From the NCBI RefSeq assembly GCF_000019965.1, contig NC_010571.1:992001-1056000 (forward strand): a stretch of DNA of 64,000 nt, read 5' to 3'. The position numbers were made by a program, and so were the translations under genes. A model generated the notes under the pieces. That model had not been told where the DNA came from and searched no databases. It worked only from the letters and a program-made list of their open reading frames with translations. Below are positions 1 to 64,000 of this stretch, piece by piece. Numbering within the stretch: position 1 is the stretch's first letter; each line of letters starts with the position of its first letter. The DNA comes from Opitutus terrae PB90-1. GTDB taxonomy: Bacteria; Verrucomicrobiota; Verrucomicrobiia; Opitutales; Opitutaceae.

Positions 1-1617
1 ATGCACACCTTCACTGTCGGAAAACGGATCACGTTCGGCTTTGCCCTGATCATATTGATCGCGGTCGGGATGGGCGCTCTCGCGGTCGAGCGCCTCCTGG
101 TCATCCGCGACTCAGCACACGTGATTGTGGCGGATTGTCTGCCGGGAGCGTATTTAAGCGGACGGATTGAGACAGAGGTAACCAGCGCTGAAATGCATGT
201 GCGCAAGCACATCCTAACCGAGGACGCCTCCGCGCTCGGCGAACTGGAAGCCGAGATCACGGCAAACCGCGATCGGGTCACGCAGCTTTATAAGGACTAC
301 GAAAAGACCGTCACGCTCGCGGAGGATCGGGAGTTGCTCAAGAAGGCGAATGCGTTCCGCCCCGGCTATCTGACGCGTCGCGACGCGGTGCTGGCGCTCA
401 GCCGTGCAGCCAAGAAGAAGGAAGCCGCGGAAATGGCCGCCAAAGAGCTCGAACCGTATTTCGACACCTACATGGCTGCGGTCCAGGAGGTGGTTCAATT
501 CAATCGCCGCAATGCGCAGGCGGATTCGGAGCAGATCACGACCGCCGTGCGAACGATGCAGCTCGCCATCGGAATGGCCGTGCTGATTGCCGTGGGTCTC
601 GGCGCCTCGGCCGCGACCTACATCGTGCGCGGCATCAACCGGGCGTTGGGCGAAGTGGCTGATGCGATGCAGGAAAGCTCCGAACAAGTGGCGGCGGCGG
701 CCAATCAAGTAGCCGCGTCGAGTCAGTCACTGGCCAGCGGTTCGGCCGAGCAGGCGGCGAGCTTGGAGGAAACGAGTGCCTCGCTCGAGGAGATGGCCAG
801 CATGACCAAGCGCAACGCCGAAGGAGCACAACAGGCGAAGGAATTCTCCAGTCAGGCCCGCGTGGCCGCCGACTCGGGTGCGACCAACATGCACGCCATG
901 AAGACGGCGATGGACGAGATCAAAACGTCTTCCAACGACATTTCCCACATCATCAAGACCATCGACGAGATCGCCTTTCAAACGAACATCCTGGCGCTCA
1001 ACGCGGCGGTCGAGGCCGCCCGCGCGGGCGAGGCTGGGATGGGCTTCGCGGTGGTGGCCGAGGAGGTCCGCAGCCTCGCCCAGCGCTCGGCGCAGTCTGC
1101 GCGCGAGACCGCCGAGAAAATCGCGGTGGCGATCGCCAAGACGAATCAAGGCGTGCAGCTCTCCAACGTCGTCGCCCAGTCCCTCGATGAGATCGTCGAA
1201 AAATCGCGCAAGGTCGACGCTTTCGTCGCGGAGATTGCCACCGCATCCACGGAGCAGAATCAAGGTATCGGCCAAGTGAACAGTGCGGTCGGCCAAATGG
1301 ATAAGGTGACCCAAAGCAATGCTGGCGGAGCTGAGGAAACCGCCGCCGCCGCCGAAGAACTCAGCGCGCAAGCAAAAGTCACCCGCGAAAATGTCGAACG
1401 TTTGCTCGAACTGGTGGGTCGCCGGGACGGAAAGGCAAACCGCCGCATGGACGCAGCTTTGGTGATCACGGCGCCAGCGTCTGGTGTTTCAGAGCAGCGG
1501 ATGAACGGTGCAAGGGTTTCGGCTCCAACGGCACATCCTCCGCGGTCGGCCGCGAATCACGCGTTGGCGGAACACGGTAGCAATGGCGGAGCGAGGCGAC
1601 GCGCGCCCGTCCGTTGA
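1..1617 (+). CDS. methyl-accepting chemotaxis protein
   Basis: This is an inner-membrane chemoreceptor of 538 aa that signals to CheA/CheW. A hydrophobic segment at about residues 10-30 and a second at 187-209 bracket a helical periplasmic region of about 155 residues, like a four-helix-bundle sensor domain. The cytoplasmic signalling domain follows. Its conserved hairpin tip lies at about 323-364, with [20 protein letters not shown] visible. The usual HAMP linker after the second membrane segment is very short or missing, and the C-terminus has no NWETF-type pentapeptide for CheR/CheB. The ATG is the first base of the window; the protein start is typical of the family ([10 protein letters not shown]), so the gene is probably complete. 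No other chemotaxis gene lies nearby, so it looks like an orphan receptor. Confidence 0.93.
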
Positions 1618-1625
1618 AGCTTTTG

Positions 1626-1647
1626 GCGATGGCCTCGCAGCCATCGC
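1626..1647. repeat. GC-rich inverted repeat after the chemoreceptor gene
   Basis: GCGATGG at 1626-1632 and CCATCGC at 1641-1647 form a perfect 7-bp stem with an 8-base loop, nine bases after the chemoreceptor stop. There is no T tract, so it is a weak terminator candidate or another of the short palindromes seen through the window. Confidence 0.5.
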
Positions 1648-1757
1648 TCTTCCGTCGAGCACGCCGTTGCGGAACCGACCGTCCGCAATTCCGTCGTGAC
1701 GCAGGCGGACGCGGGTGGTAAATGCACCGGCGTTTTTCCCCCAACGCCCCATTGCTC

Positions 1758-3083
1758 ATGAGCCATCCGATCCAATTCCTGCTTCGCGCCAAAGAGATGC
1801 CGACGCACTGGTATAACCTGCTCGCGGATTTCCCCGAGCCGCTGCCGCCGCCGCTGCATCCGGGCACGAAGCAGCCCGCGACGTTGGACGACATGAAGGC
1901 GATCTTCCCGGAAAACCTGATCGCGCAAGAAATGAGCGCGGAGCGGATGATCGAGATTCCGCAGGAAGTGCGTGACGTTTACGCGCTCTACCGGCCCACG
2001 CCGTTGCTCCGCGCGGTTCGGCTCGAAAAGGCGCTCAAGACGCCGGCTCACATTTACTACAAATACGAGGGCGTCAGCCCCGCGGGCAGTCACAAGCCGA
2101 ACACGGCGATTCCCCAAGCCTACTACAACAAGCTGGCCGGCACGAAACGGCTCGCGACCGAAACCGGCGCCGGCCAGTGGGGCTCGTCGCTCGCGATGGC
2201 CTGCCAGGTCTTCGGACTCGAGTGCACCGTCTACATGGTGAAGGTGAGCTTTCACCAGAAGCCCTACCGCAAACTGCTCATGCAGACCTATGGGGCCAAG
2301 GTTTACGCGAGCCCGAGCCGGCACACCGCCTTCGGCCGCAAAATGCTCGCGGAGAGTCCGGACTCGCCCGGCAGCCTCGGCGCCGCGATCAGCGAGGCGA
2401 TCGAGGACACGATCAAAAACCACGACACGAAATACGCGCTCGGCAGCGTGCTGAACCACGTGTGTCTGCACCAGACGGTGATCGGCGAGGAAACGATGAA
2501 GCAAATGGAACTCGCCGGCGAGGAGCCCGACATCATCTACGGCTGCGCCGGCGGCGGCAGCAATTTCGCCGGTATCGCGTTTCCGTTCCTGCGCGAAAAA
2601 ATTCAGGGGAAAAAGAAATTCCGCGTCGTCGCGGTCGAGCCCGCCTCCTGTCCGTCGCTCACCCAGGGCGAACTCCGCTACGATTTCGGCGACATGGCCG
2701 AGACCACGCCGCTGATGATGATGTATACGCTCGGCCACAAATTCATGCCGCCGAGCATCCACGCCGGCGGGCTGCGCTACCACGGCATGGCGCCGATGGT
2801 GAGCCACTGCAAAAAGCTCGGGTTGATCGACGCCGTCGCGGTGACACAGACGAAGGTCTTCGAAGCCGGCGTGCTGTTTGCGCGTTCCGAAGGACTCGTG
2901 CCCGCGCCGGAATCGTCGCACGCCATCGCCGCCGTTGTCGACGAGGCCATCAAGTGCCGCGAGGAAGGAAAGAAGCGCGTGCTCGTCTTCAATCTCAGCG
3001 GCAACGGTCTGCTCGATCTCGCAGCCTACGACACGTATCTGTCCGGCGAGATGCAGCACCCGACCAGCGGCGGCGGCGCGTGA
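1758..3083 (+). CDS. trpB: tryptophan synthase beta chain, TrpB2 type
   Basis: This PLP enzyme condenses indole with L-serine to make tryptophan. The translation (441 aa) resembles the TrpB2 subfamily: it is longer than classical TrpB (about 400 aa) and has the N-terminal extension with [10 protein letters not shown]. The PLP lysine is in [11 protein letters not shown] (about K113), and the glycine-rich phosphate-binding loop [10 protein letters not shown] is present. The ATG at 1758 begins MSHPIQFLL; an in-frame ATG at 1722 would add 12 residues, and neither has a clear ribosome-binding site. No trpA or other trp gene is adjacent. TrpB2 enzymes are often encoded away from trpA and may act as stand-alone indole-salvage enzymes (family knowledge). 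Confidence 0.92.
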
Positions 3084-3096
3084 GTCCGCTGACGCG

Positions 3097-3168
3097 GTAG
3101 GGCGGGCATTCCGCTGCCCGCCGGGAGGTCACTTGACACTCATGGCGCTCACAGAGTGAGCGCCCTAC
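3097..3168. repeat. REPIN-like element (GTAG-hairpin-hairpin-CTAC)
   Basis: GTAG (3097-3100) is followed directly by a hairpin with 8-bp arms (3101-3108 with 3115-3122). After a spacer of about 21 bases comes a second hairpin with 9-bp arms and a 3-base loop (3144-3152 with 3156-3164), then CTAC (3165-3168). This is the layout of two REP sequences in inverted orientation. It fills the gap between the convergent trpB2 and GH3 genes and may also act as a bidirectional 3' end. Confidence 0.7.
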
Positions 3169-3218
3169 CTTGGCTGCCAGCGCTGCGAAGTGCAGCGTCG
3201 GATTCAGCCAGTTATGGC

Positions 3219-5435
3219 TCACTCCCGATATTCGAACCCGCCGACTTTTGGCGCAGTCGAGTCGCCGCCGACGAACACCTCGAACTCGCCTGCCTCCGGG
3301 GCGAACTTCATGTCGGCGTGGTGAAACGCGAGATCCATCGGTCGCAAGGTGAACGTCACGTCGCGTGATTCGCCGGGCTTCAGGGTGACACGCTGAAACC
3401 CTTTCAACTCGCGCACCGGCCGGGTGACCGAACCGGCGACGTCGCGCACGTAGAGTTGCACCACCTCGGTGCCTTCGCGCTTGCCTTCGTTGCTCAGCCG
3501 CACGCTCACCTGCTGCACGCCATCAGGCTGCAGCGTCTTGCTCCGCACCTTGGCCTTCGAGTAGTCGAATTTCGTGTAGGACAGGCCAAACCCAAACGGA
3601 AACTGCGGTGAGTTCGGCGAATCGACATAGCGGGACCGGAATCGGTAATCGGGATCCTTCGGATCGATCGGCCGGCCCGTCATTTTGTGATTATAGAAAA
3701 TCGGCACTTGTCCCACGTTGCGCGGGAACGTCACCGGCAGTTTTCCCGACGGGTTGAACTTTCCCGTCAGCAAATCGACGACCGCCGGGCCGCCCATCGT
3801 GCCGGGAAACCACGCCAGCAGCAGCGCATCGACGTCCTCGACCACGGGTCCAAGCGCCAGCGGTCGGCCGGTCATCAACACGAGGACGACCGGCTTGCCG
3901 GTTTGCCGCAGTTCGTGGAGCAACTCCGCCTGCACGCCGGGGATGTCGAGACTCGTGCGGCTCGCCGCCTCGCCGCTGAGGAACCAACCTTCGCCCATCA
4001 CGGCCACGACGACATCCGCCTGCTCCGCCGCCGCGATGGCCGCGGCGAAACCAGAGCGGTCGGGGCCCATCGTCTTCACCCCTTCGACGTAAGTGACGCG
4101 TTGCGGGAAGGCTTCCTCCAATGCGGTTTGAATCGAAATCGCCTCCTCCTCTTGGCCGCGGCCGCGCCATTCGCCCAGCAGGTCGCGCGTCGTATGCGCG
4201 AGCTGGCCGATCAGCGCGATCTTCGCGTTGGCCCGGAGCGGCAACGCGGCGTTTTCGTTCTTCAGCAGCACGCAGGACTTCCGCGCGAGATCCCGCGCCA
4301 CCTCGAGATGTTCCGGTCGCAGCATCGTCTCTTTTTCGCGCTGCTCGTTGCTGTAACGATACGGATCCTCGAACAGCCCCAACCGGAACTTCGCCGCGAG
4401 AATGGCGGACACCGCCTCGTCGAGCCTCCGCTGATCGATCGCCCCCGCCTTGATCTGATCAGCCACCTGCGGGCCATAGATCCGGCCCTCCATGTCCATG
4501 TCGACGCCGGCGTTCAATCCCAGCCGCGCGGCTTCGGCCGGATCAGCGGCGATGCCGTGCGCGAGCAGTTCCTTGACGGACTGCCAATCGGAGACGACGA
4601 AGCCACTAAAACCCCACTCATGACGCAGCACGTCGGTCATGAGCCAGCGATTGGCCGACGCGGGCACGCCATTGAGATCGTTGAACGCCGCCATGAAGGA
4701 GCCGACCCCGGCGTCCACCGCCGCCTTGAATGGCGGAAAATAGATGTCGCGCAGCGTGATCTCCGGCACCTCGGTGGTGAAGTAGTCGCGACCGGCCTGG
4801 GCGGCGCCGTAGGCCGCAAAGTGCTTCGCGCACGCCAGCACCGTATCGAGTCGCGAAAGATCGTCGCCTTGGAACCCGTGCACCCGTGCCCGCGCGATCG
4901 CGCTGCCGAGCCAGGGGTCCTCGCCCGACCCCTCCATGACGCGGCCCCAGCGGGGATCGCGCGTGATGTCGACCATGGGCGCGAACGTCCAGTGAATCCC
5001 CGCCGCCGCAGTTTCGGTCGCAGCGATCCGTTCGGAGAGCTCGATCGCCGCGAGATCCCACGAGGCCGCCTGGGCGAGATTGATCGGGAAGATCGTGCGA
5101 AAGCCGTGGATCGTATCGAAGCCGAAGATCAGCGGGATCTTCAAGCGGGTGTGCTCGACGGCGAGTTGTTGCATCGCGCGCGTCTGCTCCGCGCCGACCG
5201 CGTTGAGGATGCTGCCACAGCGGCCGGCGCGGATTTCCTTGGCGACATCGGAGCGCGTCGCGGGACCGGTCTCGGCGCCCGGCTGGGAATACTGGATCAA
5301 CTGGCCGATCTTTTCCTCCTGGGTCATCTGCGCGAGCAACGCCGCCACCTTGGCTTGCACCGTGGCTTCATCGAGTTGGGCGGCGGGAGCAGTCATGGCG
5401 GCAAAGACAGCGGGAATGAGCAACGCACGGTTCAT
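3219..5435 (-). CDS. bglX: beta-glucosidase, glycoside hydrolase family 3
   Basis: This is a periplasmic GH3 enzyme, expected to release glucose or related sugars from oligosaccharide ends. The 738-aa protein follows E. coli BglX closely in my reading. Residues 1-19 look like a signal peptide ending near APAAQ. The GH3 N-terminal barrel contains DPRWGR and KHFAAYG, and the nucleophile is Asp in GFVVSDW (about D283). The second domain contains GRPLAL, and a fibronectin III-like C-terminal domain has LKGFQRVTLKPGES. I chose the ATG at 5435 because it gives the signal peptide; the frame stays open upstream to 5711, but that stretch has no family resemblance. It is transcribed away from gdhA. Confidence 0.93.
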   Translation of the reverse strand: MNRALLIPAVFAAMTAPAAQLDEATVQAKVAALLAQMTQEEKIGQLIQYSQPGAETGPATRSDVAKEIRAGRCGSILNAVGAEQTRAMQQLAVEHTRLKIPLIFGFDTIHGFRTIFPINLAQAASWDLAAIELSERIAATETAAAGIHWTFAPMVDITRDPRWGRVMEGSGEDPWLGSAIARARVHGFQGDDLSRLDTVLACAKHFAAYGAAQAGRDYFTTEVPEITLRDIYFPPFKAAVDAGVGSFMAAFNDLNGVPASANRWLMTDVLRHEWGFSGFVVSDWQSVKELLAHGIAADPAEAARLGLNAGVDMDMEGRIYGPQVADQIKAGAIDQRRLDEAVSAILAAKFRLGLFEDPYRYSNEQREKETMLRPEHLEVARDLARKSCVLLKNENAALPLRANAKIALIGQLAHTTRDLLGEWRGRGQEEEAISIQTALEEAFPQRVTYVEGVKTMGPDRSGFAAAIAAAEQADVVVAVMGEGWFLSGEAASRTSLDIPGVQAELLHELRQTGKPVVLVLMTGRPLALGPVVEDVDALLLAWFPGTMGGPAVVDLLTGKFNPSGKLPVTFPRNVGQVPIFYNHKMTGRPIDPKDPDYRFRSRYVDSPNSPQFPFGFGLSYTKFDYSKAKVRSKTLQPDGVQQVSVRLSNEGKREGTEVVQLYVRDVAGSVTRPVRELKGFQRVTLKPGESRDVTFTLRPMDLAFHHADMKFAPEAGEFEVFVGGDSTAPKVGGFEYRE

Positions 5436-7079
<1,644 letters not shown>

Positions 7080-7103
7080 CCGCATTGTCCGGTTGAAAGT
7101 TTC

Positions 7104-7136
7104 AGCCCGGGCGCCGGCGACGGCCCCGGGCTTTTT
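7104..7136 (+). terminator. rho-independent terminator of gdhA
   Basis: AGCCCGGG (7104-7111) pairs with CCCGGGCT (7125-7132), and the 3' side runs into a five-T tract (7132-7136). It starts 25 bases after the gdhA stop. Confidence 0.8.
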
Positions 7137-7209
7137 GCTGAAGAGTTCCGCGCCCGCAGAGGCTTCGCTCGCGACGCCCCGGGACGCACTTTCCTGCAAA
7201 CCCACGGAC

Positions 7210-7241
7210 GGGACGCCCGTGCCACGTGGCATGGGCGTCCC
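7210..7241. repeat. inverted repeat with palindromic loop
   Basis: GGGACGCCC (7210-7218) and GGGCGTCCC (7233-7241) form a perfect 9-bp stem. The loop contains the palindrome TGCCACGTGGCA. It lies in the 274-base gap between gdhA and the 878-aa gene, well past the gdhA terminator, so it is probably an interspersed repeat and not a terminator. Nothing else in that gap is recognisable. Confidence 0.6.
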
Positions 7242-7353
7242 GCCCATGTCAGAAAGTGAGATGCGGCTCGGTGATGGCCAATTTGGATTGTGGGCTGGAA
7301 ATCCTGCGCGCGCGTCCGTTGACTAAGCGTCGCGGCGTGTCCGCTTTGCTCCC

Positions 7354-9990
7354 ATGTCTGCTCCCACTGCGCCTCTGCCTGCCACCGTCACCACCGGGCT
7401 GCTCGGTCTCGATCGCGTGCTTCACGGCATCGAACCCGGCGACAACATCGTCTGGGAGGTCGACTCGATCGAGGAGTACCACGAGCTGGTGCGGCCGTAT
7501 GCCGCCGCGGCCAAGGCGGCGGGCCGGCATTTGATCTACTTCCGCTTCGCGACGCACGAGCCGATGCTGACGGAGGATTCCGGCGCGGAGATCCACCAGT
7601 TCGACTGCACCAAGGGGTTTGAAACGTTCGTCCGCCAGATTCACGGCGTGATCGAGCAGGCCGGCCGGGGCGCGATCTACGTTTTCGACTGTCTGTCGCA
7701 CATCGCGGACACGTGGATGTCGGACCAGACTCTGGGCAATTTCTTCTCGCTCACCTGCCCGCGTCTCTGGGATCTGGAGACGGTCACCTATTTCGCGCTT
7801 TATCGCGATCACCACTCCGGTTACGCGATCGACGTCATCCGCGAGACGACGCAGTTCATGCTCGACGTGTTCCGGCTCGACCTGCGGCTCTACATCCGGC
7901 CGCTGAAAGTGCAGCACCGCTCCCAGGAGGTGATGAACACCATCCACGTGCAGCACGGCAGCGAGTTTCTGCCGGTGCGGGACAGCGCAGTCCTCGCACA
8001 GATCCTCTCGCGCACGCAGTGGCCGCGGCTGCAGAGCGATCGCAAGGTCGGCCATTGGCGCCGGCTGTTCCAGGAGGCGGAGCAGGTCGCGCAGGCGATC
8101 GCCCAGGGCAGCTGCACACAGGAGCGCCACGACGAGATCATGCGGCGGATTCGCTACGCGCTGCGCGTGCATCGCTCCGGCATCGCCCCGCTGGTCGAGC
8201 GGTTTCTCACGCTGCCGGACTTCCTCGCGATCCGCGACCGGATGATCGGCATCGGTTCGGTCGGCGGTAAAACGCTCGGGATGCTCGTCGCGCGGGCGAT
8301 CCTGCGCGCGCGGGATCCGGACCTGGCCTCGCGGCTCGAAGTGCACGATTCGTTCTTCGTCGGGGCCGAGGTGTTCATCTCGTACCTCGTGCAGAACGGC
8401 GTGTGGTGGCTGCGGGAACAGCAGAAGAAATCCGATACGTTCCTGCGCGGGCTCGACGAAGGCCGCCGGCTGATTCTCGGCGGCCGTTTTCCCGCGCCCA
8501 TCATGGAGCAATTCCAGGGCATGTTGGATTACTTCGGTGAGTCGCCCTACATCGTGCGTTCCAGCTCGATCCTCGAAGACGCCCGCGGCAACGCGTTTTC
8601 GGGCAAATACGAGAGCGTCTTCGTCGCCAACCGCGGCTCGCGCGAGGACCGGATGGCCGCGTTGCTCGAGGCGGTGCGCCGCGTCTACGCCAGCGTGCTC
8701 GATGAGGAAGCGCTGCGCTACCGGCTGCGGCGCGGTTTGCTCGAGAGCGAGGAGCGGATGGCGCTCCTGATCATGCGCGTGTCCGGCGCGCCGCACGGCC
8801 GGTACTACTATCCGCAGGCGGCCGGCGTGGCGCTCTCCTACAATCCGTTCGTGTGGCATCCCGACATCGATCCGCACGCCGGCATGCTGCGACTGGTGTT
8901 CGGTCTCGGTACACGGGCGGTCGACCGGTGCGACGATGACTATACGCGACTCGTGGCACTGAACGCGCCCGAGCGGCGCCCCGAGACAAACTTCGAAGAG
9001 GTGCGCGATCACTCGCAGCGGCGGATGGATTGTCTCGACCTGCGCTCGGGCACCTTCGTCTCGCTGCCGCTTGGCGACGTGCTCGCAGAGCGGCCGGAGT
9101 TCCAGGTCGACTACTATCTCACGAACACGGAGCCGGAGGGCTATCCCTGCATCACGTTCGACCGGTTGATCAAGGAGACGCAGGTGGCGGCGGATCTGCG
9201 ACGGATGCTGGCCCTGCTGGAGGAAGCCTACGAGCACCCGGTCGACACGGAGTTCACATTGAATTTTCTCAACGACGGCACGTATCGGATCCACCTGTTG
9301 CAGTGCCGGACGTTCCAGGTTCGTCGCGAGAACGTGAACATGGTGCTGACCACGCACGCGACGCAGAACCGGCTGCTCGCGGCGCATGGCGCCGTGATCG
9401 GAGTCAGTCGCGAGCAGCGACTCAGCCGGATCATCTACGTCGTGCAGGACACCTACGCGCAGCTCGGCGAACGCGAGCGGTATGCCGTGGCGCGGCTAAT
9501 CGGCCGGCTCAACCAGCAGCACCCGGAGGACGATCGCGGGTTGATGCTGATCGGGCCCGGCCGCTGGGGCACGCACAGCCCATCGCTCGGCATTCCGGTG
9601 GTGTTCGCGGAAATCAGCCGCGCATCGGTGATCTGCGAAGTCGTCGCGATGCACGAGCGATTGATCCCGGACGTGTCGCTCGGCACGCATTTCTTCAATG
9701 ATCTGGTCGAGCACGACATGCTCTATCTCGCCTACTTCCCCAAGAAGACGAACAACTCGCTCGACGTGGACTGGTTCCGCAACGCGCCCAGCCGGCTGCT
9801 GGAGCTGGAGCCGAGCGCCAGTCAGATGGCGGATATCGTGCGAGTGATCGATTGCGACTCGATGGGCGGGCACGTCTGGCTGCGCGCGGACGCCACCGCG
9901 CAGGAAGCGATCGTATTTCGCACCGATGCCAGCCTGAGCACGGCGCAGGATCCCGCTCGCACGCCCGGACCGCAGGACGTGGCGTGGTGA
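7354..9990 (+). CDS. PEP-synthase-like ATP-binding protein with N-terminal KaiC-like domain
   Basis: The substrate is unknown. Residues 1 to about 230 read like a RecA/KaiC-family domain (TTGLLGLDRVLHGIEPGDNI), but the nucleotide loop lacks the GxxxxGKT lysine. From about 290 it looks like the PEP/pyruvate phosphate dikinase ATP-grasp domain: IGSVGGKTLGML, then YIVRSSSILEDARGNAFSGK, and near residue 650 a segment ending HLLQCRTFQ, like the end of that domain. The phosphohistidine swivel domain (GGxxSH) and the PEP-binding barrel of true PEP synthase are not seen. The last 230 residues are of unknown type. So it is not a complete PEP synthase; a phosphotransferase or an ATP-dependent regulator are possible. 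It stands alone and is followed by a REPIN-like repeat. Confidence 0.85.
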   Translation: MSAPTAPLPATVTTGLLGLDRVLHGIEPGDNIVWEVDSIEEYHELVRPYAAAAKAAGRHLIYFRFATHEPMLTEDSGAEIHQFDCTKGFETFVRQIHGVIEQAGRGAIYVFDCLSHIADTWMSDQTLGNFFSLTCPRLWDLETVTYFALYRDHHSGYAIDVIRETTQFMLDVFRLDLRLYIRPLKVQHRSQEVMNTIHVQHGSEFLPVRDSAVLAQILSRTQWPRLQSDRKVGHWRRLFQEAEQVAQAIAQGSCTQERHDEIMRRIRYALRVHRSGIAPLVERFLTLPDFLAIRDRMIGIGSVGGKTLGMLVARAILRARDPDLASRLEVHDSFFVGAEVFISYLVQNGVWWLREQQKKSDTFLRGLDEGRRLILGGRFPAPIMEQFQGMLDYFGESPYIVRSSSILEDARGNAFSGKYESVFVANRGSREDRMAALLEAVRRVYASVLDEEALRYRLRRGLLESEERMALLIMRVSGAPHGRYYYPQAAGVALSYNPFVWHPDIDPHAGMLRLVFGLGTRAVDRCDDDYTRLVALNAPERRPETNFEEVRDHSQRRMDCLDLRSGTFVSLPLGDVLAERPEFQVDYYLTNTEPEGYPCITFDRLIKETQVAADLRRMLALLEEAYEHPVDTEFTLNFLNDGTYRIHLLQCRTFQVRRENVNMVLTTHATQNRLLAAHGAVIGVSREQRLSRIIYVVQDTYAQLGERERYAVARLIGRLNQQHPEDDRGLMLIGPGRWGTHSPSLGIPVVFAEISRASVICEVVAMHERLIPDVSLGTHFFNDLVEHDMLYLAYFPKKTNNSLDVDWFRNAPSRLLELEPSASQMADIVRVIDCDSMGGHVWLRADATAQEAIVFRTDASLSTAQDPARTPGPQDVAW

Positions 9991-10006
9991 GGAGCAGAGC
10001 GATGTT

Positions 10007-10100
10007 GTAGGGCCGCCGCTCGCCGGCGGCCGGAAAGCTGCGCGGAAGCACGGCTGGCGGCGGATTCGCCAAGCTCACCGCAGGCGAGCGCCAGCCCTAC
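10007..10100. repeat. REPIN-like element (GTAG-hairpin-spacer-hairpin-CTAC)
   Basis: GTAG (10007-10010) is followed by a hairpin with perfect 8-bp arms (10011-10018 with 10024-10031). A second pair of 8-bp arms lies at 10052-10059 and 10089-10096, then CTAC (10097-10100). It has the same plan as the element at 3097-3168 but with different stem sequences. It separates the convergent 878-aa gene and the YchF-like gene. Confidence 0.7.
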
Positions 10101-10110
10101 GCTGTCCTGT

Positions 10111-10818
10111 TCAACCGGTCTTGTTGAACCGGAAGTTCACGAGATCGTAGTCCTGCATCACGTACTGTTTCGTCTCCAGTCGCAGCTTGCCGGCGCGCTT
10201 GGCCTGCGTCTCGCCACCCGCCGTCACAAAATCGGCCCAGCCGATGATCTCAGCGCGAATGAACCCCTTGTGGATATCCGTGTGAATGGCGCCGCCCGCC
10301 TCCCAAGCCGTCGCGCCCTGGCGGATCAACCACGCGCGGTTTTCTTTGCCGCCGACCGTGAGAAATGAAATCCACCCTGTCGCCGCGACGGCTCTCACCA
10401 GGAGCGGGTCGGGTTGATTCACTTCTTCTGCCGTCGCGATCACGACCGGTTTGCGTGTGATCAGTCCGCTCGCGTTCACCGCTTCCCAATCGGCGGCGGT
10501 GTAGGCGCACGCGCTGAGGCAGCGGCCCGCCTCGAGGTCCGTTTTCATGCGTTCGAGCACCAGCTTCTCTGCATCGGTGGCATCGCGACCGAGCCGTGTC
10601 TCGACAAACTCCAGATCCTGCAGGACAAGCTCCAAGGCGCTGCTGTCCGTGGCGACAATGGCATCGCACTCGGCCAGCCCGTCGTCTCCCGTCACGTCCA
10701 CCGCCGCGTAGGTCTTCTTGTCGGCCGCGACGAGCTTGTGGGCGGTGTCGAGCCGCGGGTCTTTGAGCGGATGTTTCCCCACGACGGTGCCGGGCACGCC
10801 GTAAAGACAGATTTTCAT
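10111..10818 (-). CDS. YchF-like protein lacking the GTPase domain (DUF933 C-terminus)
   Basis: This 235-aa protein matches the C-terminal part of the YchF/OLA1 family: GATAWEAGGAIHTDIHKGFI, then AEIIGWADF, then KLRLETKQYVMQDYDLVNFR. In YchF this region (DUF933/TGS-like) follows a G domain. Here the start MKICLYGVPG resembles the G1 strand, but it runs into TVVGKHPLKD, so the P-loop GKS/T is missing, and no NKxD-type motif is seen. The middle is an acidic helical segment like the YchF coiled-coil. It is therefore probably unable to bind nucleotide in the usual way. The ATG at 10818 fits the family start. A 7-bp inverted repeat (10109-10129) overlaps the stop. Role unknown. Confidence 0.85.
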   Translation of the reverse strand: MKICLYGVPGTVVGKHPLKDPRLDTAHKLVAADKKTYAAVDVTGDDGLAECDAIVATDSSALELVLQDLEFVETRLGRDATDAEKLVLERMKTDLEAGRCLSACAYTAADWEAVNASGLITRKPVVIATAEEVNQPDPLLVRAVAATGWISFLTVGGKENRAWLIRQGATAWEAGGAIHTDIHKGFIRAEIIGWADFVTAGGETQAKRAGKLRLETKQYVMQDYDLVNFRFNKTG

Positions 10819-11082
10819 CGGCTGCGATTCGTGCGCGCAAAACGCCGCCGGCTCAAGGCCGGAAGACAAGGGACATCTGGGGCTTCGAGCGGATTCGCTG
10901 GCCGCTGCCGCTAAATTCAGCGCGAGGTTCGGGGCTGATCTCCGGCTGACGAGGGAGTCGGACTTCCATGCGGCGCGGACTAGCTGGCGGCGACCGAAGC
11001 CTCACGTTGCAGGTGACACTTTCGAGAGGGTGCGGGCGGGCGCTGCTTGATTTGCGGGCGAGGATTGGCACGTTCACGGGGC

Positions 11083-12066
11083 ATGAAGATGCGCATTTTC
11101 GGCGGGACCGGTCGCAGCGTGGGCGAAGTGGGACTCGGCACGTGGCAACTCGGCGGCGGCTGGGGCAACGTAACCGAGGAGGCGGCGAGGGAGACCATGC
11201 GCGCGGCGGTGGACGCCGGCACCACGGTTTTCGATACCGCCGATGTGTATGGCGACGGCCGCAGCGAATCACTCATCGGCCGATTCCTGAAGGACACACG
11301 CGCGCCGATCTACGTGGCGACCAAGCTGGGCCGGTTCGGCTCACCGGGCTGGCCGGGCAATTTCACGCGGGACGCGATCCGGACGCACACGGAGGCATCG
11401 CTCAAGCGGCTCGGGGTCGAGGCGATCGATCTCACCCAGCTGCACTGCATCCCCTTCGACGTGCTGAAGCGCGGGGACGTGTTCGACCATCTCCGCGAGC
11501 TGAAGCAGGAGGGCAAGATTCGGGATTTCGGCGTGAGCGTCGAGTCGATGGAGGAGGCGCTCTTTTGTGCGCAGCAGCCCGGGGTGGCCGCGCTCCAAAT
11601 CATTTTCAACGTGCTGCGTCAGAAGCCGGTGCACGTGCTGTTCGCCGAGGCCCGCCGCCGCCGGATCGCCCTCCTCGTGCGGCTGCCGCTGGCGAGCGGA
11701 TTGCTCGGCGGCAAGATGACCAAGGCGACCACCTTCGCGGCCGATGACCACCGGAATTTCAATCGGGACGGCAAGATGTTCAATGTGGGCGAGACGTTCG
11801 GCGGATTGCCGTTCACGAAAGGCGTCGATCTGGCGGAGGCGTTGAAATCGTTCGTGCCCGCGGGGATGACCCTGCCGGAAATGGCGCTGCGCTGGTGCCT
11901 CGATTTCGAGGCGGTGAGCGTAATCATCCCGGGCGCGCGCAATCCCGAGCAGGCGCGCGGCAATGCGCGGGCGTCGGATCTGCCCCCCTTGTCGCCCGCG
12001 CTCCACGCGCAGCTCGGCGATTTCTACCTGCGCGAAGTCGAGCCGCACATCCGCGGCCCGTATTGA
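11083..12066 (+). CDS. aldo/keto reductase
   Basis: This is an NAD(P)H-dependent oxidoreductase of the aldo/keto reductase family (327 aa, TIM barrel, cytoplasmic). The catalytic tetrad can be placed at about D51 and Y56 (FDTADVYG), K81 (VATKLG) and H121 (TQLHC). The C-terminal cofactor-binding segment SVIIPGARNPEQARGN is typical of family members such as YajO/YhdN. The ATG at 11083 gives the family start MKMRIFGGTGR; the frame extends to 11047 without resemblance. The physiological substrate cannot be told from the sequence. Confidence 0.92.
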   Translation: MKMRIFGGTGRSVGEVGLGTWQLGGGWGNVTEEAARETMRAAVDAGTTVFDTADVYGDGRSESLIGRFLKDTRAPIYVATKLGRFGSPGWPGNFTRDAIRTHTEASLKRLGVEAIDLTQLHCIPFDVLKRGDVFDHLRELKQEGKIRDFGVSVESMEEALFCAQQPGVAALQIIFNVLRQKPVHVLFAEARRRRIALLVRLPLASGLLGGKMTKATTFAADDHRNFNRDGKMFNVGETFGGLPFTKGVDLAEALKSFVPAGMTLPEMALRWCLDFEAVSVIIPGARNPEQARGNARASDLPPLSPALHAQLGDFYLREVEPHIRGPY

Positions 12067-12085
12067 CGCCCGCCTGACGCGGGCG
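12067..12085. terminator. possible bidirectional hairpin between convergent genes
   Basis: CGCCCGC (12067-12073) and GCGGGCG (12079-12085) form a 7-bp stem with a 5-base loop directly after the aldo/keto reductase stop and 26 bases from the end of the opposing kinase gene. There is no T tract on either strand, so termination is only inferred. Confidence 0.4.
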
Positions 12086-12110
12086 GGGTGAACGCGAGCA
12101 CGGCGCCGGC

Positions 12111-13397
12111 TTACCGCGCCGCCTCCAGGGCGGGAGCAGTTGACTGCAACGGCGCGGCCCGAGCGGTGAACGTCGCAGTCGTGCCCCGACCCGGTTGCGA
12201 ACTCAACGTGAGTTCGCCGCCGAGCGACGTGGCGAGGCGTTTGGCCAGCGGGAGTCCGAGCCCGATCCCCGGCTGGCGGCGGGCCAGTCCACCGTCCACC
12301 TGCGCGAACGGCAAGCCGACCCAGCTGAGTTGTTCGGCGGTCATGCCGATGCCGGTGTCCTCAACGGTGAAGCAGAGCAAATCGGGTTCGCCGCCGACGT
12401 GCATCGTGATCGCCCCGCATTCCGTGAACTTGAGTGCATTGTCCGTGAGCGCGGTGAGGATCTGCCGGATCACGGGGGCCGGCGCGCGGAGCACGGCCGG
12501 CAGTGACGGCGCCACCTGCGTGCGCAGGGCGATGCCCTTGAGGCGCGCGCGGGCGCGGTAGGCGTTCGCGACCGGCGTGAGCAGATCGCCGGGGCTGCAG
12601 GGCAGCGGATCGAGCGCGAGCGTGCCGGCTTCCGCCTGGTTGAACGCCACGATCTGCTGCAGCAGCCGGTTGAGACTCTCGGCGCAGGTACGCACGTCGG
12701 CGAGGGACGAGGCCTGGTCCGCGTTGAGGGCGTCTTCGCTCATCAGCGCGAGCGAGCCCATGATACCATGCAGCGGGGTGAGCAGTTCGTGCGTGATGTT
12801 GGCCAGAAACTCGTTCTTCACCTGCACCGCATGCCGCAGCTGATCCGTGCGCACCGCGACGTGCTTCTCCAACGTGGCGAGCTGGAGCCGGGAGAGCCGC
12901 GTGAGGTGCCATTTTTCGGTGAGCGCCTGCGCGAGCTGGAGTACCTCGACCTTGTCGAACGGTTTTTTGAGCACCAGCCAGCGATCGCGCGCGGTCAGCG
13001 CCGCCTGAATTTCGTTCCAGCTCCGATCGGAATACGCGGTGCAAATCACCACCTGCACCTCGGGGTCGATTTCCCACAGCTTCGCAATGGTCGTGAGCCC
13101 ATCCCAGCCCGGCGGCATGCGCATGTCGACGAAAGCGAGCGCGTAGGGACAGCCGGCAGCGACAGCGGCCGCGGCTTTCTCGCAGGCCTCCTGGCCCTGT
13201 TGGGCGTAGTCAAGTTGGAACGTGACGGACTCGCTCGGAGCGACGTCCGCAGCGGCCCCGAACAGCGAGGCGGCCTCGGCATCCAGCGTGCTGGCGGAAC
13301 TCGTCGGCATGAGAATCCGCCGAAAATCGTCGTGAATCGCCAGATTGTCGTCGACGAGCAGGATGCGCCGGTTCGGTGGCAGCAGGACGTTCATCAC
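12111..13397 (-). CDS. receiver-histidine kinase (REC-HisKA-HATPase)
   Basis: This 428-aa soluble signalling protein starts with a receiver domain: RRILLVDDN, phosphoacceptor in LAFVDMRMPP, Lys in LKKPF. The receiver is longer than usual because of an insert of about 30 residues after the first helix. It is followed by a HisKA domain (NEFLANITHELLTPLHG, His in the H-box) and a HATPase domain (TDNALKFTECG, DTGIGM, GIGLGLPLAKRL). It has no sensor or membrane part of its own. The GTG start at 13397 overlaps the stop of the upstream membrane kinase (GTGA); an ATG follows at 13394. This suggests translational coupling, with the membrane kinase probably passing its signal to this receiver. Confidence 0.9.
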   Translation of the reverse strand: MMNVLLPPNRRILLVDDNLAIHDDFRRILMPTSSASTLDAEAASLFGAAADVAPSESVTFQLDYAQQGQEACEKAAAAVAAGCPYALAFVDMRMPPGWDGLTTIAKLWEIDPEVQVVICTAYSDRSWNEIQAALTARDRWLVLKKPFDKVEVLQLAQALTEKWHLTRLSRLQLATLEKHVAVRTDQLRHAVQVKNEFLANITHELLTPLHGIMGSLALMSEDALNADQASSLADVRTCAESLNRLLQQIVAFNQAEAGTLALDPLPCSPGDLLTPVANAYRARARLKGIALRTQVAPSLPAVLRAPAPVIRQILTALTDNALKFTECGAITMHVGGEPDLLCFTVEDTGIGMTAEQLSWVGLPFAQVDGGLARRQPGIGLGLPLAKRLATSLGGELTLSSQPGRGTTATFTARAAPLQSTAPALEAAR

Positions 13398-15349
13398 GGG
13401 GCCGGCTTCGCCACAGGGAGCGTCAACGTGAACGTGGCGCCGAGGCCGGCGCCCGGACTCTCGGCCGTCAGATCGCCTCCCATTTCGCGCGCGGCGAGCA
13501 CGCTCGCGTGCAGGCCATAGCCATGTCCACTGGGTTTCGTGGTGAATCCGTGTTGGAAGATTTTCGTGAGGTTTTCGGGCGCGATGCCCGGGCCGTTGTC
13601 TTCGACGGAAAGCGCAATCCGGTCATCGCGGACGGCCGCGACCTTCACGCGGATCTGGCGCTCGCCGGGCTTGATGACCTGCAGCGCGTCCTTCGCGTTC
13701 TTCAGCAGGTTGACGAGGATCTGCAGAACCTTGTGTCGGTCCGCCTTGACGGAAGCAGTCGGCTCGAACAAGCGGTCGAGCGCGATGCCGTGCCGGTCGA
13801 GCGATTCCGCGTTGAGCCGGAGGGCGTCTTCGAAGAGCTGCGCCGGTGGGATGGATTCCAGCACGCCGAACAGTTTCGTGGAGCCCTGCTGCGTCACGAT
13901 GATTTCGCGGATGTGCTCGAAATGACGTACGAGTCCGTCGACGTCGGTGAGCAACTGCCGGTTTTCCGCGGCGAGATGCTCGTCGAGCTTCGCGAGGAAG
14001 TCCGGCAGCTTCTGACCGGCGGGGTCTTGCGCGAGAAATTCCGCGAGCCGCGGCTGTTCGCGTTGCAGCATCTCGACGACGCGATGCAGGTGCGTGAGCC
14101 GCGTGCCCTTCAACCGGTCCTGCACGTCGTGGACGATCAGGTTCACGCTCGTAAGCACGTTGCCGACGTTGTGCAGCACGCCGGTGGCGACTTCGGCCAT
14201 GCCGGCTTGACGCGACGCGAGCATCAGCTGGCCGTGCAGCACGTCGAGCTCGCGTTCGGCGCGCTTCCGGACGCTGACGTCTTCGACCGTCCCCTCGGCC
14301 ATCAATTCGGGCTCGCCGGGCGCGTTCTTCAGCCGCGCGTTGATGACCACGTGGAAGATCGTGCCGTCGAAATGGCGCAGCGTCGTGGCGAAGCCGCGGA
14401 CCTCGTGCTCGTTCTCCAGCCGGTGCCAGAATCGTTCGCGATCGACGGTGGGAAAGATCCGGCCGTCGGCCAGGGAGATGATCGTGGGATCGAAATGGGC
14501 CGGCAATCCGACCATCCCGAGCAGGAAAGAATTGGCATACCGCACCACGCCGCTGCGGGTGGTTTCGAAGACGCCGATCGGGAGCCGCGCGAGGAGGTTG
14601 CGGTGGCGCTCCTCATTTTGGCGCAGCGCTTGCGCCGTACGTTCCCGCTCGGCGGTCTCAGCCTCGAGGTGCTTGGTGCGGTCGCGCACGCGTTGCTCGA
14701 GCTCTTCGAGCAGGAGTTGATGCTGCTCCTGCGCGCGGCAGGTTTCGCGCATCTCGCGGCGTCCCGCGAGGCCGGCCCAGATCAGCACGGCGGTCTCGAG
14801 CAGCAGCCAGAGATTGAACTCTGCCCCCGACCACGAACTCGGTGCCGCCTGGCTCAACGCCGCGTCGGACTGCCACAGCGGCGTCAGCATCAGGTGGCTG
14901 ATCGCGACGGCGGCGGCGATCACCAGCACACGCCAGTCGCGATACAGCGAGAGAAAGGCGATCGCCACGAAGAAACAGAAGTACATTTCCAGCCGCCCGG
15001 CCGTGAGCTGCACGAAGAGCGCGCAGAATCCGATCTGCGCGAGGGCGACGCCGCAGCGGCTGGCGAACGTGAACGGCCGCCAGCGGATGAGTGCAATGGC
15101 GAGTCCGGCGAAAACAGAGCCTCCGACCGCGGCCAGCGGCCAGGCGGCCGGGCTGGGGAACAGGAGGGCCAGCACGAGCGCTGCGACCCATTGGCCAACC
15201 AGCAGCCAGAGGAACAGCCGGTGGGCCCGTGCGATCACCCGTTGCCCATAGGCGACGAACAGCGCGTGCATGCGCGACGTGCCCGGAGGCGCCGCGGTCG
15301 TGGCGGGGCTTGCAGCGGGAGGAGCAGCGACGGGAGCGGAGATGCTCAT
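13394..15349 (-). CDS. membrane sensor histidine kinase with PAS domain
   Basis: This is a 651-aa inner-membrane kinase. After a Pro/Ala-rich N-terminus come about six hydrophobic segments (residues about 45-205), then a coiled-coil stretch (EELEQRVRDRTKHLEAE), a PAS domain, a phosphoacceptor region with the unusual H-box VATGVLHNVGNVLTSVN, and a HATPase domain (LLKNAKDAL, DNGPGIAP, GHGYGLHAS). The LHNVGN box belongs to a kinase subgroup with a long helical insert between the H-box and the ATPase, as seen here. The ATG at 15349 is preceded by a GGGGAGGGG purine stretch, which supports this start over the open frame to 15427. It is followed, with a four-base overlap, by the receiver-kinase. 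Confidence 0.92.
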   Translation of the reverse strand: MSISAPVAAPPAASPATTAAPPGTSRMHALFVAYGQRVIARAHRLFLWLLVGQWVAALVLALLFPSPAAWPLAAVGGSVFAGLAIALIRWRPFTFASRCGVALAQIGFCALFVQLTAGRLEMYFCFFVAIAFLSLYRDWRVLVIAAAVAISHLMLTPLWQSDAALSQAAPSSWSGAEFNLWLLLETAVLIWAGLAGRREMRETCRAQEQHQLLLEELEQRVRDRTKHLEAETAERERTAQALRQNEERHRNLLARLPIGVFETTRSGVVRYANSFLLGMVGLPAHFDPTIISLADGRIFPTVDRERFWHRLENEHEVRGFATTLRHFDGTIFHVVINARLKNAPGEPELMAEGTVEDVSVRKRAERELDVLHGQLMLASRQAGMAEVATGVLHNVGNVLTSVNLIVHDVQDRLKGTRLTHLHRVVEMLQREQPRLAEFLAQDPAGQKLPDFLAKLDEHLAAENRQLLTDVDGLVRHFEHIREIIVTQQGSTKLFGVLESIPPAQLFEDALRLNAESLDRHGIALDRLFEPTASVKADRHKVLQILVNLLKNAKDALQVIKPGERQIRVKVAAVRDDRIALSVEDNGPGIAPENLTKIFQHGFTTKPSGHGYGLHASVLAAREMGGDLTAESPGAGLGATFTLTLPVAKPAP

Positions 15350-15634
15350 ACGCCCCTCCCCGGTGTGGTATGACGAAAGCGGCACAACGTGCTCGCACCG
15401 CGAAGCCCTTGCGGGCTCGGCGAGCACGACACGGCTCCGACACGATCAGGCCTCGCCGTCGGCACGACAGCGAAGCCAAGCACTGCATGGCCTTTCATCC
15501 GGGCGGTTCTTCGGCACAATTTCCCGGTCAATTAAGCGGTTAGTCGCCGTAAGGCTGCGGCTATTCGAGCAGTTGCAGGAGGCCTTCGCCAACGGCTTGG
15601 CTTGCCGTCTTTGGCCTTTCGCGATCTTAGCGGT
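15350..15634. other. intergenic region without a recognised gene
   Basis: These 285 bases lie between the S4-protein gene and the membrane kinase gene, both on the minus strand. Short reading frames exist on both strands but none resembles a protein. I see no clear promoter, hairpin with T tract or RNA gene. Confidence 0.4.
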
Positions 15635-16039
15635 TCAGCGGCCGAGCAACTGGTCAAGAGCGCGGCGGTCGCGTTTGGTCGGGCGCCCCAAACCCTTCTC
15701 CCGCGCGAGCATGTGCTGCAACCGCTGCTCGCGGGCCTTTTCGAACTCTGCTGCGGGCGTGAGATCGGCGCAGAACCGCGCGACCAGCGCCGCGCCGACA
15801 CGGCTTCGCGGCACGTCCACCACGCGCAAGGTTCGGGTAATCAGGCCCTGCCGAACGCACACCAGTTCTCCGGCGTGCACCTCGCGGGCGGGCTTGGCGC
15901 GTTGACCGCCGATCTCCACGCTGCCGGCACGGCACGCATGACTCGCGAGCGAGCGGGTCTTGTAAAGCCGGACGGCCCAAAGCCAGCGGTCGAGCCGCGC
16001 CGGCCCAGAGTCGGGCGAAGTATCGGGTTCGGGCAACAA
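15635..16039 (-). CDS. S4-domain RNA-binding protein (Hsp15-like)
   Basis: The protein (about 134 aa) begins with an S4 RNA-binding domain: ARLDRWLWAVRLYKTRSLA, then RAGSVEIGGQRAKPAREV. A basic tail of Hsp15 type follows (ARFCADLTPAAEFEKAREQR, then REKGLGRPTKRDRR). Hsp15 recycles stalled 50S subunits that carry peptidyl-tRNA (family knowledge). The start is uncertain: the frame is open to 16096, but that part covers a terminator hairpin of the upstream gene, so I prefer the TTG at 16039 (or 16036), about 14-17 residues before the S4 domain. Confidence 0.8.
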   Translation of the reverse strand: MLPEPDTSPDSGPARLDRWLWAVRLYKTRSLASHACRAGSVEIGGQRAKPAREVHAGELVCVRQGLITRTLRVVDVPRSRVGAALVARFCADLTPAAEFEKAREQRLQHMLAREKGLGRPTKRDRRALDQLLGR

Positions 16040-16050
16040 GGACGTTTTTG

Positions 16051-16089
16051 AAAACGAAACCGCCGCGAATCTGCCGAGACTCGCGGCGG
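16051..16089 (-). terminator. rho-independent terminator of the DUF3016 gene
   Basis: CCGCCGCGA (16060-16068) and TCGCGGCGG (16081-16089) form a perfect 9-bp stem with a 12-base loop. On the minus strand the stem is followed by TTTCGTTTTC. It lies 24 bases after the DUF3016 stop. Confidence 0.75.
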
Positions 16090-16112
16090 CAAGCAAATGG
16101 TTTTGCGAAAGC

Positions 16113-16637
16113 CTACTTCTTGTTCGGCCGGAATTCGCTGCTGATCCAGCGATCCAGCAGATCCTTCTCGTAGATGCGCGGATCGTCGCGGTTCACCGCG
16201 TGGAGGTTCATCATGAAAGTCAGGTCGGACAGCTTGCGCGTGCCTTCCTTGATTACGGCTCCACTGGCGTCCGTCAGCCTAAAGCTGAGCTCGATCCGGG
16301 GGGGATAAATATCCTTCACGAACCGCGCATCGCTCATCCGCGGGGTCCGCCACGGTTCCACTTCGCCCGCAAGGTCGACGTCCGTGATCGTGACGGACAG
16401 CTTCTGCCCCTCGGGCACGAACCGGGTCGCTCGACGCTCGATGTACTGGCGCAACTCCTGCAGGTTGGCCTCGCGACCAAAGTCGGAGCCGCGTTGTGCG
16501 TCAGCAGCATCGGTGAATTTTTCGGGATCGGTAAAGGTGACTTCGACGCGAGACGGCGTCTTCGGGTCTGCAGCCGAGAGAACGGCTGCCGCAGTCACCG
16601 CAAGGAAAACAGAGAGGGTTAGCCGTGTGGTTTTCAT
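16113..16637 (-). CDS. exported DUF3016 protein
   Basis: This 174-aa protein has a signal peptide of about 22 residues (KTTRLTLSVFLAVTAAAVLS), so it is exported, probably to the periplasm. The rest matches my recollection of DUF3016: RVEVTFTDPEKFTD near the start, LSVTITDVDLAGEVEPWR in the middle, and a C-terminal DPRIYEKDLLDRWI. No catalytic residues are evident and the function is unknown. It ends in its own terminator. Confidence 0.8.
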   Translation of the reverse strand: MKTTRLTLSVFLAVTAAAVLSAADPKTPSRVEVTFTDPEKFTDAADAQRGSDFGREANLQELRQYIERRATRFVPEGQKLSVTITDVDLAGEVEPWRTPRMSDARFVKDIYPPRIELSFRLTDASGAVIKEGTRKLSDLTFMMNLHAVNRDDPRIYEKDLLDRWISSEFRPNKK

Positions 16638-16739
16638 GGTGCGCTATGTGACGGAACCTACCACAAAAAGTTTCAAGTGCGAGCTTGTGACGGATGGGGC
16701 GTCGACCGCGACAGCGCACCGGAGGGCTTCGCCGGGCGC

Positions 16740-17507
16740 CTATTCGGCCGCCGAGACCACCATTTGATTGGCGACGGCACGCACGCCGCGAATTTCCCGC
16801 GCCACCCTGCTGACGAGGTCCTTTTCTGCGCGGGAGCGGGCGGTGCCGCGGATCGTCACCGTGCCTCCGGCGGTCTCGACCCGGGTCTGCAAAGCCAGGC
16901 CGGGATCGCGCGCCAGCAGCGCCGCCTTCACCTGAGCCGTCACGCTGCCGTCGTCGTCGATTGTTTCGGGCGTTGCGGACGCCGCGCCGGCGCGCGGCGC
17001 GGTGTCCGCGGACCGCACGATCATTTGGTTGCGCACTGCGCGCACGCCCTGCACGCCGCGGGCATACGATTCCGTCAGCTCTTTCTGCGCCTCGCTCTCG
17101 GCGGTGCCCGCCAAGGTCACCACTCCGTCGTGCACGGAAACGTCGGTGTTCGCAGCGCTGACCTTTGAGCGAATCAGCAGAAGGCTCCGGATTTTCAGCG
17201 CCATCCACCCATCCGAGCGCTCCTGATCCGGTTCGCTCACATCGAGGTGATTCAGCACCTCGACCACGCCCGGAAGGCTGCGGACCGTGTCCTCGGCGAG
17301 CGCCTTTTGATCACGATCGAGCACGGTGCCGGAGAGCGTCACGACGCCTTCGTTCACCTCCACCTTCACCCGGTTGCCGAGCACGGCCCGAAAATTGTAG
17401 GACGACTGGGCGGCGGCTTCGATTTTCTGATCCATCGCGGGATCGGCCGAAGCCGCCGAAATGAACAGCGTCAGCATGAAGGCGGCGAATCGGAGCGGGC
17501 GTGGCAT
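16740..17507 (-). CDS. periplasmic protein with three BON domains
   Basis: The 255-aa protein has a signal peptide (MPRPLRFAAFMLTLFISAAS) and three BON modules, each ending in the typical pattern of a VTLxG strand and a later GV..V.N element: VVTLSGTV with GVVEVLNHL, VVTLAGTA with GVRAVRNQM, and TVTIRGTA with GVRAVANQM. BON domains are thought to bind membrane phospholipid; OsmY-like proteins protect the envelope under stress (family knowledge). The ATG at 17507 is chosen for the signal peptide; the frame runs open to 17999 without resemblance to anything. Confidence 0.88.
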   Translation of the reverse strand: MPRPLRFAAFMLTLFISAASADPAMDQKIEAAAQSSYNFRAVLGNRVKVEVNEGVVTLSGTVLDRDQKALAEDTVRSLPGVVEVLNHLDVSEPDQERSDGWMALKIRSLLLIRSKVSAANTDVSVHDGVVTLAGTAESEAQKELTESYARGVQGVRAVRNQMIVRSADTAPRAGAASATPETIDDDGSVTAQVKAALLARDPGLALQTRVETAGGTVTIRGTARSRAEKDLVSRVAREIRGVRAVANQMVVSAAE

Positions 17508-17729
17508 GAGTCTTTGGACACCTGCTGCACAGCGTTGCGGGTGCCAACCGACCACGTCGCCGCACAAGCGGTTGAATGCGAATGCGGTGGCCGAGCGGGC
17601 CACGCGGTCCCGGCCATGGGTTTTCCCGTGAATTGCACGGCGGTGAGTTGCGCCGCTCGCAAATCGCACGGTTCGCGCTTGGCCGCCGTCGCTTGCGTTT
17701 CGACCGCGGCGGCTAAGGTGAGCCGCTGC

Positions 17730-18005
17730 ATGTTTCACAATCTGCTCCAGGCCGTCTCCGGGCGTCCTCCGCCCGAAAGCAGCTGTCGCTTCATTGAGGA
17801 AGTCCGGCTGGTGGAGCAGATCCGCGCGCCCCATCCGGGCGTCGAGAAGCTGATCCTGGGCTGCTGGCTGGCGATCGCCGGCAAGTGCGCGCTGGTGGTC
17901 TGGCTGATCGACAAATACCACATGGGATTCAGCCCGCTGTGGGTGAACGCGCCGACGGTCGGCTGCGGGCTGATCTGCACCGCCCTTTATTTTTTGCACG
18001 ACTGA
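17730..18005 (+). CDS. small membrane protein of unknown function
   Basis: This 91-aa protein begins MFHNLLQAVSG and has one long hydrophobic segment (KLILGCWLAIAGKCALVVWL) and a second weaker one near the C-terminus (VGCGLICTALYFL). The ATG at 17730 is preceded by AAGGTGAG at a suitable distance, one of the better ribosome-binding sites in the window, which supports translation. I do not recognise the family. It lies just upstream of the dual-receiver kinase, with an 83-base gap, so co-transcription is possible. Confidence 0.65.
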   Translation: MFHNLLQAVSGRPPPESSCRFIEEVRLVEQIRAPHPGVEKLILGCWLAIAGKCALVVWLIDKYHMGFSPLWVNAPTVGCGLICTALYFLHD

Positions 18006-18088
18006 GCCGTTCGGCGCTGCGGGGGCCGTGACGGTGCGGGCGACTTGCGGGGTTGCAGTCCCGGCGTTCGACCGCAGACACTCGCGTC

Positions 18089-20023
18089 ATGCGTCCTGGT
18101 TTTCGCGTGCTCTACGCCGAGGACAACCCCCTCGACGCGGATTTGACGCGGGCGCATTTCACGCGCGTGGCCCCGGAGATCACGCTCGAGGTGGTGGACC
18201 GGGCGGAGGAATTCATCACGCGCGCACGGGCCCGGCGGCACGCGGCCCTGCTCATCGACCGGCGGGTACGGGACATGGATGCCCTCGAGGTGCTGAAGCT
18301 GCTCGCACTGGAGAGCATCGATACACCGCTCGTGCTCATTGGGGGGATCGGCGACACGGAGTTTGCCGCGCAGGCGCTGCGACTCGGGGCCGACGATTTC
18401 GTGTCGCGCCGCCTTGGTTATCTCGAGTCGCTCCCGCAGCGGCTGCGCGACGCGATCGAACGACACCGGCTGCAACCGGCGTTGGCGCGCGCGCGTTCGC
18501 GCCCGCGGCGGATTCTGCTGGTCGACGACGATCCCGCGGAGGCGGAAATGCTGGTGCGGCTGCTGGCGCGCCGCGCGCCGCACCTCGCGATCAAAACCGC
18601 GGCCAATCGGAGCAGCGGGCTCGAGGCCCTGGTCACCGGCGAGGAATACGACCTGGTGCTCGGTCTGCACCGGCCACCGGCCAACGACTGCTTCGAACTG
18701 ATCAAGACGGCGCGCGATCGCGGTTTTCACCTGCCGATCATCGTGCTGGCCGATTCCTCGGCGGAGGAAGCAGTGGCCGCCGCCTTCAGTCATGGTGCGA
18801 GCGATTTCGTCGTCGCGCCGCGACGGCACGCGGCGGAGCTCGCGCTGCGCATCGATCTCGCGATCGATCGGCACGAACTCGCCGTGGCCGGACTGCGGGC
18901 CCGGACGGAGCTGGCGGACCGGCGACAGCTGCTCGCCGCGCTCGGGGCGAGCGATCAGCGGCTGAAGACCGCGCTCGAGGCGGGCCGGATCGGTTTGTGG
19001 TCGTGGGAGGTGGGCACGGGGCACATGGAGTTCTCCGCCCGCTGGAAGGCGCAGATCGGCTATGCGGAAAACGAGATCGGCGAGGACGCGGCCGAGTGGT
19101 TCTCGCGCTGTCACCCCGATGACCTCGCGAACCTCCACACGTTGACCGCCCGCTATCTCGCCGCGCCGTGGCCGGACTTCAACGTCGAGTATCGGCTGAA
19201 ACACAAGGACGGCAGCTGGCGGTGTTTTCTGCTGCACGCCGCGCTGGAAACGGACGACCCGGGCGAGCCGCGGCGGATGGTCGGCGCACAGATCGATGTG
19301 ACGCAGTTGAAGCAGCAGCAAGCGGACATCGCGAGCACGTCGGCACGACTGCAGCAGCTGTCGCGGCGTTTGCTCAACGTGCAGGAAATGGAGCGACGCA
19401 GCCTCGCGCGGGAGCTGCACGACGAGATCGGGCAGGTGCTGACGGTGGCCAAGATCCATCTGCAATCCACCGTGCTGCTGCCGGAATGCGGCCGCGTTGC
19501 CGGGCGGCTGAAGGAGCCCGTGGCGCTGCTCGACCGGTTGCTCGCCCAAGTTCGTTCGCTTTCGCTCAATCTGCGTCCACCGCTGTTGGACGATCTCGGA
19601 CTCGTTCCCGCGTTGCACTGGTTGTTGCACCAGCACCAATCACACACCGGCGGTCCCCGCGTGCACCTCGCGACGGATCCCGAGCTGGCGCGGTTCGACC
19701 CGACCCTGGAAACCGCCTGCTTCCGCATCGCGCAGGAGGCGCTCACCAACGCCCTGCGGCACGCCCGGGCACAAGGGGTGCATTTGACGCTGACGGTGCA
19801 GGATCAGAAACTCCGGCTGCGGGTGCAGGATGATGGCGTGGGCTTCGACGCCACGAGTGCGCGGGGGCGCGCGGAACGAGGCGGCAGTCTCGGGCTGCTG
19901 GGCATGCACGAGCGGGCGTTGCTCGCCGGCGGCACTCTTACCCTGCTCTCCGCACCGGGACGCGGCACCGAGATCGAAGCGATTTTTCCGCTGTCCATCC
20001 CCCCCGGATCTCGGCTAGTTTGA
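18089..20023 (+). CDS. histidine kinase with two N-terminal receiver domains and PAS (HisKA_3 type)
   Basis: This 644-aa cytoplasmic kinase has receiver 1 (FRVLYAEDN, Asp in ALLIDRRVRDMD), receiver 2 (RRILLVDDDP), a PAS_3-like domain (IGLWSWEVGTG to RRMVGAQIDVTQL), the NarX/DegS-type dimerisation domain (RRSLARELHDEIGQVL, His in ELHD), and a HATPase domain (EALTNALRHARA, DDGVGF, GLLGMHERA). In receiver 2 the phosphoacceptor Asp appears replaced (EEYDLVLGLHRPP) and the conserved Lys is missing, so it is a pseudo-receiver. The start is the ATG at 18089. A NarL-type regulator begins three bases after the stop and is the probable partner. Confidence 0.92.
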   Translation: MRPGFRVLYAEDNPLDADLTRAHFTRVAPEITLEVVDRAEEFITRARARRHAALLIDRRVRDMDALEVLKLLALESIDTPLVLIGGIGDTEFAAQALRLGADDFVSRRLGYLESLPQRLRDAIERHRLQPALARARSRPRRILLVDDDPAEAEMLVRLLARRAPHLAIKTAANRSSGLEALVTGEEYDLVLGLHRPPANDCFELIKTARDRGFHLPIIVLADSSAEEAVAAAFSHGASDFVVAPRRHAAELALRIDLAIDRHELAVAGLRARTELADRRQLLAALGASDQRLKTALEAGRIGLWSWEVGTGHMEFSARWKAQIGYAENEIGEDAAEWFSRCHPDDLANLHTLTARYLAAPWPDFNVEYRLKHKDGSWRCFLLHAALETDDPGEPRRMVGAQIDVTQLKQQQADIASTSARLQQLSRRLLNVQEMERRSLARELHDEIGQVLTVAKIHLQSTVLLPECGRVAGRLKEPVALLDRLLAQVRSLSLNLRPPLLDDLGLVPALHWLLHQHQSHTGGPRVHLATDPELARFDPTLETACFRIAQEALTNALRHARAQGVHLTLTVQDQKLRLRVQDDGVGFDATSARGRAERGGSLGLLGMHERALLAGGTLTLLSAPGRGTEIEAIFPLSIPPGSRLV

Positions 20024-20026
20024 GGC

Positions 20027-20686
20027 GTGCCTGCTCCTCTGAAAATAGTTTTGGCGGACGATCATGCGCTGGTCCGTGCGGGCATCCGCACGCTGCTCGA
20101 GAAACTGCCGGGGGTGACCATCGTCGGCGAGGCGGGCGACGGGCGGGAAACGGTCACGCTCGTCCACACCTTTGCCCCCGATATCGCGATCATGGATATC
20201 ACCATGCCGGGGCTGAACGGCTTCGACGCGACGGCACGCATCGCGCGCGAGCATCCCCGCACGAAGGTGCTCATCCTGTCGATGCACACCGCCGAGGATT
20301 ACGTGCTGCAGGCGTTGCGCGCCGGCGCCACCGGCTATTTGCTCAAGGACGCCGCCACGGCCGAGCTGCAGCTGGCGCTCAATGCCGTGCGCAAAGGCGA
20401 AACCTACCTGAGCCCGTCGATTTCCAAGAGCGTGCTCGCGCGGTTCCGGCAGCAGGAACAGGACCCGCGCGCGGAACCGACCAAGGCACTCACGCCGCGG
20501 ATGCGCGAAATCGTCCAGCTGATCGCGGAGGGGCGCAGCACGAAGGAAATCGCGTTTCTGCTCAACCTGAGCGTGAAGACGATCGAGACGCACCGGATGC
20601 ACCTCATGGCGCGGCTCGGTTTGCATGATGTCGCCGGGGTGGTGCGCTACGCCTTGCGGACGGGATTGATTTCGGCGGACCATTGA
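20027..20686 (+). CDS. NarL/FixJ-family response regulator
   Basis: This 219-aa transcription regulator has a receiver domain with the acidic pair at D11-D12 (VLADDH), the phosphoacceptor at D57 (IAIMDITMPG) and Lys in YLLKDA, followed by a LuxR-type helix-turn-helix (LTPRMREIVQLIAEG, then STKEIAFLLNLSVKTIETHR). The GTG start at 20027 lies three bases after the stop of the dual-receiver kinase, so the two form an operon and very probably a cognate pair. Targets are not evident. Confidence 0.93.
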   Translation: MPAPLKIVLADDHALVRAGIRTLLEKLPGVTIVGEAGDGRETVTLVHTFAPDIAIMDITMPGLNGFDATARIAREHPRTKVLILSMHTAEDYVLQALRAGATGYLLKDAATAELQLALNAVRKGETYLSPSISKSVLARFRQQEQDPRAEPTKALTPRMREIVQLIAEGRSTKEIAFLLNLSVKTIETHRMHLMARLGLHDVAGVVRYALRTGLISADH

Positions 20687-20865
20687 AGCCGGGGCGGATC
20701 CGGCCGCGGTCCGCGGCACGTTTGCGTGGCGCGCGGGTTGAAATGCGACGTCCTCCTGCCACTGTCGTGGTTGGACCGTCGACGCATGCCTGCCCCATTC
20801 CACCTCGTGAACCACCTCGCGGATCCTGCTGACAGCCGCAGGAAGCCATCGCGGACCGCACATCC

Positions 20866-21351
20866 ATGATCATTCTGCTGATGGGCGTGTCGGGCAGTGG
20901 CAAGACGACGGTGGGCAAGCTGCTCGCCCGCGAACTCGGCTGGAGCTTCGCCGACGCCGATGATTTTCATTCGGCAGCCAACAAGGCCAAGATGGCGGCG
21001 GGGCACCCGTTGAACGACGCGGACCGCGCGCCCTGGCTCACAGCGCTGCGACAGCATATCGAGGAGTGCCTCGCCTCCGGGAAGAATGTGGTGATCGCGT
21101 GCTCGGCGCTGAAAGCGAGCTATCGAGCCCAGCTGCGCGGCAATTCCGACGCGATAAAGTGGGTACACCTGCACGGCTCGCCGGAGCTCATCCGCTCGCG
21201 TCTGGCGTCACGATCCGGCCATTACATGCGGGCGCAGATGCTCGACAGCCAACTCGCGACCCTGGAGCCGCCCAAGCATGCGCTCACCGTCGACGTCGCT
21301 GCGACCCCGGCGGAAATCGTCGACCAAATCCGTCGCGCCCTGCATCTCTAG
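20866..21351 (+). CDS. gntK: gluconokinase
   Basis: It phosphorylates D-gluconate to 6-phosphogluconate, feeding the pentose phosphate or Entner-Doudoroff route. The protein is 161 aa, a normal GntK length, with the P-loop MGVSGSGKTT (about residues 6-15), the substrate motif FADADDFHSAANKAKMAAGH and the VVIACSALK segment typical of the family. It starts with ATG at 20866. The acylase gene follows after 43 bases and might be co-transcribed. No gluconate transporter or GntR regulator lies nearby. Confidence 0.93.
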   Translation: MIILLMGVSGSGKTTVGKLLARELGWSFADADDFHSAANKAKMAAGHPLNDADRAPWLTALRQHIEECLASGKNVVIACSALKASYRAQLRGNSDAIKWVHLHGSPELIRSRLASRSGHYMRAQMLDSQLATLEPPKHALTVDVAATPAEIVDQIRRALHL

Positions 21352-21394
21352 CGCGATCCGGCGAAGGTGCGCCGGTTTTCCTTTTTCCCAGCTT

Positions 21395-23884
21395 ATGCAT
21401 CCTGGTGTCGCCCGATTCGTCCGCCTGCTCGCGGGTCTGCTGAGTGTCGTGCTGCTCGTGGCGCTCGCCGCCGCCGGCTGGTTTTACTGGCAGATGCGCG
21501 GAAGCCTGGCGCAGCTGGACGGCACGCGCGCCGTGGCCGGGCTCACGGCACCGGTGCAGATCACGCGCGACGCACTCGGCGTGCCCACGGTCCAGGGCGC
21601 GAACCGGCTCGACGTGGCGCGGGCGCTCGGGTTCCTGCACGCCCAGGATCGCTTCTTTCAAATGGACCTGTTGCGGCGGCGATCAGCAGGAGAGCTGGCC
21701 GCGCTTTTCGGCAAGGCCGCGGTGCCGCTCGACCAGTTGGCGCGGCCGCACCGGTTCCGCCAGCTCGCGCAGCAGGTCCTCGCGGCCGCGGACCCCGCGC
21801 ACCGCGCGGTGATCGAAGCCTACGCGGCCGGCGTGAACAGCGGACTCGCCGCGCTGCACGAGAAGCCGTTCGAGTATTTCCTTTTCCGCGAGGATCCGCA
21901 GCCGTGGCAGCCGGAGGACAGCGTGTTGGTTGTCTACGCCATGGTCCTCGATCTGCAGGACGAGCTGAACACCCGCGAACTCTCGCTCATGACCTTGCGC
22001 GACCAGTTCGGCTCCGACGCCGTGTCGTTTTTTGCGCCGTTGTTTTCGCCGGAAGATGCCGCGCTTGATGGCACGACCGCCGCGCTGCCACCGATCCCCG
22101 GCCCCAACGCGGTGAACCTCCGCGAGGGCGCCGCGGAGCCGGGGGTCGCGCTGAGCTCCACCCGCGTCTGGCCCCGCACCGAGGCACTCTGGGCGGACGG
22201 CGATTTTCTTCCCGGCAGCAACAGCATCGCGGTCACCGGCGCGCATACCGCGACTGGCGCCGCCTTGCTGGGCAACGATCCCCACTTGAACCTGGGCGTG
22301 CCGAACATCTGGTATCGCGTCGTGATGCAGTGGCCGGTGAACGCGTCCGCCGGCGCACGGCACCGGCTCGTGGGGGTTACGATTCCGGGCGTGCCCTTCC
22401 TCGTGCTGGGCAGCAACGGCCACGTGGCGTGGGGCATGACCACGTCCTTCGCCGACACGAATGATCTCATCCCGCTCGATCTGAATCCGACGGCGCGCGA
22501 TCTCTACCGCGTGCCCGGCGCCGAAGAATTGGCGCAGATCGAGAAACACACGGATGAGATTGCGGTGCGCGGCGGCCAACCCGCGAGCGTCGAATCGCAG
22601 TGGGCCGTGTGGGGCCCGATCGTGGGCGAGGATCAGCGCGGCCGGCCTCTCGCGCATCGCTGGGTGGCGCACGACCCGACGGCGACCAACCTGAAGTTTT
22701 TCAATTTGGAAAACGCTGCCACGGTGGCGGACGCCGTCGCCGTGGCGCACGAGTCCGGCATTCCAGCGCATAATTTTCTCGTCGCTGACGCCGCGGGCAG
22801 CATTGGCTGGACGATCGTCGGCCGGGTGCCGCGCCGCGTGGGATTCAGCGGACGGCTGCCCGTGTCATGGACATTTGGTGACCGCCGCTGGAATGGTCTG
22901 CTTCCGCCGGACGAGGTGCCGACGGTCATCCTCACGCCGGGCGAGACGTCTGCGCGCTTGTCGGGCGGAGCGACGCTCGAGCCGCGGGCGCAGGCGGGTC
23001 GGTTGTGGACGGCGAACAACCGACTCGTCGGCGGCGACGCGCTGGCGCGACTTGGCGATGGCGGCTACATGGCGCCGATGCGCGCCCAGCAGGTGCGCGA
23101 CGACCTGCTGGCGATAAAGCGGGCGACGCCCGCGGATTTCCTGGCGCTGGCGCTGGATGATCGCGCGGTGTTCCTCGAACGCTGGCAAAAGTTGCTGCTC
23201 AGCGTGCTGACGCCGGAGGCGGTGCAGCAGAAAAAAAGTCGCGCCGAACTGCGGCGGCTCGTCGAGCAGTGGGAGGGGCGCGCCGCCACCGATTCCGTGA
23301 GCTATCGGCTCGTGCGAGCCTTTCGAACCACGACCGCCGACATGGTGTTCGAGCCGATTTTCGCACGTTGCGTGGCGCAGACGCCGCAATTCAACTGGCG
23401 AAACTTTCACTACGAGCCCGCGCTGTGGACCCTGCTGCATGAAAAGCCGCTCCACCTGCTCGCGCCTGAGCACGACAGCTGGGACACCTTGATGCTCGCG
23501 GCGGCGGATCGCGTTGTGGACGAGATCGAAAAAACCGGGACGCCATTGGAGAAGGCGACATGGGGGCGGCGCAACACGGCCCGGATCCGGCATCCGCTCA
23601 GCCGCGTCCTGCCCGGCTGGATTGGGCGATGGCTCGACTTGCCCGCGGATCCGCTGCCGGGCGACACGCACATGCCACGGGTGCAGAATCCCAGTTTTGG
23701 CGCGAGCATGCGACTGGCGGTTTCGCCCGGACGCGAAGAGGAAGGCTTGTTCGAGATGCCCGGCGGCCAGAGTGGACACCCGCTGTCACCGTTTTATCGC
23801 GCCGGCCATGCCGCATGGGTCCATGGCGAACGCACACCGCTGCTGCCGGGGGAAACCCGCCACACCCTGACGCTGACGCCATGA
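21395..23884 (+). CDS. penicillin acylase family hydrolase
   Basis: This is an N-terminal-nucleophile amidase of 829 aa, in the size range of the penicillin/cephalosporin acylase and quorum-signal acylase family. A hydrophobic N-terminus (residues about 8-30) serves as signal or anchor, so the enzyme is periplasmic. The alpha-chain region holds RALGFLHAQDRFFQMDLLRR. The autocatalytic site is LPGSNSIAV, with the nucleophile Ser at about 275, and GNDPHLNLGVPNIWY follows in the beta chain. Near the C-terminus MPGGQSGHPLSPFY is the usual conserved end. The natural substrate (N-acyl amide) is unknown. The start is the ATG at 21395, 43 bases after gntK. Confidence 0.93.
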   Translation: MHPGVARFVRLLAGLLSVVLLVALAAAGWFYWQMRGSLAQLDGTRAVAGLTAPVQITRDALGVPTVQGANRLDVARALGFLHAQDRFFQMDLLRRRSAGELAALFGKAAVPLDQLARPHRFRQLAQQVLAAADPAHRAVIEAYAAGVNSGLAALHEKPFEYFLFREDPQPWQPEDSVLVVYAMVLDLQDELNTRELSLMTLRDQFGSDAVSFFAPLFSPEDAALDGTTAALPPIPGPNAVNLREGAAEPGVALSSTRVWPRTEALWADGDFLPGSNSIAVTGAHTATGAALLGNDPHLNLGVPNIWYRVVMQWPVNASAGARHRLVGVTIPGVPFLVLGSNGHVAWGMTTSFADTNDLIPLDLNPTARDLYRVPGAEELAQIEKHTDEIAVRGGQPASVESQWAVWGPIVGEDQRGRPLAHRWVAHDPTATNLKFFNLENAATVADAVAVAHESGIPAHNFLVADAAGSIGWTIVGRVPRRVGFSGRLPVSWTFGDRRWNGLLPPDEVPTVILTPGETSARLSGGATLEPRAQAGRLWTANNRLVGGDALARLGDGGYMAPMRAQQVRDDLLAIKRATPADFLALALDDRAVFLERWQKLLLSVLTPEAVQQKKSRAELRRLVEQWEGRAATDSVSYRLVRAFRTTTADMVFEPIFARCVAQTPQFNWRNFHYEPALWTLLHEKPLHLLAPEHDSWDTLMLAAADRVVDEIEKTGTPLEKATWGRRNTARIRHPLSRVLPGWIGRWLDLPADPLPGDTHMPRVQNPSFGASMRLAVSPGREEEGLFEMPGGQSGHPLSPFYRAGHAAWVHGERTPLLPGETRHTLTLTP

Positions 23885-23935
23885 TCGGGTAATTGCGCGA
23901 TTGCCGGGCGGCACGGGGTTTGGAAGCCTGCAGCC

Positions 23936-24556
23936 ATGCTGCACGTCCTCGATCATCCGCTCGCGGCACACGTCACCGCCCACCTGCGCGACAAGACGAC
24001 GAAACCGGCGACGTTTCGTACGCTGTGCTATCAAATCAGCCTGCTGCTCGCGATCGACGCGACGCGCGACCTGGCGACCGAGATCAAGGACGTGGAAACG
24101 CCGCTCGAGCGCGCAGCGTGCCGGGTGCTCGCGCACCAGCCGCTCGTCGTCGTGCCGATCCTGCGCGCCGGGCTGGGCATGGTGCAGCCGTTCCTCGATC
24201 TTTTTCCCGACGTGAGCGTCGGCTACATCGGACTGGAGCGCGATCACGCGACAGCGATCGCCCGCAGCTATTACTGCAAGCTGCCGCCGCTGTCGGCGCA
24301 CAGTCGCGTGCTGCTGGTCGATCCGATGCTCGCCACCGGCGGCTCCGCGGTGCAGGCGCTCGACGCATTGCGCGCGCAAGGCGCGGCCGATCTGCGGTTG
24401 CTCAGCATCGTGAGTGCTCCCGAAGGCATCGCGGAGGTCCGCAAGCACTATCCGGAGTTGCCGATTTTCACCGCGGCGGTCGATCGCGAGCTCAACAGCC
24501 GGAAATACATTCTGCCGGGGCTCGGCGACTTCGGCGACCGGCTTTACGGCACCTGA
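23936..24556 (+). CDS. upp: uracil phosphoribosyltransferase
   Basis: It makes UMP from uracil and PRPP in pyrimidine salvage. The 206-aa protein has the family start (HVLDHPLAAHVTAHLRDKTT), the segment VVPILRAGLGMVQPF, the PRPP-binding motif VLLVDPMLATGGSAV (about residues 125-139), and the C-terminal uracil-binding region ELNSRKYILPGLGDFGDRL. It starts with ATG 51 bases after the acylase stop. There is no uracil permease next to it. Confidence 0.95.
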   Translation: MLHVLDHPLAAHVTAHLRDKTTKPATFRTLCYQISLLLAIDATRDLATEIKDVETPLERAACRVLAHQPLVVVPILRAGLGMVQPFLDLFPDVSVGYIGLERDHATAIARSYYCKLPPLSAHSRVLLVDPMLATGGSAVQALDALRAQGAADLRLLSIVSAPEGIAEVRKHYPELPIFTAAVDRELNSRKYILPGLGDFGDRLYGT

Positions 24557-24627
24557 CACGGGACGCGGCGCGGTCCACTACGCGGTGCTGAGCAAACGCC
24601 GCAGCCGCGACCGGAAGGTTGGAATCG

Positions 24628-26760
24628 CTACACCGCCGGCCGCGGACCGGCTTTGTTCTCCGCCTGGCGACGGATCTGAACTTCCGCATAGGCGCGGGCC
24701 AAGGCCTGTTGGAGTGTCTCGTGCCGGAGCGGCTTGGCGAGGTACTCGTTCATGCCGGCAGTGCGTGCGACGCTGCGATCGGCCGTTCCCACCCCGGCGG
24801 TCAGCGCGATGATCCAAGGCAGACTGTCGAGCGGACGCACCGCCCGGATCCGCCGGGTCGCCTCGAACCCGTCAAGCTCGGGCATCTGCACGTCCATGAG
24901 AATCACGTCGAAATCGCGTTCGGTCGCGAGAAGGACGGCCTCGAGTCCGTTGGGCACCATCTCGACGGCATAGCCGAGCCGGGCGAGCTGGTGCCGCGCG
25001 ACCGTCTGATTCACCACGTTGTCCTCCGCCATCAGAATTCGCAGCGGCATGCGTACGGCCATACCGCGCGTGTCGTCGACCGGCGCGGGCACGGCAAGCG
25101 GTTTGATGCGCGCCCCGAGCACTTGGGAGGCGCGTTCGCCGAGCGACTCCCGGCGGATCGGCTTGTGCACGATGCCATCGATCGCCGGCTCGTTGGTGCG
25201 TTCGCCAACGGCGTGCAGCAGCAGGATCGGACAGGGCTTGCCACGCGTGGCGACCGCGCGCGCCCACGCATCACCCGCGCCCTCGGGCATCTGCTGGTCC
25301 ACGAGCGCGAGCGCGAAGCGTTCGCCATTCGCCAGCCGGGCGTCTCCGTCCGTGGTGCTCGCGACGCAAATCGGTTCGGCGCCGAAATACCGCAGGTGTC
25401 GCGCGAGCACGTCGCGACTCGTGGCGTTGTCATCGACGACGAGCACACGGCGGCCTTTCAGTGGCTGGGGCGGCGGCGGGCGCGTGATCGGATCCGCGCG
25501 CCGGGCGCGGATGGTGAACAGAAACGCGGAGCCGCGGCCGACTTCGCTTTCGACCCACATGGTGCCTCCCATCAGCTCGGCGAGTCGCTTGCTGATGGCG
25601 AGGCCGAGACCGGTGCCGCCATACTGGCGCGTGGTGGACGAGTCCACCTGGGAGAAACTTTGGAAGAGCCGGTGCTGTTTGTCGGCGGCGATGCCGATGC
25701 CGGTGTCGCGCACGCCGAGCTGCAGCGCATACGCCTCGCCGTCGAATTCGAGCACGCGGATTTGCAGCACGATCTCGCCGGCGGGCGTGAATTTCACCGC
25801 GTTGCCGAGCAGGTTGACGAAGATCTGCCGCAGCCGCACCGGATCACCGATGATCCGTCGCGGCGCGTCCTCCGCGACATCACAGACGAGCTCGAGCTTT
25901 TTCGCGAAGGCCTTGCCCGCGAGCAGCTCAGCCGCTTCCTCGGCGCAGCCGCGCAGATCGAAATCCACCTGCTCGAGCTCCAGCCGGCCGGCTTCGATCT
26001 TGGAATAGTCGAGCGTGTCGTTGACCACCGCGAGCAACGCCTCGCCGGACATCTTGATCGTGCGCAGACATTCGCGCTGCTCGTCGTCGAGCTCGGTCGC
26101 CTCGAGGACGCCGGTCATGCCAATGACGCCGTTGAGCGGCGTGCGAATCTCGTGGCTCATCATCGCGAGGAACGCGCTCTTCGCCTGGTTGGCGACAGCG
26201 GCTTCCATGGCGAGTTGCTGCGCACGGTCGATGGCGTGTTCGAACTGGGTGTTGAGGTCCTCCATCGCGGCGTTCGCCTGCCGAAGCATCGCGTAGTGCT
26301 CTCGTTTCTCGGTGAGATCGTCCTGCACGAGCACGAAACCCTGCTTGCGACCATTGCGCAGGACCACGGGGGCGAGCGCCAGCTGCATCCACGTTTCCCG
26401 TCCGTCCCGGCTGGCTTGGGCCACCGTGAACGAGCGCGGTTCACCGGCGGCCAGCGCGCGGGCGACGACTGCCGCAACCCCCGAATCCGGCGCCAGCAGC
26501 CGCACCACGACGTCCAAGCGCCGGCCCTCGAGTTCGTTCGCGGGATACCCGGTCTGTTCGGTGAACCGCGGGTTCAGCCAAGTGACGTGGCCGCTGGCGT
26601 CCGTGACCAGCACTCCGGAATGAGAGAGGGTGGCCAGCGTGCGCAGCACCCGGTCGCTCGCTGGGTTTCGGGCCACCCGACGCTTGGCATCAGCCGGACC
26701 GCGGCGCGCGGAGGCGGTTGCGCGTGAGGCAGTACGAACGTTGGCGGCAACGGGAGGCAC
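24628..26760 (-). CDS. hybrid sensor histidine kinase (PAS-HisKA-HATPase-REC-REC)
   Basis: This 710-aa soluble hybrid kinase has a PAS domain (residues about 40-150, [18 protein letters not shown]), HisKA with His at about 203 ([15 protein letters not shown]), HATPase ([27 protein letters not shown]), receiver 1 ([12 protein letters not shown], Asp in [10 protein letters not shown]) and receiver 2 ([13 protein letters not shown], Asp in [10 protein letters not shown], Lys in YLAKPL). No Hpt domain and no membrane segment are seen. It is convergent with upp, 71 bases away, and divergent from rlmN. There is no output regulator beside it. Confidence 0.93.
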
Positions 26761-26916
26761 AGGGGGAAGCGGCGGTCAAAACCGTTCTTCCTATCGGACC
26801 GCTCGCGCCCGCCTGAAGACAGGAATACGGCAGGCGCGCGGAGCGCGGGTCTGACCGGGAAACAGCCGGCGTGCCGGAGATGGGCTGAAACGTGGTTTCG
26901 TTCGAGCCCTCATTCG

Positions 26917-28212
26917 GTGCAAGCGGTGCGCTTCTTAACGGGAAATGTCGTCGTGCGAGCGCGCGGTGCGGATTTCTTTGTCGCGATCGATGCCCGGTCA
27001 GCGGGCGGAGCTGACGCGTGGCTTGCGCTGACCAATGGCGCGCCTTTGCTTCGGCGTTTCACCTTGAGTCCTTCCGCGCCCACCAACCTCTATGATTTCA
27101 CGCGCGCCGAGCTGCGGCTCTGGTTGAGCCGCCGTGAACTCAACCCGGTGCACGCGGCGCGGATCTGGTCTTATCTTTATCTCGATCTGGTGGAGGGGTT
27201 CGGGGCGATGACGGAGCTGCCGGCGCGGGTGCGAGCCCGGCTCGAGGCCGAGATGTGCGTGGGCAATCTCAAGATTGCGCGCGAGACGGATTCGCGTGAC
27301 GGCTTCACCCGCAAGTATCTGCTCGAGCTCGCGGATGGCGCGGCCATCGAGACCGTGTTGATGCGCTTCGCGGGCCGGGCCACCGCGTGCGTGTCGAGCC
27401 AGGTCGGCTGTGCGATGGGCTGCGTGTTCTGCGCGACCGGCCAGATGGGCTACACGCGTCACTTGACCGCGGGGGAAATCGTTGCGCAAGCGGTTCACGT
27501 GGCGCGTGCGCTGCGCACCGCCGCGTTTGAAAAGTGTCACGTGATGCGTGACCCTTCGCCGGGTCGGGAGGCGGGGGAGAAATCCAGGGACGAGGCGGAC
27601 CGGCATCGGGCACCGCCGACGCCGCGACTGCGCAACCTGGTGCTGATGGGCATGGGCGAACCGTTGCACAACTACGAGGCCGTGATGCGTGCCGTTGATA
27701 TTCTCCGCGACGACGGCGGGCTCGCGCTGGGGGCGGAGCGGATCACGTTGAGCACGGTGGGCGTGGTGCCCGGGATCCTGCGGCTGGCGGCGGAAAAACG
27801 ACCGGTGCATCTCGCCGTGTCATTGCACGCGGCGGATCAGGAGGAACGCGCCGCGCTCGTGCCGGTGGCAAAAAAATGGCCGCTCGACGAACTGATGGCC
27901 GCGTGCCGCACCTACAGCGAAACGACGGGCCGGCGGGTGTTCTACGAATGGACCTTGATCGAGGGAAGAAACGATACGGCGGCGCACGCGCGTGCGGTCG
28001 GCCGGCTGCTCCGGGGATTGCCGGCGCAGGTGAACCTGATCCCGCTGAATCCCACTGCCGGCTATGATGGGACCCCTGGCCGGACCGAGGCCGCGCGGCG
28101 GTTTCAGGAGATCCTCTCGCGAGAGTTCGCGTTGCCGAGTACGGTCCGGCAGCGTCGCGGGATCGACATCGCGGCCGGCTGCGGGCAGCTCGCGGTCGCC
28201 GAGCAGTCATAG
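26917..28212 (+). CDS. rlmN: 23S rRNA/tRNA adenine C2-methyltransferase RlmN
   Basis: This radical-SAM enzyme methylates C2 of A2503 in 23S rRNA and A37 in some tRNAs. The cluster motif CAMGCVFC gives Cys at about 165, 169 and 172. The conserved LMGMGEPLHNYEAV, the substrate loop LAVSLHAADQEER and the C-terminal RRGIDIAAGCGQL with the methyl-carrying Cys are all present. At 431 aa it is longer than usual, for two reasons: about 55 unconserved residues precede LYDFTRAEL, so the true start is uncertain (GTG at 26917 is the first possible), and about 30 polar residues (207-237) are inserted before the LVLMGMGEP strand. The DNA of that insert begins with a small inverted repeat (27536-27552). Confidence 0.93.
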   Translation: MQAVRFLTGNVVVRARGADFFVAIDARSAGGADAWLALTNGAPLLRRFTLSPSAPTNLYDFTRAELRLWLSRRELNPVHAARIWSYLYLDLVEGFGAMTELPARVRARLEAEMCVGNLKIARETDSRDGFTRKYLLELADGAAIETVLMRFAGRATACVSSQVGCAMGCVFCATGQMGYTRHLTAGEIVAQAVHVARALRTAAFEKCHVMRDPSPGREAGEKSRDEADRHRAPPTPRLRNLVLMGMGEPLHNYEAVMRAVDILRDDGGLALGAERITLSTVGVVPGILRLAAEKRPVHLAVSLHAADQEERAALVPVAKKWPLDELMAACRTYSETTGRRVFYEWTLIEGRNDTAAHARAVGRLLRGLPAQVNLIPLNPTAGYDGTPGRTEAARRFQEILSREFALPSTVRQRRGIDIAAGCGQLAVAEQS

Positions 28213-28358
28213 CGGTTCGGTGAGGCAAACCCGCACCCATTCGTGTCAGCAAATGGGCCAGCCGTTTGCATACGACAGGGTTGTACGCACCGTGCCGGCG
28301 TTTGGTCCCAGCTCCACACACCTTCCCTTTGCGGGCAGCCGGACAGGCGCCCGCCCCG

Positions 28359-30020
28359 GTGACTCGCGCACGTGCGGGTAGCTTGCGCTGCGCCGTGCTC
28401 ACGGCGGCGGCGGTCTTTTCCACGACGTTCGTGCACGCGGCAATCACTCCGCTAGCGGAGCCGGAGCTCTTCGCGGGTGCACCGCGTGCGTGGCGCGACG
28501 CGTTGCAGCCGGATCCCTCCAACTCGCTCGCGTGGCAGCTGGCGGCGGAGTTTCTGGAACAGGCGGAGGATTCCGATGCGATCGAAGTACGGCGGCAGCT
28601 CGTGTTCAACGAGCCGGCGGTGATCGCGCACCGTTTCGCGCTGATTAACACGGCACTGCATTTCGGTGATTTGCCGGCGGCGCAACGCACGCTGCTCGAT
28701 CTGGCGGCGCTCGAACCACCGTCTCATGAGCACGCCATGGCGGAAGCGGCGGTGGCGTTTGCCAGCAACTATTCCGATGTCGCGGACGAACGACTCACAA
28801 AGGAACTGGGCCGCGCGGCGGATCCGACACTCCTGTCGAGCCACCAGGCGATGCTGCGGCTGCGATTCGGCAACCGCGCGGAAGTGCCGGCCGCGCGCCA
28901 GGAGCTCCAGCAGCTGCTCGCGGCGCGGCCCGGTGATCGCGAGCTCCAGCGCGAGCTGATCGCGGACGCGCTGCGACGGGGAGATGCGGATACGGCGTTG
29001 CGACTGAGCGCGGTGGCGGCGCAGCCGGCGGAGGCGCCGTTTGCGGACGTGCTGCTTTGGGCGAACACCCAGCTCCTTTACCGGCGCCAATCTTTTCCCG
29101 CAGTCTGCGAGTCGCTGTCCGTCCGGGCCGCAGCGCGGCCTGCGGATGCGCTCCTGTTCACCAGCTGGCTGATCGCGCGCGGGCGGGCCGACGCGGCGGA
29201 TGCGTGGCTCGATCGCTTGCCTGATGCAGAACGGCAGGCGCCGGAACTGCAACAAGCCCATGCCGACTGCATCGCGGCGCGGGGCGATTGGGACCGGGCT
29301 TTACCGCTGATTGCGACCGGCGCCTGGGGCCCGATTGACAACGGGACCGTGCATCGCGTGTTACACGAGCGGGAGATCGGACCGCGGCGCATGGATCATG
29401 CGGCATGGGATCAGGCGATTCGCGCCGCGGCGGGCAATCCTGACGCCTCGCGCGTGCTTTACCGGCTGGCCGTGGCCTGGGGTCGCGAGCCACAACGCCA
29501 GGCGATTCTCCTTGCGCAGGCGCGCCGTCAACCGCCGGGCGCCTGGGCGTTCCAGGCGCTCGCCGACCATTTCCGCCAGAACCGCAACACGGCGCGGCTG
29601 CAGGAAGTCTACAGCGAATGGCACCAGGCCGCGCCGGACGACCTGACCGTCGAGGGCAACCTGCTTCTGCTCACGCTGCTGGGCTCGCGCCGTCCGACGC
29701 CCGAGATGCGCGGGCATATCGACGAGTTGTCGCTGCAACATCCCGACCACGCCCTGCTCCGGACCGTTCGCGCGCTGGCGTTGTGGCAACAAGGCCGGGC
29801 CGATGAAGCGCGGGCCATAACCGATAATGTCCGAAGCATCGATCGCCGGCAGAGCCCGCTCGCGTTCTATCACGGGCTGTTTGTGGCGGCGGCGGGCGGC
29901 CGCGTTCATGAAGCGGAGAAATACCTCCTGCTCTCGGAGCCCGCGGTGTTGCTGCCGGAGGAAGAAAAACTCGTGCGTGTGGCGCGGGGCCTCGTGGCCC
30001 GCATTGCCGCCAGCGAATGA
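28359..30020 (+). CDS. exported helical-repeat (TPR-like) protein
   Basis: The protein is about 553 aa of unknown function. A probable signal peptide (SLRCAVLTAAAVFSTTFVHA) follows a GTG start at 28359; the frame also opens at a TTG at 28266, but those residues do not look like a protein start. The rest is almost all alpha-helical, with repeated Ala/Leu-rich helix pairs of TPR type, for example WQLAAEFLEQAEDSDAIEVR and LVRVARGLVARIAA at the end. TPR proteins are scaffolds for protein contacts. It is convergent with the AlkD-like gene, with only seven bases between the stops. Confidence 0.72.
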   Translation: MTRARAGSLRCAVLTAAAVFSTTFVHAAITPLAEPELFAGAPRAWRDALQPDPSNSLAWQLAAEFLEQAEDSDAIEVRRQLVFNEPAVIAHRFALINTALHFGDLPAAQRTLLDLAALEPPSHEHAMAEAAVAFASNYSDVADERLTKELGRAADPTLLSSHQAMLRLRFGNRAEVPAARQELQQLLAARPGDRELQRELIADALRRGDADTALRLSAVAAQPAEAPFADVLLWANTQLLYRRQSFPAVCESLSVRAAARPADALLFTSWLIARGRADAADAWLDRLPDAERQAPELQQAHADCIAARGDWDRALPLIATGAWGPIDNGTVHRVLHEREIGPRRMDHAAWDQAIRAAAGNPDASRVLYRLAVAWGREPQRQAILLAQARRQPPGAWAFQALADHFRQNRNTARLQEVYSEWHQAAPDDLTVEGNLLLLTLLGSRRPTPEMRGHIDELSLQHPDHALLRTVRALALWQQGRADEARAITDNVRSIDRRQSPLAFYHGLFVAAAGGRVHEAEKYLLLSEPAVLLPEEEKLVRVARGLVARIAASE

Positions 30021-30027
30021 GCAGCGC

Positions 30028-30687
30028 TCAGCGCCGGCTCCGCAGTTCGCGCAGGGCGTCAGCGGCGATCCAGCGCGCGGCGCGGGAATCGAGCCGCTGG
30101 ATCTTCACCCCTTGCGCGATGGCTGCGCCGAGCAGCCGGGCGTTGCGTTTGCCGATCTGCCGCAGCGCCCAGTTCACCGCCTTGCGTACGAAATTCCGTT
30201 CGTCCGTGCTTTCCCGGGCGATCACCGGCAAGAAACCGAGAAACACCGAATCGGGCAGCTCCTTCCGATGCACGGCCATCCCGGCCATGATGGAAAATGC
30301 GGCGCGCTTCACGAACTCGGCTTTGCGTGTGCTCCACGCGTGGGCTTTTTCCTCGGCGAAGGGCGTGCGATCCAGCAGGAACGCGAGCGCGTCGGTTGCG
30401 GCCCAGTTGTCGCAGTCGCGCACCCAGCGTTCCGCCTGGCCGCGCGTGACCTGCCGCGGATCCTCCACCAGCGTGGCCAACCCTCGCGCCTCGTGGATGC
30501 CGCTGGACCACAACGCGAGCGCGAGCTCGTGGTCGCGCCGGTGCTCGCGCGCGATCGCGCGGAGGACCGGAGCTGCAATGCCCAGCTGCTCGCCGGTGGG
30601 CGCAATGCCGAACCGACGCATGCCATCGATATTGCGCTGATTGCGCAACGAGCGCAGGTGAGCGATGATTTCTTCCGCGGTCGTCAT
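30028..30687 (-). CDS. DNA alkylation repair protein (AlkD-like HEAT repeat)
   Basis: This 219-aa protein resembles the DNA_alkylation family, whose members such as AlkD remove alkylated bases from DNA with HEAT-like repeats. Visible hallmarks are the N-terminal MRRFGIAPTGEQLGIAAPVLR, ALWSSGIHEARGLATLV, RDCDNWAATDALA, RKAEFVKRAAFSIMA, and DERNFVRKAVNWALRQIGKR near the end. The ATG at 30687 fits the family start; the long open frame above it (to 31323) overlaps the DAHP synthase gene and is a shadow. It follows DAHP synthase after 50 bases on the same strand. Confidence 0.88.
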   Translation of the reverse strand: MTTAEEIIAHLRSLRNQRNIDGMRRFGIAPTGEQLGIAAPVLRAIAREHRRDHELALALWSSGIHEARGLATLVEDPRQVTRGQAERWVRDCDNWAATDALAFLLDRTPFAEEKAHAWSTRKAEFVKRAAFSIMAGMAVHRKELPDSVFLGFLPVIARESTDERNFVRKAVNWALRQIGKRNARLLGAAIAQGVKIQRLDSRAARWIAADALRELRSRR

Positions 30688-30737
30688 GGCAGAGGAGGCG
30701 GCTTTGAGAATGGCGCCCGCGCTCGCCGCGCGCACGG

Positions 30738-31796
30738 CTATTTTCGGGCGCGTCGGGTGCGCACCGCCTCGGCGAGGGTGGCGAACACCGGCAGCGTTTT
30801 CTCCCAGGCGAGACACGCATCCGTCACACTGCGGCCGTAGATCAGCGGCGTCGCGCGGTAATCCTGCGTGCCCCCGACGAGGTTGCTTTCGAGCATGACC
30901 GCGGCGATCGCCTGCTGCCCGCCCGCGATCTGCGCCGCGAGCTCGGCAGCGACGGCGGGCTGCCGCTCCGGATCCTTGCCGCTGTTCGCATGGCTGCAGT
31001 CGACCATCAGGTAAGGCGAAAGCTGGTGTTGCCGCAGCAGCGCGGCGGCCGCGCTCACTTCGGCCGCGGGGAAATTCGGTCCGCGCGTGCCGCCGCGCAG
31101 GACGAGATGCGCGTGCTCGTTGCCGCGCGTGCCCATGATCGCCGGCACGCCGTCGCGCGTGAGCGAGGGAAACCAGTGCGGCTGGCGCGCCGATCGGATC
31201 GCGTTCACCGCCACCTGCACGTCGCCGTCGGTGCGGTTCTTGAAGCCCACCGGCATCGACAGGCCGGACGCGAGCTCGCGATGCACCTGGCTCTCCACCG
31301 TGCGGGCGCCAATGCCGCCCCACGACACGAGCTCAGCGTAATACTGGCCGAGCGTGGTATCCAGGAACTCGGTCGCGATCGGCAGTCCGAGCGCTGTGAC
31401 ATCGAGCATCAGCTTGCGAGCCAGCCGCAGGCCGCGGTTGATCTCGCAACTGCCGTCGCGATCGGGATCGTTGATCAAGCCCTTCCAGCCGACGACGGTG
31501 CGCGGTTTCTCGAAATAGACGCGCATCACGATCAGCAACTCGGACGCGTAGAGGGGCACGATCTCGCGCAACCGGCCGGCGTAGTCGACCGCTGCCTCCG
31601 GATCGTGGATCGAGCACGGACCCACGACGACGATCAGCCGGTCGTCGTGGCCCGTCAGCACCGCGGCGATGGCGTTGCGGGCTTCGGCGACGGTCGTCTC
31701 AGCAGCCTCCGGCAGCGGCAAGTCCGCGGCCAGAGCGGCCGGCGGCACGAGTGGCTTGATCGCGCGGATGCGAAGATCGGCGGTGCGGTAAGGCAT
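30738..31796 (-). CDS. aroG: 3-deoxy-7-phosphoheptulonate synthase (class I, AroFGH type)
   Basis: This is the first enzyme of the shikimate pathway, joining PEP and erythrose 4-phosphate. The 352-aa sequence follows E. coli AroG/AroF closely: ADLRIRAIKPLVPPAAL at the N-terminus (the region that carries feedback control in that family), VVVGPCSIHDPEAAVDYA, RVYFEKPRTVVGWKGLINDP, SWGGIGARTVESQVHRELAS, and MVDCSHANSGKDP. Which aromatic amino acid inhibits it cannot be told, so the symbol is by closest resemblance only. It is followed by the AlkD-like gene. Confidence 0.94.
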   Translation of the reverse strand: MPYRTADLRIRAIKPLVPPAALAADLPLPEAAETTVAEARNAIAAVLTGHDDRLIVVVGPCSIHDPEAAVDYAGRLREIVPLYASELLIVMRVYFEKPRTVVGWKGLINDPDRDGSCEINRGLRLARKLMLDVTALGLPIATEFLDTTLGQYYAELVSWGGIGARTVESQVHRELASGLSMPVGFKNRTDGDVQVAVNAIRSARQPHWFPSLTRDGVPAIMGTRGNEHAHLVLRGGTRGPNFPAAEVSAAAALLRQHQLSPYLMVDCSHANSGKDPERQPAVAAELAAQIAGGQQAIAAVMLESNLVGGTQDYRATPLIYGRSVTDACLAWEKTLPVFATLAEAVRTRRARK

Positions 31797-31890
31797 GGAG
31801 CGGGGAGCTTGCAGCCGGCGCGCAGTGAAATCAAGGGAGGGCGCGGCCAGCCGCGGGCGCGTCCCAGCCCGCTTTTACGGGCGCACCGTG

Positions 31891-31912
31891 GAGGGACGCA
31901 GCGTCGTCCCTC
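31891..31912. repeat. GC-rich inverted repeat upstream of the DAHP synthase gene
   Basis: GAGGGACG (31891-31898) and CGTCCCTC (31905-31912) form a perfect 8-bp stem with a 6-base loop, in the 176-base gap between the 451-aa gene and the DAHP synthase gene. There is no T tract; it could be an interspersed palindrome or a weak terminator. The rest of the gap shows nothing recognisable. Confidence 0.5.
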
Positions 31913-31972
31913 GGCAGGTTCGGGGCTCAGCCCGTCGCAGCGGCAAGCGACGCCCCGGCGGGCCGGGTGTTC

Positions 31973-33328
31973 TCAACCGCCGAGCGTTTGCTGCGCCTGC
32001 GCGATCAGCGGCGACGACGCCAGCACCGCGTCCAGCCGCGCGGCGAGCGCGAGCCGCTCGGTGCGGTTCCGCAAGGTGAGAAAAGCCAGCGACGCACTCT
32101 CGCTCGTGTTGGCGGCGATGGCCGCGCGGCTCAGAATGGCCTCGAGATCCGCGAGCTGTTCATTCGGCAAAAGTTTTTTCTCCGCCAGGAAGGTCGACAA
32201 CGAGGCGCCCAGCGTATCGAGCCACACTGCGGGCGACGCGGGCGCGGCGTAGGCCAGTCCGGTTTTCTCGGCCGTCCACTCCATAAACAGCCGGACCTGC
32301 TCGTGCAGTTTCGCGAGCTCGGCGTCGGCCGTGTCGCGCGTCCACCGCGCGCTGAATTGTTTTCGCTCGCGCAGTTTTTTGACCTCCCACACGCGGAGGA
32401 GCAGCTCGTAGGCGTCGCCCGTTTGCCGCAGGGCGCCGGTGAAGACGTAATCGAGGCCTTCTTTCGTGGTGCTGATCAACTGCTGCAGGTTTTCCTTCGT
32501 CCATTCGGCACCGAAGAGCGCGTAGTGCTCGCCTAGCAAGCCGACCGCGGCGATCGGGGTGTAGTGCGGTGAAAAGTAGAAGGTCTCCGCGAACCACAAC
32601 GGCAGCGCGCGGCTGAGCCGGCCGAGCTCGTCCTCGGGTTGCTTGGCGCGCGCGAGCGGATCTGGAATTCCGAGCAGCGAGAGCTGCGCAAACGCCACGC
32701 GCCGGAGCCGCGGGCCTTTCGTCGGCAGGATTTGTTCGGCGAGCGGTTCGAGCCCGTAAAACCAGATGGGCTTGCTGATGCTGACGAGGTTGATGCTGGT
32801 CGGCTCGGGCTTGGGCGCGGCGGCTCCGTTTGTCTCGGGGACGGCGGTCTGCTCGGCTTGCAGTAGCTCGGCGATCGCGTTGGAGAAGCCGAAGAGCCGC
32901 TCCTCCAGATCGGGACGGTTGAGGGCGAACAACAGGTCGAGCACGTGCTGGGCGGCGTCGGGCTCTTTGAGCACGAGGTAAGCCTGCAGCAGGTTGATGC
33001 CGGTGGCGGCGCCGTGCCGCTCGGCGTCATAGCGCGGGCCGACCAGCTCGACGATCTCGCGCACGTGGCCCGTGCTGCCGAGGTCGGCGGAAATGGTCAC
33101 CAGGATGTCGGCGCGGTCGCCGGCGGTGGCGAGTACCTGCTCGTAGATCGTCATCGCGCCGGGCAGGTCGTTCGCATCGAGCCGTTCGCGCGCTGCGATT
33201 AACTGGGCCTTCGCGCTCGCGCCGGGCGTTTCCGCACCGTTGCCGGCGGAGGGCGTGGGCGCGGGGGTGGGCGCAGCGGCGGAGGGAGGCGACGGCTTTT
33301 TTCCAGCGAGACGATCGAAAAATCCCAT
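31973..33328 (-). CDS. hypothetical protein with TPR-like N-terminal half
   Basis: This 451-aa protein begins MGFFDRLAGKK and has a Pro/Ala-rich linker to about residue 40. A helical stretch resembling TPR units follows (AARERLDANDLPGAMTIYEQ, then GPRYDAERHGAATGINLLQA, then LKEPDAAQHVLDLLFALNRP). A second, more hydrophobic and aromatic half begins at about residue 180 (SISKPIWFYGLEPLAEQILP) and contains FAETFYFSPHYTPIAAVGLL. There is no signal peptide or membrane segment. I do not recognise the family. It lies downstream of the sugar kinase on the same strand after 149 bases. Confidence 0.78.
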   Translation of the reverse strand: MGFFDRLAGKKPSPPSAAAPTPAPTPSAGNGAETPGASAKAQLIAARERLDANDLPGAMTIYEQVLATAGDRADILVTISADLGSTGHVREIVELVGPRYDAERHGAATGINLLQAYLVLKEPDAAQHVLDLLFALNRPDLEERLFGFSNAIAELLQAEQTAVPETNGAAAPKPEPTSINLVSISKPIWFYGLEPLAEQILPTKGPRLRRVAFAQLSLLGIPDPLARAKQPEDELGRLSRALPLWFAETFYFSPHYTPIAAVGLLGEHYALFGAEWTKENLQQLISTTKEGLDYVFTGALRQTGDAYELLLRVWEVKKLRERKQFSARWTRDTADAELAKLHEQVRLFMEWTAEKTGLAYAAPASPAVWLDTLGASLSTFLAEKKLLPNEQLADLEAILSRAAIAANTSESASLAFLTLRNRTERLALAARLDAVLASSPLIAQAQQTLGG

Positions 33329-33477
33329 GCGACCAGCAAACGCGCCGCCGAACGGCTGGCGAACAGAATTGCAGTTCGCGGCCCGGGTGAACCGGCCGTC
33401 CTGGGAAGTGGCGCTGCCCGCGAACCTGCGCCATCCCGGCGGGGGACGCCGGGGTCGACCCGACAGGCGCAGGCCAA

Positions 33478-34392
33478 CTATCCTTCGCGCAGCAGCAGCC
33501 GGCGGACGCCTTCGATCGGCGTCGCCGTGACGGGTTCGAGCGGCAGCGGTGAGCGCGGCGCGAGCACCTCGCGCACGACCGGATGCGTAAGGATCGGACC
33601 GCTCAGTCCGGCGCGAAGCGAGTCGGTGGGCACACCCGAAAACAGATGCGTCACCACGCGGGCGGCGAGATCGATGAGTTCGCTGGCGGATTCGACGATG
33701 AGGGCGTGAGCGCTGTGATCGCCTTCGCTGGCGAGCCGCAGGACGGCCGGCGCGAGCGCGGCGATTTTGCGGTTCGGCGTCGGATCGCTGTAAAAGTAGC
33801 GGGTGACGGCGCTGGCGTCGGCGGATTCGCCGAGTCCGGTCGAGTCGCGCACGGTCGGCCCGATGCGCGAGGTGGGCAGCCAGCCTTGCAGCTCGAGTAG
33901 CGCGCGTGAAATCGCCCGCCGGCCAAGATCATAGGCGCTGCCCGGATCGCCGAAGCGCCAGCCGAGACCGCCGGCATAATGGACGCCGCCTTTCCGGTCG
34001 CGGGCAGCGACGAACGAGCCGGTGCCCGAGTGCAGCACGAGCCCGGGTTGCCCGTCCGTCGCCAACTCCAGCACCGGCAGCGAATCAGGTCCGGCCGTTA
34101 CGGCGCCGAAATCGGTGAGACTGCTGGCAAACTCGTTCCAGAAATGCGCGGTGCCCGCCATGAACAACTGCGTTTGGGTAATGTGAGCGGCGGGGTTCTC
34201 GCTGCGCGCAGCGTTGAGCAACCCGCAGAGCGCGTCGGTGACGATCAGCCGCGCCTGGTCCTGGCCGACGACGCTGGGATTGCAGCCGGGCGCCAGCCGG
34301 TGCGCGGCGATGCGACCGCTGGCGTCGACGAGGATGCACTCGGTCTTGGTGCCGCCGCCGTCGATGCCGATTTTGTAGGAAGGAGAGCCCAC
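33478..34392 (-). CDS. BadF/BadG-family sugar kinase (N-acetylglucosamine kinase-like)
   Basis: The 304-aa protein has the actin-like ATPase fold signature YKIGIDGGGTKTECILVD at residues 6-23, then GCNPSVVG, LHSGTGSFVAARD and LGWRFGDPGSAYDLGRRAI, as in eukaryotic-type N-acetylglucosamine kinases and the BadF/BcrAD ATPase group. The start is GTG at 34392, nine bases after the stop of the SIS-domain gene, so the two are an operon. The pairing with a sugar-phosphate isomerase-like protein supports a role in amino-sugar or cell-wall sugar use; the substrate is inferred. Confidence 0.88.
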   Translation of the reverse strand: MGSPSYKIGIDGGGTKTECILVDASGRIAAHRLAPGCNPSVVGQDQARLIVTDALCGLLNAARSENPAAHITQTQLFMAGTAHFWNEFASSLTDFGAVTAGPDSLPVLELATDGQPGLVLHSGTGSFVAARDRKGGVHYAGGLGWRFGDPGSAYDLGRRAISRALLELQGWLPTSRIGPTVRDSTGLGESADASAVTRYFYSDPTPNRKIAALAPAVLRLASEGDHSAHALIVESASELIDLAARVVTHLFSGVPTDSLRAGLSGPILTHPVVREVLAPRSPLPLEPVTATPIEGVRRLLLREG

Positions 34393-34401
34393 GGAGAAAA
34401 A

Positions 34402-35127
34402 TTACGCGAGTTGGCGGCTCAGCCGGGACTTGTAGCGCTCGGCGAGCGCGCGGTTGTGTTCAATCGCGCCGGGAACGTTCTGGCTGCGCAGGATCGGCAG
34501 CGGATGACCGTTGGTCTTGAGCCACTCGATCACGGCGAGCATCAGCCAGTTCAGCAGCGAGCAGCCGATCAGCGTCGAGGTGGGACCCGCTTTGATGCCA
34601 TCCTGCACCTCGACGATCGCGTCGCCCGGCACACCCGTGTTGTCGAGCACGTAGTCCGCGACCTCGTGCAGTTTCCGTCCATCCGGGTGCACCGTGGCGT
34701 AGGTGGTCGACATCGAGAGCGCGGTAAGACCGACGACGGTCAGGCCCTTCTTCTTCGCGTAGAGGGCGATCTCAATCGGGGAGGAGTTTTTGCCGGAGTT
34801 GGAAATGACGATGATCGTTTCACCAGACAGGAGCTGGTATTGGCGATCGTGGCGCTCGATGAGCCGGGTGCCGTAGCCGACGAGATTCTCCACGAAACCG
34901 GCGGTGGGATCCATGATGCCGTTGACGCAGACCAGCCCGCCGGCGCGGCCGATGATTTCGCGGGCGATCAGCTCGCTGTGGCCGCTGCCGAACGTGTGCA
35001 GCACGCCACCCTGCGCCACGGAGCGGCCGATGAGCGGCGCGAGCTTCGCGATCGTCGGCGCGTTGCTCGTCCAAGCGCGGGCGAGCATTTCGTTGGCGCG
35101 GGTGAAATAGTTTTCGGAGAGCGACAT
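34402..35127 (-). CDS. SIS-domain protein (UPF0309-like sugar isomerase)
   Basis: This 241-aa protein is built on the SIS fold that binds phosphosugars. The start MSLSENYFTRANEML and LHTFGSGHSELIAREIIGRA, with ETIIVISNSGKNSSPIEIAL following, match my memory of the UPF0309 group. MurQ and GlmS share the fold, but MurQ-specific motifs are not seen. The ATG at 35127 is used; the open frame above it overlaps the methyltransferase gene. It lies between a methyltransferase gene (26 bases upstream) and the sugar kinase (nine bases downstream), so it is probably co-transcribed with both. Confidence 0.85.
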   Translation of the reverse strand: MSLSENYFTRANEMLARAWTSNAPTIAKLAPLIGRSVAQGGVLHTFGSGHSELIAREIIGRAGGLVCVNGIMDPTAGFVENLVGYGTRLIERHDRQYQLLSGETIIVISNSGKNSSPIEIALYAKKKGLTVVGLTALSMSTTYATVHPDGRKLHEVADYVLDNTGVPGDAIVEVQDGIKAGPTSTLIGCSLLNWLMLAVIEWLKTNGHPLPILRSQNVPGAIEHNRALAERYKSRLSRQLA

Positions 35128-35153
35128 GAGGGAGGTTTCCGCTGCGCGAGAAT

Positions 35154-36089
35154 CTAACAACAACCAGGTTTGGGGGAGCCAGAATCTTCCCAGCGACCAT
35201 AGATGCCGCAGGGCAGGATCTTGCCATCCCGCTGAATTGGCAGCCCCACTTCGCCGGCGGAAATGGCGCCCGGCCGACCGTCGAACAGCTCCGCGAGCAG
35301 GTTGGCCACGACGGTGGGGGATAGGCGTGCGGTGTAGGCGTTAATCAGAAAAAACAGCGGCTGCTCGCTGAGGAGCGCGCGACACTCGAGCAGCAGCTCC
35401 CAAAGGTGATCTTCAAGCCGCCAGAGTTCGCCCGAACTGCCGCGGCCGTAGGTGGGCGGGTCCATGATGACCGCATCGTAACGGCGGCCGCGCTTCAGTT
35501 CACGGCGGGCGAATTTCAGGCAATCGTCGGTAATGTAGCGGATCGGCGCCGCCGCCAATCCGCTGAGCGCGGCGTTCTCGCGACACCACTTGACCATCCC
35601 CTCGGCGGCGTCGACGTGGCAGACGCTGGCGCCGGCCTTCGCGGCGGCCACGGAGGCGGCACCGGTGTAGCCGAACAGGTTCAGCACGGAAACTTCACGA
35701 CCCGCCTTGCGCGCGGCGCGGACCTTTTCGCTAAACCAATCCCAATTGACGGCTTGCTCGGGAAACAAGCCGGTGTGCTTGAACGAGGTGGGGCGGATCT
35801 TGAAGGTGAGTCCGAGCGGCGCGTAGCCGATTTTCCAGTGATCCGGCAGCTCGCGGCGAAACTCCCAGCGGCCGCCGCCGGTGTCGCTGCGGTGGTAAAA
35901 GCCGTCCCAGTTCTCCCAGCGCGCGCCGGGCGCCACGCCGTGCCGCGGCCAGACGATTTGCGGGTCGGGCCGCACGAGGCTGAACGAGCCCCAGCGCTCC
36001 TGTTTCATCCCGTCGCCGCAGTCGAGCAGCTGATATTCCGCCCAACGATCAGCGACGATCAAGGCGGGGCGTTGGACGGGCGTGGACAT
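35154..36089 (-). CDS. class I SAM-dependent methyltransferase (RlmI-like)
   Basis: This 311-aa protein has the SAM-binding motif VLNLFGYTGAASVAAAKAGA, then VCHVDAAEGMVKWCRENA, and the catalytic loop VIMDPPTYGRGSSGELWRLE, as in the SAM-methyltransferase domain of RlmI/RlmK-type 23S rRNA cytosine methyltransferases. It has no PUA domain at the N-terminus; instead about 130 residues with WPRHGVAPGARWENWDGFYH precede the SAM site. An RNA substrate is likely but not shown. The ATG at 36089 gives MSTPVQRPAL. It heads a probable operon with the SIS protein and the kinase and is divergent from the DUF481 gene. Confidence 0.87.
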   Translation of the reverse strand: MSTPVQRPALIVADRWAEYQLLDCGDGMKQERWGSFSLVRPDPQIVWPRHGVAPGARWENWDGFYHRSDTGGGRWEFRRELPDHWKIGYAPLGLTFKIRPTSFKHTGLFPEQAVNWDWFSEKVRAARKAGREVSVLNLFGYTGAASVAAAKAGASVCHVDAAEGMVKWCRENAALSGLAAAPIRYITDDCLKFARRELKRGRRYDAVIMDPPTYGRGSSGELWRLEDHLWELLLECRALLSEQPLFFLINAYTARLSPTVVANLLAELFDGRPGAISAGEVGLPIQRDGKILPCGIYGRWEDSGSPKPGCC

Positions 36090-36195
36090 CGATGTCGCGA
36101 GGCAATCCCGCGTCCGCGGCGTTGTCGAGCAGCGGGTGCAGGGAACCGGCGTAACCGTCTGCGGACAATGCTCAACCATTGAGTTATCGCCGCCC

Positions 36196-37239
36196 ATGAA
36201 ACCTTCCCTTCGTTTGCGCCGGATTCTGTCCGTTGCGGCCGCTTTCGGCCTGTTGCCCGCCGTCCTTTCCGCGGACGTCGTTGAAACCAAAAATGGTGCC
36301 CGCATCGTCGGCACCGTCGTGAAGATCGACGACGGAGCCGTGCTGGTGAAAACCGACTACGCGGGCGATCTCGCGATCAAGCAGAGTGAGGTGACGGGGA
36401 TTACCACGGACCAGCCGGTGTCGGTGCGTCTCGCGAGCGGCACGGTGCTGAGCGGGACCGTCACGAGCGAGGGCAGCGCGCTGCGAATCACCGGCGCCGA
36501 TGGCCAGCTGACCACGAGTGTCGACAAGGTCGCCGCCACGTGGCAGGCCGGGGACGAGGATCCGCAAACGGCCGCGCTTCGCCGGCACTGGACCTATGAG
36601 GCGGCAGTGGACATCACCGGCAAGACCGGCAACAAGGAGCAGATCGGCACGGCGGTGAGCGCGCGCGCGGTGCTGAAGACGCCGCAGGACACGCTGCAGT
36701 TCTACACCGCGTATGACCGGCAGGTAGCCGACGGCCAGAAAGCGGCCGATCAGTTCAAGGCGGGCGTCGATTACCAGAACAATTTCGCCGGGCGCAAATC
36801 GTGGTATGTGCGCGACGAAGGCGGATTCGATCGCGTGAAGGACATCGATCTCTACAACATCGCCGCGTTCGGCCTGGGCTACGATTTCATCAAGGAGCCG
36901 AAGCACACGCTGACAGGTCGCGCGGGTATTTCCTACCGGTATGAAGGCTATGGCGACCCGGTGGCAGAGGACGTCAGCAGCGCCGGTCTCGATCTCGGCG
37001 TCAATCACGAGTGGGAGTTCACGAATTCCAAGCTGGTGAACCGGGTGGCCTTCGTGCCGACGTTCGAGGATTTCGGCAACTACCGGCTGACGCACGAGTC
37101 CTTCTACGAAATCCCGCTGGCCGCGCCGGAGTGGAAGCTGCGGATCGGCGTCAGCAACGATTACAACAGCCAGCCGGGCCCCGGCGTGGAGCGGCTCGAC
37201 ACCGCATATTTCACCCGGCTGGTGCTGAACTGGCAGTGA
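36196..37239 (+). CDS. DUF481-family outer-membrane protein
   Basis: The 347-aa exported protein has a signal peptide ending near AVLSADVV. Residues about 24-120 form small repeated beta units (VVETKNGARIVGTVVKIDDG, then SVRLASGTVLSGTVTSEGSA). The C-terminal part looks like a DUF481 beta-barrel: alternating strands such as WTYEAAVDITGKTGNKEQIG and YRYEGYGDPV, ending with the aromatic residue pattern TRLVLNWQ typical of outer-membrane barrels. Function unknown; DUF481 proteins resemble salt-induced outer-membrane proteins. The start is the ATG at 36196. The 106-base gap to the divergent methyltransferase holds a small palindrome, CTCAA-CCA-TTGAG. Confidence 0.85.
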   Translation: MKPSLRLRRILSVAAAFGLLPAVLSADVVETKNGARIVGTVVKIDDGAVLVKTDYAGDLAIKQSEVTGITTDQPVSVRLASGTVLSGTVTSEGSALRITGADGQLTTSVDKVAATWQAGDEDPQTAALRRHWTYEAAVDITGKTGNKEQIGTAVSARAVLKTPQDTLQFYTAYDRQVADGQKAADQFKAGVDYQNNFAGRKSWYVRDEGGFDRVKDIDLYNIAAFGLGYDFIKEPKHTLTGRAGISYRYEGYGDPVAEDVSSAGLDLGVNHEWEFTNSKLVNRVAFVPTFEDFGNYRLTHESFYEIPLAAPEWKLRIGVSNDYNSQPGPGVERLDTAYFTRLVLNWQ

Positions 37240-37250
37240 GGCGGTCTCAC

Positions 37251-37275
37251 GCCGCCCGCTGCAGCGGCGGGCGGC
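37251..37275. terminator. possible terminator hairpin after the DUF481 gene
   Basis: GCCGCCCGC (37251-37259) and GCGGGCGGC (37267-37275) form a perfect 9-bp stem starting 12 bases after the stop. No T tract follows, so it could equally be an interspersed palindrome. The rest of the 200-base gap to the oxidase gene shows no recognisable gene. Confidence 0.45.
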
Positions 37276-37439
37276 TGGTAGCACTTTGAGGGAGAAGCCG
37301 GCAAAGGTACGGCACCTCCCTGGCGGCAGCGAAATGCCACCCGACCCGCGAGCTGTTCGGGTAGGCTCACCTCCGGCGCGACCAGCAACGATGCGTTTTC
37401 CGCTTTGAACACGGGGCTGCGGTGGCGCATTCGTGACGC

Positions 37440-40400
37440 GTGCCCTCCCCTGCCGATTTTGCCCGACTGGCGCGCGAGTTTGCCGGCGAACTGCACACCG
37501 GCCGGACGATGCGGCTGCTCTACGCGACGGACGCATCGGAGTATCAGGAACTGCCGGCGGCAGTGGCGTTGCCGCGGACCGACGCGGATGTGCGCGCGCT
37601 CGTCCGTTTTGCGAACGAGCATCGGCTCGGGCTGATCCCGCGCGCAGCGGGCACGTCACTCGCGGGCCAGGTGGTGGGCAGCGGCATCGTTGTCGACCTC
37701 GGCCGGCACTTTAGCCGGATCGTCGCGATCGACGCCGCGGGGCGGCGTGCGCGGGTGCAGCCGGGCGTCGTGCGCAACGAATTGAATCTCGCGCTCCATC
37801 CGCACGGGCTGCTGTTCGGTCCCGAGACCTCGACGGCGAGCCGCGCGATGATCGGCGGCATGGTCGGCAACAACTCCTGCGGCTCCAACTCGCTCGTCTA
37901 CGGTTCGGTCCGCGATCACCTCGTGAGCGCGCGGGGATTTCTGAGCGATGGCAGCGAGGTGACGTTCGGTCCGCTCACCCCGGTCGAGTTTGCGGCGAAA
38001 TGCGCCGCGCCCGACTCGCTCGAAACGCGGATCTACCGTCGCGTGGGGGAACTCCTCGGTAGGGCGAAAAACCGCCGGCTGATTCGGGAGCATTTTCCAA
38101 AGGCGGAAGTGGTGCGGCGCAATACCGGTTACGCGCTGGATGCGCTGGCGGACTGCGCGGTGTTCGATCCGGCGTCGCCGCGGCCGTTCAACCTGTGCCG
38201 GCTGCTCGCGGGGTCCGAGGGCACGCTGTTTCTCGGCGTGGAGTTCGAGCTGGATTGCGATCCGCTGCCGCCGCCCGGTGCGCTGATGTGCGCGCACTTT
38301 GCGAGCGTGCAGGAAGCGTTGCGGGCGATGTTGCATGCGTTGCGGCACCGGCCGAGCGCGGCGGAGCTCATCGACCGTCACGTGCTCGAGTGCACGAAGG
38401 AAAATCTCGAGCAGGCACGCAACCGCTTCTTCGTGCAGGGTGACCCCGGCGCGATCCTCGTCGTGGAAATCCGGCGCGACACGCGCGCGGACATCGAAGC
38501 GGAGCTGGCGGGGTTGGAAAGTGAGCTGTGCGCGGCGGGGCTCGGCTACGCGTTTCCCGTGCTATGGGGTGACGACGTGCAGCGAGTCTGGGAGCTGCGG
38601 CGCGCCGGACAGGGCATCATGAGCAACGTCGCCGGCGACGCCAAGCCGCGCGAGAACGTCGAGGACACGGCCGTGGCGCCGGCCGATCTGCCGGACTATC
38701 TGCGTGAGTTCGACGAGTTGCTGCGCGGGAAGTATGGACTCGACTGTGTTTACTACGGGCACGCTGGCGCAGGCGAGGTACACACGCGGCCGCTGTTCAA
38801 CCTGAAGACGCCGGAGGGCGTGAAGCTTTTCCGCAGCGTGGCGGCGGACGTGGCGGCGCTGGTGAAGAAGTATCGTGGCTCGCTTAGCGGCGAGCACGGC
38901 GACGGCCGGTTGCGTGGGGAATTCGTGCGGTTCATGGTCGGCGACGACTGCTATGCGCTGATGCGCGAAGTGAAGGCGGTGTTCGATCCCGCGGGCGTGC
39001 TGAACCCGGGCAAGATCATCGATGCGCCGCCGATGGACACGTCGCTGCGCCACGGCCCCGGCGAGCCGGCGCCAGAGTATGAAACGATCTTCGACTTCAG
39101 CGCCGCGGGCGGCGTGCTGCGCGCGGCGGAGAAATGCAACGGCTCGGCCGATTGCCGGAAGTCGCACCTGATGGGCGGCACGATGTGTCCCAGCTACATG
39201 GCGACGCGCAACGAACGCGATACGACCCGGGCGCGCGCGAATATGCTACGGCACATGCTTACGCATCCGCGCGATCCAGCGCAGCCGTGGGACAGCGACG
39301 AGATTGCCGAGGTGATGGAGCTCTGCATTTCCTGCAAGGGCTGCAAATCGGAGTGCCCGTCAAACGTGGACCTCACGCGGTTGAAGGCGGAGTGGCAGCA
39401 ACACTACCACGATGCGCGGGGCGTGAAGTGGCGAACGCGGCTCGTCGCGAATTTTTCCCGGATCATGCGGCTGGCGGCGTTCGCGCCGGGATTGCACAAC
39501 ACGCTTGTGACGCAGCCGGTGCTCAGTCGCTGGCTCAAGCGATTGGTCGGCTTTGCGCCGGAGCGCAGCCTCCCCGAGCTGCCGCCGATGACGCTGCGGC
39601 ACTGGTATGCGCGGAATCTCCCTCATCCTTCCGAGGATCGACGACGTGAGTCGTCCGCTACTTCGCCCGCGCTCGAACGAAAAAGTGTAACAGGTGTCAC
39701 AAAGTTTCGCGGGGTCGAGGCGAGGCGAAGCGTGGGTGGTTCCGGGCGGCGGGTTTGGCTGTTTTGCGACGAGTTCACGAATTACCAGGACGCGGCGATC
39801 GGAATAAAGGCCGTGCAGGTGCTGCGTCGGCTCGGCTACGAAGTCGTCATCCCCGATCACGTGGACAGCGGGCGCGCGCAGTTTTCAAAGGGCTTCGTCC
39901 GCGCGGCGCGCCAGCTGGCGATCCGCAACGTCGAGCTTCTCGCGCCGCTCGTGAGCGCCGACAGCCCGCTGATCGGGATCGAGCCGTCAGCCATCCTCGG
40001 TTTTCGCGACGAGTATCCGGACCTCGTGCCGGCGGCGCTGCGCGAGGCGGCAAAGCGACTGGCGCGGCATGCGTTGCTCTTCGAGGAGTTCATCGCGCGC
40101 GAGGCCGAGGCGGGCCGGATTGCGTGCGAGGCGTTCACCACCGCGGCGCGCACGGTCCTGCTGCACGTGCACTGTCATCAAAAGGCGCTTTCGTCCCTCA
40201 CGCCGGCGATGGCTGCGCTGCAGTTGCCGGCGAACTATCGCGTGCGGACGATTCCGTCCGGCTGTTGCGGCATGGCGGGCGCGTTCGGTTATGAGCAGGA
40301 ACACTTCGCGCTCTCGCAGCAGATCGGCGAGCTCGTGCTGTTTCCCGCGGTGCGCGCCGCCGCGTCCGACACGATCATCGCGGCCGCCGGCACGAGCTGC

Positions 40401-40475
40401 CGGCATCAAATCCGGGATGGCACCGGGCGCCACGCGCTGCACCCGGCGGAAATCCTCTTCGACGCGCTGGCCTGA
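37440..40475 (+). CDS. FAD-linked oxidase / Fe-S oxidoreductase fusion (D-2-hydroxyacid dehydrogenase type)
   Basis: The 1011-aa fusion resembles YdiJ/Dld-II-like D-2-hydroxyacid dehydrogenases, which pass electrons from D-lactate or D-2-hydroxyglutarate to the respiratory chain. Order: FAD-binding domain (residues about 40-180, LIPRAAGTSLAGQVVGSGIVV, GGMVGNNSCGS), FAD-oxidase C-terminal domain to about 530 (GHAGAGEVHTRP, GSLSGEHGDG), a ferredoxin-like domain with two cysteine clusters (CNGSADCRKSHLMGGTMC, CISCKGCKSECP), and a glycolate-oxidase GlcF-like end (HVHCHQKAL, PSGCCGMAGAFGYE). About 40 polar residues are inserted between the Fe-S and GlcF-like parts, including an inverted repeat at DNA level (39640-39655). 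The start is GTG at 37440. Confidence 0.92.
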   Translation: MPSPADFARLAREFAGELHTGRTMRLLYATDASEYQELPAAVALPRTDADVRALVRFANEHRLGLIPRAAGTSLAGQVVGSGIVVDLGRHFSRIVAIDAAGRRARVQPGVVRNELNLALHPHGLLFGPETSTASRAMIGGMVGNNSCGSNSLVYGSVRDHLVSARGFLSDGSEVTFGPLTPVEFAAKCAAPDSLETRIYRRVGELLGRAKNRRLIREHFPKAEVVRRNTGYALDALADCAVFDPASPRPFNLCRLLAGSEGTLFLGVEFELDCDPLPPPGALMCAHFASVQEALRAMLHALRHRPSAAELIDRHVLECTKENLEQARNRFFVQGDPGAILVVEIRRDTRADIEAELAGLESELCAAGLGYAFPVLWGDDVQRVWELRRAGQGIMSNVAGDAKPRENVEDTAVAPADLPDYLREFDELLRGKYGLDCVYYGHAGAGEVHTRPLFNLKTPEGVKLFRSVAADVAALVKKYRGSLSGEHGDGRLRGEFVRFMVGDDCYALMREVKAVFDPAGVLNPGKIIDAPPMDTSLRHGPGEPAPEYETIFDFSAAGGVLRAAEKCNGSADCRKSHLMGGTMCPSYMATRNERDTTRARANMLRHMLTHPRDPAQPWDSDEIAEVMELCISCKGCKSECPSNVDLTRLKAEWQQHYHDARGVKWRTRLVANFSRIMRLAAFAPGLHNTLVTQPVLSRWLKRLVGFAPERSLPELPPMTLRHWYARNLPHPSEDRRRESSATSPALERKSVTGVTKFRGVEARRSVGGSGRRVWLFCDEFTNYQDAAIGIKAVQVLRRLGYEVVIPDHVDSGRAQFSKGFVRAARQLAIRNVELLAPLVSADSPLIGIEPSAILGFRDEYPDLVPAALREAAKRLARHALLFEEFIAREAEAGRIACEAFTTAARTVLLHVHCHQKALSSLTPAMAALQLPANYRVRTIPSGCCGMAGAFGYEQEHFALSQQIGELVLFPAVRAAASDTIIAAAGTSCRHQIRDGTGRHALHPAEILFDALA

Positions 40476-40544
40476 GCGCAGACAAAGGGCGCAGCAGGCT
40501 GCGCCCCGATGACTCCGTGGCGGCCGGGCCGCTGCACGCGCGCG

Positions 40545-40820
40545 CTACGCTTCGATGCGGCGGCAAGGCGTGGGTTCCTCGTCGGCCTTGCCTTCGTAGG
40601 CGTGCACCGAGCACGCCGAGTCGCTCCAGAGCGGCAGGTTGTGGCGCCGCCATTCACGTGTCTCCGTAATGTCGCGACACACCTCCGCGTCGGCGCAGGC
40701 GAGCATGAGGCGGTTGAGGGCGGCATAGGCGATGTCTTCAGCCGAAACTTTCAACGAGCTGGCAAACCGATCCACGGCATCGCGCTCCGCCTGTTCCAGA
40801 TGTAGTTTGATCGCGCTCAT
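40545..40820 (-). CDS. small ribbon-helix-helix-like protein
   Basis: This 91-aa protein has an N-terminal half that reads like a ribbon-helix-helix DNA-binding fold: a short strand (AIKLHLEQ) and two helices (ERDAVDRFASSL, SAEDIAYAALNRL). The C-terminal half (WRRHNLPLWSDSACSVHAY) is unlike known families. The ATG is preceded by AAAGGAGGA at ideal distance, one of the strongest ribosome-binding sites in the window, so it is surely translated. Three short palindromes lie 32-79 bases upstream and could be operators for self-regulation (inference). Confidence 0.75.
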   Translation of the reverse strand: MSAIKLHLEQAERDAVDRFASSLKVSAEDIAYAALNRLMLACADAEVCRDITETREWRRHNLPLWSDSACSVHAYEGKADEEPTPCRRIEA

Positions 40821-40851
40821 AAAATCCTCCTTTCGGAAGGGGGTTCGGGGT

Positions 40852-40899
40852 TACCTCAAAGGTATCGGTCCGCTCCGCTCGGACAAGAGGTGAAACCTC
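40852..40899 (-). promoter_or_regulatory. cluster of palindromes upstream of the RHH-like gene
   Basis: Three perfect inverted repeats lie in a row: TACCT-CAA-AGGTA (40852-40864), GTCCG-7 bases-CGGAC (40868-40884), and GAGGT-GAA-ACCTC (40887-40899). The outer two have 5-bp arms and 3-base spacers and their centres are 35 bases apart. They lie in the expected promoter position of the RHH-like gene; operator function is inferred. Confidence 0.45.
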
Positions 40900-40993
40900 G
40901 GTAAATGCCGGGCCCGACGCGCTGCGGCGGCTTTATGACACAAAGTCGGCGCGAGGCACAGGCGAGTCGGCGATGCGACCGCTGCCGGTCGCG

Positions 40994-41013
40994 GCGGGGT
41001 CAGGAGACCCCGC
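40994..41013. repeat. hairpin after the multihaem cytochrome gene
   Basis: GCGGGGTC (40994-41001) and GACCCCGC (41006-41013) form a perfect 8-bp stem with an AGGA loop. It starts 27 bases past the stop of the cytochrome gene (minus strand) and may serve as its 3' end, though no T tract follows. Confidence 0.55.
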
Positions 41014-41040
41014 CCAACCAGCGAGCAGATGCGGTGCGGA

Positions 41041-43314
41041 TCAGGACGCCGCGGGTGGCGGCGGATTTTCCGGCGGCGTTGCGGGAGAATTCTTCTGCGC
41101 GGCTTCGGCCGCCTTGAGGTCGGCGAGTTGGAGCGGATGCTCCTCGAGCAGCTCCTCCTCGGACATCCGGCCGGTGAGCCAGGCGAGGTTCATCGGATAA
41201 ACGTCCGGGTTGAAGATCACGAAGTAGAAATGCCAGACAATGATCGCCAGCGTCGCGAGGATCGCCTCGTAGAAGTGAATCGCGCGCGAGACGTCGAAGC
41301 CGAGCTTGGTGATCAGGCCCATCGAAGTGTTATCGAACCACAGGATCATGCCGGTCACGCCCATCAGCAGGGTGCCCCAGACGAGCGCCCAATACTCGGC
41401 TTTCTCGATGTAGCTGAACCGTGGGAACTCCGGCTTCGTCGGGCTTAGTCCGAGATTGTAGCGCAGCACCTTCCAGGGATCGGTGACGTCGCGCCAGCGC
41501 GGCAGCAGATCGCGGAGGAGCGAACGGCCCGCGGGCGACAACGCGAGATAACCCACGTGCCACACGCCGGCGACCAGCATCACCACGCCGGCGATCCGAT
41601 GAATCAGGCTGCGCCACTCGAAGGCGCGCGCGCTGAGGTTGCGGATGCCCACGACCCACCACGCTTCGGGATAGCGCAGCATGAAGCCGGTGACCACCAG
41701 CAGGACGAAGCTGATGACGAGCGCGCCGTGCTGAAACCGTTCGTGGGCCGTCATGCGCAGATAGAGCCGGTGCGCGACGTGCTCGGGCTCGATGAGCCCT
41801 TTCTGGATCGCGAGCTTGCGCCGGATCTTTTTGAAGAAGTCGAGCAGGTTGTGCAGCGCCATGCCGCCGACGATCAGCACGATCATCCACACGTAGATGG
41901 TTGCGACCCAGTAGAGCACGCGGGCGTTAGCGTCGTTCGCATCGGCGGTCTGGGGACTGACGTGCACGGCGCCGACGGCGAAGCGCTTGTTTGCGCCGGG
42001 GTGACACTCGCCGCAGGTGCGCGCGAGATTGGACTTGTGAATCGTCGAGGTCGGATCGAGCGAGGACTTGATCGCGTGCGCGCTGTGACAGCTGGCACAG
42101 TTCACCACCTCGACGGCGCCACCACGCGCAGCCAAGCCGTGGTAACTGTCGGAGAACGTCTGGAAGGTTTGGGACGAGAGCCCGTATTTCTGCGTGAGCC
42201 GGAGTGAGTCATGGCAGCTGGCGCAGACCTGCTGGGCGACATTGCTCGCGTGCACCGGCGAGGTCGGATCCTTGTGGCCGCGGATGTCGTGTTCGCCATG
42301 GCAGTCGGTGCAGACGGCGGAGTCGGCGTTGCCCTTGCGCAAGGCGGCGGCGTGCACGCTCGAATCGAAATCGCGCGCCTGCTCCTCGTGGCACTTGGCG
42401 CAGGTGGCCGACTGGTGCTGTTTGTTCATCCGCGCGCCGGTAGTGATCGCGCGATTCATCTCGTGCGCGCCGTGGCAGTCGACGCAGGTGGCGGCTTCCT
42501 GTTTGCCAGCGTGGAGCGCGGCACCGTGCACGCTCTGGTCGAAGGACGCCACGAACTTCGTCTGCCGGAGCACCTGGCTGGCGACATCGGGTTTCTCGAC
42601 GTGGCACGATTCGCAGAGCTTGGCTTGGGCGAGTTTTTGTTCCGCGATGGATGCCGGTTCCTTCGCGGCGATCAGCGGATCCTTGTGGCAAGTGAGACAG
42701 TTGAGCGGCGGGTTGGCGTTGCCGGCGGGCCGGGCGTGCGCCGAGGCGACGAAGTGGTCGCGGGCCTGCGCGTGGCACTGACCGCAGCCTTCGGTCAGCC
42801 GGGGCTTCGACATCGCGAAGTCGCGCGACTTCACGCGCTGCACCTCGTGCGTGCCGTGGCATTCCGTGCACGACGTGTCCTTGCCCTCGGGGCGCGGGTC
42901 CAGCTGCAGCCGCGAGTGAAACTTGTGCTTCGGCGCGGTATCGTCGTGGCAGGAGAAGCAATCCACCGCGACGCGCTGCTTGCGATGCGGTGAGGCCTCG
43001 CCGTCGATGCCCTCGTGGCAGTCGACGCATTCGAGCGAACCGTGGACCGAGGCGCCGACTTTGTCCGCGGAAACAAAGAGGGAAACCTTGGTGCCGTCGG
43101 GCCGGCGTTCGGTGAGCGTTTCGTCGGAGTGGCACTCGAGGCAGCTGGCGCTCGACTGCGGGGCGGGTTCGTCCGCGGCCGCAAGCCGGCCGGTACCGCC
43201 CGCGAGAGCGAGCGTGAGGCCGAAGGCGAGACGAAATGCAGCAGTCTTGGGCAGAGCCGCTGCGCCGCGGGGGTAGACGGCAGCTGGCGCCCGATCAGGG
43301 GATGATCGAACCAT
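41041..43314 (-). CDS. multihaem cytochrome c fused to a cytochrome b561-type membrane domain
   Basis: This 757-aa protein is inferred to carry electrons between the quinone pool and periplasmic partners. After a signal or anchor segment (AFRLAFGLTLALAGGTG) come 13 CxxCH haem-c motifs (for example CLECH, CVDCH, CFSCH, CTECH, CGQCH, CLTCH, CESCH) spread over about residues 58-440. A membrane part of about four to five helices follows (VATIYVWMIVLIVGGMALHN, ALVISFVLLVVTGFML, HRIAGVVMLVAGVWHVGYLA, LATLAIIVWHFYFVIF), with histidines placed as b-haem ligands. The C-terminus is a Pro-rich tail. Its neighbours do not show the partner; MarC is divergent and the RHH-like gene lies downstream. Confidence 0.92.
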   Translation of the reverse strand: MVRSSPDRAPAAVYPRGAAALPKTAAFRLAFGLTLALAGGTGRLAAADEPAPQSSASCLECHSDETLTERRPDGTKVSLFVSADKVGASVHGSLECVDCHEGIDGEASPHRKQRVAVDCFSCHDDTAPKHKFHSRLQLDPRPEGKDTSCTECHGTHEVQRVKSRDFAMSKPRLTEGCGQCHAQARDHFVASAHARPAGNANPPLNCLTCHKDPLIAAKEPASIAEQKLAQAKLCESCHVEKPDVASQVLRQTKFVASFDQSVHGAALHAGKQEAATCVDCHGAHEMNRAITTGARMNKQHQSATCAKCHEEQARDFDSSVHAAALRKGNADSAVCTDCHGEHDIRGHKDPTSPVHASNVAQQVCASCHDSLRLTQKYGLSSQTFQTFSDSYHGLAARGGAVEVVNCASCHSAHAIKSSLDPTSTIHKSNLARTCGECHPGANKRFAVGAVHVSPQTADANDANARVLYWVATIYVWMIVLIVGGMALHNLLDFFKKIRRKLAIQKGLIEPEHVAHRLYLRMTAHERFQHGALVISFVLLVVTGFMLRYPEAWWVVGIRNLSARAFEWRSLIHRIAGVVMLVAGVWHVGYLALSPAGRSLLRDLLPRWRDVTDPWKVLRYNLGLSPTKPEFPRFSYIEKAEYWALVWGTLLMGVTGMILWFDNTSMGLITKLGFDVSRAIHFYEAILATLAIIVWHFYFVIFNPDVYPMNLAWLTGRMSEEELLEEHPLQLADLKAAEAAQKNSPATPPENPPPPAAS

Positions 43315-43386
43315 GCTGGGATTCTTCGGGCGACCGCAAAGGGAGTAAAGGGCGTCGCTCGAAAGGGCTCCGCAAATAACCGCCGG

Positions 43387-43401
43387 TTATCCATTGGATA
43401 A
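43387..43401. promoter_or_regulatory. operator-like palindrome between cytochrome and MarC genes
   Basis: TTATCC-ATT-GGATAA is a perfect 6-bp inverted repeat with a 3-base centre, AT-rich in an otherwise GC-rich region. It lies in the 229-base divergent gap, 73 bases upstream of the cytochrome start. It could be a regulator site; no regulator can be named. The remainder of the gap is without recognisable features. Confidence 0.35.
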
Positions 43402-43543
43402 TGGGCCATGCTGTCGCGGGGTGGACCGTCGGGTTTTTCTTGCGCGCGTTTGCGGCGGGCGCGGGTGCCTAACCTGCTGCAGTAGCGCAAGCCGCGAGGG
43501 TCGCGCCCTTGCTTTCACGCCGGGCGCTGCGCACAGTGGCGCC

Positions 43544-44122
43544 ATGCGAGAGTTTGCCGGTCAATTTCTTCAAGCCTTCATCCCCTTGTTCGTCGCCATC
43601 GATCCGATCGGGTTGGCGGCGATCTTTCTCGCGCTGGGCACGGGCGTTCCGCTGGAACAGCGGCGGCGGATCGCGCGGCAGGCGGCCTGGACCGGTGGCG
43701 GCGTGGCGCTGCTGTTCCTGTTGCTGGGGCAGACGATTTTCGGCGCGCTGGGCATCACCGCGAGCGACTTCCAAATCGCGGGTGGTCTGATCCTATTCAT
43801 CATCGCGGCGCGCGACATCATGCATTCGGCGGCCGAGGCGCCGGCGAAGCTCGCTGACGATTTCGGCGTGGTGCCGCTCGGGATGCCGCTGATCGCCGGT
43901 CCGGCGTCGATTACCACGCTGATCCTGCTGGCGCAGACGGTCGGCGTGTGGATTTCGCTGGCGGCGCTGGCGGTGAATCTCGTGCTGATCGTGCTGGCGT
44001 TCGCTTACAGCGACAAGCTGGGCCGGCTGATCGGCGCGACCGGGATGCGGGCGATTTCGAAAATCATCTCGCTCCTGCTCGCCGCGATCGCGGTGAACAT
44101 GATCCGGCAGGGCGTGGCGTAG
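43544..44122 (+). CDS. MarC-family integral membrane protein
   Basis: This 192-aa protein has about six membrane helices and the MarC hallmarks FLQAFIPLFVAIDPIGLAAI at the N-terminus, TASDFQIAGGLILFIIA, and PLGMPLIAGPASITTLI. MarC/YhgN proteins are inner-membrane proteins of unsettled function; the name reflects an old and doubtful link to antibiotic resistance. The ATG at 43544 gives the family start; the open frame above it is Cys/Arg-rich and unlike the family. The next gene is on the other strand. Confidence 0.92.
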   Translation: MREFAGQFLQAFIPLFVAIDPIGLAAIFLALGTGVPLEQRRRIARQAAWTGGGVALLFLLLGQTIFGALGITASDFQIAGGLILFIIAARDIMHSAAEAPAKLADDFGVVPLGMPLIAGPASITTLILLAQTVGVWISLAALAVNLVLIVLAFAYSDKLGRLIGATGMRAISKIISLLLAAIAVNMIRQGVA

Positions 44123-44206
44123 CCGGCGCCACGCTGCGGTCCCTCACGATGGTTCGGCACGCCTGCACGCGTTGACGGCAACGCATGCCACCCGCTGATG
44201 GTGCGA

Positions 44207-45448
44207 TCAGCCGGCGAAATTCGTCAGCAGATCGGCGTAAATCTTGGCGGTGTTCAGCAAGTCGCGCACCGACGCGCGCTCGTCGACCGCGTGATAGTTC
44301 TTGCCACCGGGTCCGTAGCCGATCGTCGGGATCTTCAGGTGATGCACAAAAAAGTGCATGTCGTTGAATCCGGTGGAAACGTGAAACGAGGGTTCCTCCT
44401 GGCGCACGCGGCCGACACTGTGGGCCATCGCCGCGAAGAACGGGTGCCTGGGCGAGGTGAAGCACGCGAAGTTCTCCGAGACCTTGGCGATGCTGATTCG
44501 GCACTGCGGGATTTTGCGCGCGGCCGCGGCAAGGAACGCCCGCAACTCGCGCTCGGCTTTCGCGTGATCCTCGGTAGCGAGCACCCGCCGGTCGATCGAG
44601 AACCGCGCCTCGGCGGGCACGGTGTTGATCTTCCCGCCCGGACCGGCGGAGAAGACGCCACCCACGTTGATCGTCGCGCGCATCATCCGCCCCTCCGGCG
44701 TGACGAACGTGCGGCGGGCGAGCGTGCGTTTGTAGGATTCGAGGGCGAGCACCAGCGCAGACATTTTCTCGAACGCGTTGATGCCATCCTCGGGTTGCGA
44801 GCCGTGCGCGGCGCGGCCCTGGACGGTGACCTCGAGCCAGACCACGCCGTTGTGGCCGCAGCCGATGTGGCCGCCTTCCCCACCCTCCATCACGATCGCG
44901 TAATCGGGCTTGATCGGTGCGTGGCGCACCAGCCAGCCGGCGCCGAGCTCGGAATCGGTTTCCTCGTCGGCGGTGAAGGACACCTCCACATTCATTGCGG
45001 GCCGAGTGCCCGTCGCCCGCAGCGCGCGCAACGCGAGCAGCAAGCTGGCCATCGAACCTTTCATGTCCGATGTGCCGCGGCCATAAATCCAACCGCGCTC
45101 AACCTTCCCGCTGAACGGATCGCCGTGCCGCCACGCGCCCGAGACGGGCACGACATCGTAGTGCGCGTTGAAATGGAGTGTCTTCCGCGCGCCGGGCGTG
45201 CGCAGCTTGCCGAGTACGTTGAACCGCGGAAATGAGTGCTGCTCCGGTGGCAGGAACCGGCGCATCAACGCCGGCGGAACCCGGAACCGGCGCGCGGTCA
45301 GCCCGGCGGCGTCGAGCTCGGCCGTGAGCAGTGCGGTGATCGTGTCATAGTTTTCCCCGGGTGGATTGACCGTGCGGACGGCCACCAGCCGGCGCAGCGT
45401 TGCAAGCAACCGCTCGCTCTGCTGATCGATGTAGGTGGAAAGGGCCAT
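44207..45448 (-). CDS. M20-family metallopeptidase (ArgE/DapE/carboxypeptidase G2-like)
   Basis: This is a zinc amidohydrolase of 413 aa. The metal ligands are in NAHYDVVPV (about H96, D98), GRGTSDMKGS (D128) and the catalytic pair TADEETDSE (E162, E163), with a further ligand His near the C-terminus, and a dimerisation domain (GRAAHGSQPEDGINAFEKMS) lies in the middle. Substrate could be an N-acyl amino acid, a succinyl-diaminopimelate-like compound or a dipeptide; the motifs do not separate these. The ATG at 45448 is preferred over an upstream TTG at 45460. It is divergent from pdxH with a 128-base gap. Confidence 0.92.
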   Translation of the reverse strand: MALSTYIDQQSERLLATLRRLVAVRTVNPPGENYDTITALLTAELDAAGLTARRFRVPPALMRRFLPPEQHSFPRFNVLGKLRTPGARKTLHFNAHYDVVPVSGAWRHGDPFSGKVERGWIYGRGTSDMKGSMASLLLALRALRATGTRPAMNVEVSFTADEETDSELGAGWLVRHAPIKPDYAIVMEGGEGGHIGCGHNGVVWLEVTVQGRAAHGSQPEDGINAFEKMSALVLALESYKRTLARRTFVTPEGRMMRATINVGGVFSAGPGGKINTVPAEARFSIDRRVLATEDHAKAERELRAFLAAAARKIPQCRISIAKVSENFACFTSPRHPFFAAMAHSVGRVRQEEPSFHVSTGFNDMHFFVHHLKIPTIGYGPGGKNYHAVDERASVRDLLNTAKIYADLLTNFAG

Positions 45449-45576
45449 GTGTTGGAACAACGGATAACGCCCCGGCGATGCAGGACAAAGCTAAACGGTC
45501 CGCCGGCGTGGTCACCCGTGGCGGCGACAGTTGACTTTTGACACCCGCGCGCGCGCGGCCCATGGTCGCGGCACAC

Positions 45577-46215
45577 ATGTCCCTGGCTGATTTGCGCAAA
45601 GACTACTGTCTCGCCGGCCTCGCCGAGAAGGATCTCTCGCGCGATCCGTTCCGGCAGTTTGAGAAATGGTTCCAGGAGGCGGAGGCGGCGAAAACCATTG
45701 AACCGAACGCGATGACCCTGTGCACCGCGACGCGCGAGGGCCGGCCGTCGGCGCGCACGGTGTTGCTCAAGGGCGTGGACGGCCGCGGATTCGTTTTCTT
45801 CACCAACTACAGCAGTCGCAAGGGCCGCGAGCTCGAGCTGAGCCCGTACGTGAGCCTCGTCTTTCCGTGGCTGGCGCTGGAGCGGCAGGTGATCGTCGAA
45901 GGCACCGCGACGAAAGTATCGCGCGAAGAATCGGAGGCGTATTTTCACAGCCGGCCGCTGCCGAGCCAGTTGTCAGCCTGGGCGTCGCCACAAAGTTCGA
46001 TCGTCTCGGGGCGGCGGGCCCTCGACGAGGCGATGAAGGAGGTCGAGCGAAAATACGCCGGCCAAGTCGTGCCAGTGCCGCCGCATTGGGGCGGTTACCG
46101 CGTGAATCCCGAGACGGTGGAATTCTGGCAGGGGCGGCGCAGTCGCTTGCATGACCGCCTGCGTTATCGGCGCGAGAGCGACGGTGGCTGGGTGATCGAA
46201 CGGCTGGCGCCGTGA
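45577..46215 (+). CDS. pdxH: pyridoxamine 5'-phosphate oxidase
   Basis: This FMN enzyme makes pyridoxal phosphate from pyridoxamine or pyridoxine phosphate. The 212-aa protein has the family start SLADLRKDYCLAGL, DPFRQFEKWFQEA, FMN-binding residues in SARTVLLKGVDGRGFVFFTN and YSSRKGRELE, SRPLPSQLSAWASPQSS, and the C-terminal signature PHWGGYRVNPETVEFWQGR, then LHDRLRYRR. The start is taken as the ATG at 45577; another in-frame ATG at 45562 would add five residues. Its stop overlaps the GTG start of the following kinase by four bases, so the two are translated together. Confidence 0.95.
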   Translation: MSLADLRKDYCLAGLAEKDLSRDPFRQFEKWFQEAEAAKTIEPNAMTLCTATREGRPSARTVLLKGVDGRGFVFFTNYSSRKGRELELSPYVSLVFPWLALERQVIVEGTATKVSREESEAYFHSRPLPSQLSAWASPQSSIVSGRRALDEAMKEVERKYAGQVVPVPPHWGGYRVNPETVEFWQGRRSRLHDRLRYRRESDGGWVIERLAP

Positions 46216-47768
46216 AGACCGCGCGGCGCAAGCGGGCCCCCGCGGCCAAACCCGTCCCGCAAGCATTGCTCGCGGCCGCGCTCGCCGCGCAGACCGACGG
46301 CGTGGTGCTGTCGCGCATCTGTGCGCCGCCCGTCCGGCTGAAGATTCTCTTCGCCAACGATGCGTTCTGCACCATGACGGGCCGCACCCGAGCGGAGTTG
46401 GGAGAACATCCGCAATGGATGCTGCACGTGGACGGCAGCGATTTCGATCAAGTGGAGCGATGGTTCCGCCGCGCGAAGGCGGGCCGCGGCTGTGCGGGCG
46501 AAGGCTATCTGCTGCACAAGGACGGCAGCACGTTTTACGCGGCGTGGCAGTTCAGCGCGGTGTTCGATCGGCGCGGTCGCCCGAGCCATTTGATCGCCAC
46601 GTATCGCGACACCACCGAAAAGCGCCGGCTGCAGGAATCGCTGGTGCAAACGCAGCGACTCGAGGCGGTAGGCCGGCTGGCCGGCGGCGTGGCGCACGAT
46701 TTCAACAACCTGCTATCGGTGATCAACGGCTACTGCGAGATGCTCGCGGCGCAGGTGTCCGATCGCCCGCAGGCGCTGCGCGAGGTGAGCGAGATCCATC
46801 GCGCCGGATTGCGCGCCGCAGGACTCACGCGGCAGCTGCTCGCGTTTGGGCGGCGGCAGCCGATGGATCCGCGCGTGATCAACCTGAACCGGCTGGTGCA
46901 GGAACACGCACAGATCATGAGCCGGTTAATCGGCAACGCGGGTCAGCTCGAGCTCGAGCTCGCGGAAAACATCGGCCGGGTGCGCGCGGACCCGTCGCAG
47001 TTCCAGCAGGTATTGCTCAACCTGGTGATCAACGCGCGCGACGCATTGCGGGATCGCGGCCGGATCACGATCAGCACGAGCAATCGCGAGATCAAGCCGG
47101 GCTTGAACCGGCGCAGTTCCGACACTCCACCTGGGCGCTACGTCTGCCTGACCGTGACCGACAACGGCACCGGCATCGACGCGGAAACACAGAAGCATCT
47201 TTTCGAACCGTTTTTCACGACCAAGCCCGAGGGCAAGGGCACCGGGCTCGGGCTCGCGCTGGTTTACGGCGTGGTCCAGCAGAGCGGCGGAACCATTCAG
47301 GTGCGGAGCGCGTTGCTGGCGGGTTCGACGTTTGAAATCCTGCTGCCGGAGGTGCGCGAGGCGGAGGACGACACTGCGCCGGCGAAGGCCACGCCGCTGC
47401 CGGCCACGCGCGGGCACGAAACGCTGCTCCTGGTGGAAGAGGACGAGCTCGTGCGCAAGATGATCGCCGGGATGCTGAATGCCGACGGCTATCGCGTGCT
47501 GGCGGTGCGCGACACCGCCGAGGCGCTTACCGCCAGCCGGGCTGCGGAGCGTCCAGTGCAGCTGCTGATCGCGAGTCCTGACGCGGACGGCCAGGCGCTC
47601 GCACACGAGCTCCACGCGCGATCGTCGGCGCTCCGAATGCTGTGTGTGGGGACGTTCGATACACTCAGGCCCGTGGGCTGGCTGGAGGCGAAGCGGCAGG
47701 CCACGATCGAGAAGCCCTTCGCGCTCAGCGAAGTCCTGCGTCACGTGCGCGCGTTGCTCGACGCGTGA
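46212..47768 (+). CDS. PAS histidine kinase with C-terminal pseudo-receiver
   Basis: This 518-aa soluble kinase has a PAS domain (residues about 20-135, [16 protein letters not shown] at its end), HisKA with His at about 162 ([13 protein letters not shown]), HATPase ([30 protein letters not shown]), then a receiver-like domain ([14 protein letters not shown], Lys in TIEKPF). In the receiver the phosphoacceptor Asp is replaced by Ser ([11 protein letters not shown]), so it probably cannot be phosphorylated. Without it the protein looks like NtrB-type kinases. The GTG start at 46212 overlaps the pdxH stop. No response regulator is adjacent. Confidence 0.92.
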
Positions 47769-47880
47769 AATGGCGAACACCGGCCTTGACGTCTGGCGAC
47801 GCGACGCGCTCGTCGCTTCGTTCGAGAAAAACGCCACGAGGGCGTCGCGCTCCCACGGATAGCTCTGCTCCTGCTTCGCC

Positions 47881-48825
47881 GTGAGAATTCTCCTTACAGG
47901 CGCGTCCGGATTGGTGGGCTCGGCGTTCGCGCGGATCGCGGCGGCGTCGGGACAGGAAGTTGTTGGCGTGGTGGGACGATTCGGGGGTGAGTTGCCCGGG
48001 CTCGCGCGGCGCTGCATGTTGGATTTGACCGATGCAGCCGCGACGACGCGCGCGGTCGAGGCCGAGACACCGGAGGTCATCGTGAATGCGGCGGCGATCT
48101 CGGAGCCCGCAGTGTGCGAGCTCGACGGGGTGCGGTCCGAGGCGATGAACGTCGCGCTGCCCGCGCTGCTGGCGCGACTGGCGGTTCGGCTTGGGGCGCG
48201 GTTCCTGCATATTTCCTCGGAGCAGGTGTTTGATGGCGAGCGCAGTGAACCGTATTCGATCACGGACCCGCCGCGACCGATCAACCGCTACGGCCGGCAA
48301 AAACTCGCGAGTGAGCACGCGGTGCGGGAGATCGCGGGAGCGTCGGCGGCGATCGTGCGAGCGCCGCTGCTGATGGGCGACAGCGCGGGCGGCAAACGCG
48401 CGCTGCACGAACGGCTGCTGGCCGATTGGGCGGCAGGCCGGACGGCGCGGCTTTATATCGACGAGTTGCGGCAGCCGTGCACGGCGGAGAATCTCGCGCG
48501 GGTGCTCCTCGAGCTGGCGGCCCGCGCCGAACTCACCGGCGTGTTTCACTGGGCGGGCGCCGACCTACTCTCACGGCATGCGCTCGGACTTCGCGTACGC
48601 GAGCGTTTCGAATTAACTGACGCGGTGGCGCCGATCGTGGCGACCCGTCGTGCAGAAACGCCTGTAATCGCACGGGAGCGGCAGGCCTCCCTGGCGCTGG
48701 ATTTGGAGCCGTTGGCCAGCCGGTTGGCGACGCGACCGCAGTCAATCGAGGAGCAGCTCGCGACGCTGCGAGTGCCGGGGCCGCTGCAGGCGTGGTATCG
48801 CACCGCGCGAGTAGGAAACATGTGA
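47881..48825 (+). CDS. NAD-dependent sugar reductase/epimerase (RmlD-like)
   Basis: The 314-aa short-chain dehydrogenase of extended type has the NAD(P)-binding motif MRILLTGASGLVGSAFA at the N-terminus, ISSEQVFDGER, and the catalytic YxxxK in NRYGRQKLASE. The order and spacing resemble dTDP-4-dehydrorhamnose reductase (RmlD), but no other dTDP-rhamnose gene is nearby, so the substrate is open. It starts with GTG at 47881. The 112-base gap before it contains no clear promoter. Confidence 0.85.
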   Translation: MRILLTGASGLVGSAFARIAAASGQEVVGVVGRFGGELPGLARRCMLDLTDAAATTRAVEAETPEVIVNAAAISEPAVCELDGVRSEAMNVALPALLARLAVRLGARFLHISSEQVFDGERSEPYSITDPPRPINRYGRQKLASEHAVREIAGASAAIVRAPLLMGDSAGGKRALHERLLADWAAGRTARLYIDELRQPCTAENLARVLLELAARAELTGVFHWAGADLLSRHALGLRVRERFELTDAVAPIVATRRAETPVIARERQASLALDLEPLASRLATRPQSIEEQLATLRVPGPLQAWYRTARVGNM

Positions 48826-48886
48826 GCCGGGCCGCGAACGCAGAAGTGCAGCCTTGGCATCGCGCGCGGGCTGATTTGCGCTGGCG

Positions 48887-49672
48887 GTGGTGAAACCGAC
48901 TTTGGAGATTCTGCCGGCGCGGACCGGCGGTGCGGCCGAAAACATGGCGCTCGATTTCCTGCTGCTGCAGCGGTATCCGCGCGCAACTGCGCCGCGCTTC
49001 CGACACTACAGCTGGCGGGCGCCCGCGTTCACGTTCGGCTACAGCCAGAAGATCGCTTTCGTCCGCAGCGTGCTCCCTGCGGGCGAGACGTTCGAGCTGT
49101 GCCGCCGGCCGACGGGCGGCGGCGTGGTGGATCATCGCGACGACTGGACGTTCGCGCTGGTGATTCCCCGCGGACATCCGCTCGAGGAGGTGCGCGCGAT
49201 TGAAAGCTATCGCGCGATCCACGAGAGCCTCGCCGAGGCGCTGCGGCGGCAGGGAGTGCCGGCCGCGACGAAGAACACCGAGGTGGAGCGCGTTGTCCCC
49301 AACGCACTCGTGCGAGATGCCACAGCTTCTGAGCCAATCGAAGCGGCCACGAACGCCAGCACGACCGCCGGACCCGGCGTGTGCTTCGAGCGAGCCGAAT
49401 TGTTCGATGTGATTCATGAAGCCAGCGGCAGGAAGATCGCCGGCGCCGCGCAGAAGCGGAACAAGCACGGGCTGCTGTTCCAAGGCTCGTTGTGGCGGCC
49501 GGCGCTGGGACAGCCGCTCGACGATGAGCAGCTGCTGCAGGATTTCACCGAATTGCTGGCCCGCGCGCTCGCGCTGCCGGCGGAATCGGTGCCCTGGCCC
49601 GAGCTGAACGAGGACGAAGTGAGCGGTCTGACGGAGCAATACAGCTCCCCCGAATGGATCGAGTGGCGCTGA
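48887..49672 (+). CDS. lipoate-protein ligase family protein
   Basis: The 261-aa protein belongs to the biotin/lipoate ligase fold: LEILPARTGGAAENMALDFL at the start, HYSWRAPAFTFGYSQ, the RRPTGGGVVDHRDDWTFALV segment with the RRxxGGG motif, and the lysine-bearing SGRKIAGAAQKRNKHGLLFQ. Such proteins attach or transfer lipoate or octanoate to lipoyl domains. About 30 polar residues (NALVRDATASEPIEAATNAS and around) lie before the FDVIHEASGRK strand, longer than usual. Start: GTG at 48887 (a second GTG follows directly). Whether it is a ligase, an octanoyltransferase or an amidotransferase cannot be decided here. Confidence 0.87.
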   Translation: MVKPTLEILPARTGGAAENMALDFLLLQRYPRATAPRFRHYSWRAPAFTFGYSQKIAFVRSVLPAGETFELCRRPTGGGVVDHRDDWTFALVIPRGHPLEEVRAIESYRAIHESLAEALRRQGVPAATKNTEVERVVPNALVRDATASEPIEAATNASTTAGPGVCFERAELFDVIHEASGRKIAGAAQKRNKHGLLFQGSLWRPALGQPLDDEQLLQDFTELLARALALPAESVPWPELNEDEVSGLTEQYSSPEWIEWR

Positions 49673-49708
49673 GCCGGCCGACCGGCGCCGCTGGAGACCG
49701 CGAACTCG

Positions 49709-52700
49709 TTAGGGCGAGGGGTTGCTCACGATGCGGTCGGTCACGTCTTCGCCATCGTGTACCAGCCGCGCGCGGTTGTGCTGCGCGGGCAGCAACACGT
49801 TGTGAGACGTGGTTCCTGCCACGAACCGGACCGAACGCACGCCACCGGTGACGATGACGGCGCGGCCATTGGCCTGCTCGAGATTGCCGCCGGTGATCGC
49901 CGTGTCGAAAGAGGAACCGAGCGTCAGTACCGGCGTGGCGTCGTCGTGCGCGTCGATGTCGCCGACGAATACCGAGCCGACGAAAGCGACTTCGGGCGCA
50001 TGGATTCCCGTAAAACCCCGGGTGCCGAAGAAGCTGACGTTGCCGGCGCGCACGCTTCCGAAGAACGTGTTGCGGCTGAGAATGGCGAGGTAGGCGATGT
50101 CGGCGACACCGTCGTACTCGGTCGTGGGCTTGAACAGGCCTTGGTTCACCGCGGTGAGCGAACCGACGCTCAAGATCGTCACGTCGGTCGTTTCATCCGC
50201 ATCGGTGATGACGATCGCCGCGTGGCCCTTCATGTAGGCGACGTCCGGCTGGTTGTAGCGCGAAGCGACAGCGGGGCCTGATTCGCCCGTAAGCACCACG
50301 GTCAGCGTGCCCGCGCCGGAAAACTCCACCTGTACGATGTCGTCGTTCAAATCCACGAACGAGATGCGGCTGACCTGCCCGGGATCGGCGGTGATGCTCG
50401 CCACGCGCCCGCGCAGCAGCAGCTGGTCGTACGTATTGCCGTTCGGGTGCCGGATGTCGGGGCCTATCTCCTGCGCATCGCCGAAAAGTTTCAACCCGAG
50501 GAGCCCCAGTTTCGGCCCGACGATCACGGTCGGACTCGAGCGAACGCCGGTGTCGTTCGTCGCGGTCACGTGGTACAAGCCCGTGTCGGACAGACCGCCC
50601 GGGATCGTCAACGCGCTCGTCACACGATCGTGGCTGGGCGTCAGCGTCACCGGATGCACGGTATCGGCCAGCCCGTCGTGGTACCACGTCAACGCAGGCA
50701 GCGGATTGCCCGAGCCGATCCCGTAAAGGGTACTGAGTTGGCCTGGCAAAAACGACAAATTCGACGGCGCGTACTCGCCGAGGAATGCTGGCGCGGCCGG
50801 CGTGGTCGTAACGGCGAGCGCGATCGGCGCGGAGGTCACCGCTCCGTGCGCATTCGTGATCGTCACGGTGTAGTCGCCCGCGTCGGCTGGCCCGGTCGCA
50901 GCAACGGTGTACGACGCCTCGGTCGCGCCGACGATGGGGACGCCGTTCTTGCTCCATTGATAGGTGACGGGCAGAAGTCCGCCCGCAGTGACCGCCAGCG
51001 TGGCGCGGCCTCCCACCGAGAGCGCGCCCGAGGCGGAATTCGTGGAGGCAAGCACCTTGGGCACGGGATCGACGCTCGGGCTGGTCGGCTCCGTCCGCTG
51101 CAGCTGCACGAGGGTCTGATAGCCCGCGTTGTGATCGAGCGCCGTCAGCCGGCCATTCGCGCTCACCTCCACCGCCACGGGAAAATGCGAGTGCGGTATG
51201 TCCGCGCGCACGCGCGTCTCGGCCGGCGCGCCCACCGCGCGCAGCGCGTCGTACAGCACGCCGCCGACCTCGCGGGTGTGAAAGCGATCGGTTGGCCACA
51301 CGTCCCCACCCTCGTAACGATACTCACCGCGGCCGTTCTGGTCGTAGCGCACAAACGACAGCGTGTAAGGGATCGGACTGCCCCGCCGCGAACCGATCAC
51401 CACGACGCCGCCATCCGGCAGCGGCACGAGCGCCCGCATGATGTCGGGCAGCGCAATCTCGCGGATCTCGAACCCGGCGTCCTGCAGCCCGTCAGGCTTG
51501 TAACGATAGACGGTAAGCACCGGATCCTCCGGGATGCTCGGCGCGCGTGCGACGGCGAACACGGCGCCTTCGGGCGCGACAGCGAACACGCCGCGCCCGT
51601 CGCTGTCGTCGGTGTTTGAGGGCACGACCACGGGAGTGTAGGTGGGGTCCGGATTGCCATCCGGATCGAACCGGTCGAGCCGGTACATCGTAGTCGTAGC
51701 GGTGAGGGCGTGCAGTCGATAGATTCGGCCGGCCGCGTCGACCTGGACTTCGCCGGTAGCCAGTGGGAAGCCAGCGTCCAGCGAGCCGTCGGCGTTGAAC
51801 CGCCGCAGGGGACCCGCTTCGCCGCCGGGAGCGAACGTGGCGAGCACCTTGCCGGCGGGTTGCACGACCAGTGAGACCACGCTCGAGCCGTTTTGCGCGG
51901 GCGCAAACGTCGGGTCGAGCGAGCCGTCCGCATTCAGCCGCACGAACCCGTTGCTGACCTGCGTGCCGTTAACATGGTCGACGTCGCCGGCGATCACGAG
52001 CTTGCCGTCGGGCTGCCGCGCGAACGCGGTGATCCGTGCCTGCGCGCGGACCACCGGCTGGTAAGCAGCGTCGATGGTGCCGTCGGCGAGCACGTGCGTG
52101 ATCCAGTGATCCGCCGCCGCACGGGCATGGGTCAGCGGCGAGGCGAAGTAGAACGTGCCATCGGCCGCGAGCACGGGCATCGTGACACTGACCTCCGTGA
52201 TGAGAGCGAAGCTGCTGTCGATCGTGCCGTCGGGATTCAGTCGCTTCACGCCGGGCGCAGGTCCGTCATACGCGTGGTAGATGATCTTCCCGTCGCTTTG
52301 TTGCGGACCGAAAATTACCTGTTCGCCGAGCACCGCCGAATGGAAGCTCGGATCGTGGGAGCCATCGGCATTCACGCGCAGGATGCCGCGCGGCAGCCCG
52401 GGGCCGAGGATCGAGGTATTGGCATAGCTCACCAACATCCGACCATCGCTCTGCGGGTAGACACGTTGCGGATCTGCGTGGTCGGGGAACGGTACCGCGT
52501 TGGCGTTGAGCGTCGGGTCCACGGTTCCGTCCGCGAGCAGCCGCGCGAGCCCGTGGAGATTCGCAGCGCCGAGATTCACAAACGAGCCCGCCACCATGAA
52601 CCGGCCGTCAGCGAGCACCGTCACGCTGAAGTGCTCCCACTCGCCCGCGAGACTCGTTTCCTGAAACGGTGACGTGAACGAACTCGAGACCGTGCCGTCG

Positions 52701-53239
52701 GCGTTCAGCACGCACAGCCGGGTCTGCCGGAGGCCGTCGACGGTGAGAAAATTGCCCGTCAGGAGGATGCGGTCGCCGGCCTGCAGCTGGGCGCTGATCG
52801 CGATCGTTCCCGGGTCAAAGATGGGGGAATGAAACGTGGCGTCGCTCGAACCGTCGGGCCTGAGCCGCACCAGCGTACTGGCGGCGGTCGTGCCTTCCGT
52901 GCGCGTGTGCCAGACAAGCACCCGACCATCAGCGTAAGCGACGAGTGGCCAGTGAATCCCGTCCGGCGCCAACACAAAGGAGTCGTCCACCGATCCGTCG
53001 GCGTTCAGCCGCGTCAGTCCGGAAGGACGCAGCACACCGTTGAGGTAGGTTGTGACCGGGTCCTGCGAGACGATGAGCTTGCCGCTCGGCGTGGCGAGCA
53101 ACTGCACGGACCGCGGCCGGGTGGAGCTTTCGAGCACCGCAGTGAACGCGGGATCGGTCTCCCAGTACTCCGCCCGGGCCGGGGCCAGCCCCAACGCCAG
53201 CAACACCACCACCAGGACCATGCGGCTCCGGGAGTTCAT
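49709..53239 (-). CDS. giant secreted delta-60 repeat protein with Ig-like domains and shared C-terminal domain (copy A)
   Basis: This 1176-aa exported protein has a signal peptide at residues 1-23 (MVLVVVLLALGLAPARA). Residues about 25-600 are a chain of at least ten delta-60 (DUF5122) beta-propeller repeats, recognisable by units such as LNADGSVDDSF, RPDGSSDATF, LADGTVDPTL and NADGSLDPTF. Then come Ig-like modules (YQWSKNGVPIVGATEASYTV, DAGDYTVTITNAHG) and a C-terminal domain of about 270 residues also found in the next two genes: LLLRGRVASITADPGQV, FVDLNDDIVQVEFSGAGTL, then YDGVADIAYLAILS, ending SNPSP. The domain is rich in short repeated strands, like a beta-helix. It probably acts at the cell surface or outside; its function is unknown. 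Confidence 0.88.
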   Translation of the reverse strand: MNSRSRMVLVVVLLALGLAPARAEYWETDPAFTAVLESSTRPRSVQLLATPSGKLIVSQDPVTTYLNGVLRPSGLTRLNADGSVDDSFVLAPDGIHWPLVAYADGRVLVWHTRTEGTTAASTLVRLRPDGSSDATFHSPIFDPGTIAISAQLQAGDRILLTGNFLTVDGLRQTRLCVLNADGTVSSSFTSPFQETSLAGEWEHFSVTVLADGRFMVAGSFVNLGAANLHGLARLLADGTVDPTLNANAVPFPDHADPQRVYPQSDGRMLVSYANTSILGPGLPRGILRVNADGSHDPSFHSAVLGEQVIFGPQQSDGKIIYHAYDGPAPGVKRLNPDGTIDSSFALITEVSVTMPVLAADGTFYFASPLTHARAAADHWITHVLADGTIDAAYQPVVRAQARITAFARQPDGKLVIAGDVDHVNGTQVSNGFVRLNADGSLDPTFAPAQNGSSVVSLVVQPAGKVLATFAPGGEAGPLRRFNADGSLDAGFPLATGEVQVDAAGRIYRLHALTATTTMYRLDRFDPDGNPDPTYTPVVVPSNTDDSDGRGVFAVAPEGAVFAVARAPSIPEDPVLTVYRYKPDGLQDAGFEIREIALPDIMRALVPLPDGGVVVIGSRRGSPIPYTLSFVRYDQNGRGEYRYEGGDVWPTDRFHTREVGGVLYDALRAVGAPAETRVRADIPHSHFPVAVEVSANGRLTALDHNAGYQTLVQLQRTEPTSPSVDPVPKVLASTNSASGALSVGGRATLAVTAGGLLPVTYQWSKNGVPIVGATEASYTVAATGPADAGDYTVTITNAHGAVTSAPIALAVTTTPAAPAFLGEYAPSNLSFLPGQLSTLYGIGSGNPLPALTWYHDGLADTVHPVTLTPSHDRVTSALTIPGGLSDTGLYHVTATNDTGVRSSPTVIVGPKLGLLGLKLFGDAQEIGPDIRHPNGNTYDQLLLRGRVASITADPGQVSRISFVDLNDDIVQVEFSGAGTLTVVLTGESGPAVASRYNQPDVAYMKGHAAIVITDADETTDVTILSVGSLTAVNQGLFKPTTEYDGVADIAYLAILSRNTFFGSVRAGNVSFFGTRGFTGIHAPEVAFVGSVFVGDIDAHDDATPVLTLGSSFDTAITGGNLEQANGRAVIVTGGVRSVRFVAGTTSHNVLLPAQHNRARLVHDGEDVTDRIVSNPSP

Positions 53240-53269
53240 CGCTCGATCTCTTTCAGTAATACGACAGCT

Positions 53270-56200
53270 TCAGGGCGAGGGGTTCACCACAATCTGATCG
53301 GTGACGTCCACGCCGTCCTGTTCGAGCCGGGCGTGGTTGCGCTGCGCCGGCAGCAGCGTGCCCTGCGAGGTGGTGCCATCCACGAACCGCAGGCGCGTCA
53401 GCCCGCTCACCCGCACGGCGCGACCACCAGGCTGCTCCAGGTCGCCACCGCAGATGAGCGTCTCGCCGTCGGCTCCCCCCAGCAGGAGAACAGGTGTTGC
53501 CGTGAAGTCCTCGATGTTACCGAGGTAGACTGGACCAGTGAAACGAACTCCGGGTGCATAAACACCCGTGAAGCCCCGCGCGTCGAAGAAGTTCACGTTG
53601 GCGCAGCGGAGACTGCCAAATTTCCCGCTCCGGCTGAGAACCGCAACGAAAGCGATGTCCGCCACGCCGTCATACGTGACGTCGCTTCGGAACAGCGACT
53701 GATTGTACGCGTTGGCACGTCCCACGCTGAAAACGGAGAGGTTCGTCGTCTCGTCTGCTCCGGTCACCACAATCCCGGCGTGGCAGCGTACGTAGCTGAC
53801 GCCTGGCTGCACATAGTATTCGGGTGCCCGCGGCGCGTTTGCGTCCCGAATACTTGGGACTAGCGACACGGTGCCCGCGCCGGAAAGCTCCACTTGCACG
53901 ATATCGTGATCCAGATCGACGAACGAGAGCCGGGTGACCTGCCCGGGATCCGCGGTGAACGCCGCCGCAGGGCCGCGCAGCAGCAGCTGGTCGATGGTGC
54001 GGCCACTCGGATGCAGCGTGTCGGGTCCGACCTCGGTCGCATCGCCGACGAGTTTTCTGGTCGAGGCTAGTCCCACCAACATCGGCGACGAGGTAACGGT
54101 GCCATGGTCGTTAGTCGCGACGATGGTGTAGAGGCCCGTGTCCGCCGGGTCGGCTTTGATGTAGATGTCGCGTTGTCGGCTGGTGGGACCCAGATCGTAG
54201 TCTTCGATCGGCGGTACGAAATAGTTCACGACCGGAGCAGGGACGATCCGTCCGTTATGCTCCCAGTGCACCGTTGGCACCGGGTTGCCGGTTGCGGTGG
54301 CGATGAAGGAACGGGCGTCGGTCGTGAGGACCAGCTCTGCGGGCGGTTGCGGGGAAGGCACGCGAGCCGGTGGCAGCACATCGTAATCGACCACGGTCAC
54401 CGTCGGTGCGGCGGGCGTGGTGTTGTAGGTGACGCCGGCCGGCGCTGAAGTGGCAGAGCCGTAGGCGTTGGTCGCAGTAACCGTGTAGCTCCCCGCACCC
54501 GCCGCCGACGTCGTCACCTTGAAGTGACTGGCCGTGGCGCCGGCGATCGGCACGCCGTCTTTGTGCCATTGCAGCGTTTGCGGAAGCGCACCGCCACTGC
54601 TCGCATAGAGCACCATCTCGCCGCCCATGTTCAGCACACCACCGTCTGGGATTGAAGGCTCCGGCACGGCGTCGAACGTGGGCGTGCCTGCGGAAGTCTT
54701 CGTGTAGATCGAGAATCCGTCGACGTTCGTCACGAGTTTCCCATCTGCACCCACATCGAGCTTCAAGGCCGAAGATTCGAGCCGCAGTTCGATCGCGTGG
54801 TGACTCTGCGCGGCCGCTCCCGACTCGCGCAGGAGATCGTGAACCACGCCCGCGACCTCGAGACCGTGAGCTGGCAGCAGCGGCGACGGATTCGCGCCGA
54901 GTGGCTCGCCGTAGAACAGAAAATCCACCGCGCCCACGGCGGTGTAGCGGAAGTAGCTGAGGGTGAACTGGCCGGATTGCGACGTAGCTCCGATCGCCAG
55001 CAGCCGACCGTCGGGCAGCGGAACCAGCGCGAGAAGGTTGTCGGGAAGAGGCCTGGCTTCGCTCGAAAAACTCGTGTCGGCCGATCCATCGGCGAGATAG
55101 CGCTTCAGCGCGCTTACCGGCGAGTCGCCGGGGGTGCGTTGAGCTGTCACTGCCATGCTGCCGTCGGGCCAAACCGCGAAGATCGAACTGGTCGCCGGCA
55201 CGGCCGGGAAGGTGGCATCGAGCACCCCGTCCGCGGAGTAGCGAATGATCTGGAATCCACTCGCCGTGGCCTCGGCGGCGTAGATCCGGCCAGTACTGTT
55301 GAATGCGATCTGGGAGGCATAGCGCTCCAGCTTGTGGAACGTCGGATCGCGACGGCCGTCGGCATTCAGCCGCACGACTCCCGCGAACCAGTCGCCTGGG
55401 AATCCCGGCTGGAACAGTTCGATGATGGGTTTGCCGCTGCTGGGCTGAACCCAGACACGCTCAGCGTATTCGTAGGGAGAGAGTTCGGGCCCAAAGGAAG
55501 GGTCGATTGAGCCGTCGGGCCGCAACTCAGCCATCTCCCACGCGACGGGCTGGCCATTCACATGGTCGAAATCCCCGGCGAGAAACAACGTGCCGTCGGA
55601 CGCGCGTGCGAAGGTACTGATGTCGGCCGGCACCGTCAGGTGCGGCCGGTAACTCTCGTCGATCGTGCCATCGCTGCGGATTCGGGAGATGCGGATTCCC
55701 GCCGCCTGTCGCGGCGCCATGAGCGCCGAGGCCACGTAGAACCAGCCGTCGTCTCCCAAGATCGGGCGGACGACGGCGTATGGCGGGGCCTTTTCCGTTG
55801 CGACGACGAAGCTCTCGTCGGCTGAACCGTCCACATTCAGCCGGCGTAGCTCACGGCGCGACGTGCCCGTTGGTTCGACCAAATAGAGGAGTTTGCCGTC
55901 AGTTTGAAGTGGCCCAAATGACGAGACAGCGCCGAACGGCGGAATAAAAGTCGGGTCGCGCGAGCCGTCGGGGTTGAGCGCCCATAGCGACCCGCTCGCG
56001 ACGAGCAGGCGTTCACCCGCCTGGAACACGTCGGTGACCGATCCGAGCAGCAGCACTCCCGCGAGGGTGAACGTATCGTCAATGCTGCCGTCAGCAGCCA
56101 GCCGGGCGAGATAGCCGAGCCGGTTCGGGCCAAGATCTTTGAAGTCGCCGTAGACGATGATCTTCCCATCCGGGAGGGGCAATGCCGAGACCAGCCATGC

Positions 56201-56800
56201 AGGTGTGGCGTTGAAGGGCGACTGAAACCCCGCCCACACCGTTCCGTCGGCGTTCAGCACGCAGACCTTGGGCTGCAGAACGCCATTGAGATGAGTGAAC
56301 GTACCCGAAACGAGGATGCGATCGCCGGACAGCCGGTGCGCGGTTTGCACAAAACCGGCATCCAACGCGATGGTCTCGAAGGTGCTGTCGATTGCGCCGG
56401 TCGAGGTGAGCCGCAGAAGCTCATGGCGGATGCTGAGGTCAGTCGACAACGTCGATTGCACCAGCACGCGTCCGTCCGGGTAGGCCAAGACGGCCTTAAG
56501 CGGAGCGTCGGCGGGGGCGTTGAACGCTGCATCGACCGATCCGTCGGTGTTCAGCCGCCGAAGGGGCGCGCCCGAGACGAAGAGCATTCCCCCCGGCGCA
56601 GCGGCGATGTCCGCCGACTGATACGCGGCGGCGCTCTCGACGACCGGGGTTGGTACTACGCTCCAATACTGCGTGTGCGCTGTGGCAACTAACGACCACA
56701 GCCCCACACCCGTGGCGAGCCAACTGCGGCAGCGCCGCCGGGACTGGCGGGGGGCACGCACTCCGATCCCCGAGAGCACGGATCGCCAACCGGAGTTCAT
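53270..56800 (-). CDS. giant secreted delta-60 repeat protein with Ig-like domains and shared C-terminal domain (copy B)
   Basis: It is 1176 aa, exactly the length of copy A, with the same plan: an N-terminal hydrophobic export signal (LATGVGLWSLVATAHT), delta-60 repeats (LNTDGSVDAAF, LNADGTVWAGF, LAADGSIDDTF, LNPDGSRDPTF), Ig-like units (LQWHKDGVPIAGATASHFKV) and the shared C-terminal domain (LLLRGPAAAFTADPGQV, FVDLDHDIVQVELSGAGTV, YDGVADIAFVAVLS, final VVNPSP). The ATG at 56800 is chosen for the export signal; the frame is open to 57205, but that part lies over copy C and is Arg-rich. Copy A starts 30 bases downstream, so the two form an operon. Similarity points to tandem duplication with strong divergence. 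Confidence 0.88.
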   Translation of the reverse strand: MNSGWRSVLSGIGVRAPRQSRRRCRSWLATGVGLWSLVATAHTQYWSVVPTPVVESAAAYQSADIAAAPGGMLFVSGAPLRRLNTDGSVDAAFNAPADAPLKAVLAYPDGRVLVQSTLSTDLSIRHELLRLTSTGAIDSTFETIALDAGFVQTAHRLSGDRILVSGTFTHLNGVLQPKVCVLNADGTVWAGFQSPFNATPAWLVSALPLPDGKIIVYGDFKDLGPNRLGYLARLAADGSIDDTFTLAGVLLLGSVTDVFQAGERLLVASGSLWALNPDGSRDPTFIPPFGAVSSFGPLQTDGKLLYLVEPTGTSRRELRRLNVDGSADESFVVATEKAPPYAVVRPILGDDGWFYVASALMAPRQAAGIRISRIRSDGTIDESYRPHLTVPADISTFARASDGTLFLAGDFDHVNGQPVAWEMAELRPDGSIDPSFGPELSPYEYAERVWVQPSSGKPIIELFQPGFPGDWFAGVVRLNADGRRDPTFHKLERYASQIAFNSTGRIYAAEATASGFQIIRYSADGVLDATFPAVPATSSIFAVWPDGSMAVTAQRTPGDSPVSALKRYLADGSADTSFSSEARPLPDNLLALVPLPDGRLLAIGATSQSGQFTLSYFRYTAVGAVDFLFYGEPLGANPSPLLPAHGLEVAGVVHDLLRESGAAAQSHHAIELRLESSALKLDVGADGKLVTNVDGFSIYTKTSAGTPTFDAVPEPSIPDGGVLNMGGEMVLYASSGGALPQTLQWHKDGVPIAGATASHFKVTTSAAGAGSYTVTATNAYGSATSAPAGVTYNTTPAAPTVTVVDYDVLPPARVPSPQPPAELVLTTDARSFIATATGNPVPTVHWEHNGRIVPAPVVNYFVPPIEDYDLGPTSRQRDIYIKADPADTGLYTIVATNDHGTVTSSPMLVGLASTRKLVGDATEVGPDTLHPSGRTIDQLLLRGPAAAFTADPGQVTRLSFVDLDHDIVQVELSGAGTVSLVPSIRDANAPRAPEYYVQPGVSYVRCHAGIVVTGADETTNLSVFSVGRANAYNQSLFRSDVTYDGVADIAFVAVLSRSGKFGSLRCANVNFFDARGFTGVYAPGVRFTGPVYLGNIEDFTATPVLLLGGADGETLICGGDLEQPGGRAVRVSGLTRLRFVDGTTSQGTLLPAQRNHARLEQDGVDVTDQIVVNPSP

Positions 56801-56898
56801 GATCCCGGTGTACACGATCGCGCGGGCAGGCCAAGCCTTTTGCCAGAATTTGGCCGTTAGCCTTGAGGCAGTCGTTGGGGCGAGCCGCGGCAACTCCG

Positions 56899-59800
56899 CT
56901 ACGGGCCGGGGTTGACGACGATCGCGGCGGTCACGTCCACGCCCGCTTGTTCGAGTCGGGCCTTGTTTTGTTGCGCGGGGAACAACATCCCGTGCGATGT
57001 CGTGCCGGCAGCGAACTTGAGCCGGGTGAGGCCGCTGACTTGCACGGGCCGATTGTTCGACTGTGCCAAATCGCCGCCATTGATGAGGGTCTCGCCGCCC
57101 GCGGAGCCGAGCATCAGGACGGCGGATGCATCGTCGAATGCATTGATATCGCCGACATAGACCGGCCCGTTGAAATGCACCCCCGGCGCATAGACGCCGG
57201 TCCATCCGCGCGTGGCGAAAAAGTTGGCGTTGGCGCAGCGCAGTCCGCCGAACTTGCCGTCGTTGCTCAGAATCGCGATGTAAGCCAGATCGGCCAGCCC
57301 ATCGTAGCTCACGTCGTCGCGGAACAGTCCCTGATTGACTGCGTTTGCCCGGCCCACGCTGAAGACAGACACGTGGGTGGTCTCGTTGGCGCCGGCGATG
57401 ACGATTCCCGCATGCCCCTTCATGTAGCGAATGCCTGGTTGGATATAGTTCAACGGCTCAGCGGGGCCCGACGAGCCGGTGAGCACGAGCGAAAGCGTGC
57501 CGGCCCCGGACAACTCCACCTGCACGATGTCGTTGTCCAGATCCACGTAAGACATGCGCGCGACCTGCCCGGCGTCCGCCGAGATGCTCGCCGCTACACC
57601 ATCCAGGCGGATCTGATCGAAGACACGACCGTTTGCGTGGACGATGTTCGTCCCGATCTCAACGCCGGCGCCGGCGACCTTGGTGGTGATTGCCAGGCCG
57701 ACGATCGCGACTGTTGTTGAGGCGCTCGATTTGAAATCCGTTGCCGCTGCGGCATACAAACCGACCTCACTGGGTTGCACCGCTTCCAGCACCAACAACG
57801 GGCCCGTGGTTCCGGGGAGGACGGCCCCGTTGCGGATCCACTGGTAGGCGACGTCGCCAGCGTTGCCGAATTCCGTCGCCGAAAGTGCCACGGGGCTGCC
57901 GGGAGCCGCAACTTGCGACTGCGGCTGGGTGAGAATACTCATGCGGCCGGTGCTCGAGCCCGCCACCGAAAGATCCTCGTGGAGCACCGTGAAGATCGGG
58001 GTTCCTTGCGCCGTGGTGATCGCCACCAGTCGCGCATCGGAGAGCCGCAACAAGCGCACCGGCCGGCCGGAAACGGCCGTGCGCCGGGTCTGTAGGTAGC
58101 TCGTGCGCGCCCACCGCTGGATCTCGGTTCGTCCGCCCAGCTCGCGCATCGTGTAGAGCGCGCCGGGGAGCCAGACGGCATCGTTCACGTCATTGGCCAG
58201 CGCGCCAATCGGTCGCACTGAGAGATCAACGATCCGCCCGTTGCCGGTGACGGCCAAGTTGTTTTCGGCGTCGATGCGCAACGGCGGATACGCCGTGCCA
58301 TATCCACCCGCATTGGGGTAGTTGGTTGAAATCGCTCCACTGGGGGCGACGGTAACATACGTGGTTCCGTCGGACCGGCTGCCGGCAAAAAGCCGGCCCG
58401 TGGCCGGATGCCATGCGAGGTAATCGCCATAGATGGTCTGCCATGCCACGTGACGAATGGACCCATCGGTCGCCAGCATGAGATGCCCCCCACCCGTCCG
58501 GACGACCGGCATGTCGTTCAGGTCAAGCACCTGGGCGATGGGAGCGGGAGAGTTTCCAATCTGCACCTCGCCCACGGTGCTCGCCTGCAGCGACAGCGCG
58601 GCGAGGCGACCGTTGGGATAGCCGAGCAGGACACGCGACTGGCCCGGCTGACTGAAGGCAGTGAGCGGGGCGGCTGGAAGCGGGATGGTCGGGAGGAAGG
58701 ACTGGGTCACGGCGGACCATCGCACGAAGCTCTGCAGGGAACGACTGAAGACGTTGACGACGCCTTCACTGCCCACGAAGGCGTCGTCCACGGAATAGCG
58801 TCCGGTGGGCAGATTAGTCGTGCCGCGTGCTTGCAAGGCGGCAAAGGCCGTACGCGAGATCTTTTTTGGAGTAGAGGACGAGCCACTCGAAGTGGTATCG
58901 AATACATACGCGATGTCTCCGCGGATGAAGAGGCGCAGACCGTAAACTCCGGCATCGGCGCGGGCGGTTTCAAAGAACGTCGATCGGTCCACCATCGTGA
59001 GTGTCCGGCCGCGCAAACACACCGGAGTTCCATCCGCAAAGAAGCCCAGGTCGGAAAACGAATCTCCCAGGCAGCGCAGGTAGCTCATGTCCGCCGTACG
59101 GCTGACCACGCCGGAAGAGGAGGCCACCCACTGCTCGTCCGGTGAAACGTAGACGCGCAAGCCGACTGGCAGTGTTCCGCCGCTGGATGGCTTCTTCACC
59201 TCAGTGATCGCGCCATCTTCGGCGACGGCGTAACACTCTGGTTGCCCGCTGGCGTAGATGTATCCGGACGCGAAGAGCTTCCCGCTCTTGGCGGCCCACA
59301 CGACATTACCGAGGTCATTGAGCGCGACCACGCTGCCGATCTCGAGCGAGCTTCGGCGGACCTTCCCGTAACCGGCCAGTCCGATGGTGTAGTAATAGAC
59401 CCAGTCGCCGACTGTGAAGAGATGGGCGATGTCGGTCGGGGCATTGGTGATGACGGTTTCGCTGCCCAGATCCAGGGGGCGCCGGGTCAGAATGCGGCCA
59501 TATGCGATGTAGATGCCGTCCGGTGCCGGGACGAACGCGGTCGGGGCCACTGCTTGCGTCAAAGAGACCGATGGCAGCCATCTCTCCTGCTTCAGGTCAT
59601 AACGATCGATTCGCGACGGTGCCGCCGTTAGGAAATAGACAATGTCTCCAGCGGCGACGGCATCGACCCACGGCGTCGTGCGCTGGATCGCATGCTCCTC
59701 CTGGCCAAGCACGATCGGAGGCGAAGTGACCACGGCAGCGGCGTTAGAGATGGTAACAGTATAGACGCCGTAATCCGTGGGCGCAACATGACCAAACTCC

Positions 59801-61722
59801 AGAGCCGAATAGACGCCCCCTGCGACCGGCTGGCCGTCTTTTGACCACTGATATGTTAGAGGCCCGGCGCTCTTGATGCCCCAGACGTCGAGTCGAGCGC
59901 TGTCCCCCGGGGACGCGTAGATCCGGCTGGCAGGCCAATGCGTGATACTCGGAGGCGCCGGGGGGAGGACCGTGAGCAGCGCCGGCGCGCTGATGACGGT
60001 ACCGGCTTCGCCCGTGATCGCGACGGAATAGTAGCCGGCATCCGATGCGGTCACCGCGTTGATGCCGTAGGAGCTGTAGATCGCGCCAGAGATCGGCACG
60101 CCATTCTTCCGCCACACCATCGTGCGGTCTCCGGCCCCGGCGGAGGTGGCGGCAACCGAGAAGTCCACTTGGGCTCCCGCGGAGACCTGCTGCGACACCG
60201 GCTGCGTCTGTATCTCCGGAAGCACAGCCGGGTTTACGACAATCTTAGCAGTCGCACTAGTGATCGAGCCCCCGGCATTCGTGACCACAACCGTGTAGTC
60301 GCCGCTGTCGGCGGGCAGGGCGGTGTAGATCCCGAAATAGGACTGATTGGCCCCCGGAATATCGGCTCCGTTTTTCCGCCACTGGAAGCGAAGCGGCGTG
60401 GACCCCGTTACCGTCACCGAGAGGTTTACGCTGGCCTTGTAGTTCACCGTGGCCGCCTCAGGCGGGCGCGTGATGGAGGGACGGATGGCGGGACTGACGG
60501 CGATCGCGGCGCTGTTGCTGTCGCACGGGCCCGCGGGATTGGTGACGCGCACGGTGTAACTGCCGGCATCGATTTGCCGCAACGCCGTGAGCCGCAGACT
60601 GCTCAAGGTCGCGTCGGATATCGGAACACCGTCTTTGAACCATTGAAAACTGAACGGCGGGCTGCCGGCCACCTCGACACTCAGGTAGGCGTCCTGGCCC
60701 TCCACGATTGCGACACCCTGCGGCTGACGAACGAACGACACCGGGGTCGGCGGATTCACAACCAACGCCGCCTCCCGGCTGGTGACGGAGCCGGCCGGAT
60801 TGGTGACGACAACGGAATAGTTACCGGCATCCTCCAGCCTGGTCGTGGCAATCGAGAAGGAAGATTGGGTGGCGCCGTCGATCGGGAGTCCCTCTTTGCG
60901 CCACTGGTAGGTGTAGGGATAGGAACCGTTGGTGATGTAGACGGAAAAGGTGACCGATCCTCCCGCGGTCACCGTGGCCGGATAGGGCGCAGAGCTGGAC
61001 AGCACCAGCGGCACCGCCGCATTGACCGTAAGCGAGGCATCCGCGCTGGTTGCCGAGCCGAGGGAGTTTGTGATGACCACCGAATATGTCCCCGCATCGG
61101 TGGCCGTGAGAGCGGCGAATTGCAGTGTCTCACCGGTTGCACCCGGGATGGGCGCTCCATTCTTGCGCCACTCGAACGATCGGGGATAACTGCCAGTCGC
61201 GCGGCAGCCGAATGAGGCTGGCTGTCCAACATACCTGACGAGACTCCGTGGTGATTCGAGGATGTAGGGCGCCGCTGCCGGTTTGACGGATAGAGACGTG
61301 CTCGCAGTGCTGGACCCGCCGGGATTCGTCACCGTGACAGTGTAGGAGCCGGCATCCATCGCGCCCGCGGCCGCAATCACATGAGAAGCGGCATTGACGC
61401 CCGCGAGGATCGCGTCGCCCTTGCGCCATTCGTACGACTGCCCCTCGCCGGAGCCGCTAAATACCACAGTCAAAACCACCCGCTGGCCGAGTTCGACTTC
61501 CCCACCGCCGCTGATCCCCTGAAGCACGGGAGCGGCGGCCAAAGCCTGGACCAAACCGTGATTGCCTGTCGCCCGCGCTGAGGACGGCGGCGAAACGCTC
61601 GGGACCTGTTCCGAACCAGTAGTCAACGCGGTTGGTGCCGCGGCCACGACGTGCACCCCAAGACAGCTGATGGCCAAGGCTAGGACGTTGATCGCCGCTC
61701 CCAGGTCGGCACGCGTAGGCAT
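56899..61722 (-). CDS. giant secreted protein with Ig-like domains, propeller-like middle and shared C-terminal domain (copy C)
   Basis: This 1607-aa exported protein has an N-terminal hydrophobic signal (INVLALAISCLGVHVVAAAP). About seven Ig-like domains follow (residues about 60-690), each with a YxWRKNG..I.GA unit and a DAGxYTVxxTN unit, for example FEWRKNGAPIPGATGETL and DAGTYSVVITNSLG. A middle section (about 690-1230) has repeated short beta units like a propeller (GDIVYFLTAAPSRIDRYDL, GDWVYYYTIGLAGYGKVRR). One more Ig-like domain (about 1245-1330) precedes the C-terminal domain shared with copies A and B, ending VVNPGP. The ATG at 61722 has GGAG at a suitable distance. It heads the likely three-gene operon. 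Confidence 0.88.
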   Translation of the reverse strand: MPTRADLGAAINVLALAISCLGVHVVAAAPTALTTGSEQVPSVSPPSSARATGNHGLVQALAAAPVLQGISGGGEVELGQRVVLTVVFSGSGEGQSYEWRKGDAILAGVNAASHVIAAAGAMDAGSYTVTVTNPGGSSTASTSLSVKPAAAPYILESPRSLVRYVGQPASFGCRATGSYPRSFEWRKNGAPIPGATGETLQFAALTATDAGTYSVVITNSLGSATSADASLTVNAAVPLVLSSSAPYPATVTAGGSVTFSVYITNGSYPYTYQWRKEGLPIDGATQSSFSIATTRLEDAGNYSVVVTNPAGSVTSREAALVVNPPTPVSFVRQPQGVAIVEGQDAYLSVEVAGSPPFSFQWFKDGVPISDATLSSLRLTALRQIDAGSYTVRVTNPAGPCDSNSAAIAVSPAIRPSITRPPEAATVNYKASVNLSVTVTGSTPLRFQWRKNGADIPGANQSYFGIYTALPADSGDYTVVVTNAGGSITSATAKIVVNPAVLPEIQTQPVSQQVSAGAQVDFSVAATSAGAGDRTMVWRKNGVPISGAIYSSYGINAVTASDAGYYSVAITGEAGTVISAPALLTVLPPAPPSITHWPASRIYASPGDSARLDVWGIKSAGPLTYQWSKDGQPVAGGVYSALEFGHVAPTDYGVYTVTISNAAAVVTSPPIVLGQEEHAIQRTTPWVDAVAAGDIVYFLTAAPSRIDRYDLKQERWLPSVSLTQAVAPTAFVPAPDGIYIAYGRILTRRPLDLGSETVITNAPTDIAHLFTVGDWVYYYTIGLAGYGKVRRSSLEIGSVVALNDLGNVVWAAKSGKLFASGYIYASGQPECYAVAEDGAITEVKKPSSGGTLPVGLRVYVSPDEQWVASSSGVVSRTADMSYLRCLGDSFSDLGFFADGTPVCLRGRTLTMVDRSTFFETARADAGVYGLRLFIRGDIAYVFDTTSSGSSSTPKKISRTAFAALQARGTTNLPTGRYSVDDAFVGSEGVVNVFSRSLQSFVRWSAVTQSFLPTIPLPAAPLTAFSQPGQSRVLLGYPNGRLAALSLQASTVGEVQIGNSPAPIAQVLDLNDMPVVRTGGGHLMLATDGSIRHVAWQTIYGDYLAWHPATGRLFAGSRSDGTTYVTVAPSGAISTNYPNAGGYGTAYPPLRIDAENNLAVTGNGRIVDLSVRPIGALANDVNDAVWLPGALYTMRELGGRTEIQRWARTSYLQTRRTAVSGRPVRLLRLSDARLVAITTAQGTPIFTVLHEDLSVAGSSTGRMSILTQPQSQVAAPGSPVALSATEFGNAGDVAYQWIRNGAVLPGTTGPLLVLEAVQPSEVGLYAAAATDFKSSASTTVAIVGLAITTKVAGAGVEIGTNIVHANGRVFDQIRLDGVAASISADAGQVARMSYVDLDNDIVQVELSGAGTLSLVLTGSSGPAEPLNYIQPGIRYMKGHAGIVIAGANETTHVSVFSVGRANAVNQGLFRDDVSYDGLADLAYIAILSNDGKFGGLRCANANFFATRGWTGVYAPGVHFNGPVYVGDINAFDDASAVLMLGSAGGETLINGGDLAQSNNRPVQVSGLTRLKFAAGTTSHGMLFPAQQNKARLEQAGVDVTAAIVVNPGP

Positions 61723-61835
61723 GTACTCCGATACCGTCAGGATACATATGCGACAAGCTTGGGCGCGCCAATCACCGGCTTTATTAGGCGATTACAGGAG
61801 GCGCGTAAGCTCAACAACCGCCCGGCGGGGGCGGT

Positions 61836-63299
61836 TTACCCGCGTGCCCGTCGCAGCGTGATCACGCATTCGAGGTGGCGCGTCTGGGGGAACAGGTCGA
61901 ACGGCTGGACGGCAATGAGTTCGTAGCCCGCGGCGAGGAAGTCGCGGAGGTCGCGCATCTGCGTGGCCGGATCGCAGGAGACGTAAACGACGGCCCGCGG
62001 TCCGAACGCGAAGAGCTGCTGCAGAAACTCACGATCGCAGCCTTTGCGTGGCGGATCGATCACCACGACCGACTCCGCCGCGGGAAACGCAAGCCCCGCA
62101 AAGATCGCGGCGGCGTCGGCGGCAAGGAAAGAGGCGTTGGTGATGCCGTTCGCTGCCGCGTTCTCGCGGGCGAACCGGACCGAACTCTCGCTGATCTCGA
62201 CGCCGGCCACACGTTCGAAGGCCGATGCCGACGCGAGGGCGAAAAGCCCGCTGCCGCAATAGGCATCCACCAGAAAGCGCGCGCCACTCGCCGCCGCCTG
62301 TTCGCGCACGTAGCTCGTAAACGCCGGCAGAATGAACGGATTGTTCTGAAAGAAGTCCCGTGCGAGGAAGTGGAGTCGCAGCGGCGCGCCGGCACGGTTG
62401 GATGGAGCCGGGCTCGTTAAGCCCGGTTTTTCGGCTCCGGCGTCATCGAGGCCGACTACACCAATCTCCTCCGTCACCACCGCGTCGTAGTCCGTGGTGA
62501 CGCGGCCGCCCGCATCGCGCAGCAGCAGCGTCGCGCCGCGCGTGTAGCGATCGCGCTGCGTCCGCAGCTCCGCCCGGACCTCCGCGAGCCGGGTGTTGAT
62601 CGCGTCGGTGGCAATCGGACAGCGGGGCACGTCGATGATGTCGAATCGCGTGCCCTGCCGGAGAAAACCGATCGGCCAATCCGGCACAGCGGCGGAACTC
62701 GCGCGCGCTTCGCCCGGCCCATCCGGCGTCGACACGGCTGCCGGCACCGATGACTCTTGCGCCGCGGGCGTGGAACCGGCGGCGATCGTGCGTGCGGCCT
62801 TCGGCGCGGCGAAATGCGGCGTGATTTTCGAGCGGTAGCCATACTCCCGGGGTGACGGGATCACCGGCGATACCGCGAACTCAACGCCGCCAAGGTGCTG
62901 CAGGAGCTCGGCAACTTGACGGCGTTTCCACGCGAGCTGCTCGGCGTAGGCCAGGTGCTGGTATTGGCAACCGCCACAGCGCCCGAAGAGCGGACAGCCA
63001 GGCATGACCCGGTGCGGCGACGGTGTGAGCACCGACACGAGATCGGCCTCGGAGAAATTCTTGTGGTTGCGAAACACCCGCGCGCGCACGCGTTCGCCGG
63101 GGAGCGTGAAGGGGACCATCACCACCCAACCGGCAACCGGTTGGGCGGTGAGTTGAGAGCCGAGAGTTGAGAGTTGAGAGCCGGTCAGCGGCACGCGGCC
63201 GAGGCCGGAACCGAGGTTCGTGAGCGTGGAGATCTCGAGTTCGATCTCCTGATGGTAGGCGAATGGCTGGTCGTTGAAGGCTCTTTTTTTCTTACCCAC
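61836..63299 (-). CDS. RlmD/TrmA-family RNA uridine methyltransferase
   Basis: The 487-aa enzyme is expected to make 5-methyluridine in rRNA or tRNA. A TRAM-like N-terminal domain (IELEISTLTNLGSGLGRVP to ALPGERVRAR-type FTLPGERVRARVF) is followed by an Fe-S motif CPLFGRCGGCQYQHL, the SAM site LVDAYCGSGLFALAS and the catalytic Cys in VVYVSCDPATQMRDL. Three insertions stand out: GSQLSTLGSQLTAQPVAG inside the TRAM domain (repeats at DNA level, 63125-63183), an Ala/Ser/Pro-rich stretch of about 40 residues before IGFLRQGTRFDI, and a segment over a hairpin (62404-62438). The probable start is GTG at 63299, inside a long inverted repeat; the open frame beyond it runs over the divergent gene. Confidence 0.88.
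   Translation of the reverse strand: MGKKKRAFNDQPFAYHQEIELEISTLTNLGSGLGRVPLTGSQLSTLGSQLTAQPVAGWVVMVPFTLPGERVRARVFRNHKNFSEADLVSVLTPSPHRVMPGCPLFGRCGGCQYQHLAYAEQLAWKRRQVAELLQHLGGVEFAVSPVIPSPREYGYRSKITPHFAAPKAARTIAAGSTPAAQESSVPAAVSTPDGPGEARASSAAVPDWPIGFLRQGTRFDIIDVPRCPIATDAINTRLAEVRAELRTQRDRYTRGATLLLRDAGGRVTTDYDAVVTEEIGVVGLDDAGAEKPGLTSPAPSNRAGAPLRLHFLARDFFQNNPFILPAFTSYVREQAAASGARFLVDAYCGSGLFALASASAFERVAGVEISESSVRFARENAAANGITNASFLAADAAAIFAGLAFPAAESVVVIDPPRKGCDREFLQQLFAFGPRAVVYVSCDPATQMRDLRDFLAAGYELIAVQPFDLFPQTRHLECVITLRRARG
62404..62438. repeat. terminator-like hairpin inside the RlmD-like gene
   Basis: GGAGCC (62404-62409) and GGCTCC (62433-62438) flank an inner stem CCGGGCT/AGCCCGG; on the plus strand the inner stem is followed by TTTTT. 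It encodes the linker before the LHFLARDFFQ strand of the enzyme and looks like an inserted palindrome and not family sequence. Confidence 0.5.
63125..63183. repeat. palindrome and GAGTTGA repeats inside the RlmD-like gene
   Basis: CCCAACCGG (63125-63133) and CCGGTTGGG (63137-63145) form a perfect 9-bp stem with a 3-base loop. Next to it GAGTTGA occurs three times (63150-63156, 63164-63170, 63171-63177). Together they encode the TRAM-domain insertion GSQLSTLGSQLTAQPVAG. Confidence 0.6.
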
Positions 63300-63371
63300 G
63301 AAACACACCAAACACACGAAGGGGGAGGAAACGAGAGGGATTTTCGTTCGTGTGTTTCGTGTGTTTCGTGG
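63296..63371. repeat. 25-bp-arm inverted repeat between divergent methyltransferase genes
   Basis: The arms at 63296-63320 and 63347-63371 are 25 bases each and complementary with one mismatch; the spacer is 26 bases. The arms are built from the unit TTCGTGTGTTT. It fills most of the 84-base gap between the two divergent genes and covers the GTG start of the RlmD-like gene. Confidence 0.7.
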
Positions 63372-63383
63372 TCTTCTCCCTCC

Positions 63384-64000
63384 GTGACCGTCGAGAAGAT
63401 CTCCAGTTTGCAGAATCCGCGCGTGAAGCAGCTCGTGAAGCTGCGTGATCGCCGGCCACGCGACGAAGCGGGCGTGTTCCTGATCGAGGGGTTTCGCGAG
63501 ATCCGGCGGGCTTTGGAAAAGCGCGTGCCGCTGCGGGAGCTCTACTACGCGCCGGAGTGGTTTTTGGGCGAAAACGAGCCCGCGCTGATCGCCCAGGCCG
63601 AAGCCGCGGGCGCGCAGCTGTTCGAACTCACCAAATCGGCGTTCGCCAAAGTTGCTTATCGCGAGCGGCCGGACGGGCTGCTGGCGGTCGCGCCGCAGTG
63701 GAAACGGACGCTGCAAGACCTGGACAAGATTGTAGCCGGGTCCGGTGGGCCCGGCAGGCCGGGGTCGACGACCCCGGCTACAACGAGCGCGGTAGGAGCG
63801 GGCGCCCCCGACCTACAACGCGCGCCGTTCATTCTCGTGGTCGAAGCGATCGAGAAGCCCGGCAACCTCGGCACCATCCTGCGCAGCGCGGACGCGGCCG
63901 GCTGCGACGCCGTGATCGTATGCGATCCGGTCACGGATATTTTCAATCCGAACGTGGTGCGCGCGTCGACCGGCGTTCTTTTCTCGGTGCCACTGGTGGT
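63384..64000 (+). CDS. SpoU/TrmH-family RNA 2'-O-methyltransferase (3' end outside window)
   Basis: The first 205 codons are present. From a GTG at 63384 the protein begins MTVEKISSLQNPRVKQLVKL (GTG read as M) and has the substrate-binding N-terminal domain (DEAGVFLIEGFREIRRALE) typical of TrmH-family enzymes that methylate ribose 2'-OH in tRNA or rRNA, then the SpoU catalytic domain FILVVEAIEKPGNLGTILRS and DPVTDIFNPNVVRAS. The remaining C-terminal motifs lie beyond the window end. Between the two domains about 28 residues (from V117) are encoded by palindromic DNA (a REPIN-like element and a second GTAG...CTAC unit). It reads through without a stop. Confidence 0.88.
   Translation, partial: MTVEKISSLQNPRVKQLVKLRDRRPRDEAGVFLIEGFREIRRALEKRVPLRELYYAPEWFLGENEPALIAQAEAAGAQLFELTKSAFAKVAYRERPDGLLAVAPQWKRTLQDLDKIVAGSGGPGRPGSTTPATTSAVGAGAPDLQRAPFILVVEAIEKPGNLGTILRSADAAGCDAVIVCDPVTDIFNPNVVRASTGVLFSVPLV
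63732..63781. repeat. REPIN-like element inside the SpoU-type gene
   Basis: GTAG (63732-63735) is followed by a hairpin (63736-63743 with 63747-63754, one G-T pair, 3-base loop), a 4-base spacer, a second hairpin (63759-63766 with 63770-63777, 3-base loop) and CTAC (63778-63781): 50 bp in all, with 9-bp complementary ends. It is read in frame as part of the domain linker. Confidence 0.7.
63792..63816. repeat. second GTAG...CTAC unit inside the SpoU-type gene
   Basis: GTAG (63792-63795) and CTAC (63813-63816) flank a small stem (CGGG at 63799-63802 with CCCG at 63807-63810). It lies ten bases after the larger element. The two elements are 50 and 25 bp, together a multiple of three. Confidence 0.45.

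Follow-up and report, generated by a model that had tools for sequence, protein, structure and literature searches.

The window analysed here is a stretch of 64,000 nucleotides from Opitutus terrae PB90-1, in which three large genes, termed A, B and C, lie next to each other on the minus strand at 49709-61722. Gene A (49709-53239) encodes 1176 amino acids comprising a signal peptide, a passenger of DUF5122/delta-60 beta-propeller repeats (51081..53167), two Ig-like domains and, at the extreme C terminus, a domain of 271 residues (49712..50524) that is called D in the following. One of the Ig-like domains (I-set, residues 825-901; 50537..50767) stands directly N-terminal to D. Gene B (53270-56800) is a tandem relative of A with like architecture and also encodes 1176 amino acids when its start is taken at MNSGWRS; a longer open reading frame, reaching up to 57205, would overlap gene C. 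The D domain of B has 275 residues (53273..54097) and directly follows an Ig-like domain with the approximate limits 54100..54316. Gene C (56899-61722) encodes 1607 amino acids with a signal peptide, Ig-like domains, a long unassigned region and a D domain of 274 residues (56902..57723), again directly preceded by an Ig-like domain (57718..58005, approximate limits). All of these features are on the minus strand, and the intergenic gaps within the trio measure 30 and 98 bases. A promoter scan of the locus gave no promoter-like site, and 11 terminator-like sites were found where 7.7 were expected.

A and B are homologous over their full length, with 40% identity across 1222 alignment columns. 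BLASTP over the C-termini aligned 294 residues with C at 54% identity for A (E 4e-85) and at 60% for B (E 7e-104), which bears out the sequence-only reading that three adjacent genes on one strand end in a common domain, of about 265 residues. That reading had also noted a different N-terminal architecture for C, and scans against Pfam and NCBIfam agree: A and B each contain DUF5122/delta-60 repeats and two Ig_3 stretches, whereas C contains eight Ig_3 stretches and a long region without assignment. The proposed sequence marks held in part. DPGQV and ADET are present in A and B but read DAGQV and ANET in C, and the terminal NP(S/G)P is common to the three proteins but does not describe the family, where DVTxxIVVNP or one of its variants closes many of the copies.

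The domain had been described as unrecognised, and it stayed so in all searches. Neither A, B and C nor the isolated D region of A gave a credible match for D in Pfam or NCBIfam; the D region of A had none in PHROGs (best E 0.12) and nothing below E 0.15 among the PDB chains by phmmer, and a Pfam scan of 85 D copies returned scattered unrelated families only (best E 0.004). Known sorting or catalytic domains, which the sequence-only reading had named as a possible counter-finding, are likewise without a credible match. Because D has no name in the searched Pfam and NCBIfam copies, the group is invisible in annotation. Among the papers listed in text searches of the PMC library, none describes D in its title or in the visible opening of its abstract. 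A structure prediction, as the first reading had proposed, was made for the D domain of C with 85 sequences and gave a mostly stranded model of high confidence (pLDDT 96.1, pTM 0.93), but no confident fold relative. Foldseek detected no match at E≤0.001 in the PDB (best 0.74) or in the viral library BFVD (best E 0.038). VIA-align scored middling similarities to the lyase RbmB (Z 5.9; 4.0 Å, 161 residues aligned) and to the putative adhesin 3ljy (Z 5.2; 4.0 Å, 148 aligned), and about Z 4 for two-partner secretion domains. For the right-handed beta-helix, the best likeness of D is thus only the VIA Z of 5.9, and Foldseek had none at E≤0.001. As modelled, D is without a confident fold relative, which does not make it a proven new fold.

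The genome of O. terrae encodes 40 copies of D in 39 proteins (48 pieces in another search), with a median pairwise identity of 53%. In 36 of the 39 proteins only 0-7 residues follow D. Internal copies are found in L019, with 529 residues after D, and in L150, where the second copy is of this kind. D is directly preceded by an Ig-like domain in 34 of the 39 own proteins and in 78 of 85 relatives according to a home-made profile, whose 34 seed sequences were themselves among the 124 stretches later scanned with it; Pfam Ig_3 matches occur in 25 of the 39. The copies are acidic, with a median net charge of -11, and a 19-residue stretch just above a hydropathy of 1.6 occurs in 3 of the 40. A hydrophobic N-terminal stretch was found by a crude rule in 35 of the 39 proteins; for L035 the start that was used looks wrong. 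When D and the Ig-like domain are removed, 34 passengers of at least 60 residues remain, forming 24 clusters. Their matches, identified in part by scanning 20 of the 39 proteins singly, include glycan-related domains (GH10, GH16, GH26, GH43, GH44, GH62 and CBM4_9), peptidases (a subtilase of family S8, a C10 peptidase with inhibitor and an S41 peptidase), a GDSL lipase, a cyclophilin and beta-lactamase-like enzymes, as well as the repeat proteins RCC1, NHL, SBBP and delta-60 propellers. As far as their sequences tell, the cargoes are mostly unrelated to each other, and the earlier expectation of a C-terminal module on otherwise different secreted proteins is confirmed. The protein L020, of 288 amino acids, consists of a signal peptide and D with little else.

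Genomes were searched for D in three overlapping draws, each including the own genome. Within the family, 15 of 150 genomes and 8 of 49 genera had D. The draw from the phylum gave 4 positives among 387 genomes, all belonging to the same family, and that from the order 7 among 372, one of which (G510) is from another family. Matches per genome in these draws are lower bounds, as 6-17 candidates were scored in each. With every candidate scored, the 15 family genomes hold 40, 35, 15, 9, 9, 7, 7, 4, 4, 4, 3, 3, 2, 2 and 1 matches, some of which are fragments. A restriction of D to the three proteins, which the sequence-only reading had offered as an argument against itself, is therefore false. On the other hand, D was not matched in G003, of the same genus as O. 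terrae, nor in G006 and G048, whose genera also contain D-positive genomes, and plasmid records gave no match. A contig search with two short patterns, which distant relatives may escape, found at least 114 stretches encoding relatives of D; the 80 best of them, which make up 79 loci, were retained, and all their record titles name Verrucomicrobiota. Among the readable proteins of these best 80 stretches, D is followed by at most 15 residues in 69 of 83, and 8 of the remaining 14 are mutually homologous in a long extra C-terminal part. Internal copies occur once each in G012 and G056 (152 and 148 residues after D) and once in G022. G510 has two N-terminal copies and four in which 5-15 residues separate D from the stop; these four are without a recognised Ig-like domain, and one covers D only partly. 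D is an unnamed, lineage-restricted module with a plausible link to S-layers, as is taken up below.

For further comparisons a set of 32 genomes was used, its 17 D-negative members being hand-picked among the family-draw genomes without a match. It served the searches for SprA, exosortase, the passenger of A, the N-terminus of L027 and the two tail modules T2 and T3 described below. The passenger of A matched only B besides itself in this set at E≤1e-40.

What stands in the place of D when D is absent was examined with homologues of the GH10 domain of one own D protein, taken from genomes without a D match in the family draw. Ten homologues with 56-66% identity came from 8 D-negative genomes, and the D profile matched none of the ten. 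Three carry a tandem 137-residue module (T2) at the tail and six a short module (T3) that unites two sets only 24-28% alike; both profiles were built from these GH10 tails themselves. The tenth, L159, has neither of them nor D, but its frame leaves the fetched stretch, so that its end was not seen. A second case is L027, an own D protein whose 149-residue N-terminus has matches in 19 of the 32 genomes. Among 30 such loci fetched, the tail is D in 11, T2 in 12 and unreadable in 7, and G007 and G081 each have one D-tailed and one T2-tailed locus of this type. Since the GH10 and L027 homologues differ in their tails, D occupies a slot that is filled elsewhere by unrelated modules. Homology of D to T2 or T3 was rejected, with an hhalign probability under 1%. 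Matches to T2 number 18 in the own genome with its 40 D and 2 in G023 with 35 D, at least 116-120 in G139 and G122 (9 and 7 D), at least 64-101 in the D-free G006, G020 and G013, and 0 in seven other D-free genomes, the counts of G013, G122 and G139 being lower bounds (129 scored). Therefore there is no simple either-or of D and T2. T3 has matches in 15 of the 32 genomes.

This exchangeability is relevant to the idea that D has a purely structural function, capping the end of a secreted protein or mediating dimerisation and thereby stabilising it against proteolysis, without any role in targeting. The compact, confidently predicted fold and the replacement of D by unrelated tails would suit such a function, but it leaves unexplained why one genome has 40 copies and G003 of the same genus none, and equally the use of D on S-layer-like proteins, and we regard it as very improbable. 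T2 itself is near NCBIfam NF038127; two tails were scanned, and one of them passed the cut-off with 43.8 bits. Its model, built from 8 sequences (pLDDT 87.7), resembles LipL32 (VIA Z 9.4), pre-peptidase C-terminal domains (8.5) and collagen-binding domains (8.5), with a best Foldseek E of 0.003. The pre-peptidase C-terminal and collagen-binding domains and NF038127 are thus nearest to a module that takes the C-terminal place of D on homologous proteins, but this relative of theirs is not homologous to D. The likeness of T2 to them could mean substrate binding instead of anchoring. The same may be asked of D, which might bind an external ligand such as plant polysaccharide, mineral or biofilm matrix in the manner of a carbohydrate-binding module or an adhesin. 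Many glycoside hydrolases among the cargoes, the weak likeness of D to beta-helix polysaccharide lyases and to the adhesin 3ljy (VIA Z 5.9 and 5.2) and the resemblance of the exchangeable T2 tail to collagen-binding domains all point in this direction. However, cyclophilin, peptidases, lipase and RCC1, NHL and delta-60 propellers are cargo as well, D is present on S-layer-like proteins and it matched no CBM family in the Pfam scans, and binding of an external ligand is in our judgement improbable.

The sequence-only reading had expected a sorting, secretion or surface-anchoring role. Of these, anchoring fits best, and a strictly C-terminal export signal sits badly with the N-terminal copies of D; a role in sorting or export may nevertheless exist. 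The alternative in its full form is that D is a C-terminal signal for an outer-membrane machine, like the C-terminal domain (CTD) of type IX secretion, possibly feeding a type II system. Type IX CTDs stand C-terminally on diverse Sec-exported enzymes, and their cargo spectrum is like that of D, which counts for this alternative together with the extreme C-terminal position (36 of 39 own proteins, 69 of 83 relatives) and the conserved DVTxxIVVNP-like end. One kind of D protein, at the four loci L027, L073, L081 and L116, is moreover found near putative GspF-like genes, in a neighbourhood with putative GspE- and GspD-like genes. Yet D occurs N-terminally too and in L020 forms nearly the whole protein behind a signal peptide, which disfavours a strictly C-terminal signal. 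The 39 own proteins also contain no PEP, LPXTG, terminal KxxxK or PxGxYVV-type motif and have at most one basic residue among the last six. The recurrent neighbours of D loci that could be read come for the most part from syntenic surroundings of a single kind of D protein, and no shared partner was seen among the neighbouring genes. SprA_N of the type IX system was found in none of the 32 genomes, a search in which the positive control was likewise silent. Exosortase as a partner of D was rejected: it is present in 29 of the 32 genomes irrespective of D and was not detected in the D-positive G054 and G022. Few machineries were covered in this check for co-occurring secretion genes, which had been suggested earlier, and none was found for D. 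We consider export signalling unlikely.

The known C-terminal systems differ from D in detail. GlyGly-CTERM is built like PEP-CTERM. In the PEP-CTERM/exosortase system the C-terminus is composed of a motif, a transmembrane helix and a basic tail (PMC1569441), and like D it is a multicopy feature of sporadic occurrence. D, however, lacks the PEP and the basic tail, and exosortase presence is unrelated to it. PEP was absent from the last 40 residues of all 39 own D proteins; the last six residues contain no K or R in 29 of the proteins and one in 10, and there is no strongly hydrophobic end, the best 14-residue hydropathy within the last 25 residues being 1.58. The CTD of RgpB is a 72-residue Ig-like domain, and type IX CTDs carry PxGxYVV and KxxxK motifs (PMC5445135). 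They share with D the C-terminal placement on diverse exported enzymes, but D is much larger, occurs also N-terminally and is without these motifs, a pattern search for PxGxYVV-type, terminal KxxxK and LPXTG motifs giving 0 of 39 own D proteins.

The N-terminal copies of D form a group of their own. In 12 of the 16 D-positive genomes (G000, G007, G012, G023, G054, G056, G104, G121, G122, G138, G139 and G510) D stands at the N-terminus of a giant protein, after the motif [LIV]ExLExRQLLA; some of these frames are cut by the contig end. Such a copy was not seen in the drafts G022, G039, G077 and G081, of which all D matches were read. The C-terminal part of the own protein L151, a frame of 1103 residues with N-terminal D (G000:C1:5141758-5145066), matches the Caulobacter S-layer protein RsaA (6p5t, E 3.9e-23), and the corresponding protein of G121 matches it over about 570 residues (6p5t, E 2.1e-38; 5n8p, positions 463-1025, E 3.7e-30). 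RsaA homology was thus found in 2 of 6 N-terminal-D proteins examined, the four others having no match in the PDB, and the RsaA matches of L151 and L220 fall outside D. Next to the giant genes a Wzt-type ABC transporter ATPase with a Wzt C-terminal domain was confirmed by Pfam in G000, G007, G121 and G104, such confirmation of neighbours covering a selection only. The Wzt-type gene of the own genome is the open frame G000:C1:5145364-5146749. Among the 12 N-terminal-D loci, a Wzt-type ATPase occurs at 4, OEP/TolC at 4, M50-HlyD at 4 and a glycosyltransferase at 5, counts in which G007 and G104 belong to one genus. The 106 loci of other D copies have 2, 0, 0 and 1, respectively, a comparison that favours the N-terminal-D loci, which are mostly longer. 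Wzt and glycosyltransferase genes lie near both L151 and the N-terminal-D gene of G121. G122, G138 and G139 have none of the four kinds nearby, and the contig of G510 could hardly show any.

RsaA offers a comparison for this placement. Its residues 1-249 bind O-antigen and residues 250-1026 form the lattice, and the N-terminal domain is alpha-helical (PMC6978808). D has the same position as this domain on the RsaA-like L151 and G121 proteins, but D is a beta domain, which makes the correspondence a positional analogy and not homology; the D region of A had no RsaA match among PDB chains by phmmer up to E 10. A second comparison is offered by SLH domains, whose ligands are secondary cell-wall polymers. 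They stand N-terminally on S-layer proteins, with motifs of about 55 residues that act in threes (PMC12175726); a GH10 xylanase has them at its C-terminus (PMC6556019). Like them, D is N-terminal on S-layer-like proteins, whose S-layer identity rests on the RsaA homology of 2 of 6 examined, and C-terminal on exoenzymes, including a GH10 protein. Unlike the SLH motifs in threes, D is a single beta domain of about 265 residues, and Pfam detected SLH neither in A, B and C nor in the D region or in 85 D copies. Judged from sequence comparison, D is outside SLH, PEP-CTERM and the RsaA N-terminal domain and is without the type IX CTD motifs.

The reading that we prefer, by analogy to these systems and with roughly an even chance of being correct, is that D serves as a surface anchor for exported proteins, with a polysaccharide of the cell surface as the probable point of attachment. 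Such an anchor is favoured over an export signal because D opens giant, partly RsaA-like proteins, several of which lie beside Wzt, glycosyltransferase, HlyD or TolC genes. It is also the most economical reading, since the two placements of D match those of SLH and D stands at the position of the O-antigen domain of RsaA. D would then fold independently into an acidic module, almost entirely of beta structure, by which proteins are fixed outside the cell, and its putative ligand would be a cell-surface polysaccharide (the O-antigen of LPS or similar) or an S-layer that rests on such a polysaccharide. The module would be C-terminal in enzymes and repeat proteins, usually behind an Ig-like spacer, and N-terminal in the S-layer-like giant, at the place of the O-antigen-binding domain of RsaA, so that coat protein and displayed exoenzymes might have one anchor in common, as with SLH in Gram-positives. 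We infer the surface location and the ligand of D, as well as a common ligand for the N- and C-terminal copies.

A further step is possible but tentative. D could be a new Gram-negative counterpart of SLH, a polysaccharide-binding anchor that evolved N-terminally on an RsaA-like S-layer protein whose export and tethering are served by a HlyD/TolC and Wzt O-antigen locus of its own. Later duplications would have placed it on about 35 exoenzymes and repeat proteins of O. terrae, giving a coat decorated with enzymes that degrade plant polymers. If surface anchoring by D is true, a little-studied diderm phylum would have its own modular display of enzymes and repeat proteins, much as Gram-positives have SLH and Bacteroidota have type IX CTDs, and D would flag 39 candidate surface proteins and a candidate S-layer protein in one genome. 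The exchange of D, T2 and T3 provides a means of sorting Opitutaceae exoproteins by their tails. In a tree of 122 D copies the genomes are interspersed, and the own copies require 19 changes, compared with 33.8 when shuffled.

Domain D, the ~265-residue module that ends three proteins of the window, also occurs away from the C terminus. A 3563-residue protein of the O. terrae genome (locus L150:1017-11705, G000:C1:352016-362704) carries D twice behind a signal peptide; 23 DUF5122 stretches come next, along with He_PIG/Ig domains. The frame of another D protein directly follows the gene for this protein. In a second protein of this genome (L019:6599-10294) D is internal, in the order GH62, Ig, D and a 529-residue region, which gave no Pfam match and reads like a glycoside hydrolase. 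Eight related D proteins in relatives (L061, L066, L070, L071, L093, L096, L113 and L114) have D in their first half, followed by ~700-800 residues that we take, by eye, to be CHRD/DUF1800-like.

An N-terminal D is borne by an RsaA-like protein encoded outside the window, in a region (L215, G000:C1:5135000-5154900) that is a candidate for the S-layer locus of the genome. The same region contains genes for M50-HlyD, OEP/TolC and HlyD proteins, as well as for a Wzt-type ABC ATPase, a glycosyltransferase and a LuxR-type protein.

One subgroup of D has a mid-domain insertion of ~20-25 residues, approximately FDPTGAYNI...NNPANNGSPLF (L039, L043, L044:12124-13002, L027, L044:1753-2643, L041, L016:4833-5741 and L017:9573-10442). 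Synteny is conserved around the D protein of L027, L073, L081, L111, L116 and L117, whose N terminus resembles RRLxWxxLPxxLLIALLQRTPVVR. The nearby genes presumably encode response regulators, histidine kinases and outer-membrane-like proteins, followed on the opposite strand in L027, L073, L081 and L116 by genes assumed to be GspF-like.

Two further C-terminal modules, T2 and T3, were observed on Opitutaceae exoproteins (L156, L157, L161 and L164; alignments A4 and A5). A Pfam scan of four T2/T3 tails gave no match at E<=0.001. T2 is often tandem, with at least 120 matches in a single genome.
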